A stretch of DNA of 38,935 nt from Chloroflexota bacterium (GTDB taxonomy: Bacteria; Chloroflexota; Dehalococcoidia; DSTF01; RBG-16-68-14): NCBI GenBank assembly GCA_022565155.1, contig JADFKB010000011.1, positions 1 to 38,935 of the forward strand. Direction: 5' to 3'. Every line of letters starts with the position of its first letter. The stretch's first letter is position 1. Below, piece after piece: positions 1 to 38,935 of the stretch. Below the pieces are notes generated by a model, which searched no databases, had not been told where the DNA came from, and was given only the letters and a program-made list of their open reading frames with translations. A program made the translations under genes and the position numbers.

Positions 1-68
1 TGTACTCCTTCTCAGCAGCTTGTCAACCGCGCCTACCGTCTACACCGCCCTGCCGCTATCATGCGGCT

Positions 69-1181
69 ATGAAAATCACCGAAGTTCGCACCCGCACGTT
101 CAACCTGCCACACGAAGACCACGCCTTCGCGCCGACGTGGCAGCCGGCCGCCAGCACCAGTCATCGGCTGACCGTGGTGGAGGTGCATACGGACGAAGGG
201 ATCACCGGCATCGGCTCCGGCGGCGTGCTGACGCGGCTGAACACCGCCGCCGGGCTCTTCGTCGGCCAGGACCCGCTGAACATCGAGCGGCACGTGGAGG
301 TGCTGAGCACCATCGCCTACTTCATGGGCCGGCCGTGGGCGGTGGAGATCGCGCTGTGGGACATCGCCGGCAAGGCGGCCGGCCTGCCGCTCTACAAGCT
401 GCTGGGCGGCCATCGCGACCGGCTGCCCGCCTACGCGTCGACCGGCGAGCTGCGGCCCAAAGACCAGCGCGTCGAGGACGTGCTGAAGCTGCGCGACGAG
501 GGCTTTACCGCTGTGAAGCTGCGCTTCCACAGTCCGAACGCCAAGGACGACCTGCCGACCCTGGAGGCGGTGCGCAAGGCCGTCGGCGACTCGATGACGA
601 TCATGGTCGACGCGAATCAAGGCTGGCGTTACCCCGGCGATCTGACGCCACGCTGGGACCTGAGCACGGCGATCGAGATCGCGACCGCGATGGAAGAGTT
701 CGATGTCTACTGGCTGGAGGAGCCGCTCTGGTCGTACGACTACGACGGCCTGGCCGAGCTGCGACGCCGGACGACGACGCGCATCGCGGGCGGCGAGCTG
801 AACCTGGCGCTGCACGAGTTCCGCGAGTACCTCCGCCACGGCTGCCTGGACGTCTACCAGCCCGACGCCACGTTCGCGGGCGGCATCACGACCGCGCGAA
901 AAGTCGCCGGCATGGCGCAGGCGAGCGGGCATCTGTTTGCGCCGCACACCTGGTCGAACGGCATCGGTCTGATGGCCAACCTCCATCTGGCCGCCGCCGT
1001 GCCGAACGCGCCGTTCATCGAGTTCCCGTACGACCCGCCCAACTGGACGCCCGAATTTCGCGATTTCATGCTCACTGAACCGATCCGCATCGACTCGGAC
1101 GGCAACGTCGTCCTGCCCGACAAGCCCGGCCTCGGCATCGAGCTGGACGAAGAGCGCTGCCAGCAGTACGAGGTGAAGTAG
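69..1181 (+). CDS. Enolase-superfamily (mandelate racemase/muconate lactonizing type) sugar-acid dehydratase
   Basis: A 370-residue protein with the two-domain layout of the mandelate racemase family: a capping domain (about 1-120) followed by a TIM barrel. Expected barrel residues are visible: a K150-L-R152 motif, metal-ligand acids D181 (MVDANQGW), E217 (WLEEPL) and E243 (AGGE), and H293 in the APHTW motif as candidate general base. The family abstracts a proton alpha to a carboxylate using Mg2+, most often dehydrating a sugar acid to a 2-keto-3-deoxy acid. The substrate cannot be read from sequence. The stop lies 7 bp before the nitrilase start, so they are probably co-transcribed. A TATCAT hexamer at 57-62 lies only 6 bp before the ATG and no Shine-Dalgarno is evident, so a leaderless mRNA is possible. 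Confidence 0.88.
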   Translation: MKITEVRTRTFNLPHEDHAFAPTWQPAASTSHRLTVVEVHTDEGITGIGSGGVLTRLNTAAGLFVGQDPLNIERHVEVLSTIAYFMGRPWAVEIALWDIAGKAAGLPLYKLLGGHRDRLPAYASTGELRPKDQRVEDVLKLRDEGFTAVKLRFHSPNAKDDLPTLEAVRKAVGDSMTIMVDANQGWRYPGDLTPRWDLSTAIEIATAMEEFDVYWLEEPLWSYDYDGLAELRRRTTTRIAGGELNLALHEFREYLRHGCLDVYQPDATFAGGITTARKVAGMAQASGHLFAPHTWSNGIGLMANLHLAAAVPNAPFIEFPYDPPNWTPEFRDFMLTEPIRIDSDGNVVLPDKPGLGIELDEERCQQYEVK

Positions 1182-1188
1182 TAACCCA

Positions 1189-2196
1189 ATGGCTGACGAG
1201 TTCCCGAAGTTCACCGCCGCCGCCGTCCAGGCCGCGCCCGAGTTCCTCGATCGCGAGGCGACGGTCGATAAGGCCTGCCACCTGACGGCGGAGGCGGCGA
1301 AGAACGGCGCGCAACTGATCGTCTTTCCTGAGACGTGGATACCGGCCTACCCGTTCTGGGACATGAGCCGGCCGGACGCCTGGCTGGAGCTCTACCAGAA
1401 CGCCGTCGAGGTGCCCTCGCCAACGACAGAGCGCCTGGCGGACGCTGCCCGTAAAGCGAAGGCGTACGTCGTCATCGGCATCAACGAACGAGACGCGCAG
1501 ACGCAGGGCAGCCTCTACAACTCGCTGCTCTACATCGGGCCGGACGGGACGCTGCTGGGCGTCCATCGCAAGCTGATGCCCTCCGTGAGCGAGCGTATGA
1601 TCTGGGGCATGGGCGACGGCTCCGGCCTGCACATCTTCGATACGCCGCTAGGGCGGCTGGGCGGCCTGATCTGCTGGGAGCATGAGATGACGCTGGTGAA
1701 GTACGCCATGTACGCTCGCGGTGAGCAGGTGCACGCCAGCGTCTGGCCCGCCTGGACGTTTCAGCGCGACCACATCCAGTTCGGCATGCGCCAGTACGCC
1801 TACGAAGGCAAGGGGTTCGCCGTCGTATCGTGCGGCGTGCTCGAAGGCGGCGCGGTGCCGGAGCGCTGGCGCGGCGGCAACTCTGGCGAAGGGTGGATCG
1901 CCGACGGCGGCAGCGCGATTATCGCGCCGGACGGCAGCTACGTCGCCGGGCCGGTCTACGGCGAGGAGACGATCGTCTACGGCGAGATCGATTTGCGGCG
2001 TGTCGCAGCGGCCAAGCGCGAGATCGACGTCGCGGGCCACTACAGCCGGCCGGACGTGGTGCGCCTGCTGTTCGATGAGACGCCGCATAGCCCGCTGGTG
2101 GCAGCGGATGGGCCGGGCCATGCTCAACAGCTTTACGAAAACGGACAGGCGGTCGTGAAGAGGCCCGCCAAAAGGACAAGGAGCAAGAAGACGTGA
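1189..2196 (+). CDS. Nitrilase (carbon-nitrogen hydrolase superfamily)
   Basis: A 335-residue protein with the full Glu-Lys-Cys triad: E48 in VFPETW, K128 in HRKLMPS and C162 in LICWEHEM. The Cys-Trp-Glu-His context is typical of branch-1 true nitrilases, which turn nitriles into carboxylic acids and ammonia, rather than amidases. Length suits a cytosolic nitrilase. It follows the dehydratase gene by 7 bp, and its stop overlaps the GTG start of the next gene by 4 bp, indicating translational coupling. The pairing suggests work on a small carboxylate or nitrile, but no substrate can be named. An aliphatic nitrilase or cyanide-hydratase-like enzyme are the alternatives. Confidence 0.88.
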   Translation: MADEFPKFTAAAVQAAPEFLDREATVDKACHLTAEAAKNGAQLIVFPETWIPAYPFWDMSRPDAWLELYQNAVEVPSPTTERLADAARKAKAYVVIGINERDAQTQGSLYNSLLYIGPDGTLLGVHRKLMPSVSERMIWGMGDGSGLHIFDTPLGRLGGLICWEHEMTLVKYAMYARGEQVHASVWPAWTFQRDHIQFGMRQYAYEGKGFAVVSCGVLEGGAVPERWRGGNSGEGWIADGGSAIIAPDGSYVAGPVYGEETIVYGEIDLRRVAAAKREIDVAGHYSRPDVVRLLFDETPHSPLVAADGPGHAQQLYENGQAVVKRPAKRTRSKKT

Positions 2197-2681
2197 TCCG
2201 ACTACTAGGTCCGCTTATCCTCGTCATCGCGGTTGGGCTTGCCGCCTGTAGCGACGGCGATAACGGCGACAATAACCCGCCTGATGACATAGGAGGTCCC
2301 ACTATGACCGTCGAAGACGGCATCCCCGAGGTGGAGGGAGAAGTAACGACCACCGCATCCGGTCTCCAGATCATCGACGTTCAAGTGGGCGATGGTGACG
2401 CCGCGCAGCCAGAGGATCGGGTCTCCGTCCACTACACCGGCTACCTGGAGGACGGCACCGTCTTCGATAGCTCCGTCGAGCGTGGGCAGCCCATCGAGTT
2501 CCCGCTTACCGGTGTTATCCAAGGCTGGCAGGAGGGGATCCCGGGGATGCAAGTCGGCGGCCAGCGCCGGCTGATCATCCCTCCAGAGCTGGCCTACGGC
2601 GAGAATCCGCCTGGTGGCAGCGGCATCCCGCCGAACGCAACGCTGATCTTCGACGTGGAGCTGCTGGCGCTGGTCAGGTAG
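2193..2681 (+). CDS. FKBP-type peptidyl-prolyl isomerase, lipoprotein
   Basis: A 162-residue protein. Residues 1-19 form a lipoprotein signal peptide ending in the lipobox LAAC (Cys19), followed by an Asp/Asn-rich linker. From about residue 50 there is one complete FKBP domain: HYTGYLEDGTVFDSS, VIQGW, LAYGE and IFDVELL carry the aromatic and Asp residues of the FK506-binding pocket, so it should be an active prolyl isomerase. The GTG start overlaps the nitrilase stop by 4 bp. A second in-frame ATG at 2304 has a near-perfect Shine-Dalgarno (see separate entry), so a form without the signal peptide may also be made. The next gene is a paralogue with the same layout. Confidence 0.9.
   Translation: MIRLLGPLILVIAVGLAACSDGDNGDNNPPDDIGGPTMTVEDGIPEVEGEVTTTASGLQIIDVQVGDGDAAQPEDRVSVHYTGYLEDGTVFDSSVERGQPIEFPLTGVIQGWQEGIPGMQVGGQRRLIIPPELAYGENPPGGSGIPPNATLIFDVELLALVR
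2291..2306 (+). promoter_or_regulatory. Strong internal ribosome binding site and ATG inside the FKBP gene
   Basis: AGGAGGT at 2291-2297 sits 6-7 nt before an in-frame ATG at 2304 (codon 38 of the FKBP lipoprotein). This is a much better initiation site than the upstream GTG. Starting here would skip the signal peptide and lipobox and leave the whole FKBP domain, giving a cytoplasmic isomerase of 125 residues. The two glycine codons GGA-GGT that create the site lie in the low-complexity linker. Confidence 0.55.
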
Positions 2682-2720
2682 ACGAACGCCGGCTTGCGCC
2701 CCGGAATAGGAGACGCCTTC

Positions 2721-3230
2721 ATGGTTCGAGCTGTGCTCGTCGCCTTCCTAGCCGTAACTATAGTACTCGTCGCGTGCGCCGATGAGGACAGCGAGGAGGT
2801 GCTCGACGCCAGCGATCGGACATGCAACGAGGCTGAGCCGTCGCCGCCTGAAGTCGAAGGAGAGACGTTCACGACCGCGGGTGGCGTCGAGGTGATCATC
2901 ATAGCCTCTGGCGAAGAGGACCCGGCCCAGCCCGGGGACGCGGTCGCCATCCACTACGCCGGCTGGCTCACCGCTGACGGCACGCTGTTCGATAGCTCGC
3001 TCATCCGTTGCGAGACGTTCACGTTCGTGATCGACCGCGGCGACGTGATTCGCGGCTGGGATGAAGGCATCGTCGGCATGTCCCCGGGAGACATCCGCAG
3101 GCTCATCATCCCGGCGGACCTCGCCTACGGCGACCAGGCCCGCGACAACATCCCGCCGAACTCCAGCCTAACGTTCGACGTCGAACTGTTAGCGTTCGGC
3201 CGGGCGATAGAAAAAACACCGACTCCGTAG
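2721..3230 (+). CDS. Second FKBP-type peptidyl-prolyl isomerase, lipoprotein
   Basis: The ATG at 2721 is chosen because AGGAGA lies 7 nt upstream and it begins a clean lipoprotein signal ending in LVAC (Cys19). An in-frame upstream start at 2694 would spoil the signal. The mature part carries one FKBP domain (IHYAGWLTADGTLFDSS, VIRGWDEGIVGM, LAYGD, TFDVELLAF) with the pocket residues kept. It has an extra Cys in the linker and another in the loop SSLIRCETF, which could form a disulfide in the exported protein. It sits 39 bp after the first FKBP gene and probably ends the operon that starts at 69. The TlpA-like gene converges from the other side, leaving 19 bp. Confidence 0.9.
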   Translation: MVRAVLVAFLAVTIVLVACADEDSEEVLDASDRTCNEAEPSPPEVEGETFTTAGGVEVIIIASGEEDPAQPGDAVAIHYAGWLTADGTLFDSSLIRCETFTFVIDRGDVIRGWDEGIVGMSPGDIRRLIIPADLAYGDQARDNIPPNSSLTFDVELLAFGRAIEKTPTP

Positions 3231-3249
3231 GTCTCGCGAAGAAGTCAGC

Positions 3250-3867
3250 CTAACGTTCTACAGCAACGTGATCGTTCTGAGAGAGTCCGGCGGCGGCCAA
3301 ACCCTCACGCATCTGCTCCTCGACAAGGAAGCCGAGCTGGAAGCTCTGTAGCACGCCCTCCCTATCGATGAAGAAGTTATCCGGAAGACCGCGCAAGCGA
3401 TACTGGGCCGACACTTCCCGGCTGGAGTCGAGCAGGATCGGCAGATCGAGACCCAGCTCTTCCCAGAAGTCGCGGGCCACCGCCGCTGACTGCTCCTGGT
3501 TCACGGCCAGCACGACGAGATCGTCGTCGCTGAACTCCGCCGCCAGGCGCGCGATGTCCGGCAGCTCCCGCCGGCAGGGGCCGCACCAGGTGGCCCAGAA
3601 ATTGATCCAGACTACTTTGCCTCGAAAGTCGCTGAGCTGCACGACCTGGCCGTCAACGTTGCGCAGCTCGAACTGCGGTGCCAGCTCGCCCACGCTGGGC
3701 GAGCGATCGTCCAGCGGGCCCAGTTCGCCGCCGCCGATACGATCGAGCGCCAGCAGGCCACCCAGAATCGCCGCCAGCACCAAGACTCCGAAGGCGTTGC
3801 GGACATATCCGCGGCGCAAAAGGTCGGTCCAGTTTCGCTTATCGGGTGTGGTGGTAGTAGTCGTCAT
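3250..3867 (-). CDS. TlpA/ResA-like membrane-anchored thioredoxin
   Basis: Start taken at 3867 (205 residues), where AGGGAA lies upstream of the ATG and the N-terminus becomes a short cytoplasmic tail plus one membrane segment (about 25-41, AFGVLVLAAILGGLLAL). The remainder is an extracytoplasmic AhpC/TSA-thioredoxin domain with redox motif WCGPC (C95, C98) and a cis-proline region GLPDNFFID. Proteins of this kind reduce disulfides in apocytochromes or other exported proteins. An open frame continues upstream to 3987 but has no support. It is divergent from a small thioredoxin-fold gene, so the two may share a regulatory region (3868-3956) and a redox theme. A role in cytochrome c maturation is inference; no ccm/res genes are in the window. 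Confidence 0.88.
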   Translation of the reverse strand: MTTTTTTPDKRNWTDLLRRGYVRNAFGVLVLAAILGGLLALDRIGGGELGPLDDRSPSVGELAPQFELRNVDGQVVQLSDFRGKVVWINFWATWCGPCRRELPDIARLAAEFSDDDLVVLAVNQEQSAAVARDFWEELGLDLPILLDSSREVSAQYRLRGLPDNFFIDREGVLQSFQLGFLVEEQMREGLAAAGLSQNDHVAVER

Positions 3868-3956
3868 CGGATCGTTCCCTGCGCTTCTATCGTACCATGT
3901 GCCCAAATCTGCGGCGGAGGTGATCTTCATCACCCACACGGAGAGTTCTTCCTGCG

Positions 3957-4247
3957 ATGCTAGGGGCGATGAATGGGGAGCGCACAACCGTGCTGCAGGT
4001 ATTCGTTGAGCCGACGTGTGAAGCGTGCCGGCGAGCGATCCAGCTTGCCGAAGGCGCTGACGCTGCCTATCCGCAACTGGTCGTGGACATCATCGACATC
4101 CGCAGCCGCGAGAACGAGCGAGATGATGTGTTTGCGGTTCCGACGTTCGTCCTGGACGATCGCGTGCTTTCGCTCGGCAATCCACAGGAGAGCACCCTGC
4201 GCCGCGAGATCGAACTGCTGCTAGGGGGCCCGAGTTCGTTACACTGA
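3957..4247 (+). CDS. Small thioredoxin/glutaredoxin-fold protein
   Basis: A 96-residue protein with a single thioredoxin-like fold: the beta strand VLQVFVEPT is followed by the redox pair C21-E-A-C24, and a cis-proline motif AVPTF appears near residue 67. The size fits glutaredoxin-like or thioredoxin-2-like proteins. It lacks a signal peptide, so it is probably cytosolic. An alternative ATG at 3969 would remove four residues; neither start has a strong Shine-Dalgarno. It ends 4 bp before the Crp/Fnr gene, so the two are likely co-transcribed, perhaps linking redox state to the regulator, which is inference. Confidence 0.75.
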   Translation: MLGAMNGERTTVLQVFVEPTCEACRRAIQLAEGADAAYPQLVVDIIDIRSRENERDDVFAVPTFVLDDRVLSLGNPQESTLRREIELLLGGPSSLH

Positions 4248-4251
4248 CCTC

Positions 4252-4977
4252 ATGAGCATACGCCAAAGGATATTCCGAGGCTCTCCATCCCAGGCCGTCG
4301 CCCAACCAAAGTTAAGCGGCAAGGCGGCCTACCTCTCCGACACGGACATTTTTCGCGATCTGAGCGCACAGGAGCTGGAGGAGCTGGACCGTATGACCGC
4401 GATGAGCACCTGTCGGAAGGGCAAGGTGTTCTACACGCCTGGGGAGACCGGCGAGGTGCTCTTCATCCTGAAGCGCGGCCGCGTCAACCTCTATCGGATC
4501 AACGCCGACGGGAAGAAGCTGGTGACGGCGAGCGTTGAGGCGGGCACCGTCTTCGGGGAGATGACGCTCGTCGGCCAAGGGATGCACGATACCTTTGCCG
4601 AGGCGGCGGAGGAGTGCACGCTCTGCGTGATGAGCCGTTCCGACGTGGAACACCTGCTGCTGAGCAAGCCGCGCGTGGCGCTGCGCTTCATGGAGTTGAT
4701 GGCGGGGCGCCTGCGTGAAATGGAAACGCGCATGGAAACCGTAGCATTCAAGAGCGTGCCGACGCGCATCGCGACGTTTCTCCTCCAACTCGCCGATAAA
4801 GAAAGCCAGCAGATCGCCGGTGTGTCGCACCAAGACCTGGCCGACATGGTCGGTACCTATCGAGAAACCGCCACGCGCATCCTGAACGAGTTTCGCGCTG
4901 AGGGCTACATCAAGCTCGGCCGCCTCAACATCACCATCCTCAAGCCCGAGTCGCTGCGGGATATCGCCGGCGAGTAG
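4252..4977 (+). CDS. Crp/Fnr family transcription regulator
   Basis: A 241-residue protein. Residues about 35-145 form a cyclic-nucleotide-binding-type beta barrel (GEVLFILKRGRVNLYRI, GTVFGEMTLVGQG), followed by a dimerisation helix and a winged helix-turn-helix (SHQDLADMVGTYRETATRIL) with the usual recognition helix. It has no N-terminal cysteine cluster of the Fnr type, so it probably is not an iron-sulfur oxygen sensor. The effector is unknown. The candidate -10 TACACT at 4240-4245 is only 6 bp from the ATG and there is no Shine-Dalgarno, which suits a leaderless transcript as an alternative to cotranscription with the gene before. Confidence 0.92.
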   Translation: MSIRQRIFRGSPSQAVAQPKLSGKAAYLSDTDIFRDLSAQELEELDRMTAMSTCRKGKVFYTPGETGEVLFILKRGRVNLYRINADGKKLVTASVEAGTVFGEMTLVGQGMHDTFAEAAEECTLCVMSRSDVEHLLLSKPRVALRFMELMAGRLREMETRMETVAFKSVPTRIATFLLQLADKESQQIAGVSHQDLADMVGTYRETATRILNEFRAEGYIKLGRLNITILKPESLRDIAGE

Positions 4978-4997
4978 CGGCCATTGCCCGGCTGCTA

Positions 4998-5026
4998 TTG
5001 ACAAGCTTCCCTTTAGCTGTCAGGAT
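4998..5026 (+). promoter_or_regulatory. Promoter of the TetR-family gene
   Basis: Perfect -35 TTGACA at 4998-5003, a 17-bp spacer, and CAGGAT at 5021-5026 as a weak -10. It lies 30 bp before the GTG start. The spacer has a run shared with the promoter of the acyl-CoA synthetase gene at 23858 (see findings). Confidence 0.6.
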
Positions 5027-5056
5027 AGGAAAACACCTAGCTGAAGGGGGAGCGCC

Positions 5057-5677
5057 GTGGCGAGGTCTGGTTCAACTACGCCGACACGCAATCGAGAAGC
5101 GACGAGGACCGCAATTCTCGACGCTACAGGCGAGCTGATCGCCGAAAAGGGGCTTGACGGCTTCACCATCAGCGACATTGCGCGCCGTGGCTCGGTCAAT
5201 CGCTCCCTCATCTATCACTATTTTAAGGAGCGCGAGAACCTGATCGTCGAAACGATCGGCCACATCATGGGCCGCTACGAAGACGTGGAGCCGGGTGGCG
5301 GTGGCGACGCGATTGAACGCAATCTCCGGATGCATATCGACCATCCAGAGATCGCCCGCGCCATCTACCACATGCTGCTAGATGAAAACCGGCTACCCGC
5401 CCTCTGGCCGCGCTTACAGAGCACGATTCAGGCGTTGGATACGATGCGGCGGCAAGGGGATAGCTCCTTCGACCCGACGTTCATTGCGATCCTGCTCTCT
5501 CTGCCGCAGCTTTCCTGGGCGTTCTCCCGCCGCGAGTTCGCGCGGCTGCTGGGAATGACGGTGGACGAGGCGGACAAACGCTTCATCGCCTCCATGCGTT
5601 TGGTGACGGAGCTCGCGCTCGCATCGATGGCCGGTCCTGCCGATGAACCAGCTTCCGCCCAACCCTCTTCGCCGTAG
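5057..5677 (+). CDS. TetR-family transcription repressor
   Basis: A 206-residue protein starting at GTG with GGGGGAG a few bases upstream. The N-terminal 60 residues are a typical TetR DNA-binding domain (helix-turn-helix FTISDIARRGSVNRSLIYHYF). The rest is an all-helical ligand-binding domain that does not reveal its ligand. The gene is monocistronic between the Crp/Fnr gene and a hairpin-containing gap. TetR proteins often repress a neighbouring gene and themselves; here the adjacent downstream gene is the HpaI-type aldolase. Confidence 0.9.
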   Translation: MARSGSTTPTRNREATRTAILDATGELIAEKGLDGFTISDIARRGSVNRSLIYHYFKERENLIVETIGHIMGRYEDVEPGGGGDAIERNLRMHIDHPEIARAIYHMLLDENRLPALWPRLQSTIQALDTMRRQGDSSFDPTFIAILLSLPQLSWAFSRREFARLLGMTVDEADKRFIASMRLVTELALASMAGPADEPASAQPSSP

Positions 5678-5695
5678 CAGGCCTCTTGCATTGTG

Positions 5696-5752
5696 TAGCC
5701 GGACGGCCTAACGGCCGGTTTCCCGGCCGGAGTGCAACTAGCCGGACGGCCT
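5696..5752 (+). repeat. Direct repeat flanking a GC hairpin between TetR and aldolase genes
   Basis: The 14-mer TAGCCGGACGGCCT occurs at 5696-5709 and again at 5739-5752, 43 bp apart. Between them is a hairpin with GGCCGG at 5713-5718, loop TTTC, and CCGGCC at 5723-5728. No U-tract follows, so this is not a standard terminator. It could be a paired operator for the TetR protein upstream, or a transcript-end structure. Confidence 0.6.
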
Positions 5753-5818
5753 GCTTATAGATACGCGCTGGACGGGCGGCGCTCGCGTCGCCTACGATAG
5801 GAGCCGAGGAGGGTATCG

Positions 5819-6619
5819 ATGCGTGAGAACACGGCGAAGCGGGCGTGGCGGGAAGGGCAGGTCACCTACGGCGGCTGGCTCAGCATCCCGAGCGCCTTTT
5901 CGGCTGAGGTAATGGCCCACCAGGGCTTCGACTGGCTCTGCGTCGACATGCAGCACGGCGTGATCGACTACCAGGTAGCCGTGACGATGCTGCAGGCGAT
6001 CTCGACGACCGAAACGATGCCGTTCGCGCGCGTGCCCTGGAACGAACCGGGCATTATCGGCAAGACGCTGGACGCGGGCGCCTATGGTGTGATCATCCCG
6101 CTAGTCAACACACGCGCGGAGGCGGAGGCCGCCGTCGCCGCCTGCCGCTACGCGCCAGAGGGGCGGCGCAGCTACGGCCCGACTCGCGCCGTCTACTATG
6201 CAGGCGAGGGCTACGCCAGCGAGGCTAACGAGCAGATCGCCTGCATTCCGATGATCGAAACGGCGACGGCCGTCGCGAACCTGGACGAGATCCTCTCCGT
6301 GCCCGGGATCGATGCCGTGTACGTCGGCCCAGCCGACCTGAGCCTGACGCTGGGCCTGCCGCCGGCTATGGATCACGATGACCAGACGTTTCAAGATGCG
6401 CGGCTCAGCATCGTTAACGCCTGCCGAAAGCACGGGATCGCGCCGGGCATTCACGCCAATGCCGCGCTGGCACCGAAGCACGTCGAGGCGGGCTTCCAGC
6501 TCATCACCGTCTCTTCCGATCTCTCGGCTATGGCCGGCGCGGCGGCGGCCGACGTACAATCAGTGCGGGCAGTGCGGGACGGCGACGATTCAGGGCAGAG
6601 CAAGCCAGCCTACGGCTAG
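5819..6619 (+). CDS. HpcH/HpaI-type class II aldolase (2-keto-3-deoxy acid aldolase family)
   Basis: A 266-residue TIM-barrel protein with the active-site set of HpcH/HpaI aldolases: H46 (DMQHG), R71 (FARVPW), metal ligands E147 (MIETATAV) and D173 (VGPADLS). Members split 2-keto-3-deoxy or 4-hydroxy-2-oxo acids into pyruvate plus an aldehyde. The ATG at 5819 is preceded by GAGGAG with good spacing and by TACGAT further up as a possible -10. It converges with a 2-hydroxyacid dehydrogenase only 10 bp away. A dehydratase of the enolase superfamily lies at 69, so a sugar-acid route (dehydratase, then aldolase) is plausible but unproven. Confidence 0.9.
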   Translation: MRENTAKRAWREGQVTYGGWLSIPSAFSAEVMAHQGFDWLCVDMQHGVIDYQVAVTMLQAISTTETMPFARVPWNEPGIIGKTLDAGAYGVIIPLVNTRAEAEAAVAACRYAPEGRRSYGPTRAVYYAGEGYASEANEQIACIPMIETATAVANLDEILSVPGIDAVYVGPADLSLTLGLPPAMDHDDQTFQDARLSIVNACRKHGIAPGIHANAALAPKHVEAGFQLITVSSDLSAMAGAAAADVQSVRAVRDGDDSGQSKPAYG

Positions 6620-6629
6620 CGTGGCATCG

Positions 6630-7616
6630 CTAACGCTTCTGGCCCACCGCTTCTAGATTGACCGGGCACGGCGGCCGTTCGCCGCGCAGGACGGCCAGCA
6701 GGTTGTCGATTGCGAGGTCGAGCATCGCACTCCGCGTTTCGACCGTGCCGGAACCGATATGCGGCAGGAGGATGACGTTCGGCAGGTTTAAGATCGGCTC
6801 GTCCGCAGCAAGCGGTTCCCGTTCGAAGACATCGAGCGCCGCGCCGGCGATGCGCCCTTCCTTCACTGCAGCCACCAGCGCGGCCTGATCGACGACGCCA
6901 CCGCGGGCGGTGTTGATCAGGTAGGCGCTCGGCTTCATCATCGCCAGCTCGCGCGCGCCGATGAGATGCTCGGTCTCCGGCGTCAGGTTGACGTGCAGGC
7001 TGACAACGTCCGATTCGCTCAGTAGCGCGTCCAGATCACGATATGCACAGAAACCGGCGTCCGCCGGCGGTTCCTGGCGCTGGTCGTGGAAGACGACGGC
7101 CATGCCGAACGCCTGGGCGCGCCGGGCGACAGCCTGCCCGATCCGGCCGAGGCCGACGATGCCGAGCGTCTTGCCGGCTACGTCCGTCCCCAGAGTCATC
7201 GTCTCACCGGGAAGCCAGCGTCCTTCTCGCACGAAACGTTCCGATTCAGGCAGCCGCCGCGCCAGCGAGAGGATCAGCCCCAGCGTCAGGTCGGCGACGG
7301 CGTCCGAGAGCACGCCCGGCGTGTTGCAGACGACGATGCCGCGCTGCGTGGCGGCGGCGATGTCGACGTTATCGAATCCAACGCCGAAGTTGGAGACGAC
7401 GCGCAGCCGAGGCGACGACGCCAGCGCCTCGGCGTCGATCTGCAGCTGCGCGCTGCCGAGCACACCCTCAGCCTCGGCTAGCGCGGCGAGCAGCTCGTCT
7501 CGGGACGGCGTGCCGTCGCCCCGGAACCGCTCGACCGCGCACTGCGCTTCGATACGGGCGAGCGCGCCGTCGGGGATTGGCAGCGCGATGTAGACGCGGG
7601 GGCGGCCGGCGGACAT
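6630..7616 (-). CDS. D-isomer-specific 2-hydroxyacid dehydrogenase
   Basis: About 328 residues. Start placed at the ATG at 7616; a TTG two codons upstream is possible. It has the split catalytic domain and an inserted NAD(P) Rossmann domain (GIVGLGRIGQAVARR), with the catalytic Arg in NTARGGVVDQ, Glu in DVFEREPL and His in LLPHIGSGT. Such enzymes interconvert 2-oxo acids and D-2-hydroxy acids (glyoxylate/hydroxypyruvate reductase type). It converges with the HpaI aldolase gene. A close paralogue lies at 30979; both share the segment RDELLAALAEAEG near the N-terminus, so they arose by duplication. Confidence 0.92.
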   Translation of the reverse strand: MSAGRPRVYIALPIPDGALARIEAQCAVERFRGDGTPSRDELLAALAEAEGVLGSAQLQIDAEALASSPRLRVVSNFGVGFDNVDIAAATQRGIVVCNTPGVLSDAVADLTLGLILSLARRLPESERFVREGRWLPGETMTLGTDVAGKTLGIVGLGRIGQAVARRAQAFGMAVVFHDQRQEPPADAGFCAYRDLDALLSESDVVSLHVNLTPETEHLIGARELAMMKPSAYLINTARGGVVDQAALVAAVKEGRIAGAALDVFEREPLAADEPILNLPNVILLPHIGSGTVETRSAMLDLAIDNLLAVLRGERPPCPVNLEAVGQKR

Positions 7617-7728
7617 CGTCAAGACCGCCGCGCCGCGCGGCAGCTTTGCCTTACTGCGGCTTCACGCAGCGATCGGCACCTTCTCATGACGGAGGTATGC
7701 TACACGATCCGTTGCGCCGACAGCGAAG

Positions 7729-10700
7729 CTACGGCGAACGGGCGGTTGCCGGCTCGCTCTCCCACCATGTCCGCACCGATCTCTGCCACTCCGTCCAGCG
7801 CTCGCGGCCGAGCAGGATCGCGGTGCCCGCGGCCATCACCAGCGAACCGGCGATCGCCAGGATCGCCCAGGGCGGCAAGGTCTGCGCCCCGTTCAGCAGG
7901 TACTGGAACGCGTCCAGCACGATAAAGCCGACCGACGTCGACAGCAGCCAGACCCAACGTTGGACCAGCGCCAGGCTAAGCAGGACTAGCCCCTCGCCAA
8001 GCAGGATCAGCGCGTACGGCCAGCCGCCTTCCTGCCACGACTGCCCAAGGCTCGGGCCCATCAGTATCACCGCGCCCAGCACTTGCACTCCTGGCAGTAT
8101 CGCGCGGACATCCCGGCTCAGACCGCGAGCGCGCGTCGCCAGCATCGAGGCGAGCAGCACGTAGACGCCCAGCGGCGCGGAGTAGGCCTGCACGTTCTCG
8201 GGCCGGAAGTGGCCGACTTCCAACATCAGCGCCACCATCAGCAGCGCGGTACCGCCAGCCGCGATCTCCACGCGCCGAACGATCCAGCCCTGCGCGATCG
8301 CCATCAGTCCGAGCAGCAAGACGGAACCGGCTGCCGTCTGGTAGAGCGCCGTCTCCTCGAACGAGTCGGCGGCAATGAAACCGGCATCGTCAGCGAGGAT
8401 GCTCAACCGCACCCAGCCAGTAATCGGCGCCGCCAGCACGTAGCCGATGCCGAGTATCAGGGTCACCCGCGACCACGATTCGGAGCGGCCGCGCAGGCCA
8501 ATATAGACGGCGAAGAGCGCGTAGCCAACGGCCGACAACGCGAGCGGCAGGTAGAGATCGATCGGCTCGTAGTGGCGCCAGGCCGCCAGCAGCGCGAAGA
8601 AGCCGAAGACGGCTGGTATCGAGAGGGCGAGCGGCTCTCGCTCCCAGAGCGCCAGCGCCAGCGCGACCGCGGCGTACACTGCGAGTAGCAGGGCGACCTG
8701 GCCTTCAGAACCCACCGCCGCGAGGACAACGAAGAGGCTCATCCCTAGCGCGATCAGGTAGCCGTGCAGGCGCAGCTCCGGCCACCACCAGCGAGCCGTC
8801 GCCACGACCGCGGCGATGCCAAGCGAGAGGCCGAAGAAAGCCAGCGATAGATCTGATGCCCCTGCCGTCTCGGCTGCCGGCAGGCTGGCGAGCAGATGGT
8901 AGAAGCCGACACCGATCGTGATGCCGGCAGCGTAGATCAAGCCCACAGACGCCGGGATGGTGATCGGCTCCCGTTCGGCCCCGTTCTCTGCGTTTGGCGC
9001 GAGGCCAGAGATGGGAACCCGCAACGTCATGACGCGTGCTGCTCCCAGGTAGAGTGCGGCGGCGGCGAAGTGGACACCGGCGCCGTGGCGGGGGAAGTCG
9101 GCGTAGAGCCACTCGAACGCCAGCCAGGAGACGGTAATCGCAGCCAGAGCCAGCGGCGCCAAGAATCGCTGGCCGAACCAGCGCGGGCCGAAGCGCTCGC
9201 TGCCAGCGGCGTAGATCCAGGCGACGATCGCCACCGCCGGGCCGTACCACTGTTCGCCGACGTCCAGCGCGAAGACCAACGCCACGGCAGCGCCGCCTGC
9301 GACGGCGAGCGATGCCACGGCGAGATACGGCTCCGTTTGCGGATAGGCCCTGCGCGTCCAGATTGCCTGGGCGGCGTAGAACAGCACGGCGATGCCAGCG
9401 GTTGGCGGCAGATACCAGCGTGTCGTGTAGGAGAACGCCGTGTCGTCCGCGCCAGGGTCGCCCGCAACAGTGATCAACAGAGCAGCAACCATCGCGGGCG
9501 GCACGACGGCGTTGGCGGCCAGGCCGCCGTTCAGTCCGAACGTATCGCGTACTCGGCCGGCAGGCAGCATCGAGGGCGCTGCCAGCGCCAATGCAAGAGC
9601 GATGAAGCTGCCCGGATAGACCTCCTCCGGCGCGCCGCCAACAACCAGCGCGAGGCCCAGGCTGCTCAACAGCGTCAGCGCCAGCGCCGCTGAGTAGAAC
9701 TCTCTCGGCACCGGGACCCAGCGTCCCATGCCCTGCCAGGAGACGGCAGCGTAGAACACGGCAGCGGCCAGCGACGCGGCGAGCGCGCCGGAGACGCCCT
9801 CGCTCTCGATCAACACCAGCGACGCGATGAACGCCAGCGGAACTACCAGGTGCGCCGCCCAAGAGCCGGCGCGGCCGAAGACATCATCGATCCGCCCCAG
9901 TCGCAGCAGCGCGGGCGCGGCGAACACAAACCCGAGTCCGATGAAGCTGCCCGGATAGACCTCCGCCGGCGCATCGCCAACAGCGAGTGCGAGACCCAGG
10001 CTGCTCAGCAGCGCCAGCGCCAGCGCCGCAGGGTAGAGCTCTCTCGGCACTGGGTCCCAGCGTCCCATGCCTTGCCAGGAAACGACGGCGTAGAACACGG
10101 CGGCGGCCAGGGACGCGGCGAGCGCGCCGGAGACGCCCTCGCTCTCGATCATCGCCAGCGACGCGACGAACGCCAGCGGAGCCACCAACTGCGCCGCCCA
10201 AGAGCCGACAAGGCCGAAGACATCGTCGATCCGCCCCAGTCGCAGCAGCGCGGGCGCGGCAAAGACAAACGCCAGCCCGATGAAGCTGGCAGGGTACGCT
10301 GCATCTGACGCATCGCCGAGCGCGAGCGCCAGTCCGAAGCTGGCCAGCATCGCCAGGGCGAGTGGGATGGGATAGAAGTTCCTCGGTACCAGATCCCAGC
10401 GTCCCATGCCCTGCCAGGAGACGACGGCGTAGAACACGGCGGCGGCCAATGCCGCGGCGAGCGCGCCGGAGACGCCCTCGCTCTCGATCATCACCAGCGA
10501 CGCGATGAACGCCAGCGGAACGACCAGGTGCGCCGCCCAGGCGCCGATAAGGCCAAAGACATCGTCGATCCGCCCCAGCCGCAGCAGCGCGGGCGCGGCA
10601 AAGACGAACGCGAGTCCGATAAAGCTGGCAGGATACACCTCTGCCGGCGTTTCGATCAGCGTCAGTAGCGCCCCGAGGCTACTGGCCAAAGCAACGGCCA

Positions 10701-11457
10701 TCGGCACCGGATACCAGCGACCGATGCGCAGCAGGGAGACGGCCGCGTAGAACAGCGCGCTGGCGAGGGAGCCGGCGAGCCAGAGGCTGGTGCCATCGAT
10801 GTCCTCATCGGCGAGGAAGAAGGCGTAGCCGGCGACGAAGTTCACCGGTACCATGAGCGCGCCAACGGCGAAGAAGACGATCCCAGCTTGCCGCACGCGC
10901 GGAATCCGCAGGCAGAAGGTTCCTACGGCCAGGAAGAGCAGCGTACCCAGCGCGACCAGCGCCATCCGCAGGCGATCGCTGATCGAGTCGGCGGAGGCGC
11001 TGACGAAGGTCAGCGCCGCGATCACAATTAGGAATGCGCCCAGGTAGAGGAGTAGGTTCGCCTGCTGCTCGGCGAGCCAGCCGGGGCCGGATGGTTGCGC
11101 TTCCGGAGCCGGCCGAGCTGGAACGGGCGAAGGCTCTTCCGGGCCAGCAGGCTGACGGTCGGGTCTGGCTTCAGGTTCAGCTTCCGGCTGCGGGGCTTCG
11201 ACCTGCGGAACCGGCCTCGCGCCGAGCTGGCGCAAGACCTCTCGATAGCGCTCCCGCAGCCGGAGGAAGAGCTCATCACCGATTGCGCCGTCGGTGTGAA
11301 GCGCGTGCAGTTCGTTTAGGAGAAAGGCGACTCCCCGCCGGTCATGGCCCCGCTGCTCGTGCAGCGCCGCGCCGCAGTCGTGGCAGAACTGAGCCGCGGC
11401 TTCGCTCTCGGCTCCACAGTTCAGGCAGAACCAGAACGCGTCCGGCTGCTGCGCCAT
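7729..11457 (-). CDS. Giant multi-pass membrane protein with N-terminal zinc ribbon and internal repeats
   Basis: A 1242-residue protein starting at ATG 11457, with GGAGG 7 nt upstream; an in-frame TTG directly before it is less likely. Residues about 10-30 form a zinc ribbon (CLNC and CHDC pairs). Then come a helical region, a Pro/Glu-rich linker (about 80-125), and from about residue 130 to the end one long series of hydrophobic segments. The organisation resembles large DUF2157-like membrane proteins; no catalytic motif is recognised. Its middle contains three nearly identical 113-residue repeats plus diverged copies on both sides (separate entry). It is transcribed away from a small membrane protein gene at 11555. 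Function unknown. Confidence 0.85.
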   Translation of the reverse strand: MAQQPDAFWFCLNCGAESEAAAQFCHDCGAALHEQRGHDRRGVAFLLNELHALHTDGAIGDELFLRLRERYREVLRQLGARPVPQVEAPQPEAEPEARPDRQPAGPEEPSPVPARPAPEAQPSGPGWLAEQQANLLLYLGAFLIVIAALTFVSASADSISDRLRMALVALGTLLFLAVGTFCLRIPRVRQAGIVFFAVGALMVPVNFVAGYAFFLADEDIDGTSLWLAGSLASALFYAAVSLLRIGRWYPVPMAVALASSLGALLTLIETPAEVYPASFIGLAFVFAAPALLRLGRIDDVFGLIGAWAAHLVVPLAFIASLVMIESEGVSGALAAALAAAVFYAVVSWQGMGRWDLVPRNFYPIPLALAMLASFGLALALGDASDAAYPASFIGLAFVFAAPALLRLGRIDDVFGLVGSWAAQLVAPLAFVASLAMIESEGVSGALAASLAAAVFYAVVSWQGMGRWDPVPRELYPAALALALLSSLGLALAVGDAPAEVYPGSFIGLGFVFAAPALLRLGRIDDVFGRAGSWAAHLVVPLAFIASLVLIESEGVSGALAASLAAAVFYAAVSWQGMGRWVPVPREFYSAALALTLLSSLGLALVVGGAPEEVYPGSFIALALALAAPSMLPAGRVRDTFGLNGGLAANAVVPPAMVAALLITVAGDPGADDTAFSYTTRWYLPPTAGIAVLFYAAQAIWTRRAYPQTEPYLAVASLAVAGGAAVALVFALDVGEQWYGPAVAIVAWIYAAGSERFGPRWFGQRFLAPLALAAITVSWLAFEWLYADFPRHGAGVHFAAAALYLGAARVMTLRVPISGLAPNAENGAEREPITIPASVGLIYAAGITIGVGFYHLLASLPAAETAGASDLSLAFFGLSLGIAAVVATARWWWPELRLHGYLIALGMSLFVVLAAVGSEGQVALLLAVYAAVALALALWEREPLALSIPAVFGFFALLAAWRHYEPIDLYLPLALSAVGYALFAVYIGLRGRSESWSRVTLILGIGYVLAAPITGWVRLSILADDAGFIAADSFEETALYQTAAGSVLLLGLMAIAQGWIVRRVEIAAGGTALLMVALMLEVGHFRPENVQAYSAPLGVYVLLASMLATRARGLSRDVRAILPGVQVLGAVILMGPSLGQSWQEGGWPYALILLGEGLVLLSLALVQRWVWLLSTSVGFIVLDAFQYLLNGAQTLPPWAILAIAGSLVMAAGTAILLGRERWTEWQRSVRTWWESEPATARSP
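9619..10635 (-). repeat. Three tandem 339-bp intragenic repeats (113 codons each)
   Basis: Copies at 10297-10635, 9958-10296 and 9619-9957 keep an exact 339-bp period and remain similar in DNA, for example GCGTCCCATG recurs at 9721, 10060 and 10399. Each encodes a unit starting YPxSFIGL, then FVFAAPALLRLGRIDDVFG, a hydrophobic pair around MIESEGVSGALAA, and VSWQGMGRW. A more diverged unit lies before the array (about 318 bp offset) and another after it. High DNA identity over whole units suggests recent duplication or ongoing gene conversion. Confidence 0.92.
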
Positions 11458-11554
11458 CAAGTCGCCTCCGACGGCAAGCGTAGCACGCCACGGCCGCGTA
11501 CTCTAGCAGATCGCCTGGCGCGACGTTGCCAGGCTAGGATACGATACCAACGCT

Positions 11555-11803
11555 ATGACCGCCCCCACTGAAAACGAACGCCGGGTACCGCCCTACGTCG
11601 CGCTGGTGCGCATCGGAGCTGTCATCGGCATGTCGGTGATGCTGGCGTTCGGGATCTTCTTCTTTGTCGGCTCCAGTGACCGCTTGTGGATAATAGCCGG
11701 GTTCGTCTGTATCGCGCTGGCGCTGCCGTTTTTCGTCGTGATGCGGCTGGTGGAGAGCATCGCCGAGCCGGCGGAGCCGCCGAAAGAGCCACCCTCGGGC
11801 TAG
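11555..11803 (+). CDS. Small two-pass membrane protein
   Basis: An 82-residue protein with a short charged N-terminus, two hydrophobic segments (about residues 18-38 and 44-63) separated by the short loop GSSDR, and a Pro/Glu-rich tail. I do not recognise a family. It is divergent from the large membrane protein gene across 97 bp and ends just before a bidirectional terminator. TACGAT at 11540-11545 is a candidate -10 only 9 bp from the ATG, and there is no clear Shine-Dalgarno. Coding is supported by the terminator, the clean membrane topology and the lack of a better frame. Confidence 0.6.
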   Translation: MTAPTENERRVPPYVALVRIGAVIGMSVMLAFGIFFFVGSSDRLWIIAGFVCIALALPFFVVMRLVESIAEPAEPPKEPPSG

Positions 11804-11833
11804 CGCCGCAGGCGACTAGCCGCGGAGATAGGA

Positions 11834-11855
11834 AAGCGGCCCGTCGGGGCCGCTT
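11834..11855. terminator. Bidirectional terminator hairpin
   Basis: A perfect 9-bp stem (AAGCGGCCC at 11834-11842, loop GTCG, GGGCCGCTT at 11847-11855) lies between two convergent genes. On the plus strand it is followed by TTCATTA, and on the minus strand by TTTCC. Confidence 0.75.
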
Positions 11856-11876
11856 CATTACGTCTGCCGGGAACGG

Positions 11877-12623
11877 TTACTGTACGCGAATATCGATGCC
11901 CTGGATCTCCGTGTTCGCCACCAGCAGTTCCGCTACGTCCAGGCCGGAGATGACCGTGCCGAACGGCGCGAAGCCGTCGAACTGGCTGGAGTCGTTGAGG
12001 GCGATGAAGAACTGGCTGCCGTTGGCCATCCCCAGGCTGCCTGCCGTGATCTCACCCGGCGCGGATTCATTTAGATCGTAGCCCGGCCCGCCGTCGCCCA
12101 GGCAGAAGGAGTTGGATGTCGCCTTTGTGCAGGCGGGATCGCCGGCGGTGGCGGAGAAGCCGGACGCCACGTGGTGGAACATCAGGCCGTCGTAGAAGCC
12201 GTCCTCTGCCAGGAAGACGAAGTTGTTGACCGCCTCCGGCGCATCGTTCGCCAGCAGCTCCACGACGATGTCGCCCAGCTCGGTGCGTATCGTCGCCTCG
12301 TAGCTCAGCGCCGGATCGATGGTGAAGGGCGGTGGAACCGCGTACTGGACCACCTCGATTTCGGAGGGCGGCGCGGCCGTCGCGTCAGGGTTATCGTCAG
12401 GCAGGACGAAGTTGTTCGCGTGGTTGGTGCTGCGAAACAGGTTGCCGCCGAAGATCGTCGCGGCACCGCCGATGGCGAGAGCCAGCGCCATGCCGATGAA
12501 GATGAACCGGATCATGCCGGCGCCGCTGATGAAGCCGAGGACGCCGGTGGGCCTCACGTCCCCAGCGTAAGCGCTGCCGGGCTCGTACTGCTTGCGCCTG
12601 CGCTTCGATTGTTGCTTTGGCAT
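11877..12623 (-). CDS. Membrane-anchored cyclophilin-type protein with altered active site
   Basis: A 248-residue protein with a basic N-terminus (KQQSKRRRKQY), one membrane segment (about 38-60), a linker, and a cyclophilin domain (about 108-248). Fold motifs are present: TELGDIVVELLANDAPEAVNNFVFLAEDGFYDG, GSLGMAN, SQFFIAL and FGTVISGLDV (start to end, spread over the domain). The normally invariant catalytic Arg of FHRV is His here (FHHV), and the usual MIQGGDP is changed to SATAGDP with a Cys-containing insertion. It may be a weak isomerase or a binding domain only. TATAGT at 12640-12635 on the minus strand is the probable -10. Confidence 0.87.
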   Translation of the reverse strand: MPKQQSKRRRKQYEPGSAYAGDVRPTGVLGFISGAGMIRFIFIGMALALAIGGAATIFGGNLFRSTNHANNFVLPDDNPDATAAPPSEIEVVQYAVPPPFTIDPALSYEATIRTELGDIVVELLANDAPEAVNNFVFLAEDGFYDGLMFHHVASGFSATAGDPACTKATSNSFCLGDGGPGYDLNESAPGEITAGSLGMANGSQFFIALNDSSQFDGFAPFGTVISGLDVAELLVANTEIQGIDIRVQ

Positions 12624-12731
12624 ATCTCTACCAGACTATAACAAATACGAGGGTTTGCAAAAGGAATGCCGGTCACATTTAGGAACGCGGACTTTCAACG
12701 GCTGTTACGCGCGCCTCGACGATAGGTAGCG

Positions 12732-12806
12732 TGGTACCCCCGACAGGACTCGAACCTGTGCTTCCGGCTTCGGAGGCCGACGCTCTATCCGCTGAGCTAC
12801 GGGGGC
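12732..12806 (-). tRNA. tRNA-Arg (anticodon CCG)
   Basis: On the minus strand a complete cloverleaf can be folded: acceptor GCCCCCG/CGGGGGT, D stem GCTC/GAGC, anticodon stem TCGGC/GCCGG with loop CTCCGAA (anticodon CCG, reading CGG), 4-nt variable loop, and T arm ACAGG-TTCGAGT-CCTGT. Discriminator A and the terminal CCA are encoded. The first acceptor pair is a G-U wobble. It is divergent from the leuS gene. Confidence 0.96.
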
Positions 12807-12866
12807 AACTGCTGACATGGTATCGGGCGGCGAACAGCGCTGCAAGCAACCGGCCCGGCGCGCCGG

Positions 12867-12896
12867 TTGACATCGGCTCCGCGCCCTCAGCATACT
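12867..12896 (+). promoter_or_regulatory. Promoter of leuS
   Basis: TTGACA at 12867-12872, an 18-bp spacer and CATACT at 12891-12896. Transcription would begin near 12903, giving a leader of about 48 nt before the ATG at 12951. No T-box elements were seen in that short leader. Confidence 0.7.
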
Positions 12897-12950
12897 GAGA
12901 CCATTCGCACGAGCAGTATCTGCAAACGAATCGATGAAGGCAGGAGCGGC

Positions 12951-15374
12951 ATGGGGCGTTACGAACCCAACGAGATAGAGGCGAAATGGCGCGAGCGCTG
13001 GGCGAGCACGGGCATCTACGAGCCCGACTTGCACGCCGCCCGGAGGCCGTTCTACAACCTGCTCATGTTCCCCTACCCATCCGCGGAGGGCCTCCACATC
13101 GGCAACGTCTACGCGTTCACCGGCGCCGACATCTACGGCCGCTTCAAGGCGATGCAGGGACATGACGTCTTCGAGCCGATCGGCTTCGACGCCTTCGGCA
13201 TGCACAGCGAGAACTTCGCGCTGAAGCAGAACGTCCACCCGACGAAGCTGGTGCCGCGCAACATCAAGAACTTCCGGGAGCAGCTGAAGGCGATGGGCGG
13301 CCGCTTCGCCTGGAGCCACGAAGTCGTTACCACGGACCCGGCCTACTACCGCTGGACGCAGTGGATCTTTGTCCAGCTCTTCAAGCACGGTCTGGCCGAG
13401 AAGCGGCTGGCGCCCGTCACCTGGTGCCCGTCCTGCAAGACGGTGCTGGCGGACGAGCAGGTGATCAACGGCGAATGCGAACGCTGCAGCACCGAGGTGA
13501 CGCACCGCGATCTGGAGCAGTGGTTCTTCAAGATCACGCAGTACGCCGACCGGCTGCTCAACAACCTGGACGAGATCGACTGGACGGAGGAGATCAAAAC
13601 GGCGCAGCGCAACTGGATCGGCCGCACCGAGGGGCTGGAGATGACCTTCCCCATCGAGGAATCCTCAACGTCGGTCACGTTCTTCACCACCCGGCCGGAC
13701 ACGATCTTCGGCGTCACGTTCATGGTGCTGGCGCCCGAACATCCGCTGGTGAAGCAGATCACCAGCGAGGAGCAGCGCCCCGCCATCGAGCAGTACGTGG
13801 CGGAGGCGATGAAGAAGACGGCGATCGAACGGCAGTCGATGGAGCGCAGCGGCGTCTTCACCGGCGCGTACGCAACGAACCCGCTCAACCAGCAGCGAGT
13901 CCCGATCTGGGTGGGAGACTACGTGCTGAGCACCGTCGGGACGGGCGCGATCATGGCCGTGCCCGCGCACGACACACGCGACTTCGCGTTCGCGCAGCGA
14001 TTTGAGCTGCCGATCACCGTCGTCGTCGCGCCGCCGGACTGGGACGGCGGGGAGCTGGCGGAGGCGTACACGGAGCCGGGCACGCTGGCCAACTCGGGCG
14101 AGTTCGATGGCATGGAGAGCGCCGCGGCATCGCAGGCGATCATCGAGAAGCTGGAGTCAGCCGGTAGCGGCAAGCGCCAGATGCAATATCGTCTGCGCAA
14201 TTGGCTGATCTCCCGCCAACGCTACTGGGGCACGCCGATCCCGATCATCCACTGCGACGAGTGCGGCCCCGTCGCCGTGCCGGAAGACGACCTGCCCGTC
14301 GTGCTGCCGTATGTCGAGGAGTTCCGCCCGACCGGCACGAACCAATCGCCGCTCGCCTCTGTGCCGGAGTTCGTCCAGGCCGCCTGCCCTAGCTGCGGCA
14401 AAGACGCCCGCCGCGAGACCGACGTTTGCGACAACTTCCTCGACTCCTCCTGGTACTTCCTTCGCTACCCGTCGACCGGGATCGACGATAAGCCGTTCGA
14501 CCCGGAGTTAACGAAGCGGTGGCTGCCTGTCCACAACTACATCGGCGGCAAGGAGCACGCCGTCCTCCATCTGCTCTACACGCGCTTCATTACCATGGCG
14601 CTCCACGACATGGGCTTCATCGAGTTCGAGGAGCCGTTCCGCCGCTTCCGCGCCCACGGCGTCCTCATCCTGGAAGGCGCGAAGATGAGCAAGTCTCGCG
14701 GCAACATCGTCAGTCCGGACGATTTCTTCAAGTCTCACGGCGCGGACACGCTGCGCACCTACCTGATGTTCGCCAGCCGATTCGAGGAGGGCGGCGACTT
14801 CTCCAACCAGGGCATCGAGGGCGTCTTCCGCTTTCTGCATCGGGTCTGGGAGCTATACGCGCGCCAGATTGAGCAGGCCGGGGCGGACGCCGGCTTCCCG
14901 ATCGAGGCGCAACAGGCGATGCATCGCACGATCAAGAAGGTGACCGGCGACATCGAGGATCTCAAGTACAACACGGCCATCGCTGCGCTGATGGAGTATA
15001 GCCACAAACTCCAGAAGCGCCCGGCGTTGAGCGCGGAGGAGACGACGACGTTCCTACAGCTACTCGCGCCGTTCGCGCCGTTTATCACCGAAGAGCTGTG
15101 GGAGCGGATAGGCCGCGACTACTCGATCCACACCAGCGCCTGGCCACTGGCGGATGAGGCGCTGGCGAAGCTGCAGGAGGTCTCGGTCGCGGTGCAGATC
15201 GACGGTCGCACACGCGATGTGATCGAGATCGAGGCCGGCAGCGATGAAGAGGCGGCCGTCGCCGCCGCGAAGCAGTCCGCTCGCGTCCAGCGGCACCTGG
15301 ACGGGCTGGCAGTAGTAAAGACGATCTACGTGCCGGACCGGATGGTCAACTTTGTCACGTCCAGCAAGCGCTAG
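12951..15374 (+). CDS. leuS: Leucyl-tRNA synthetase
   Basis: An 807-residue class I aminoacyl-tRNA synthetase charging tRNA-Leu. Start set at the ATG at 12951 with AGGAG upstream; an in-frame TTG at 12867 lies inside the promoter. HIGN at residues 49-52 and KMSKS at 578-582 form the ATP site. A CPSC...CERC zinc module near residues 160-185, a CP1 editing domain (about 225-415, TTRPDTIFGVTFMVLAPEH), a second CxxC cluster after IPIIHCDECG, and a C-terminal anticodon-binding region follow. Slightly shorter than the E. coli enzyme but complete. Confidence 0.97.
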   Translation: MGRYEPNEIEAKWRERWASTGIYEPDLHAARRPFYNLLMFPYPSAEGLHIGNVYAFTGADIYGRFKAMQGHDVFEPIGFDAFGMHSENFALKQNVHPTKLVPRNIKNFREQLKAMGGRFAWSHEVVTTDPAYYRWTQWIFVQLFKHGLAEKRLAPVTWCPSCKTVLADEQVINGECERCSTEVTHRDLEQWFFKITQYADRLLNNLDEIDWTEEIKTAQRNWIGRTEGLEMTFPIEESSTSVTFFTTRPDTIFGVTFMVLAPEHPLVKQITSEEQRPAIEQYVAEAMKKTAIERQSMERSGVFTGAYATNPLNQQRVPIWVGDYVLSTVGTGAIMAVPAHDTRDFAFAQRFELPITVVVAPPDWDGGELAEAYTEPGTLANSGEFDGMESAAASQAIIEKLESAGSGKRQMQYRLRNWLISRQRYWGTPIPIIHCDECGPVAVPEDDLPVVLPYVEEFRPTGTNQSPLASVPEFVQAACPSCGKDARRETDVCDNFLDSSWYFLRYPSTGIDDKPFDPELTKRWLPVHNYIGGKEHAVLHLLYTRFITMALHDMGFIEFEEPFRRFRAHGVLILEGAKMSKSRGNIVSPDDFFKSHGADTLRTYLMFASRFEEGGDFSNQGIEGVFRFLHRVWELYARQIEQAGADAGFPIEAQQAMHRTIKKVTGDIEDLKYNTAIAALMEYSHKLQKRPALSAEETTTFLQLLAPFAPFITEELWERIGRDYSIHTSAWPLADEALAKLQEVSVAVQIDGRTRDVIEIEAGSDEEAAVAAAKQSARVQRHLDGLAVVKTIYVPDRMVNFVTSSKR

Positions 15375-15664
15375 GCGACGCAGACGGTAACGGTGAACTT
15401 CTTCTCCGTGTACGCAGAGTGGCGGTTGTCGAACTCGAATTAGAGGCGAAGCCGGCCCGGCGCCGGCAACCCACACCATTGTCGCGTAAAACGGGCAAGA
15501 CATGGCCGGTGAGGACGGCCCCAATCTCTATTTCTAACTCCCCTACACGCCAACGAGTCGTCTGGTTAGCAGCCGGTTCACCGCTTATCCACGCGCGACG
15601 GCGAACCGACAATCCGTCGTAGGGTGATCGGCGACTCGTATCGCCAAGAGAGGGATGGCATATA
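15375..15664. other. Gap between leuS and glutamate dehydrogenase gene
   Basis: 290 bp with no credible gene. There is a GC-rich inverted repeat near 15450 (GCCGG...CCGGC) but no U-tract. TATAAT at 15661-15666 overlaps the next gene's ATG and has no matching -35, so a promoter for that gene was not placed with confidence. Confidence 0.5.
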
Positions 15665-16921
15665 ATGGTTAGCACGATACCGCGACCACTGATGAGCTAC
15701 GACGAAGTCCTTCAGCTATTCGAGCAGGCGGCCGACGATCTCGATCTCGAGGAAGAAGTGCGCCTGCTGCTACGGATGCCCCACCGCGAACTGCACGTGG
15801 GGGTGCCGGTGCGGATGGACGATGGCTCCGTCTGCGTCTACCGGGGCTACCGGGTGCAGCACAACGGCGCGCGCGGGCCGTATAAGGGTGGCGTCCGCTA
15901 CCACCCCGAGTCGAACCTGGACGAGGTCCGCACACTCGCCTCGCTGATGACGTGGAAGTGCGCCCTGTCGGATCTGCCATTCGGCGGCGCTAAGGGCGGA
16001 GTGCAGTGCGACCCGAAGACGATGAGCGCGAACGAACTGAAGAGACTGACACGCCGCTACACGCAAAACATCGCACACATCATCGGCATCAACCGCGACA
16101 TTCCCGCCCCGGACATGGGCACCAACGCCCAGACCATGGCCTGGATGATGGACGCCTACGGCCAGTTGGAAGGACACACGCCGGGCATCGTCACGGGCAA
16201 GCCGATAGCACTAGGCGGATCGCTCGGACGGGAGTCAGCGACGGGCCGCGGCGTTGTGCTGGTGCTGCAAGAGCTCTGCAGCGACCTGGGACGTGAGCCG
16301 CAGAGCGTCCGCATCGCCATCCAAGGCAAAGGCAACGTCGGCTCATGGACCGCACGGCTCGCGGCCGAGGGGGGATTCCCGGTCGTCGCGGTCACCGACA
16401 CCTCGAGCGGCATCTACGCGGAAAAGGGTTTGGACATAAACGCGCTTCAAGCCCACCTCGAATTGGGCGGCAGACTGTCCGAGTTTCCACAAGGGGTTGA
16501 ACTGACCAACGAGGAGCTGCTCGCGCTCGACTGCGATGTGCTGATTCCCGCCGCTATCGGCGACGTAATCACCGATGACAACTGCGACAGCGTGCGCGCC
16601 GACATCATCATCGAGGCCGCCAACCATCCCGTCTCCTACAACGCCGACGCCAGCCTGCGGGATCGCGGCGCGATCATCGTGCCGGACATCCTCGCAAACG
16701 CCGGCGGCGTCATCGTCTCCTACTTCGAGTGGACGCAAAACATCCAGCAGTTCCGCTGGGAGGAGAAGCGCGTCAACCACGAGCTGGCGCGCACGATCAC
16801 GACGGCGTATCGTGCTGTCAGCAGCCTGGCGCGCGAGAAGCGTTGCCCGATGCGTCATGCGGCGTATCTGATCGCAGTGGAGCGGGTCGCGGAGGCGATC
16901 CGGCTGCGCGGGTTCGTCTAG
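15665..16921 (+). CDS. Glu/Leu/Phe/Val dehydrogenase (glutamate dehydrogenase type)
   Basis: A 418-residue enzyme that reversibly deaminates an amino acid to its 2-oxo acid, most likely glutamate to 2-oxoglutarate. The substrate domain has K74 (GPYKGGVRYHP), K98 and catalytic K110 in PFGGAKGGV, and D150 in PAPDMGT. The NAD(P) domain carries GKGNVGS near 221. The length matches hexameric NAD-type bacterial and archaeal enzymes. A later in-frame ATG (codon 10, at 15692) is an alternative start, since TATAAT overlaps the first ATG. Monocistronic by spacing. Confidence 0.94.
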   Translation: MVSTIPRPLMSYDEVLQLFEQAADDLDLEEEVRLLLRMPHRELHVGVPVRMDDGSVCVYRGYRVQHNGARGPYKGGVRYHPESNLDEVRTLASLMTWKCALSDLPFGGAKGGVQCDPKTMSANELKRLTRRYTQNIAHIIGINRDIPAPDMGTNAQTMAWMMDAYGQLEGHTPGIVTGKPIALGGSLGRESATGRGVVLVLQELCSDLGREPQSVRIAIQGKGNVGSWTARLAAEGGFPVVAVTDTSSGIYAEKGLDINALQAHLELGGRLSEFPQGVELTNEELLALDCDVLIPAAIGDVITDDNCDSVRADIIIEAANHPVSYNADASLRDRGAIIVPDILANAGGVIVSYFEWTQNIQQFRWEEKRVNHELARTITTAYRAVSSLAREKRCPMRHAAYLIAVERVAEAIRLRGFV

Positions 16922-17076
16922 CGCTGCCAGCGAGTGGCGGGCGGGTAGTCGAAGGCGCGATTGCACCAGCAGCCCTCAAAGATCAGAACTGCGCGGACGT
17001 GAAGCGTTACCTTGATCTGGCCCAACTGCTGTAAGCACTCCGCGTTCGCAGGAGATCTGCCGGCAAGAGGCGCCTC

Positions 17077-17106
17077 TTGACAGATGGCGCGATAACCGGC
17101 TAGCCT
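17077..17106 (+). promoter_or_regulatory. Promoter of the PadR-HAAS pair
   Basis: TTGACA at 17077-17082, an 18-bp spacer and TAGCCT at 17101-17106, 19 bp before the PadR ATG. Confidence 0.6.
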
Positions 17107-17125
17107 TGCGTAACGAGGTGCGACG

Positions 17126-17455
17126 ATGCGCGATCTGGCCCAGCTACTCAAAGGCAACACAGACGTCCTGATCCTCTCCCTGCTGGAGTCTGAGCCGATG
17201 TACGGCTACCAGATGATCAAGGAGCTGGAGCGCCGCAGCCAGGGCTTCTTCCACCTGGGCGAAGGCACCCTCTACCCGGTGCTGCACCGGCTGGAGCGGG
17301 GAAAGCTGGTGGTTGGCCGCTGGCGACGCCTTGATGGTGGCCAGGAGCGCCGCTACTACTCGCTCACGGAAGCGGGGGAACGCCGGTTAGAGGAGCAGAT
17401 GACCGCCTGGGCGCGCTTCTCCTCAGCGGTGAATCTGATTATCAAGCCTGCATAG
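17126..17455 (+). CDS. PadR-family transcription regulator
   Basis: A 109-residue winged-helix protein: VLILSLLESEPMYGYQMIKEL, GTLYPVLHRLERGKLV and RRYYSLTEAGERRL are the PadR hallmarks. It has only a short C-terminal helix for dimerisation (PadR subfamily 2). It is followed 15 bp later by a HAAS-type membrane protein, a partnership widespread in bacteria in which the membrane protein is thought to act with the regulator. GAGG precedes the ATG. Confidence 0.93.
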   Translation: MRDLAQLLKGNTDVLILSLLESEPMYGYQMIKELERRSQGFFHLGEGTLYPVLHRLERGKLVVGRWRRLDGGQERRYYSLTEAGERRLEEQMTAWARFSSAVNLIIKPA

Positions 17456-17470
17456 CGGACGGATACCGCG

Positions 17471-18430
17471 TTGGCAGCGGACCTCAAGAGCTACATCGAA
17501 CGGGTACGTGCCAGGTTAGACCTGGGCACGCAGGAAGAAGACGAGATCGTTCGCGAGCTCGAAACCCACGTAGAGGAGCGACTCGCCGAACTGGAGCGCA
17601 ACGGCCTCGAACGAGACCGGGCGCTGCGCCAGATGCTACCGCGCCTGGGCCGTCCGCAAGCGCTGGCCCGCGAGTTTCGTCAGGCGCACTCGCAGGCGAC
17701 GTGGCACGACGGGCTGACCGCCGCCGCCGCGTTTCTGCTCGTCGCCGCGCTCTACGCGACGAACCTCTGGAGCTACCCGCCGGCCGTGACCGGCGTAGCG
17801 GCACTCGTCGTCGCCGTGACGCTCTACGGCCTCTGGCATCGGCGGCCGCCCTGGTTCTACCCGTGGGCCGGCTTGGCGCTGACGCTGCTGGCGTTCTGCG
17901 GGTACTTCGCGTTCGTGCTGCTAGCGCGCGCCGCCCAGCCGATGGCAGATGGACAATTCGAAGCGCTGACGGTGCTGGGCTTCGCCGGCGCGCTGCTCTA
18001 CATGCCGCTGGCGCTGATCATCGTTGCCTCCTGCATCCGCGCCGCCAGCCGCCGTGACTGGCTGGACGCTTCGCTGATGCTCTCGCCAACGGCGCCGGTT
18101 GTCGTTTGGCTGGCGGCCCTGCACCAGCACGGCGGCATCTACGAGGCGCCGTCGATGGCGGCAGCAGACTCGGCGCTGGCAATGACATTCGTCCTGATGG
18201 CAGTCGCGGCCGCGCTGTTCGTTCGCGCCGGCACGCGGACGCTGAAGCTGGCGACCCTCATCGGAGCGGCGACGATAGCGCTGCTGGCCATCTCCGCTGT
18301 CGACGGTGCGCAGATCTCTCTCGAGGTTTTGATCGCGCGGACAGTTCTCCTCTTCGGCTTCCTCTTCAGCCCGGCTCTCCTCGACATGATCCCGGCCCAT
18401 CCCTTCGGGCCTACCGCGAAGCAAGACTAG
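17471..18430 (+). CDS. HAAS/DUF1700-like membrane protein paired with PadR
   Basis: A 319-residue protein. Residues 1-75 are a charged helical domain (SYIERVRARLDL, EEDEIVRELETHVEERLAEL, LGRPQALAREFRQAH) of the HAAS kind that accompanies PadR regulators. From about residue 78 it has roughly eight hydrophobic segments. The start is a TTG at 17471 because no ATG or GTG precedes the conserved domain; the ribosome site is weak and coupling to the PadR gene 15 bp upstream is likely. Probably senses or transmits a membrane signal to the PadR protein; the signal is unknown. Confidence 0.78.
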   Translation: MAADLKSYIERVRARLDLGTQEEDEIVRELETHVEERLAELERNGLERDRALRQMLPRLGRPQALAREFRQAHSQATWHDGLTAAAAFLLVAALYATNLWSYPPAVTGVAALVVAVTLYGLWHRRPPWFYPWAGLALTLLAFCGYFAFVLLARAAQPMADGQFEALTVLGFAGALLYMPLALIIVASCIRAASRRDWLDASLMLSPTAPVVVWLAALHQHGGIYEAPSMAAADSALAMTFVLMAVAAALFVRAGTRTLKLATLIGAATIALLAISAVDGAQISLEVLIARTVLLFGFLFSPALLDMIPAHPFGPTAKQD

Positions 18431-18473
18431 GTCGCCTCCGATCCGGCTGGTGTTATAGTGGGCGCGGCTACCT

Positions 18474-19763
18474 ATGTCATTTGCCAGCGACCTGCGCGCC
18501 CAAGTAATCGAGCCGCTGCGGAACAACGCAGCGCTGCTCATGGTCTGCGTCGCCACGGGCGTGATCATGCTGGGCCAGGGCGTGATCGCACCCGTCTTGC
18601 CGCTCTACGCCAAGGATTTCGGCGTCAGCACGACGATGATCGGCGCTTCGATTAGCGTCTTCGGTCTCGCCCGCATCCTGTTCAACCTGCCGGCGGGACT
18701 GCTGTCGGACCGGCTAGGCAGGCGCCTGCTCCTCGTTGGCGGGCCGATCATCACGGCGGCGGGCTCGTTTCTATCGGCGTTCGCCGGCGACATCTGGTCG
18801 CTGCTCGTGTTTCGCTTCATCGCCGGCATCGGCTCCGCGGCCTTCATGACCGCCGGTATCACGCTGGTGACGGACATCTCGACGCCGGAGAACCGGGGCC
18901 GAATGCTCAGCCTGCATCTGGGCAGCTTGCTGATCGGCGTCAGCATCGGGCCGGCGGTGGGCGGGCTGACGGCGGAGCTGATCAACTTGCGCGCTCCGTT
19001 CATCCTCGTCGGCGTGCTGTCGGCCGCCTGCGCCGTCTGGGCGCTGAGAGTGATGCCGGAGACGCATAGGCAGGCGGTGACAGCCGGCGCGGGCGAGCGA
19101 GAAGCCGGTGAAACCGAGGTTGAGGTGACGACAGCCGGTCGTCCGGTGGCGCCCGTCTCCATCCGCTCGCTCGCCGGCAACATGGGGCTGCTGCTGGTCA
19201 GCCTGGTGACGTTCAGCATCTTCTTCACGCGAACAGGCGCGCGCCAGACGGTGCTGCCGCTGGCCGGCAACGAGGATTTTGGACTGTCTGCGGGGCTGTT
19301 GGGCCTGATCTTCGCGATGATGGCGCTGATCAACCTGGCGACGATTATCCCTTCCGGCGCGTGGGCGGACCGCTTCGGCCGGAAGCGGGTGATCGTGCCC
19401 AGCGCACTGCTGGCGGCGGGCGCGCTCGGCCTCTTCGCCGTGACGGACAGCCTTGCGGTCTTCCTGATCGCGGCGGTGCTGCTGGCGCTGGGCACCGGCA
19501 TCAGCGGCCCGGCGCCTGCCGCCTACGCCGCCGACGTGATCCCGGCGCAGGCGCGCGGCATGGGCATGGGCTTATTCCGCACCTATAGCGATATCGGGTT
19601 CGTCGTCGGGCCGCTGCTGCTCGGCTGGATCGTCGACGCGACGGGCGGCTTCGGCTGGGCGCTCGCGTTCAACGCAGCGCTGATGGCGGCAGGGGCGTTG
19701 GCGTTCGGCCTGTTTGCGAAGGAGACGGTAGCGCCGAGACAGGCCGGCACCGCGGCTACATGA
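18474..19763 (+). CDS. Major facilitator superfamily transporter (drug-exporter type)
   Basis: A 429-residue protein with twelve hydrophobic segments in two halves, split by a central Glu-rich loop (about 200-225). The MFS motif A appears as GLLSDRLGRRLLL after TM2 and as GAWADRFGRKRVI in the second half. GQGVIAPVLPLYAKDFGVS at the N-terminus is typical of DHA1-type efflux pumps. It follows the PadR-HAAS genes by 43 bp and may be their target. TATAGT at 18454-18459 gives a possible separate promoter with a very short leader. Substrate unknown. Confidence 0.92.
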   Translation: MSFASDLRAQVIEPLRNNAALLMVCVATGVIMLGQGVIAPVLPLYAKDFGVSTTMIGASISVFGLARILFNLPAGLLSDRLGRRLLLVGGPIITAAGSFLSAFAGDIWSLLVFRFIAGIGSAAFMTAGITLVTDISTPENRGRMLSLHLGSLLIGVSIGPAVGGLTAELINLRAPFILVGVLSAACAVWALRVMPETHRQAVTAGAGEREAGETEVEVTTAGRPVAPVSIRSLAGNMGLLLVSLVTFSIFFTRTGARQTVLPLAGNEDFGLSAGLLGLIFAMMALINLATIIPSGAWADRFGRKRVIVPSALLAAGALGLFAVTDSLAVFLIAAVLLALGTGISGPAPAAYAADVIPAQARGMGMGLFRTYSDIGFVVGPLLLGWIVDATGGFGWALAFNAALMAAGALAFGLFAKETVAPRQAGTAAT

Positions 19764-19804
19764 TGAAACAAGAAGGTGTTCAGCGCTGGATTAGATAAAG
19801 AAGC

Positions 19805-19924
19805 ACCCCGGCGACGGCCTATTTTCCCCGAGGGTTGCCCCTCCAGTATCGTCAGCGCTGAGACGTTTCACTACCGTGTTCGGGATGGGAACGGGTGGTT
19901 CCGCCTCGCTCTAGTCACCGAGGT
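19805..19924 (-). rRNA. rrf: 5S ribosomal RNA (orphan)
   Basis: The minus strand has the conserved 5S core (CCCGTTCCCATCCCGAACACG) in full, and the ends pair as a 10-bp helix I (CCTCGGTGAC with GTCGCCGGGG), with one extra A-U pair. Length is about 120 nt. No 16S or 23S gene lies beside it: it is 43 bp downstream of a flavoprotein gene on the same strand and convergent with the MFS gene. Exact ends are uncertain by a few bases. Confidence 0.93.
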
Positions 19925-19967
19925 ACTATCGACTCTACGTTAGCAGACCGCCGGGCGGCGGACAAGG

Positions 19968-21383
19968 TTACGATCGCCTCTCGGCGGCCCGGCCAGCAGC
20001 ACCCGCCCCCGCGATACGGCCGTAGACCGCGCCGCGGATGACCGACGACGCGCCGGGGTAGTTGTAGTAGAAGATCTCGCCCATCGGCTCTCCCGCAGTG
20101 TAGAGACCGTCGATCACCTGGCCGCCGACATTGAGGACGCGGGCGCTGGTATCGACCTTGAGGCCGCCGAACGTGAACGTGATGCCGCCGGTCACCGGCA
20201 CAGCGACAAAGGGCGGCTGTTCTATCGTCATCGCCCAGTTCGACTTCGGCGGCTGGAGGCCGGCAGTCGCCTTGCCGTCGAGGCGGTCAAGGTCGAACTC
20301 GCCGGGCTGGACGGCGCTGTTGTACGCCTCTACGGTGCGCTCCAGATTTTCGGGCGGTATCGACAACGCCTCGGCGAGGGCAGGGATCGACGGCGCCTCG
20401 ACCGGGGCGCCGACGGGGCGCCAGGCGCGGGCGAACTCCTCCCGCTGCACCATCTGCTGATCGAAGATACAGAAGGCCGCGCCGTCCGCCTGTTCGATGA
20501 TCGCCTTGCCGAACTTGACGTAGGTGTGGTCGCGGAAGTCTTCGCCTTCGTCGAGAAAACGCTCGCCCTGGGCGTTAACGATGATCCCCATCTGGAAGTT
20601 GTAGAGCGCCGTCACGCCGCACTCAACGGCGGGCGAGCGGGCATCGATGACAGCGGAGTGGTAGTCGCCCCACTGGCCTGCCGCCTGCGCCCCGATGTCG
20701 AGCGCCATGCGGATACCCTCGCCGGTGTCGTGACGGCTGCCGCGCAGGATCAGCGAATCGGCGTAGCGGCCCAGGTGCGCCACGCGCATCTGGACGTTGG
20801 CCTGGAAGCCGCCGCTGGCGAGCACGACGCCGCCGCGCGCGATCAGGTCGACCAGGCCGTCCGGCGATGCGCAGCGCACGCCGATGACGGCGCGGCCGGC
20901 GTCCGTCAGCAGCTCGATCGCGCCGGTATCGTAGGAGATCGTCGTCTCGCGGCCTTCCAGCCGGCGAAACAGCGTATCGACGAGGCCCTGGCCGCCGGCC
21001 TTCGGCGAGCGGCGGTAGCCGGCCGTATGCGGATAGCCAGCCTCCCACTCGATGCCGAGCGCGGTGAGCCAATCGACCGTGGCGGCGGCGTTTCGCACCA
21101 GCGTTTCGATTAACGCCCGATTTGCCCGGCCGCGCGAGATACGCATCATATCGCCGATCATCTCTTCTTCGGTGTACGCGCGCGCACCGTACTCGTCCGC
21201 GGCGTGCGGGAAACGCATCTGGGCATCGGCGAAGCGGGTGTTGCCGCCGCGCTCAGCGCGAGGCGACTTCTCGGCAAGCATAACGGACGCGCCTTGCTCG
21301 GCAGCGGTGAGCGCTGCGCAGAGGCCGGCGATGCCACCGCCAACGACGACGACATCGAAGTCGTAACGCGGCACGTCTGTCAT
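19968..21383 (-). CDS. FAD-dependent dehydrogenase (fumarate reductase / TcuA-like flavoprotein)
   Basis: A 471-residue flavoprotein of the FAD_binding_2 (succinate dehydrogenase/fumarate reductase) family. The FAD site is VVVGGGIAGLCAALTAAEQG (residues about 13-32), and the conserved C-terminal part is seen as GGLKVDTSARVL, GLYTAGEPMGEIFYYNYPG and SSVIRGAVYGRIAG. The size and the YNYPG context resemble tricarballylate dehydrogenase TcuA and related soluble enzymes. Electron partner and substrate are unknown. Its start overlaps the trehalohydrolase stop by 4 bp (ATGA), so they are translationally coupled even though the two functions have no obvious link. Confidence 0.85.
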   Translation of the reverse strand: MTDVPRYDFDVVVVGGGIAGLCAALTAAEQGASVMLAEKSPRAERGGNTRFADAQMRFPHAADEYGARAYTEEEMIGDMMRISRGRANRALIETLVRNAAATVDWLTALGIEWEAGYPHTAGYRRSPKAGGQGLVDTLFRRLEGRETTISYDTGAIELLTDAGRAVIGVRCASPDGLVDLIARGGVVLASGGFQANVQMRVAHLGRYADSLILRGSRHDTGEGIRMALDIGAQAAGQWGDYHSAVIDARSPAVECGVTALYNFQMGIIVNAQGERFLDEGEDFRDHTYVKFGKAIIEQADGAAFCIFDQQMVQREEFARAWRPVGAPVEAPSIPALAEALSIPPENLERTVEAYNSAVQPGEFDLDRLDGKATAGLQPPKSNWAMTIEQPPFVAVPVTGGITFTFGGLKVDTSARVLNVGGQVIDGLYTAGEPMGEIFYYNYPGASSVIRGAVYGRIAGAGAAGRAAERRS

Positions 21384-23257
21384 CGCGAGCCCGCGCCGTT
21401 CGTCTCAGCCGCCCAGAGCACGGTGCAGTGTTCGGGCAACTCGACGGCGACCCCGGGCTGGAGAGCGAGCGCCGGCAGCTCCGCGCCGGGGCCGGCGAAG
21501 CGCTCTTCGGCCGTCGAGAGGAGCGGACGCCAGCGGTTATTCTCTCCGCCGCGTCCTTCCAGGGAAGGGCTGGCCAGCCACGACTGTCCCGCGACATCGA
21601 TGCGCGCCGCCCCGCCGAAGTTCGCGATGAGCAACCTCCGCTCGCCACCGGCCCAACTGGCCAGGCCGAGGAGCGCAGGTCCGAGCGCCTCCGCCACCAT
21701 GCTATCGCGATCCCGCTTCTGGAACGCCGCATCCTCGCGCCGGAGCCGCAGCAGCTCCTTGTACAGCGATAGCACACCCTTCCCCCGCGGCTGCTCACGC
21801 TCGCTGAGGTCGAGGCGCGAGCGCAAGAACGTCTCTTCCGCCTGCGGGTCGGGTATCTGCGCCGGCGATGCGGCCGCCCCCCAGAGCCCCTCAAACTCGG
21901 CGCGCCGTCCGGCAACGACCTGCGGGGCCAGCTCTTCGCGATGGTCGGTGAAGAAGAGGAAGGGCGAGGAGGCGGCGAACTCGTCGCCCATGAAGATCAG
22001 CGGCGTGGCGGGCGAGAGCAGCAGCAGCGCAATCGCGGCCTTGTACCGCTCGAGGTCGATCAGCTGGCTCAGCCGCTCTCCCAACGCTCGATTGCCAACC
22101 TGGTCGTGGTTCTGAAGGCAGTAGATGAACGATTTCGGTGAAATCGCGCTCGCGGCTTCCTGCTCGAAGAGCGCTCCGGCGTTAAGGATCGACGCCAGCT
22201 CCTCCGTCTTGCCCTGGAAGCGTTCCAGGTATCCGGTGCGCTCGCCCGTGAGGAGGACGTGGAGCGAGTGGTGGAAGTCGTCCAGCCAGAGACCGTCCAG
22301 GCCGTAGCCGCCATCCTCTCGTCGTGTAACGATGCGCAGATCGTGTTGTTCGTGCTCCGCGATAAGCAGCGGCTTTCGGCCGGATAGCCTATTCTCGGCT
22401 ACGATTTCAGCCAGCCCCTGAAGAATGTGTTTGTCGCTGTCATCGTAGATCTGCTCTGTCGCGTCCAGGCGGAAGCCGTCGATGTGGTACTCGCGCAGCC
22501 ACATCAGAGCGTTGTCGCTCACGTAGCGCCGGACGTAACCGCTGTTCTCGCCATCGAAGTTGACGGCATCGCCCCACGGCGTCTGGTGCCTGCTGGTAAA
22601 GTAGTCCGGCGAATACGTAGGCAGATAGTTGCCGTCCGGGCCGAGGTGGTTGTAGACGACATCGAGAATGACGCCGAGCCCATGCGCGTGGGCGGCGTCG
22701 ACGAGGCGGCGCAGGTTCTCATGTCCGCCGTAGACGCTGCTGGGCGCGAAGAGCGACGCGCCGTCGTAGCCCCAGTTGCGGCTGCCGGGGAACTCCGCGA
22801 TAGGCATCAGCTCCAGCGCCGTTACGCCGAGCGAGCGCAGCGCATCGAGCTGGCCGATCAGCGCATCGAACGTGCCCTGCGGCGTGTAGACGCCGACGTG
22901 GCACTCGTAGATCACCAGCGTATCGAGATCGAGGCCGGGCCAGCCGCCGTCGGTCCAGCGGAAGGCGCCGGGGTCGACGACCTGCGACGGGCCGTGGACG
23001 CCCTCCGGCTGGCTGCGCGAGTACGGGTCTGGATAGCCCCACTCTTCGTCGAGGCGATAGCGGTAGAGCGTGCCCGGGCCGCCATCAGCGACTCCGCTCC
23101 AGACGCCGCCGCCTTCCTCGGCCATCGTGTGGCGGACGATGCCCTCCGGCGGCGGGTAGATCTCGACTTCGACCTTGCGCGCGGCGGGGGCCCAGACGCG
23201 GAAACGCACCGTTCCGGCATCGATGACCGTCGCGCCGAACTGAGGTTGGTTCGTCAT
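21380..23257 (-). CDS. treZ: Malto-oligosyltrehalose trehalohydrolase
   Basis: A 625-residue GH13 enzyme that releases trehalose from maltooligosyl-trehalose. An N-terminal CBM48-like domain (about 5-95, VRFRVWAPAARKVEV) is followed by the catalytic barrel: YECHVGVYTPQGTF, DVVYNHLGPDGN, nucleophile D265 in GFRLDAT, acid/base E301 in LLIAEHE, and D385 in LQNHDQVGNR. ELMPIAEFPGSRNWGYDG is typical of TreZ. Its usual partner TreY is not in the window. It overlaps the flavoprotein gene by 4 bp and lies downstream of a repeat array and a rhodanese gene on the same strand. A glycogen-branching-like role is less likely. Confidence 0.88.
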   Translation of the reverse strand: MTNQPQFGATVIDAGTVRFRVWAPAARKVEVEIYPPPEGIVRHTMAEEGGGVWSGVADGGPGTLYRYRLDEEWGYPDPYSRSQPEGVHGPSQVVDPGAFRWTDGGWPGLDLDTLVIYECHVGVYTPQGTFDALIGQLDALRSLGVTALELMPIAEFPGSRNWGYDGASLFAPSSVYGGHENLRRLVDAAHAHGLGVILDVVYNHLGPDGNYLPTYSPDYFTSRHQTPWGDAVNFDGENSGYVRRYVSDNALMWLREYHIDGFRLDATEQIYDDSDKHILQGLAEIVAENRLSGRKPLLIAEHEQHDLRIVTRREDGGYGLDGLWLDDFHHSLHVLLTGERTGYLERFQGKTEELASILNAGALFEQEAASAISPKSFIYCLQNHDQVGNRALGERLSQLIDLERYKAAIALLLLSPATPLIFMGDEFAASSPFLFFTDHREELAPQVVAGRRAEFEGLWGAAASPAQIPDPQAEETFLRSRLDLSEREQPRGKGVLSLYKELLRLRREDAAFQKRDRDSMVAEALGPALLGLASWAGGERRLLIANFGGAARIDVAGQSWLASPSLEGRGGENNRWRPLLSTAEERFAGPGAELPALALQPGVAVELPEHCTVLWAAETNGAGSR

Positions 23258-23272
23258 ACCGGACTAGTGTAT

Positions 23273-23430
23273 CGCACGGTCACACCGCCAGCGGCGGAAC
23301 GCGAATCTAGAAACAAGCGCACGGTCACACCGCCAGCGGCGGCACGCGAAATGTTCCGCGCGGTCAGCCCGCCAACGGCGGAACGCGAAACGTATCGCGC
23401 GGCCAGCCGCCAGCGGCGGAACGCGAATAA
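23273..23430. repeat. Four palindrome-bearing tandem repeats between rhodanese and treZ
   Basis: Four units begin at 23273, 23318, 23357 and 23396 (spacing 45, 39, 39 bp). Each has the form CGCRCGGTCA, then a palindrome CCGCCAGCGGCGG (or one-base variant), then ACGCGAA. Inter-palindrome bases vary. The array fills most of the 181-bp gap. It could be a REP-like element, a set of RNA hairpins between cotranscribed genes, or an operator cluster. Confidence 0.85.
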
Positions 23431-23438
23431 AATATACG

Positions 23439-23777
23439 CTAGTTTTCGACCGGCTCGCCGGCCTTGATCCAGGCTTCGGTGCCGCCCTCCAGGTTGTAGA
23501 GAGCGTCTGCTTGGAAGCCGGCGGCCGCCGCCATCTCGCAGGCGAGGGCGCTGCGCTGGCCGACGCCGCAGACGAAGATGATGGTGCCGTCCTTGGGCAG
23601 CTCCTCGCGCCGGTCGAAGACGCTGTTCACCGGAATCAGCACAGCGCCCGGCACGTGGCCGCCGGTGTACTCGTGCGGGTCACGCACGTCGATGATATGC
23701 GCGTCGCCGTCCAGCATCTGTTTCGCCTCTGCTACCGTGATCCGGTGGAACGGTTCTTGGGGGTTCTTGGTCGGCAT
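23439..23777 (-). CDS. Single-domain rhodanese-like sulfurtransferase
   Basis: A 112-residue protein with one rhodanese domain: IIDVRDPHEYTGGHVPGAVLIP and the active-site loop with C70 in FVCGVGQRSA, then YNLEGGTEAWIKAG. It should carry a persulfide and move sulfur, or act in redox signalling. The CGVGQRS loop has seven residues, fitting sulfurtransferases of the GlpE/PspE type. No signal peptide. It is divergent from the acyl-CoA synthetase gene. Confidence 0.92.
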   Translation of the reverse strand: MPTKNPQEPFHRITVAEAKQMLDGDAHIIDVRDPHEYTGGHVPGAVLIPVNSVFDRREELPKDGTIIFVCGVGQRSALACEMAAAAGFQADALYNLEGGTEAWIKAGEPVEN

Positions 23778-23857
23778 CGCAGCACCTCTTGGATTTCTGC
23801 TATATTCGCTTAGCTAATCCAGTGTAGCAAAGCCGCTTCCAGGAAGCTACGCCGCTA

Positions 23858-23887
23858 TTGACGGCTTCCCTTCCGCTAGGCTAAGCT
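23858..23887 (+). promoter_or_regulatory. Promoter of the acyl-CoA synthetase gene
   Basis: TTGACG at 23858-23863, an 18-bp spacer and TAAGCT at 23882-23887. The -35 flank and spacer resemble the TetR-gene promoter at 4998. A strong GAAGGAG ribosome site follows near 23911. Confidence 0.5.
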
Positions 23888-23923
23888 CCCTACCGCATAC
23901 CCCTCCACCTGAAGGAGCGCAGC

Positions 23924-25669
<1,746 letters not shown>

Positions 25670-25707
25670 GCTAGAAGCTCGAAAGTTGACGCCGGATTGT
25701 CTCCATA

Positions 25708-26019
25708 ATGCCAACTTGGCCTGACTGCTGGGGCACTAACATACGGATCACAGAAGAGCGCCTTAGTCACGTTCTAGAGCATCCGGAGATGGCGGATGAG
25801 GAGCGGCGTATCGCTGAGACTCTAGCGCAGCCGGATATCGTCGTTCAGTCTGCCTCAGATCCGGAAGTCCGATTGTACCATCGTCTTTATGAAACCGCGA
25901 CTGTCGGCGCAAAGCATCTCTGCGCCGTGGTAAAATGGCGAGACGAAGACGCGTTTCTTGTTACCGCCTACTTCACAGACCGCCCAAAGCGAGGAGCTGT
26001 GCTATGGACGAACCGATAA
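25708..26019 (+). CDS. PBECR/RelE-like nuclease-fold protein, probable toxin
   Basis: A 103-residue protein. LSHVLEHPEMADEERRIAETLAQPDIV, VRLYHRLYET, LCAVVKWRDEDAFLVTAYFTDRPKRG (read along the protein) match the pattern of the barnase/EndoU/colicin/RelE-like nuclease domains (PBECR, DUF4258-like), with candidate catalytic His26 and the terminal TAYxTDRxKRG strand. It overlaps by 16 bp a DUF2283 gene, an arrangement seen for presumed toxin-antitoxin pairs. Base composition is lower in GC than its neighbours, suggesting transfer. No good Shine-Dalgarno precedes the ATG. Identification is by motif memory only. Confidence 0.6.
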   Translation: MPTWPDCWGTNIRITEERLSHVLEHPEMADEERRIAETLAQPDIVVQSASDPEVRLYHRLYETATVGAKHLCAVVKWRDEDAFLVTAYFTDRPKRGAVLWTNR

Positions 26020-26210
26020 GAGTCTGGTACGACCCAGAGGCAGACTACCTGGAAGTCATCTTTAACAATCGCGTAGGCACGTTCCGCGAGACTGGCACGG
26101 ATCAAGTAATGGCGAAGATTGACTTGGACGGCCACGTCATCGGTTTCTCAATCCTCAAGGTGGGCACGCTAAAGGGGCATCCTCTCGATCTGTCCTTGGC
26201 GGCGACGTAG
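26004..26210 (+). CDS. DUF2283 protein, probable antitoxin partner
   Basis: A 68-residue protein starting at ATG 26004, with GAGGAG 8 nt upstream. VWYDPEADYLEVIF, FRETGTDQVMAKIDLDGHVIGFSIL is the DUF2283 signature over nearly its whole length. It begins 16 bp inside the preceding nuclease-fold gene, so they are coupled. The role as antitoxin is inferred from that overlap and sizes. It lies 6 bp before the Kelch gene's GTG, but that gene looks unrelated. Confidence 0.8.
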   Translation: MDEPIRVWYDPEADYLEVIFNNRVGTFRETGTDQVMAKIDLDGHVIGFSILKVGTLKGHPLDLSLAAT

Positions 26211-26216
26211 GCTTCC

Positions 26217-27417
26217 GTGCGCCAAGGAGATACTCGAAGCACCGTGCTAAGCCACAACCGTCGCGTATCCCGAAGAACTCTCTTGCGCGGTGCCGCGCTC
26301 GGCGGCTCCGGGCTGGTCGGCGCGTACCTCGTCGGCTGCGGTGACGGCAACGACGAACCGGCTGCGACGTCGACCGTCGCGGCCCCGACTTTAACCCAGC
26401 CGGCAGCGACGCCCGGCTCTACGTTTGGCTGGCAGCAGCTATCGCCGGCCGGAGACGCGCCGCCGCATCGGCGCGACCACTCTCTGGTCGCGGCCGCATC
26501 GGATAAGCAACAGTGGCTGCTCCTCTTCGGCGGCGTGGGTAGCGAGGGCGAACTCGCCGATCTCTGGCGTTACGATATCACCGGCGACGAATGGACACAG
26601 CTTGGAGCCGGCGGCCCCTCCGCCCGGCACGGCCACAACGCCGCCTGGGACGGGCCTACCGGCCGGATGTTGATCTTCGGCGGACAGGGCCGGCAACGAC
26701 TTCTTCAACGACCTCTGGCAGTACGAAACTGAGACCGATACGTGGACGGAGCTATCCCCCGCCGGGCCGGTGCCGCCCACCCGCTACGGCGCTGCGTCGG
26801 CGCGCCGGCCGAACCCCGCCGACGTGACGATCGTTGGGACGCCGGAACCGCCGCCGACGGGCGCCGACGGCCTCCCCGGCCAGTTCGTCGTATCGCACGG
26901 GTTCACGAACTCCGGCCGGCTCGACGACACGTGGCGTTACGACATCGAGACGGGCGCCTGGACCGACATCTCGCCGGAAGGAGAACGGCCTGTGGAGCGC
27001 TGCCTGCTGCGCGGCGTCTGGGACACGATTCGCGACCGGCTGGTGGTCTACGGCGGCCAGAGCACATCGGAGCCGTACCTCGGCGACCTCTGGACGCTCT
27101 CGGATTCAGGCTGGTCGGAGCTGGCCCGCCAACCGAACCCGGGCGCTCGCAACCTCTATGCAATGGTGTTCTCGCACGCGCGGCGGCAGATGCTACTCTT
27201 CGGCGGACGCACGGCGGCCGGTCCGACGAACGACCTCTGGCTCTTCGACGCCCACAATGAGTTCTGGACGGCAGCGGACACGTTCGGTGGGCCGCCCTCC
27301 CCGCGCTACAGCCACGACGCCGCCTGGGCAATCGAGAGCCAGTCGCTCTTCGTCTTCGGCGGTACCGACGGCAGTACCGACCTGAACGACCTATGGGTGG
27401 TTTCCTCAAGGAACTGA
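26217..27417 (+). pseudogene. Kelch-repeat Tat lipoprotein broken by a +1 frameshift
   Basis: The first part (26217-26732) starts with a Tat-type signal (SRRTLLRGAALGG) ending in a lipobox LVGC, a Thr/Pro-rich linker, one Kelch blade and the start of the next. An extra C at 26690-26691 (GGGCCGGC where GGGCGGC restores the frame) shifts it out; removing it gives GGQGGNDFFNDLWQY and joins the second part, which runs in the other frame to 27417. Together they form six Kelch blades (GG...W motifs), a closed beta propeller on the outer face. Either a pseudogene or a sequencing error; the rest is undecayed, so an error or a very recent mutation is likely. Confidence 0.85.
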
Positions 27418-27537
27418 CCGAATTGGGGCGCTTGCGGGGAACCTGCGCCGGTGTGCTATGCTATGGATGGCTTCGATACCAACTAGTTATGCCCTCAATA
27501 TCCCAGCGCGTTCCTCAAGTGACAAGGAGATGTCTGC

Positions 27538-28899
27538 ATGGTAACGGCGACGACGGTCAACGCTGAGCCCGTCTACTACAACTTCGATGGCAAACTGCCG
27601 CCGATTCCGATGGAGGATGAGCCGGTACTGCCTCCGCCCACGGACAGCAGCCCGAAGCTGATCACCGACACCACGCTCCGCGACGGCGCCCAGGACAGCC
27701 GCATCGCGCTCTTCCCGCACGAATCGCGCGTGCGCTACTTCGACCTGCTGCACCGGCTCGATAACGGCACGGGCACGATCTACGCCGTCGAGGCGTTCAT
27801 CTACCAGAAGCGCGACGCCTGGACGTTGGACCAGCTGCTCGATCGCGGCTACGAGTGGCCAAAGGTCACGACCTGGACACGGGCGACGCCGAAGGACATC
27901 AAGCTGCTCGTCGAGCTATCGCAGGGGCGGATCAAAGAGACGGGCATGCTCGCGTCGGCCTCCGACCACCACATCTTCGACAAGCTGGGTTTTCGCAGCA
28001 AAGAAGAGGCGATCGAAAAGTACCTGCAGCCTATCGAGACGGCGCTGGAGAACGACATCGTCCCGCGCATCCACCTGGAGGACTGCACCCGCGCCGACAT
28101 CTTCGGCTGGGTGATCCCGTTCATGCAGCGGGCGCTGGAGCTGAGCGAGGGCATCGCCAAGTTCCGCATCTGCGACACCATCGGCTGGGGCGTGCCCGAC
28201 CCGTACGCCGCCCTGCCCTGGGGCATCCCGCGGCTGTTCTCGACGATCCGGGCGGAGACCGGCGCGGAGCTGGAGTTCCACGGCCACAACGACTTCGGCC
28301 TGGCGACGGCGAACTCGATCATGTCCTGGCGCTACGGCGGCTCGAAAGTCAACGTCGCGTTCGGCGGCCTGGGCGAGCGCACCGGCAACTGCGCGCTGGA
28401 GCAGATGATCGCCGCCAAGATCCGCCTCGACGGCGACCCCGGCCTCGACCTGACGGCGCTGGAGGCGATGAAGGAGCTGATCAACGGCGAGGTGACGCCG
28501 CTGCCGGACCGCGCGCCGATCATCGGCGAGGTGTTCACCACGTCGGCGGGCATCCACCAGGCCGGCGTCGCGGCGCAGGCCGACGCGCCGGGCGGGCTGA
28601 TCTACCTGCCGTTCGAGGCGTCGCTGTTTGGCCGCGACACGGTCGAGCTGAGCCGCGTCGGCTCGCTCTCCGGCTCGGAAGGCATCGTCTCGATCCTCAA
28701 CCGGGCGATGGAGAGCCGCAACAGCGACCAGCGCTTCTCCAACACCAGCCGCGTCGTGAAGAAGATCTACGATCGCATCCAGGAGGAGTACGACGGCACG
28801 CTGGACGAATCGGCCAACGTCTACTCCGGCTACCGCCGCGAGTTCTATACTTCCGAGGAAATAGTCGCCCTGGCGGAGGAGTTCGGCGCGATAGAGTAG
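27538..28899 (+). CDS. HMGL-like acyltransferase, possible Re-citrate synthase
   Basis: A 453-residue pyruvate-carboxyltransferase/isopropylmalate-synthase-family barrel: ITDTTLRDGAQDSR (metal Asp and catalytic Arg), EDCTRADIFGW, ICDTIGWGVPDPYAALPWG, metal ligands in HGHNDFGLA, and GERTGNCALEQM. From memory, the stretches RGYEWPKVTTWTRA, KETGMLASASDHHIF and PRIHLEDCTRADI parallel the Re-citrate synthase of Clostridium kluyveri and Dehalococcoides more than ordinary LeuA. It also lacks a LeuA regulatory domain. It would condense acetyl-CoA with a 2-oxo acid, possibly oxaloacetate. AAGGAGATG precedes the ATG. Homocitrate or isopropylmalate synthase remain possible. Confidence 0.75.
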   Translation: MVTATTVNAEPVYYNFDGKLPPIPMEDEPVLPPPTDSSPKLITDTTLRDGAQDSRIALFPHESRVRYFDLLHRLDNGTGTIYAVEAFIYQKRDAWTLDQLLDRGYEWPKVTTWTRATPKDIKLLVELSQGRIKETGMLASASDHHIFDKLGFRSKEEAIEKYLQPIETALENDIVPRIHLEDCTRADIFGWVIPFMQRALELSEGIAKFRICDTIGWGVPDPYAALPWGIPRLFSTIRAETGAELEFHGHNDFGLATANSIMSWRYGGSKVNVAFGGLGERTGNCALEQMIAAKIRLDGDPGLDLTALEAMKELINGEVTPLPDRAPIIGEVFTTSAGIHQAGVAAQADAPGGLIYLPFEASLFGRDTVELSRVGSLSGSEGIVSILNRAMESRNSDQRFSNTSRVVKKIYDRIQEEYDGTLDESANVYSGYRREFYTSEEIVALAEEFGAIE

Positions 28900-28967
28900 G
28901 CAGCGCGGAATATTTGTTCTGACTCCACATAAGAACCTTGTATAGGCACTTATACGCCTGGTAAGAT

Positions 28968-29969
28968 GTGCAAGAGTGGTGGCACTCGAACAATTATCTC
29001 AGGAGAAGTCCGCAGAGGACCTTAAACAGAGACCTCCGTAGATTATCACTTCGCGTCGTTGCGGTTCACGATGAGATCAAGCCGCAGCGTAACCGCAATC
29101 CCTTCTTAGCGCACGGCGTTCTATTTGTCCCAGAAGACTGGATTCCTATTCTAGTCGATTCGCTGTATCGTATCCGAAAGCAATACGGCTTTTTCGAGGA
29201 AGTACATTGGAGAACCATCACTGGGGCTGGCAGCAATTCACAGTTTTGTGTGGCACGCGAATGGATTAAGTACTACTTAGCCACAGCGATCCGCGGCTGT
29301 GCATTCAAAGCGTTCATCGTCGAAGATGGTCCTAATCGTAGGTTTCCGTACCCTGGCGACATCGATTACCCCGAGCACCTTCTCAAATCCACAAAGGCAA
29401 GTCTCAAGGCTGGCATTGCATGGTCGTTTCATAGAGAACGCAAAGTAAGACTCCAACTCATCTTCGACGACACAGACAATGAGATGGAAAGAAGCATCGC
29501 TTCGCAAGTGCATGACGTACTTCAAGCAGAATGCAACACCCTGCGACTAGATGGCATGAAGCGATACCCCTGGCTTCGAGTTTCGCCCGTCGAGTTTCAT
29601 CCGTCTAATCCGAAGGAGGCATCCTCGGAATCACTGCCGTACACGGAGTTCATTCAACTCTGTGACCTTCTTCTTGGCGCCAGTTTCCAGGCACTGCAGC
29701 TCTCGCAACCGCCGAAGAACCAGCCAGGTCGTCGCCAGTTAGCTAAATCCATAATGGAAGTCCTGGCAGAGACTTTGCAGGTGCCCTGGTTTCAACAGAT
29801 CCAAGTGCATCGGAAGTTCTCCGTTTCTTTGTATCCTGACAAGTTCAATTTCGCATATCCGGCTGCGTTGCGCATGGCACGGTCGTCCTGCAGACCAACT
29901 GGCCACTACCTACCAGGTCTAGAGCCACCACGCACAACAACGAAGGACGATTCACCACACGCAGCTTGA
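28968..29969 (+). CDS. DUF3800-like hypothetical protein (probable import)
   Basis: A 333-residue protein in DNA visibly poorer in GC than its surroundings. The segments HGVLFVPEDWIPILVDSLYRIRKQYGFFEEVHW and FIQLCDLLLGASFQAL (split along the protein) resemble the ends of DUF3800, an RNase-H-fold family often found near mobile or defence genes. HDE near residue 34 may be the equivalent of the family's DES start. The GTG start at 28968 directly abuts a TAAGAT hexamer that would be the -10 (with TTGTAT 18 bp before), so the true start is uncertain. Function unknown; horizontal transfer likely. Confidence 0.55.
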   Translation: MQEWWHSNNYLRRSPQRTLNRDLRRLSLRVVAVHDEIKPQRNRNPFLAHGVLFVPEDWIPILVDSLYRIRKQYGFFEEVHWRTITGAGSNSQFCVAREWIKYYLATAIRGCAFKAFIVEDGPNRRFPYPGDIDYPEHLLKSTKASLKAGIAWSFHRERKVRLQLIFDDTDNEMERSIASQVHDVLQAECNTLRLDGMKRYPWLRVSPVEFHPSNPKEASSESLPYTEFIQLCDLLLGASFQALQLSQPPKNQPGRRQLAKSIMEVLAETLQVPWFQQIQVHRKFSVSLYPDKFNFAYPAALRMARSSCRPTGHYLPGLEPPRTTTKDDSPHAA

Positions 29970-30062
29970 GGACTCTAGCGCCCACCTTCCAACCCCTAGA
30001 CAACCTGTCGTATACTAGTGCCGTAAGCCGGACCCTGAGGAGACACACAAGGAGGTGTGATC

Positions 30063-30380
30063 ATGGCCGAGCTAGTAAAGGACCTCGTCTGCGGGATGGA
30101 GATCGACCCCGAGACGGCGGCGGGTAAGTCGGAGCACCAAGGCACGACGTACTACTTCTGCGCCGACGGCTGCAAGACAGACTTCGACGCCGACCCGGCG
30201 AAGTACATCGGCGGCGGCGCGGCTGCGGCCACTGCGGAACCAGCCACGCCAAGCGCGGAGCCCGCAGCGGCGGCCCCGGCAGGCGGCGCCGCTGCGCCCG
30301 CGACCGAACCACCTACAGCGGGCGAGGAACCCGCCACGTCGGGCGGGTCCGAGAAGCGCTGGTGGGAGTTCTGGAAATAG
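30063..30380 (+). CDS. YHS-domain protein with Ala/Pro-rich tail
   Basis: A 105-residue protein; the ATG at 30063 has AAGGAGG 7 nt upstream (a GTG at 30057 overlaps the ribosome site). Residues 1-50 form a YHS domain (DLVCGMEIDPETA, TYYFCADGCKTDFDADPAKY) with three cysteines of a likely metal-binding site. The rest is a low-complexity Ala/Pro/Glu stretch ending in SEKRWWEFWK, which looks like an amphipathic or membrane-surface tail. YHS domains occur in copper-handling and heavy-metal ATPases. TATACT at 30011-30016 is the probable -10. Confidence 0.88.
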   Translation: MAELVKDLVCGMEIDPETAAGKSEHQGTTYYFCADGCKTDFDADPAKYIGGGAAAATAEPATPSAEPAAAAPAGGAAAPATEPPTAGEEPATSGGSEKRWWEFWK

Positions 30381-30422
30381 CCGGCGACACGCGGCTCACA
30401 GGCACCCCGCGCGAAGACGTGT

Positions 30423-30965
30423 ATGGCTGACGAACAGGCGATCCGGGAGCTGCTGGAGAAGATGGCCGAGGAGCGGGCGAAGCTGCTCGCGTTGGTCGAG
30501 TCGCTCGACGAGGCCGAGGCGGAGCACGCGCCGGCGGACGCGGAGGGGGAGGCGCAGTGGTCGCCCAAAGAGCAGTGCGCCCACCTGACCGAGATGGAGA
30601 CTGCTTACCGCGCCTGGGTCGAGCGGGCGCTCGTCGAAGACAACCCGGACGTGGCGAAGCTGCGCGGCGAACAGGTGGCGATTCCGCTCGAAGAGGCGAA
30701 CGGGCAGCCGATCGCCGGCCTCGTCGCCGAGATGCGCCGCCAGCGCGAGCGGACGCTGGCGCTGATCGAGACGCTGACGCCGGAGCAGTACGATCGCACG
30801 GCGTCACAGCCGATGTTCGGCACGCTGACGGTGCTGCAGTGGCTGCGCTCGTACTATCGCCACGACCGCATGCACCAGGCGCAGATCGCCGGGCGGGAGC
30901 AGAGCTACAAGCCTCGGTTCGCCAGCGGCCGCGAGCCGGACCAGCGGCGCGTTCGACTCCAGTGA
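30423..30965 (+). CDS. DinB-like four-helix metalloprotein
   Basis: A 180-residue helical protein with the DinB/YfiT pattern: WSPKEQCAHLTEME supplies the first His and YYRHDRMHQAQI the HxxxH-type pair. These enzymes often are thiol-dependent transferases (mycothiol or bacillithiol); others have no known role. It starts 42 bp after the YHS gene and is followed 13 bp later by a 2-hydroxyacid dehydrogenase, so three genes may form one transcript. Confidence 0.85.
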   Translation: MADEQAIRELLEKMAEERAKLLALVESLDEAEAEHAPADAEGEAQWSPKEQCAHLTEMETAYRAWVERALVEDNPDVAKLRGEQVAIPLEEANGQPIAGLVAEMRRQRERTLALIETLTPEQYDRTASQPMFGTLTVLQWLRSYYRHDRMHQAQIAGREQSYKPRFASGREPDQRRVRLQ

Positions 30966-30978
30966 GCCACTCGCGCTC

Positions 30979-31980
30979 ATGATACGCCTGCCTGGCCGGC
31001 GTTCCCGCCCGCGCGTTTACGTCACGCGCCAACTCCCCGGCGACGCGCTCGACCGGCTACGTGAACAAGCGCAGGTCGATATTTGGGGTGACGACCTGCC
31101 GCCGCCGCGCGACGAGCTGTTGGCCGCGCTGGCCGAGGCCGAGGGGCTGATCTGCCTGCTCACCGATAACATCGACGCCGGGCTGCTGCAGGAGGCGCCA
31201 AATCTACGCGCCATCAGCACGATGGCCGTCGGCTACGACCACATCGATATCGAGGCGGCGACGGCGAACGGCGTGCTGGTGACCCACACGCCCGGCGTGC
31301 TGACGGAGACGACGGCCGATTTCACTTTCGCGCTGCTGCTCTCGGCCGCGCGCCGCCTACCGGAGGGCGAGCGGGCCGTGCGCGAAGGTCGCTGGAGCAG
31401 CTGGAGCCCTTCGTTCCTACTCGGACGCGACGTGCACGGAGCGACGCTGGGCATCGTTGGCCTGGGCGAGATCGGGCTGGCCGTCGCTCGTCGCGCCCGC
31501 GGCTTCGATATGCGCGTGCTCTACCATAGCCGCACTCGCAAGCCGGCGGCCGAAGAGGAGCTGGGCTGCGTCTACGTCGGCTTCGACGAGTTGCTGGACG
31601 AGTCCGACTTCGTGTCCGTCCACCTCCCACTCACACCGGAGACGCGCCACCTGTTCGGCGACGCTGCGTTCGAGCGGATGAAGACGACAGCGATCTTCGT
31701 CAACACGGCCCGCGGCGCGGTCGTCGACGAGGCGGCGCTAATGCGCGCTCTGGAATCGCAGGCCATCGCCGGCGCGGCGGTCGACGTGGCGGAGGTGGAG
31801 CCGCTGCCGCGCCACGACCCGCTGCTGCGCCTGCCGAACCTGCTGGCGACACCGCACATCGCCTCCGCCAGCGTCGCCACGCGCTCGCGGATGGCGGAGA
31901 TGGCGGTCGATAATCTGCTATCGGCGCTCGCCGGAGAGACGCCTGCGCACTGCGTCAACCCACAGATAATCGATACCTAA
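30979..31980 (+). CDS. Second D-isomer-specific 2-hydroxyacid dehydrogenase
   Basis: A 333-residue protein with Rossmann motif GIVGLGEIGLAVARR, catalytic Arg in NTARGAVVDEAAL, Glu in DVAEVEPLP and His in ATPHIASAS. It is a paralogue of the gene at 6630 (shared RDELLAALAEAEG and general layout), but the N-terminus is longer and basic (RLPGRRSRPR). Likely a glyoxylate/hydroxypyruvate-type reductase. It ends 35 bp before the promoter of the tryptophan-rich leader. Confidence 0.92.
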   Translation: MIRLPGRRSRPRVYVTRQLPGDALDRLREQAQVDIWGDDLPPPRDELLAALAEAEGLICLLTDNIDAGLLQEAPNLRAISTMAVGYDHIDIEAATANGVLVTHTPGVLTETTADFTFALLLSAARRLPEGERAVREGRWSSWSPSFLLGRDVHGATLGIVGLGEIGLAVARRARGFDMRVLYHSRTRKPAAEEELGCVYVGFDELLDESDFVSVHLPLTPETRHLFGDAAFERMKTTAIFVNTARGAVVDEAALMRALESQAIAGAAVDVAEVEPLPRHDPLLRLPNLLATPHIASASVATRSRMAEMAVDNLLSALAGETPAHCVNPQIIDT

Positions 31981-32015
31981 CCGATGATAGCACCGGCTAC
32001 CGAGTGATCTGTCTC

Positions 32016-32044
32016 TTGACAATTCTTGGTCGCAGGAGTATTGT
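32016..32044 (+). promoter_or_regulatory. Strong promoter of the leader peptide and PyrE-like gene
   Basis: TTGACA at 32016-32021, a 17-bp spacer and TATTGT at 32039-32044. This is among the best promoter matches in the window. Transcription would start near 32051, leaving a leader of about 290 nt before the PyrE-like gene, unusually long for this window. Confidence 0.75.
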
Positions 32045-32093
32045 CTCGGTAGAGATCCCTGCAGGACTTGAGACAGTCCGAAAGGAGGCTCTC

Positions 32094-32144
32094 ATGAAAG
32101 TCAGTACGCGGGTTCTCTGGGGTGTTTGGCAGGTTGACTGGTAA
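32094..32144 (+). CDS. Tryptophan-rich leader peptide (16 residues)
   Basis: The peptide MKVSTRVLWGVWQVDW* has three Trp codons (positions 9, 12 and 16; TGG at 32118, 32127, 32139) in sixteen. AAGGAGG at 32082-32088 lies 5 nt before the ATG, a near-perfect ribosome site, so it is very likely translated. The last Trp directly precedes the stop, and a perfect 9-bp hairpin begins 1 nt after the stop. This layout matches an attenuation or ribosome-stalling leader sensing tryptophan supply. The next gene is a PyrE-like phosphoribosyltransferase, not a trp gene. A short 28-codon open frame (32201-32287) follows but has no ribosome site. Confidence 0.75.
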   Translation: MKVSTRVLWGVWQVDW

Positions 32145-32145
32145 C

Positions 32146-32168
32146 GCCCTATCGGAGGACGATAGGGC
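32146..32168 (+). promoter_or_regulatory. Leader hairpin 1, next to the leader peptide stop
   Basis: GCCCTATCG at 32146-32154, loop GAGGA, CGATAGGGC at 32160-32168: a perfect 9-bp stem starting 1 nt after the TAA. There is no U-tract. Its 5' arm (GCCCTA) can also pair with TAGGGC of the second hairpin (32285-32290), and its 3' arm (AGGGC) with GCCCT of hairpin 2 (32308-32312). The folds exclude each other as in an attenuator. Confidence 0.65.
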
Positions 32169-32285
32169 TCACCGCAACGCCAGGCTCCACACATGCGCAG
32201 ATGATGGAACGCACGCCTGATGCGATTCCGAGCCGTTGGGAGCTACCCAATCGTGGGGCCGGCGGGACATTGAACCAAATATCCT

Positions 32286-32312
32286 AGGGCTTTCCCAGGA
32301 CGGGAAGGCCCT
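32286..32312 (+). terminator. Leader hairpin 2, terminator-like, 27 bp before the PyrE-like gene
   Basis: GGGCTTTCCC at 32287-32296, loop AGGAC, GGGAAGGCCC at 32302-32311, giving a 10-bp stem with one G-U pair and one further A-U pair. Only TTAT follows, so intrinsic termination would be weak unless helped. It is read as the candidate attenuator terminator. Confidence 0.5.
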
Positions 32313-32339
32313 TATCACATACAAGGCAGGACGCCACAC

Positions 32340-33005
32340 ATGGCCCAGAGCGAAGAGTTCGCCCGCAGCAGCAACCTCTGGCTGGCGGAAACGCTCTGGG
32401 AGCTAGGCGCCGTCCAGTTCGGCAGCTTCACCCTCGGCCGCACCACGGTCGACTCGCCGGTGTACGTCAACCTGCGACTGCTCATCGGCCATCCGGAGGC
32501 GCTCTGGCGCGTCGCCCACGTCATCCACAGTGAGATCCAGGCGCTTCAGCGCAAGCTCCACCCCCAGGTGGCGCCGTTCGACCTCGTCGCGGGCGTGCCG
32601 TTCGGCGGGCTGCACATCGCCGCGGCGTACTCGCTCAGCGCGAAGCTGCCGATGATCTACCTCCACCCGCGCCCGGACGACCTGGGCAGCGACATCGAAG
32701 GGCTCTACCGGCTGAACCAGCGCGCGCTGATCATGGACGACCTGCTGGCCGGCGGCGGCAGTATCCTGGAAACGGCGCTGCAACTGGGAGAGGCCGGCCT
32801 GATGGTACGCGACGCCGTCGTGCTGCTGGACAGGCAGCAGGGCGGCCGGGAGCGGCTCCAGGACCAGGGCGTGAACCTTGTCTCGCTGCTGACGCTGGAG
32901 GTGCTGGTGAACTACCTGATGTTCAGCGGCAAGATCTCCGATGAGCAGTTCCAGAAGACGATGCAGTTCCTGCGCACCCACGGCCACCTAGAAAGCGACA
33001 GCTAG
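32340..33005 (+). CDS. PyrE-like (orotate phosphoribosyltransferase family) protein with unusual loop
   Basis: A 221-residue type I phosphoribosyltransferase. The PRPP-binding motif ALIMDDLLAGGGSILETA (129-146), GVPFGGLHIA (85-94), the PVYVNLRLLIGHPEAL stretch and the tail DAVVLLDRQQGG place it in the orotate phosphoribosyltransferase family. The flexible catalytic loop, normally KE-K-HG rich, reads HPRPDDLGSDIEG here and has no Lys or His in the expected places, so it may not make OMP. The last 40 residues form a helical tail. It lies 195 bp downstream of a Trp-rich leader peptide with hairpins, pointing to regulation by amino-acid supply. No Shine-Dalgarno is clear (AGGACG at a distance). 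Confidence 0.8.
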   Translation: MAQSEEFARSSNLWLAETLWELGAVQFGSFTLGRTTVDSPVYVNLRLLIGHPEALWRVAHVIHSEIQALQRKLHPQVAPFDLVAGVPFGGLHIAAAYSLSAKLPMIYLHPRPDDLGSDIEGLYRLNQRALIMDDLLAGGGSILETALQLGEAGLMVRDAVVLLDRQQGGRERLQDQGVNLVSLLTLEVLVNYLMFSGKISDEQFQKTMQFLRTHGHLESDS

Positions 33006-33032
33006 GCTGTCGCTCAACGCTCTCCGCATTTC

Positions 33033-33061
33033 TTGACCAGACGTTTGGCTACTGGTACGTT
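33033..33061 (+). promoter_or_regulatory. Promoter of the lipoprotein gene
   Basis: TTGACC at 33033-33038, a 17-bp spacer and TACGTT at 33056-33061. It lies 35 bp before the TTG start, with AGGAGGT at 33084. Confidence 0.6.
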
Positions 33062-33096
33062 GCCATCGTTATGTTTTGCCCTCAGGAGGTAATCAA

Positions 33097-33819
33097 TTGA
33101 CCAATTTCACGCGGACATTCTTGTTCGTCATCGCACTCATCGTAGGGGCGTTGCTGCTCGCTTGCAGCAGCGATAGCGACAGCGGTGATGGCAACGGCGA
33201 TCAGCCGTCGGGCGATGCGGCCACCGAGCTGCGCAACCTAGCCGCCCAGTTCGGGCAGCAGGAGATCAAGATCGAGTACCAGTTCACCAGCGGAGCAGCC
33301 GGAGGCATCGATGACGTCACGATGACGCTCTACTGGAAGCCGCCTGACGCTCAGCGGACGGACCTCTCTACGAGCGAAGGCGACGTGACGTTGATCACCA
33401 CGGCCGGCGGTTCGTATATCTGTGCCTCGGCCGTCAACCAGTGCTTGGAGTCACCGATCGGCGATTCACTCACGCCGGACTTCTTCGACATCTTTACAGA
33501 GCCGGACATTCTCATCGACCAGATCGACGCCGTACTCGGAGACCTCAATGTCGACCGGTCCACCCGCACGATCGCCGGCCAGGACGCCACCTGCTTCTCG
33601 CTTTCGGGCACGATTGACGGCGAGACGGGCGCAGTCGAGTACTGCTTCCGCGATGATGGCGTTCTCCTGCTCTTGCGCGCTGGCGGCGGCCCGGCTAACG
33701 GGGGCGGCGGAGAGTCTTCACTGGAGGCGATCTCCGTCGAGGACTCCGTCTCCGATAGCGACTTGGAGCCGCCGTACGACGTGTTGGATGTTGGAGACAT
33801 ACAGGACCTGCTCCCATAA
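33097..33819 (+). CDS. Secreted lipoprotein, unknown function (LppX/LprG-like)
   Basis: A 240-residue protein. The start is a TTG at 33097 because a perfect AGGAGGT lies 6 nt before it; frames open further upstream would bury that site. A signal peptide ends in lipobox LLAC (Cys23), followed by a Ser/Asp/Gly-rich linker and a domain with QEIKIEYQFTS, DVTMTLYWKPPDAQRTD and RTIAGQDATCFSLSG, rich in beta strands. Four cysteines (two pairs, ICASAVNQC and TCF/YCF) may form disulfides. This resembles LppX/LprAFG-type lipid-carrying lipoproteins. It ends at a strong terminator. Confidence 0.75.
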   Translation: MTNFTRTFLFVIALIVGALLLACSSDSDSGDGNGDQPSGDAATELRNLAAQFGQQEIKIEYQFTSGAAGGIDDVTMTLYWKPPDAQRTDLSTSEGDVTLITTAGGSYICASAVNQCLESPIGDSLTPDFFDIFTEPDILIDQIDAVLGDLNVDRSTRTIAGQDATCFSLSGTIDGETGAVEYCFRDDGVLLLLRAGGGPANGGGGESSLEAISVEDSVSDSDLEPPYDVLDVGDIQDLLP

Positions 33820-33846
33820 CGACCGAAGCATGAAACGCAATCAAGC

Positions 33847-33879
33847 AACAGGGCCGGACTCACATCCGGCCCTGTTTTT
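33847..33879 (+). terminator. Rho-independent terminator of the lipoprotein gene
   Basis: AACAGGGCCGGA at 33847-33858, loop CTCACA, TCCGGCCCTGTT at 33865-33876, followed by T residues to 33879. A perfect 12-bp stem with a U-tract; it also lies just past the end of the convergent excisionase-like gene and could serve both. Confidence 0.95.
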
Positions 33880-33899
33880 CGCCATAAAGATCGCTACGA

Positions 33900-34115
33900 C
33901 TACAGGAGGCGGCGAATCGGCTTGCGACCGGGACGAGGATCGTAGTTAGCCTGGAACATCTCCAGCTTGTCGCGTTCGATTAGATACTTGCCGGCGAAGA
34001 GAACGGCCGGTACTTTCTTCTGTTTGATCAGGCGCCGAAGGCTCTGCGGATGGATACGCAGAATACGCGCGGACTCTACCAGATCAAGGTAGTTATCGAA
34101 TGGAGTGGCGGACAT
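33900..34115 (-). CDS. Excisionase-family helix-turn-helix protein
   Basis: A 71-residue MerR-like protein (HTH_17/Xis type): LDLVESARILRIHPQSLRRLIKQKKVPAVLFAGKYLIERDKL shows the two recognition helices and wing over most of the length (listed as one motif across residues 10-50). GGGGGAAG precedes the ATG. A strong promoter with TTGTCA and TATATT lies upstream. No integrase, phage genes or attachment sites are nearby, so this is probably a stand-alone regulator or a remnant of a lost element. Confidence 0.8.
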   Translation of the reverse strand: MSATPFDNYLDLVESARILRIHPQSLRRLIKQKKVPAVLFAGKYLIERDKLEMFQANYDPRPGRKPIRRLL

Positions 34116-34155
34116 GACTTCCCCCTGCTCATCTAGCTGCTAAGTTGCATACATG

Positions 34156-34184
34156 AATATACCACACTCTGCCGTAGATGACAA
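34156..34184 (-). promoter_or_regulatory. Promoter of the excisionase-like gene
   Basis: On the minus strand TTGTCA (34184-34179), a 17-bp spacer and TATATT (34161-34156), about 40 bp before the ATG. The region is AT-richer than its surroundings. Confidence 0.75.
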
Positions 34185-34279
34185 AATACTAACGCCGTTA
34201 CGTAGAGTAAAGTGGCAGTTTCTGCTTCGATTAGGGCGCAATCGTAGCGGATCGCATCCTATCGTCAAGTTGGACGCCG

Positions 34280-35074
34280 CTACGTGCCCTGCTCATCAGC
34301 CGACGGATCTTCCCACAGTCCGCGCTCGCGGAGCAGCGGCCGGCTGTAGAAGTGTTGGCCGATCAGCGGCTTGGCTTCGTCGCTGCAGAGATAGATCACG
34401 GCCTTGCCCATCGCGTCCGGCGGCTCGACCATCGGGCCCGCCGGCACCTGCTCCGGCAGCCGGTGGTACATCGTGCCGGGTGTGATCACCAGCCCTTCAG
34501 GTGAGAGCGCGAAGACGCGGATGTTGTGCTCCTTCACCTCCTCGGCAAGCCCGGCGCTCAGTTCTCGCAGCGCTTGCTTGGTAACGCGATACGAGATGTT
34601 GCCGGCGCTGACCTGGTCGGCGGCGATCGACGAGATGTTGATGATGACGCCGCCGCCCCGTTCGATCATGTGCGGCAGCACGGCCTGGCAGCAGGCCACC
34701 GCTCCACGCACGTTCACGCGCGTTACCAGGTCCCAACGCTTGAGCGGGATCTCCCAGAGCCGGCCGGGCGACATGACGCCGGCGTTGTTGATCAAGATGT
34801 CGATGCGGCCGAACTCGTCGATCGCGGTCTGGACGGCGGTCTGGACGCTCGCCTCGTCGGTGACGTCCGTCCGCACCGGAATCGCGCGCACGCCGAGCGC
34901 GCGGATCTCCTCGACGGTCGAGTGGATCGTGCCGGGCAGCTTGGGGTCGGCCTCCTCTTCCGTGCGGGCGGCGACGACGATGTCGCAGCCTTCGCGCGCC
35001 AGCTCGAGCGCCATGTTCTTGCCCAGGCCGCGGCTGCTGCCGGTGATAAAGGCGACGTTGTCAGCGAGTTTCAT
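34280..35074 (-). CDS. Short-chain dehydrogenase/reductase
   Basis: A 264-residue classical SDR. Cofactor motif TGSSRGLG (11-18), NNAG (96-99), catalytic Asn121, Ser149, Tyr162 and Lys166 (YRVTK) are all present. The Asp/Arg-type acceptor pattern after beta-2 (VVAARTEE) hints at NADP. The protein ends with an unusual tail (GQHFYSRPLLRERGLWEDP), and its loop DPKLPGTIHST extends the N-terminal half. Substrate unknown. GGAGGGAAG precedes the ATG, and TTGACA promotes it from the far side of a 330-bp divergent gap shared with the MetE-like genes. Confidence 0.93.
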   Translation of the reverse strand: MKLADNVAFITGSSRGLGKNMALELAREGCDIVVAARTEEEADPKLPGTIHSTVEEIRALGVRAIPVRTDVTDEASVQTAVQTAIDEFGRIDILINNAGVMSPGRLWEIPLKRWDLVTRVNVRGAVACCQAVLPHMIERGGGVIINISSIAADQVSAGNISYRVTKQALRELSAGLAEEVKEHNIRVFALSPEGLVITPGTMYHRLPEQVPAGPMVEPPDAMGKAVIYLCSDEAKPLIGQHFYSRPLLRERGLWEDPSADEQGT

Positions 35075-35404
35075 CGCTTCCCTCCAATGTGCATGCGCGC
35101 CCGTACGCAGAACGCACCTCGCGTATCGTGCCGCCTGCGCGGGCGAATGTCAACCTACCCGATAGCAGCATCCGGAGGTAAGAAGCGTTTGCCTGCCGCG
35201 CCAAAGGCGCGCCCGCGCACAATAAGGGAGCGGACAGCGCAGAATCAGGGGCGCGTGGTTCGCGCTGGCGTCTGCCGCGTTGATCGCGCTATCGGGGCGA
35301 TGCTAAACTGCTGATAGCGCTGGTAGATACGAATACCACGGGACTCAGGGCCGCGTGGGACGGCTCTCATCTTCATCGAACGTTCAAAGCGAGGAGCGCT
35401 GCGC
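35075..35404. other. Divergent promoter region between SDR and MetE-like genes
   Basis: 330 bp with no supported gene. Minus strand: TTGACA at 35153-35148, a 17-bp spacer and CACGAT at 35130-35125 would drive the SDR. Plus strand: TTGATC at 35280-35285, an 18-bp spacer and TAAACT at 35304-35309 would drive the MetE-like pair with a leader of about 90 nt. A hairpin CGCGCC-AAA-GGCGCG sits at 35197-35211, and short stems can be drawn in the MetE leader (CCACG...CGTGG). I could not match a known SAM, SAH or cobalamin riboswitch. Confidence 0.6.
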
Positions 35405-36379
35405 ATGTTCGCCACTGTCGTCGGCAGCTACCCAAAGGTACCGAACCGGCCTCGGCCCGCCCGGCTCCGTAACGCGATCAACAAGCTCGACCGCGGCGCG
35501 ATCACGCAGGCGGAGCTGGATACGGTCGCCGACGAAGTAACGATCGAGGCGCTGGAGGAGCAAGCAGCGGCCGGCCTCGATCTCGTCACCGACGGCCAGA
35601 TCCGCTGGGAGGACGAGCAGACCTACTTCGCCCGCGAGCTGGCCGGCATCTCGATCAACGGCCTGATCCGCTGGTTCGACACCAACATGTACTACCGCCA
35701 GCCCGTCGTCGAAGGCGCGGTTAGCTGGCAGAAACCGGTAACGGTGCGCGACTACAGCTTCGCCGCCGAGCACAGCGCGAAGCCGGTGAAGCCGGTGCTG
35801 ACAGGCCCCTACACGCTCGCCCGCCTCTCCGTCGACAAGCACTACCACGACAACGAGTCGCTGGCGCTGGCGCTCGCCGAGGCGCTGAACCAGGAGGCGA
35901 AGGCGCTGGAAGAGGCCGGCGCGACCCTGATCCAGTTCAACGAGCCGGCGATCTTGAAGCAGAAGGACGACTTCGCCAGCTTCGCAGCGATCTGTAGACG
36001 GCTCGTCGATGGATTGACGGCGGAGACGTCGCTCTACCTCTACTTCGGCGACGCCGAGGGCATCTACCCGCAGCTGCTGGAGCTGCCGTTCGACCTGATC
36101 GGCCTCGACTTCGTGATGGGCGCGGCGAACGAGGCGTTGCTGCGAAGCGCGCCGTTCACGAAGAAGCTGGGCCTGGGCATCATCGACGCCCGCAACACGC
36201 GGCTGGAATCGCCAGAGCAGATCGCGGAGCGGATCCGCAGCCTGAGCGACGGCGTCGACCCGGAGAACGTGCACGTCAGCCCCAGCGCCGGCCTGGAGTT
36301 CCTTCCGCGCGAGGTGGCGCAGGAGAAGCTACGCTTGCTGGCGGAGGGCGTGCGCAAGGCGGAAGGAGTGCTGGTATGA
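35405..36379 (+). CDS. MetE-like barrel lacking the zinc ligands
   Basis: A 324-residue single TIM barrel of the cobalamin-independent methionine synthase family (ATVVGSYPKVP, VTDGQIRWEDEQTYFA, PVLTGPYTLARL, IQFNEPAIL). Alignment with the next gene shows that the four zinc ligands are replaced: His by Tyr211, Cys by Tyr213, Glu by Asp235 and Cys by Ala295. It therefore cannot bind zinc as MetE does and probably is not a homocysteine methyltransferase itself. The next, zinc-competent copy overlaps it by 4 bp (ATGA), suggesting the two proteins act together. AGGAG lies 9 nt before the ATG. Confidence 0.9.
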   Translation: MFATVVGSYPKVPNRPRPARLRNAINKLDRGAITQAELDTVADEVTIEALEEQAAAGLDLVTDGQIRWEDEQTYFARELAGISINGLIRWFDTNMYYRQPVVEGAVSWQKPVTVRDYSFAAEHSAKPVKPVLTGPYTLARLSVDKHYHDNESLALALAEALNQEAKALEEAGATLIQFNEPAILKQKDDFASFAAICRRLVDGLTAETSLYLYFGDAEGIYPQLLELPFDLIGLDFVMGAANEALLRSAPFTKKLGLGIIDARNTRLESPEQIAERIRSLSDGVDPENVHVSPSAGLEFLPREVAQEKLRLLAEGVRKAEGVLV

Positions 36380-37356
36380 CGAAGGGATTGATTACCACAA
36401 CCGTCGGCAGCTTCCCGAAGCCGCCGTACCTGCAGAAGGCGCGCAACCAGTTCTCGGCGGGCAAGCTCTCGCGCGAGGAGCTGGACGAGCTGGAGCGGCA
36501 GGCGACGCGCGAGGTGATCGCGCTGCAGGAGGAGATCGGCATCGATATCCTGGTCGACGGCGAGATGGCGCGCGGCGACATGGTCGTCTTCTTCGCCGAA
36601 CAGCTGGAGGGCATGGAGGCCGGCGGGCTGGTGCGCTCGTACGGCAATCGCTACTACCACAAGCCGGTCGTGAAGGGCCGGGTGCGCTGGACGGCGCCGA
36701 TGACGGTCGATATGTGGCGCTACGCCCAGAGCCTCACGGACAAGCCCGTGAAGGGCGTGCTCACCGGCCCCTACACCATGGTCGAGTGGTCGTTCGTGGA
36801 GGGCTACGACGACTTCCGCTCGGCCGTGCTGGAGATGGCGCGCGCCGTCAACTATGAGGCGCTGGAGCTGGAGCGGGCAGGCGCGCCGTTCATCCAGATC
36901 GACGAGCCGGCGCTGTCTACGCGGCTGGAGGACATCGATCTGGCGATCGAGGCGATGGGCATCGCGACAGAGGGCCTGAACGCACAGACGGCGACGCACA
37001 TCTGCTACGGCGACTTCGTATCGGCCTATCCGCGCTTCCTCGATATGCCCGTAAAGCAGTTCGACCTGGAGATGGCGAACAGCAGCCACGACCTGGTCGA
37101 ACTGCTGAAGACGAAAGGCTTTCCTGAGGACAAGGAGATCGCCTGGGGCGTCGTCGACGTTCACAGCCACGAGATCGAGACGGTCGACCAGGTTGTCGCC
37201 GAGATCAAGCGCGGGCTGGAGGTGCTGCCGCCCGAACGGCTCTACATCGACCCCGACTGCGGCCTGAAGACGCGCACCTGGGACGAATCGGCGGACAAGC
37301 TGCGCGTCATCGCCCAGGCCGTAGCGCAGGTGAAGAGCGAGCTCGGCATCGAGTAG
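36376..37356 (+). CDS. Core-MetE-type methionine synthase with intact zinc site
   Basis: A 326-residue single-barrel protein equivalent to the C-terminal half of MetE. The zinc ligands H208 and C210 (THICYGD), E232 (FDLEMANS; 24 residues after the His, the same spacing as in E. coli MetE) and C295 (PDCGLKTR) are all present. Such core-MetE proteins in Dehalococcoides and archaea take the methyl group from methylcobalamin or a corrinoid protein, not from folate, to make methionine. The usual N-terminal MetE half is missing. Its start overlaps the zinc-free paralogue by 4 bp. The methyl donor is not identifiable here. Confidence 0.9.
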   Translation: MTKGLITTTVGSFPKPPYLQKARNQFSAGKLSREELDELERQATREVIALQEEIGIDILVDGEMARGDMVVFFAEQLEGMEAGGLVRSYGNRYYHKPVVKGRVRWTAPMTVDMWRYAQSLTDKPVKGVLTGPYTMVEWSFVEGYDDFRSAVLEMARAVNYEALELERAGAPFIQIDEPALSTRLEDIDLAIEAMGIATEGLNAQTATHICYGDFVSAYPRFLDMPVKQFDLEMANSSHDLVELLKTKGFPEDKEIAWGVVDVHSHEIETVDQVVAEIKRGLEVLPPERLYIDPDCGLKTRTWDESADKLRVIAQAVAQVKSELGIE

Positions 37357-37362
37357 CCGCAC

Positions 37363-38052
37363 ATGGACGTAGCGGGCGTCGATGGCTGCAAGGGCGGTTG
37401 GCTGCTGGTGCGCGCTGATGCGACCGGCCAACTGCGCATCGAAGACGTCTCCATCATCTCCACGTTTCGAGAGCTGATCGCTGCCACGGCGGAGTGCGCG
37501 GCCATAGCTGTCGACATCCCGATCGGCCTGCCCACGAACGAACCGCGCGCGGCGGACGGCGAGGCGAGGAAGGCGATCGGCCCGCGCCGGAGCAGCGTCT
37601 TCCCGGCGCCGATGCGCGCCGTTCTCGCTGCCAGCACATACGATCAGGCGTGCGTGCTCTCGCTCGCGGCGTGCGGCAAGAAGCTGTCGAAGCAGGCCTT
37701 CGCAATCCTGCCCAAGATCCGCGAGGCCGACGAGGCGATGACTCCCGCCGTGCAGGAGCGCGTGCGCGAGGTGCATCCAGAAGTGAGCTTCTGGGCGCTG
37801 AACGACCATCAGCCGCTCGAGCACGCGAAGCTGAAGCCGGACGGCGCGGCGGAGCGGCTGCGCCTGCTGACGCCGGCATATCGGGACGACCTGGCGTCCG
37901 TGAATCTGGCGCGCGGCGCGAAGCGCGATGACCTGTACGACGCCTGCGCCGCCGCGTGGACGGCGGGCCGCATCGCCTACGGCACGGCGCGGCGCCTGCC
38001 GGCAGAACCTCCGTTGGACTCGCACGGGCTGCGGATGGAGATCGTGTACTAA
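37363..38052 (+). CDS. DUF429 protein (predicted RNase H-like nuclease)
   Basis: A 229-residue protein starting 6 bp after the MetE-like pair. AGVDGCKGGWLLV, AIAVDIPIGLP, EVHPEVSFWALN and GAKRDDLYDACAAAWTAGRIAYG are the DUF429 signature with Asp residues in an RNase H-like arrangement. Function of the family is unproven. It is probably part of the MetE transcript, but no functional link is evident. Confidence 0.9.
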   Translation: MDVAGVDGCKGGWLLVRADATGQLRIEDVSIISTFRELIAATAECAAIAVDIPIGLPTNEPRAADGEARKAIGPRRSSVFPAPMRAVLAASTYDQACVLSLAACGKKLSKQAFAILPKIREADEAMTPAVQERVREVHPEVSFWALNDHQPLEHAKLKPDGAAERLRLLTPAYRDDLASVNLARGAKRDDLYDACAAAWTAGRIAYGTARRLPAEPPLDSHGLRMEIVY

Positions 38053-38180
38053 GCGCGGAGATGCGCTAGCCTACCTCTGTACCACACGATATGACCCTTC
38101 GTGATGCTCGGCCTAGCAATGCCGTTATGTCATGCTGGGCGCAGCGCGTTGTCGAGCGATATCAGCTGAGAGAAGAGTCC

Positions 38181-38935
38181 ATGACACAGAACGAACACCC
38201 ACTAGAGTTCCTCTTCCACCCGCGCAGCATCGCCGTCGTTGGCGCCAGCACGTCGCAGGGGCCGGGCGGCGGCTTCGTGACGGCGATCAAGGAGATGGGT
38301 TTCGACGGCGACCTCTACCCCGTCAACCCGAAAGCCGACGAGCTGCAAGGGCTGAAGTGCTACCCGCGCCTGGCCGATGTGCCGGACGCGGTCGATTACG
38401 TCATCTCGTGTGTGCCGGTCGCGGTCGTGCCGGAGATGATCGAAGAGGCCGCCGGAAAGGGCGTGAAGGCGATCCAGTTCTTCACCGCCGGCTTCAGCGA
38501 GACCGGCGACGCCGAGCGCTCGGAGCAGGAGTCGAGCGTGCTGGCGCGGGCGCGAGAGCTGGGCATGCGCGTCATCGGGCCGAACTGCCTGGGGCTCTAC
38601 TGCCCCGCGACCGGCCTCTCGTTCATGCCCGGCCTGCCTACAGAGCCGGGGCCGGTCGGCATGGTGTCGCAGAGCGGCGCCAACGCCGGCGATATCTGCC
38701 GCACCGGCGGCGCGCGCGGCCTTCGCTACAGCAAAGTGATCAGCTACGGCAACGCCGCCGACCTAACGGAGAGCGACTTCCTCGACTACCTGGCGGACGA
38801 CCCCGAAACGACGCTGATCACCTGCTACATCGAAGGAGTGAAGGACGGACAACGCTTTCTCCGCACGCTGGCCAAGGCGGCGGCCGCCAAGCCCGTGATC
38901 ATCCTCAAGGGCGGCCGCACGGAAGCGGGCAGCCG
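38181..38935 (+). CDS. ADP-forming acyl-CoA synthetase, N-terminal part (cut by window end)
   Basis: Partial: 251 codons read to the last base without a stop. It begins HPLEFLFHPRSIAVVGAS, then GDLYPVNPKADELQGLKCYP, VDYVISCVPVAVVPEMIEEA, MRVIGPNCLGLYCP, GMVSQSGANAGD and PVIILKGGRTEAGS. That is the CoA-binding and ligase domain set of acetate-CoA ligase (ADP-forming) / Pat-like acyltransferases, including the PNCLG and SQSGA motifs of the succinyl-CoA-synthetase fold. AGAAGAG lies just before the ATG. Together with the AMP-forming enzyme at 23924 it gives two routes to activate short carboxylates. Confidence 0.87.
   Translation, partial: MTQNEHPLEFLFHPRSIAVVGASTSQGPGGGFVTAIKEMGFDGDLYPVNPKADELQGLKCYPRLADVPDAVDYVISCVPVAVVPEMIEEAAGKGVKAIQFFTAGFSETGDAERSEQESSVLARARELGMRVIGPNCLGLYCPATGLSFMPGLPTEPGPVGMVSQSGANAGDICRTGGARGLRYSKVISYGNAADLTESDFLDYLADDPETTLITCYIEGVKDGQRFLRTLAKAAAAKPVIILKGGRTEAGS

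Follow-up and report, generated by a model that had tools for sequence, protein, structure and literature searches.

Which kind of RNA is encoded ahead of the PyrE-like gene of a Chloroflexota bacterium (contig JADFKB010000011.1), and does it control that gene? In the window, by which we mean the whole stretch of 38,935 nucleotides that was analysed, a first-pass annotation had described a promoter, a ribosome site, a 16-codon ORF with three TGG codons, a hairpin 1 nt past its stop codon and a terminator-like hairpin, and had interpreted them as a tryptophan-rich leader with mutually exclusive hairpins. We found every one of these elements in the sequence (Table 1); their interpretation is the subject of what follows.

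Table 1. Features of the RNA unit and of the following gene; coordinates are those of the window.
Feature	Coordinates	Strand	Evidence and remarks
RNA promoter, TTGACA-17-TATTGT	32016-32044	+	sequence scan; TTGAC enrichment family-wide
Shine-Dalgarno site, AAAGGAGG	32081-32088	+	sequence
Micro-ORF, MKVSTRVLWGVWQVDW, then stop	32094-32144	+	ATG at 32094, 16 codons, TAA at 32142-32144; peptide-level conservation
Core codons, G-V-W-Q-V-D	32121-32138	+	Asp codon at 32136-32138, 7 nt 5' of H1
Hairpin H1, GCCCTATCG-GAGGA-CGATAGGGC	32146-32168	+	perfect 9 bp, 1 nt past the stop; covariation
Long-range helix P1, 5' arm	32178-32190	+	window fold; compensatory changes in the order, strong in the wider class
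Branched-domain interior, with a variable arm (P2) and P3	32191-32252	+	fold; covariation in the wider class
P3, GTTGGG-AGCTA-CCCAAT	32235-32251	+	fold; weak support in the window's own order
Helix P1, 3' arm	32253-32264	+	fold and covariation
Terminator hairpin, GGGCTTTCCC-AGGAC-GGGAAGGCCC	32287-32311 (to 32319 with the U tract)	+	family-wide terminator scores; stem covariation
PyrE/UMPS-like phosphoribosyltransferase (PRT) paralogue without the loop Lys/His	32340-33005	+	profile and phmmer matches

The promoter, with its -35 element TTGACA at 32016-32021 and its -10 element TATTGT at 32039-32044 separated by 17 nt, has a consensus score of 10/12 and is the sole promoter-like site within 31500-33400, where shuffled sequence yields 0.2. 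The TGG codons of the micro-ORF are located at 32118, 32127 and 32139. The terminator-like hairpin, 28 nt 5' of the PRT gene, has a poor U tract (TTATCACA) and was not called by a simple terminator scan of the + strand. The RNA from 32139 to 32330 is predicted to fold with -82.4 kcal/mol, compared to -62.2 +/- 4.4 kcal/mol for its shuffles (z -4.6), and this fold includes the long-range helix P1 (32178-32190 with 32253-32264), which the first-pass annotation had missed, along with how very widely the unit is conserved.

A search for codons specifying GVWQVD gave 48 matches in 294 genomes of the class, against 1 in the reversed control. When the motif was combined with an H1 start at 7 nt and searched for in one genome each of 84,980 species, 88 stretches were retrieved, and nearly all of the listed records are named as Chloroflexota/Chloroflexi, Dehalococcoidia, Thermomicrobiales or Thermoflexaceae; motif matches inside coding genes (L064, L077, L087, L088, L093, L096 and L199) were excluded as false, and a single 'Clostridiales' record seems to match by chance. 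The copy in a record labelled Deltaproteobacteria (L198, JABMRW010000038.1) is typical of Dehalococcoidia, and mis-binning of this contig is the probable reason. A covariance model of the ORF and H1 found matches in 71 of 350 genomes of the phylum, and a broader one in 97 of 288 genomes of the class, about one third; for the two thirds with no match, absence of the RNA is uncertain, since many of the genomes are metagenome-assembled. Neither the unit nor its relatives gave a gathering match in Rfam, where permissive E-values also gave nothing convincing, and the motif was not found in the collection of papers searched, the titles and abstracts listed in wider searches showing no Chloroflexota RNA of this kind. 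An origin as a viral element was considered and discounted, since the motif pattern was not found in a viral contig collection. Sequence comparison thus identifies the unit as a copy of a previously undescribed structured RNA family, Chloroflexota-wide and absent from Rfam, now represented by more than 130 aligned copies and two covariance models. To our knowledge, phylum-wide structured RNAs are rare and few have been known from Chloroflexota.

The structure was tested on an alignment of 43 copies drawn from other families in the class. Of the 47 pairs in the five helices (H1, the 14-bp P1, P2, P3 and the terminator), 38 show compensatory changes; double-change cells number 220, compared to 65 +/- 8 in shuffled and 40-60 in slid controls. 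For H1 alone, 62 diverse copies yield 44 such cells where shuffling gives 12.6, so that the compensatory stem changes which the first-pass annotation had suggested looking for are indeed present. In the 16 copies of the window's own order, H1 and P1 have support (25 double-change cells versus 12.8 +/- 2.8), P3 has weak support and the variable arm is poorly aligned. Copies outside the class have, by eye, a similar layout with different sequences. The proposed mutual exclusion of the hairpins fared differently: GCCCTA (32146-32151), in the 5' arm of H1, is complementary over 6 bp to TAGGGC (32285-32290), so the alternative pairing can form in the window, but across the family the longest complementary run between the 5' arms of H1 and the terminator is no better than that of permuted partners (4.85 versus 4.76 +/- 0.06, matched or exceeded in 27 of 300 permutations), and we rejected a conserved switch of this type.

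Peptide statistics were based on 104 distinct exact-motif copies with a start codon, a ribosome site and H1. The conserved C-terminal core of the family is G-V-[W/L/F/R/M]-Q-[V/I]-D, and its third codon positions vary freely: the first core Val is encoded by its four codons in near-equal numbers (28/27/26/23), and both CAG/CAA and GAC/GAT occur. The constraint lies at the amino acid level, with synonymous positions free, which argues that the ORF is under selection as a peptide. Its length is mostly 12-20 codons across the family, and a Shine-Dalgarno site is present in every copy accepted as real; together with the covariation of H1, these observations bear out the leader ORF and its hairpin as conserved elements, the translation of the ORF being predicted. 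GVWQVD is mostly preceded by Y/F/L/W, and there is no conservation at the position following Asp; R or K comes after Q-V-D in 37 of the 104 copies. We also observed two unusual peptides: in L130 (G387), at about 134-182, a 10-codon block is duplicated in tandem within the micro-ORF (FLGAWQVDQAFLGVWQVD, then stop), and in L135 (G185) the promoter, the Shine-Dalgarno site, H1 and the domain layout are alike, with the peptide MQLSKFIGVWLFPS (then stop), in which the core after GVW is replaced.

The three TGG codons, the hairpin, the terminator and the downstream gene of the window are what one would expect from a tryptophan attenuator, in which Trp shortage would stall ribosomes at the Trp codons and alter the hairpins that precede the PRT gene, and the PRT lineage shares with trpL, pheL and hisL a short ORF, a good ribosome site, and hairpins with a terminator before a gene. 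This is the reading that the first-pass annotation had put forward, and it is not sustained by the relatives. Peptides with one Trp (66 copies) outnumber those with two (33) or three (5) among the 104 exact-motif copies, the last Trp of the window peptide is kept in 7 of them, and neither the first nor the last Trp is conserved. Even the core Trp is variable: in 38 copies found by the covariance model, and therefore independently of the exact motif, the position is occupied by W in 13, L in 13, F in 6, R in 4 and M in 2 (by eye), that is, Trp is replaced in 25 of 38, and many of these peptides are Trp-free. The variants found (GVLQVD, GVFQVD, GVRQVD, GVMQID, GRWQID, GVWEVD and GVWQTD) mostly retain Q-V/I-D and keep the hairpin and the spacing intact, as peptides without Trp retain the remainder of the unit. 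Sensing of Trp codons is very unlikely, since the middle Trp varies and the first and last are not conserved; whatever signal is sensed would not be the supply of Trp codons. No genes of tryptophan synthesis, transport or use were seen downstream of the copies and, in contrast to trpL, pheL and hisL, there is neither a conserved run of a single amino acid, nor a conserved terminator/antiterminator switch, nor a matching biosynthetic operon, while most Chloroflexota copies have no gene to control. With the alternative pairing also unconserved, we regard a tryptophan attenuator as highly improbable; a Trp-rich look in a single genome can mislead.

What is conserved instead seems to be the distance between the core and the hairpin. 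The Asp codon lies 7 nt from H1 in 86 of 90 copies, a count partly set by the search pattern (motif and H1 start at 7 nt), and the covariance-model matches, whose spacing was free to vary, again have mostly 7 nt (by eye). The position of the stop codon is free: it comes right after Asp or one codon further on in two thirds of the copies, and one third read on into H1. Since a third of the ORFs continue into H1, the stop codon is not the conserved point, and termination arrest at the stop codon was ruled out. Frameshifting was considered as well and rejected, there being by eye no slippery heptamer before H1.

The gene downstream is a PyrE paralogue. It matches PRK13809 (E 3.7e-40) and the human UMPS domain (phmmer, E 8.5e-28), and scores 75.7 bits with the pyrE profile, under the 106.8 cut-off. 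Its loop, YLHPRPDDLG, is without the Lys/His of orotate phosphoribosyltransferases, an absence common to 28 aligned orthologues, in agreement with the degenerate loop noted previously for the window gene. The PRPP motif, DDLLAGGGS in the window and DDL..GG.S in most orthologues, and the profile matches assign the protein, by sequence, to the type-I PRT fold with a predicted PRPP-binding motif; the score below the curated PyrE cut-off and the absent loop Lys/His do not support a canonical orotate phosphoribosyltransferase. A second, separate PyrE of the same genome lies above the curated cut-off.

PRT orthologues occur in the window's family, order and class, and we searched upstream of them for the leader, as had been suggested. 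The RNA is directly upstream in 16 of 29 orthologues, from five families (f1, f3, f4, f25 and f39), and a 17th PRT-linked case (L097, in G091) was reached via the RNA itself. Most orthologues in the order are preceded by an ORF that ends in R-[VI]-[LR]-[WF]-G-V-W-Q-V-D, followed by the same hairpin and terminator, and within the PRT lineage the distance from the terminator to the start codon is mostly 4-37 nt. G003, G006 and G009 are among the genomes whose PRT lacks an upstream RNA; there the RNA sits elsewhere. Since the RNA is directly upstream in 16 of 29 orthologues, its control of the PRT is plausible and, as the gene lies within tens of nucleotides of the terminator, transcription, whether from this promoter or from further upstream, must pass it. 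PRT control by terminator read-through is, on these positional grounds, likely. The RNA may thus be a regulatory RNA tied to a PyrE paralogue.

This link is, however, only part of the picture. Of 103 copies, 84 have TTGAC at 60-150 nt 5' of the core motif, whereas a control region has it in 1 of 96, and 89 are followed by a terminator that scores at least 18. With orientation taken from ORF heuristics, 56 copies share a strand with the next gene and 41 lie opposite to it, or about 44:41 when the PRT copies are left out. About half of the non-PRT copies face a convergent gene, yet they retain the promoter, the ORF, the fold and the terminator. A copy thus typically stands free as an RNA gene of its own, with promoter and terminator, and with the next gene oriented at random. 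The genes near the copies include PRT, sirtuin and cysS, besides unrelated or convergent genes. The RNA is not PRT-specific, and most copies are autonomous units; of the link to the PRT that had been proposed, the conserved association stands (16 of 29) and its exclusivity does not.

These contexts weigh against a purely cis-acting attenuator of the PRT, in which a metabolite would provoke nascent-peptide arrest, as in ErmBL or TnaC, and free-standing copies would be decayed or misread. Such an attenuator would agree with the position of the RNA directly 5' of 16 of 29 PRT genes and with the short distance of their start codons from the terminator, and the 37 of 104 copies that have R or K after Q-V-D resemble what ErmBL requires (PMC4935803). 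It would leave unexplained the copies that face a convergent gene and keep all parts, and the alternative terminator pairing and the residue after Asp are not conserved. We consider it unlikely.

Compact or deviating versions were also found. In L251, L257, L295-L297, L299, L300 and L302 (mostly of f23), a compact GVLQVD leader with hairpin and terminator lies directly before a sirtuin gene (CobB/Sir2), assigned by NCBIfam; the f23 version lacks the 3' domain. L071-L074 (four in one genome, G231) and L075 (G239) are GVWQVD modules immediately 5' of genes for predicted secreted proteins, in which the loop of H1 is longer, or the 3' domain and the terminator are absent.

The computational evidence presented above establishes conservation, peptide constraint, covariation, a discrete transcription unit, independence from Trp codons and a mostly free-standing context. 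We hypothesize that 32016-32319 is a new Chloroflexota-wide small RNA in which a ribosome pause at Asp against H1 sets the fold, a reading that we hold to be moderately probable. The transcript, of about 250-300 nt, would run from its own promoter to its own terminator and comprise a translated ORF, H1 at a fixed distance and a folded 3' domain. After ...G-V-x-Q-V-D the ribosome would pause with its P (or A) site on the Asp codon and its mRNA entry up against H1, and the presence or absence of a ribosome at H1 would determine the fold of the 3' domain. The pause at Asp is suggested by spacing and conservation; simple termination near H1 may also take place, since two thirds of the copies stop right after Asp and a third are without a stop before H1. 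In the window's lineage, where there seems to be no room for a further promoter between terminator and PRT, the state of the ribosome would also set read-through past the weak terminator into the PRT gene, whereas the output of free-standing copies would have to be either the peptide or the RNA as such. The compact versions without a 3' domain directly before genes (G231, f23) weigh against this explanation, as do the two thirds of the sampled class genomes in which the model had no match. It offers clear predictions, namely a pause at Asp and effects of H1 and of the core residues.

Known arrest peptides offer a mechanistic lead. On ErmBL, the stalled ribosome has Asp10 in its P site, and Arg7 and Val9-Lys11 are required (PMC4935803). 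The new RNA shares with ErmBL and TnaC a conserved C-terminal peptide motif and a hairpin directly downstream, and with ErmBL an Asp at the presumed stall codon (cf. Asp10; PMC4935803). It differs from both in having no homology to them and no resistance or tna gene downstream, with an arrest that is putative, and Arg7 and Lys11 of ErmBL are without a conserved counterpart. By analogy, then, ErmBL would be a lead to the mechanism and not a relative.

SgrS/SgrT and RNAIII are dual-function small RNAs, and a similar explanation is a real possibility here, if not a probable one: a free-standing RNA whose peptide, 3' domain or both act in trans, the ORF being translated for the peptide itself and not for sensing, with the position before the PRT as an incidental inheritance. 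The autonomy of most copies, the random orientation of the next gene and the conservation of the core as a peptide would be in line with it, and there are precedents in peTrpL, a leader peptide that acts in trans (PMC7298713), and yfr6, a short ORF inside a cyanobacterial small RNA of about 250 nt (PMC2864571). A purely trans-acting peptide would nevertheless have no need of a near-fixed distance from Asp to the hairpin, and the placement before PRT genes in several families and before a sirtuin gene points to cis use in some lineages. A free-standing small RNA with a translated short ORF (translation being predicted here) is common to SgrS/SgrT, RNAIII, peTrpL and the new RNA, which is unrelated to them in sequence and structure, has a fixed spacing between ORF and hairpin and, as far as searched, is present only in Chloroflexota. 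In yfr6 and the Downstream-peptide RNAs, which also combine a conserved short ORF with a small RNA of about 250 nt, the conserved structure is a 5' UTR acting on downstream genes (PMC2864571), whereas the Chloroflexota structure lies 3' of the ORF, belongs to another phylum and has no Rfam match.

The combination of a conserved micro-ORF, a hairpin at nearly fixed spacing and a covarying domain fits poorly with the usual picture of an attenuator, a riboswitch or an sRNA, because there is mostly no gene to regulate. More tentatively than the pausing mechanism itself, and with considerable doubt, we suggest a new kind of bacterial RNA, free-standing and phylum-wide, whose state would be set by a ribosome parked, next to a hairpin, at a conserved peptide motif and which would act in trans and have been repeatedly recruited in cis. 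If so, the RNA would report on the ribosome's condition or on a ligand in the ribosomal tunnel, with cis use before the PRT and sirtuin genes.

Two further observations concern neighbouring genes. In two unrelated families (L078 in G071 and L317 in G113), the gene after the RNA is cysteinyl-tRNA synthetase-like. In the window, two adjacent genes at 35405-37356 are each related to cobalamin-independent methionine synthase, in both cases to its C-terminal half (PRK04326-like).
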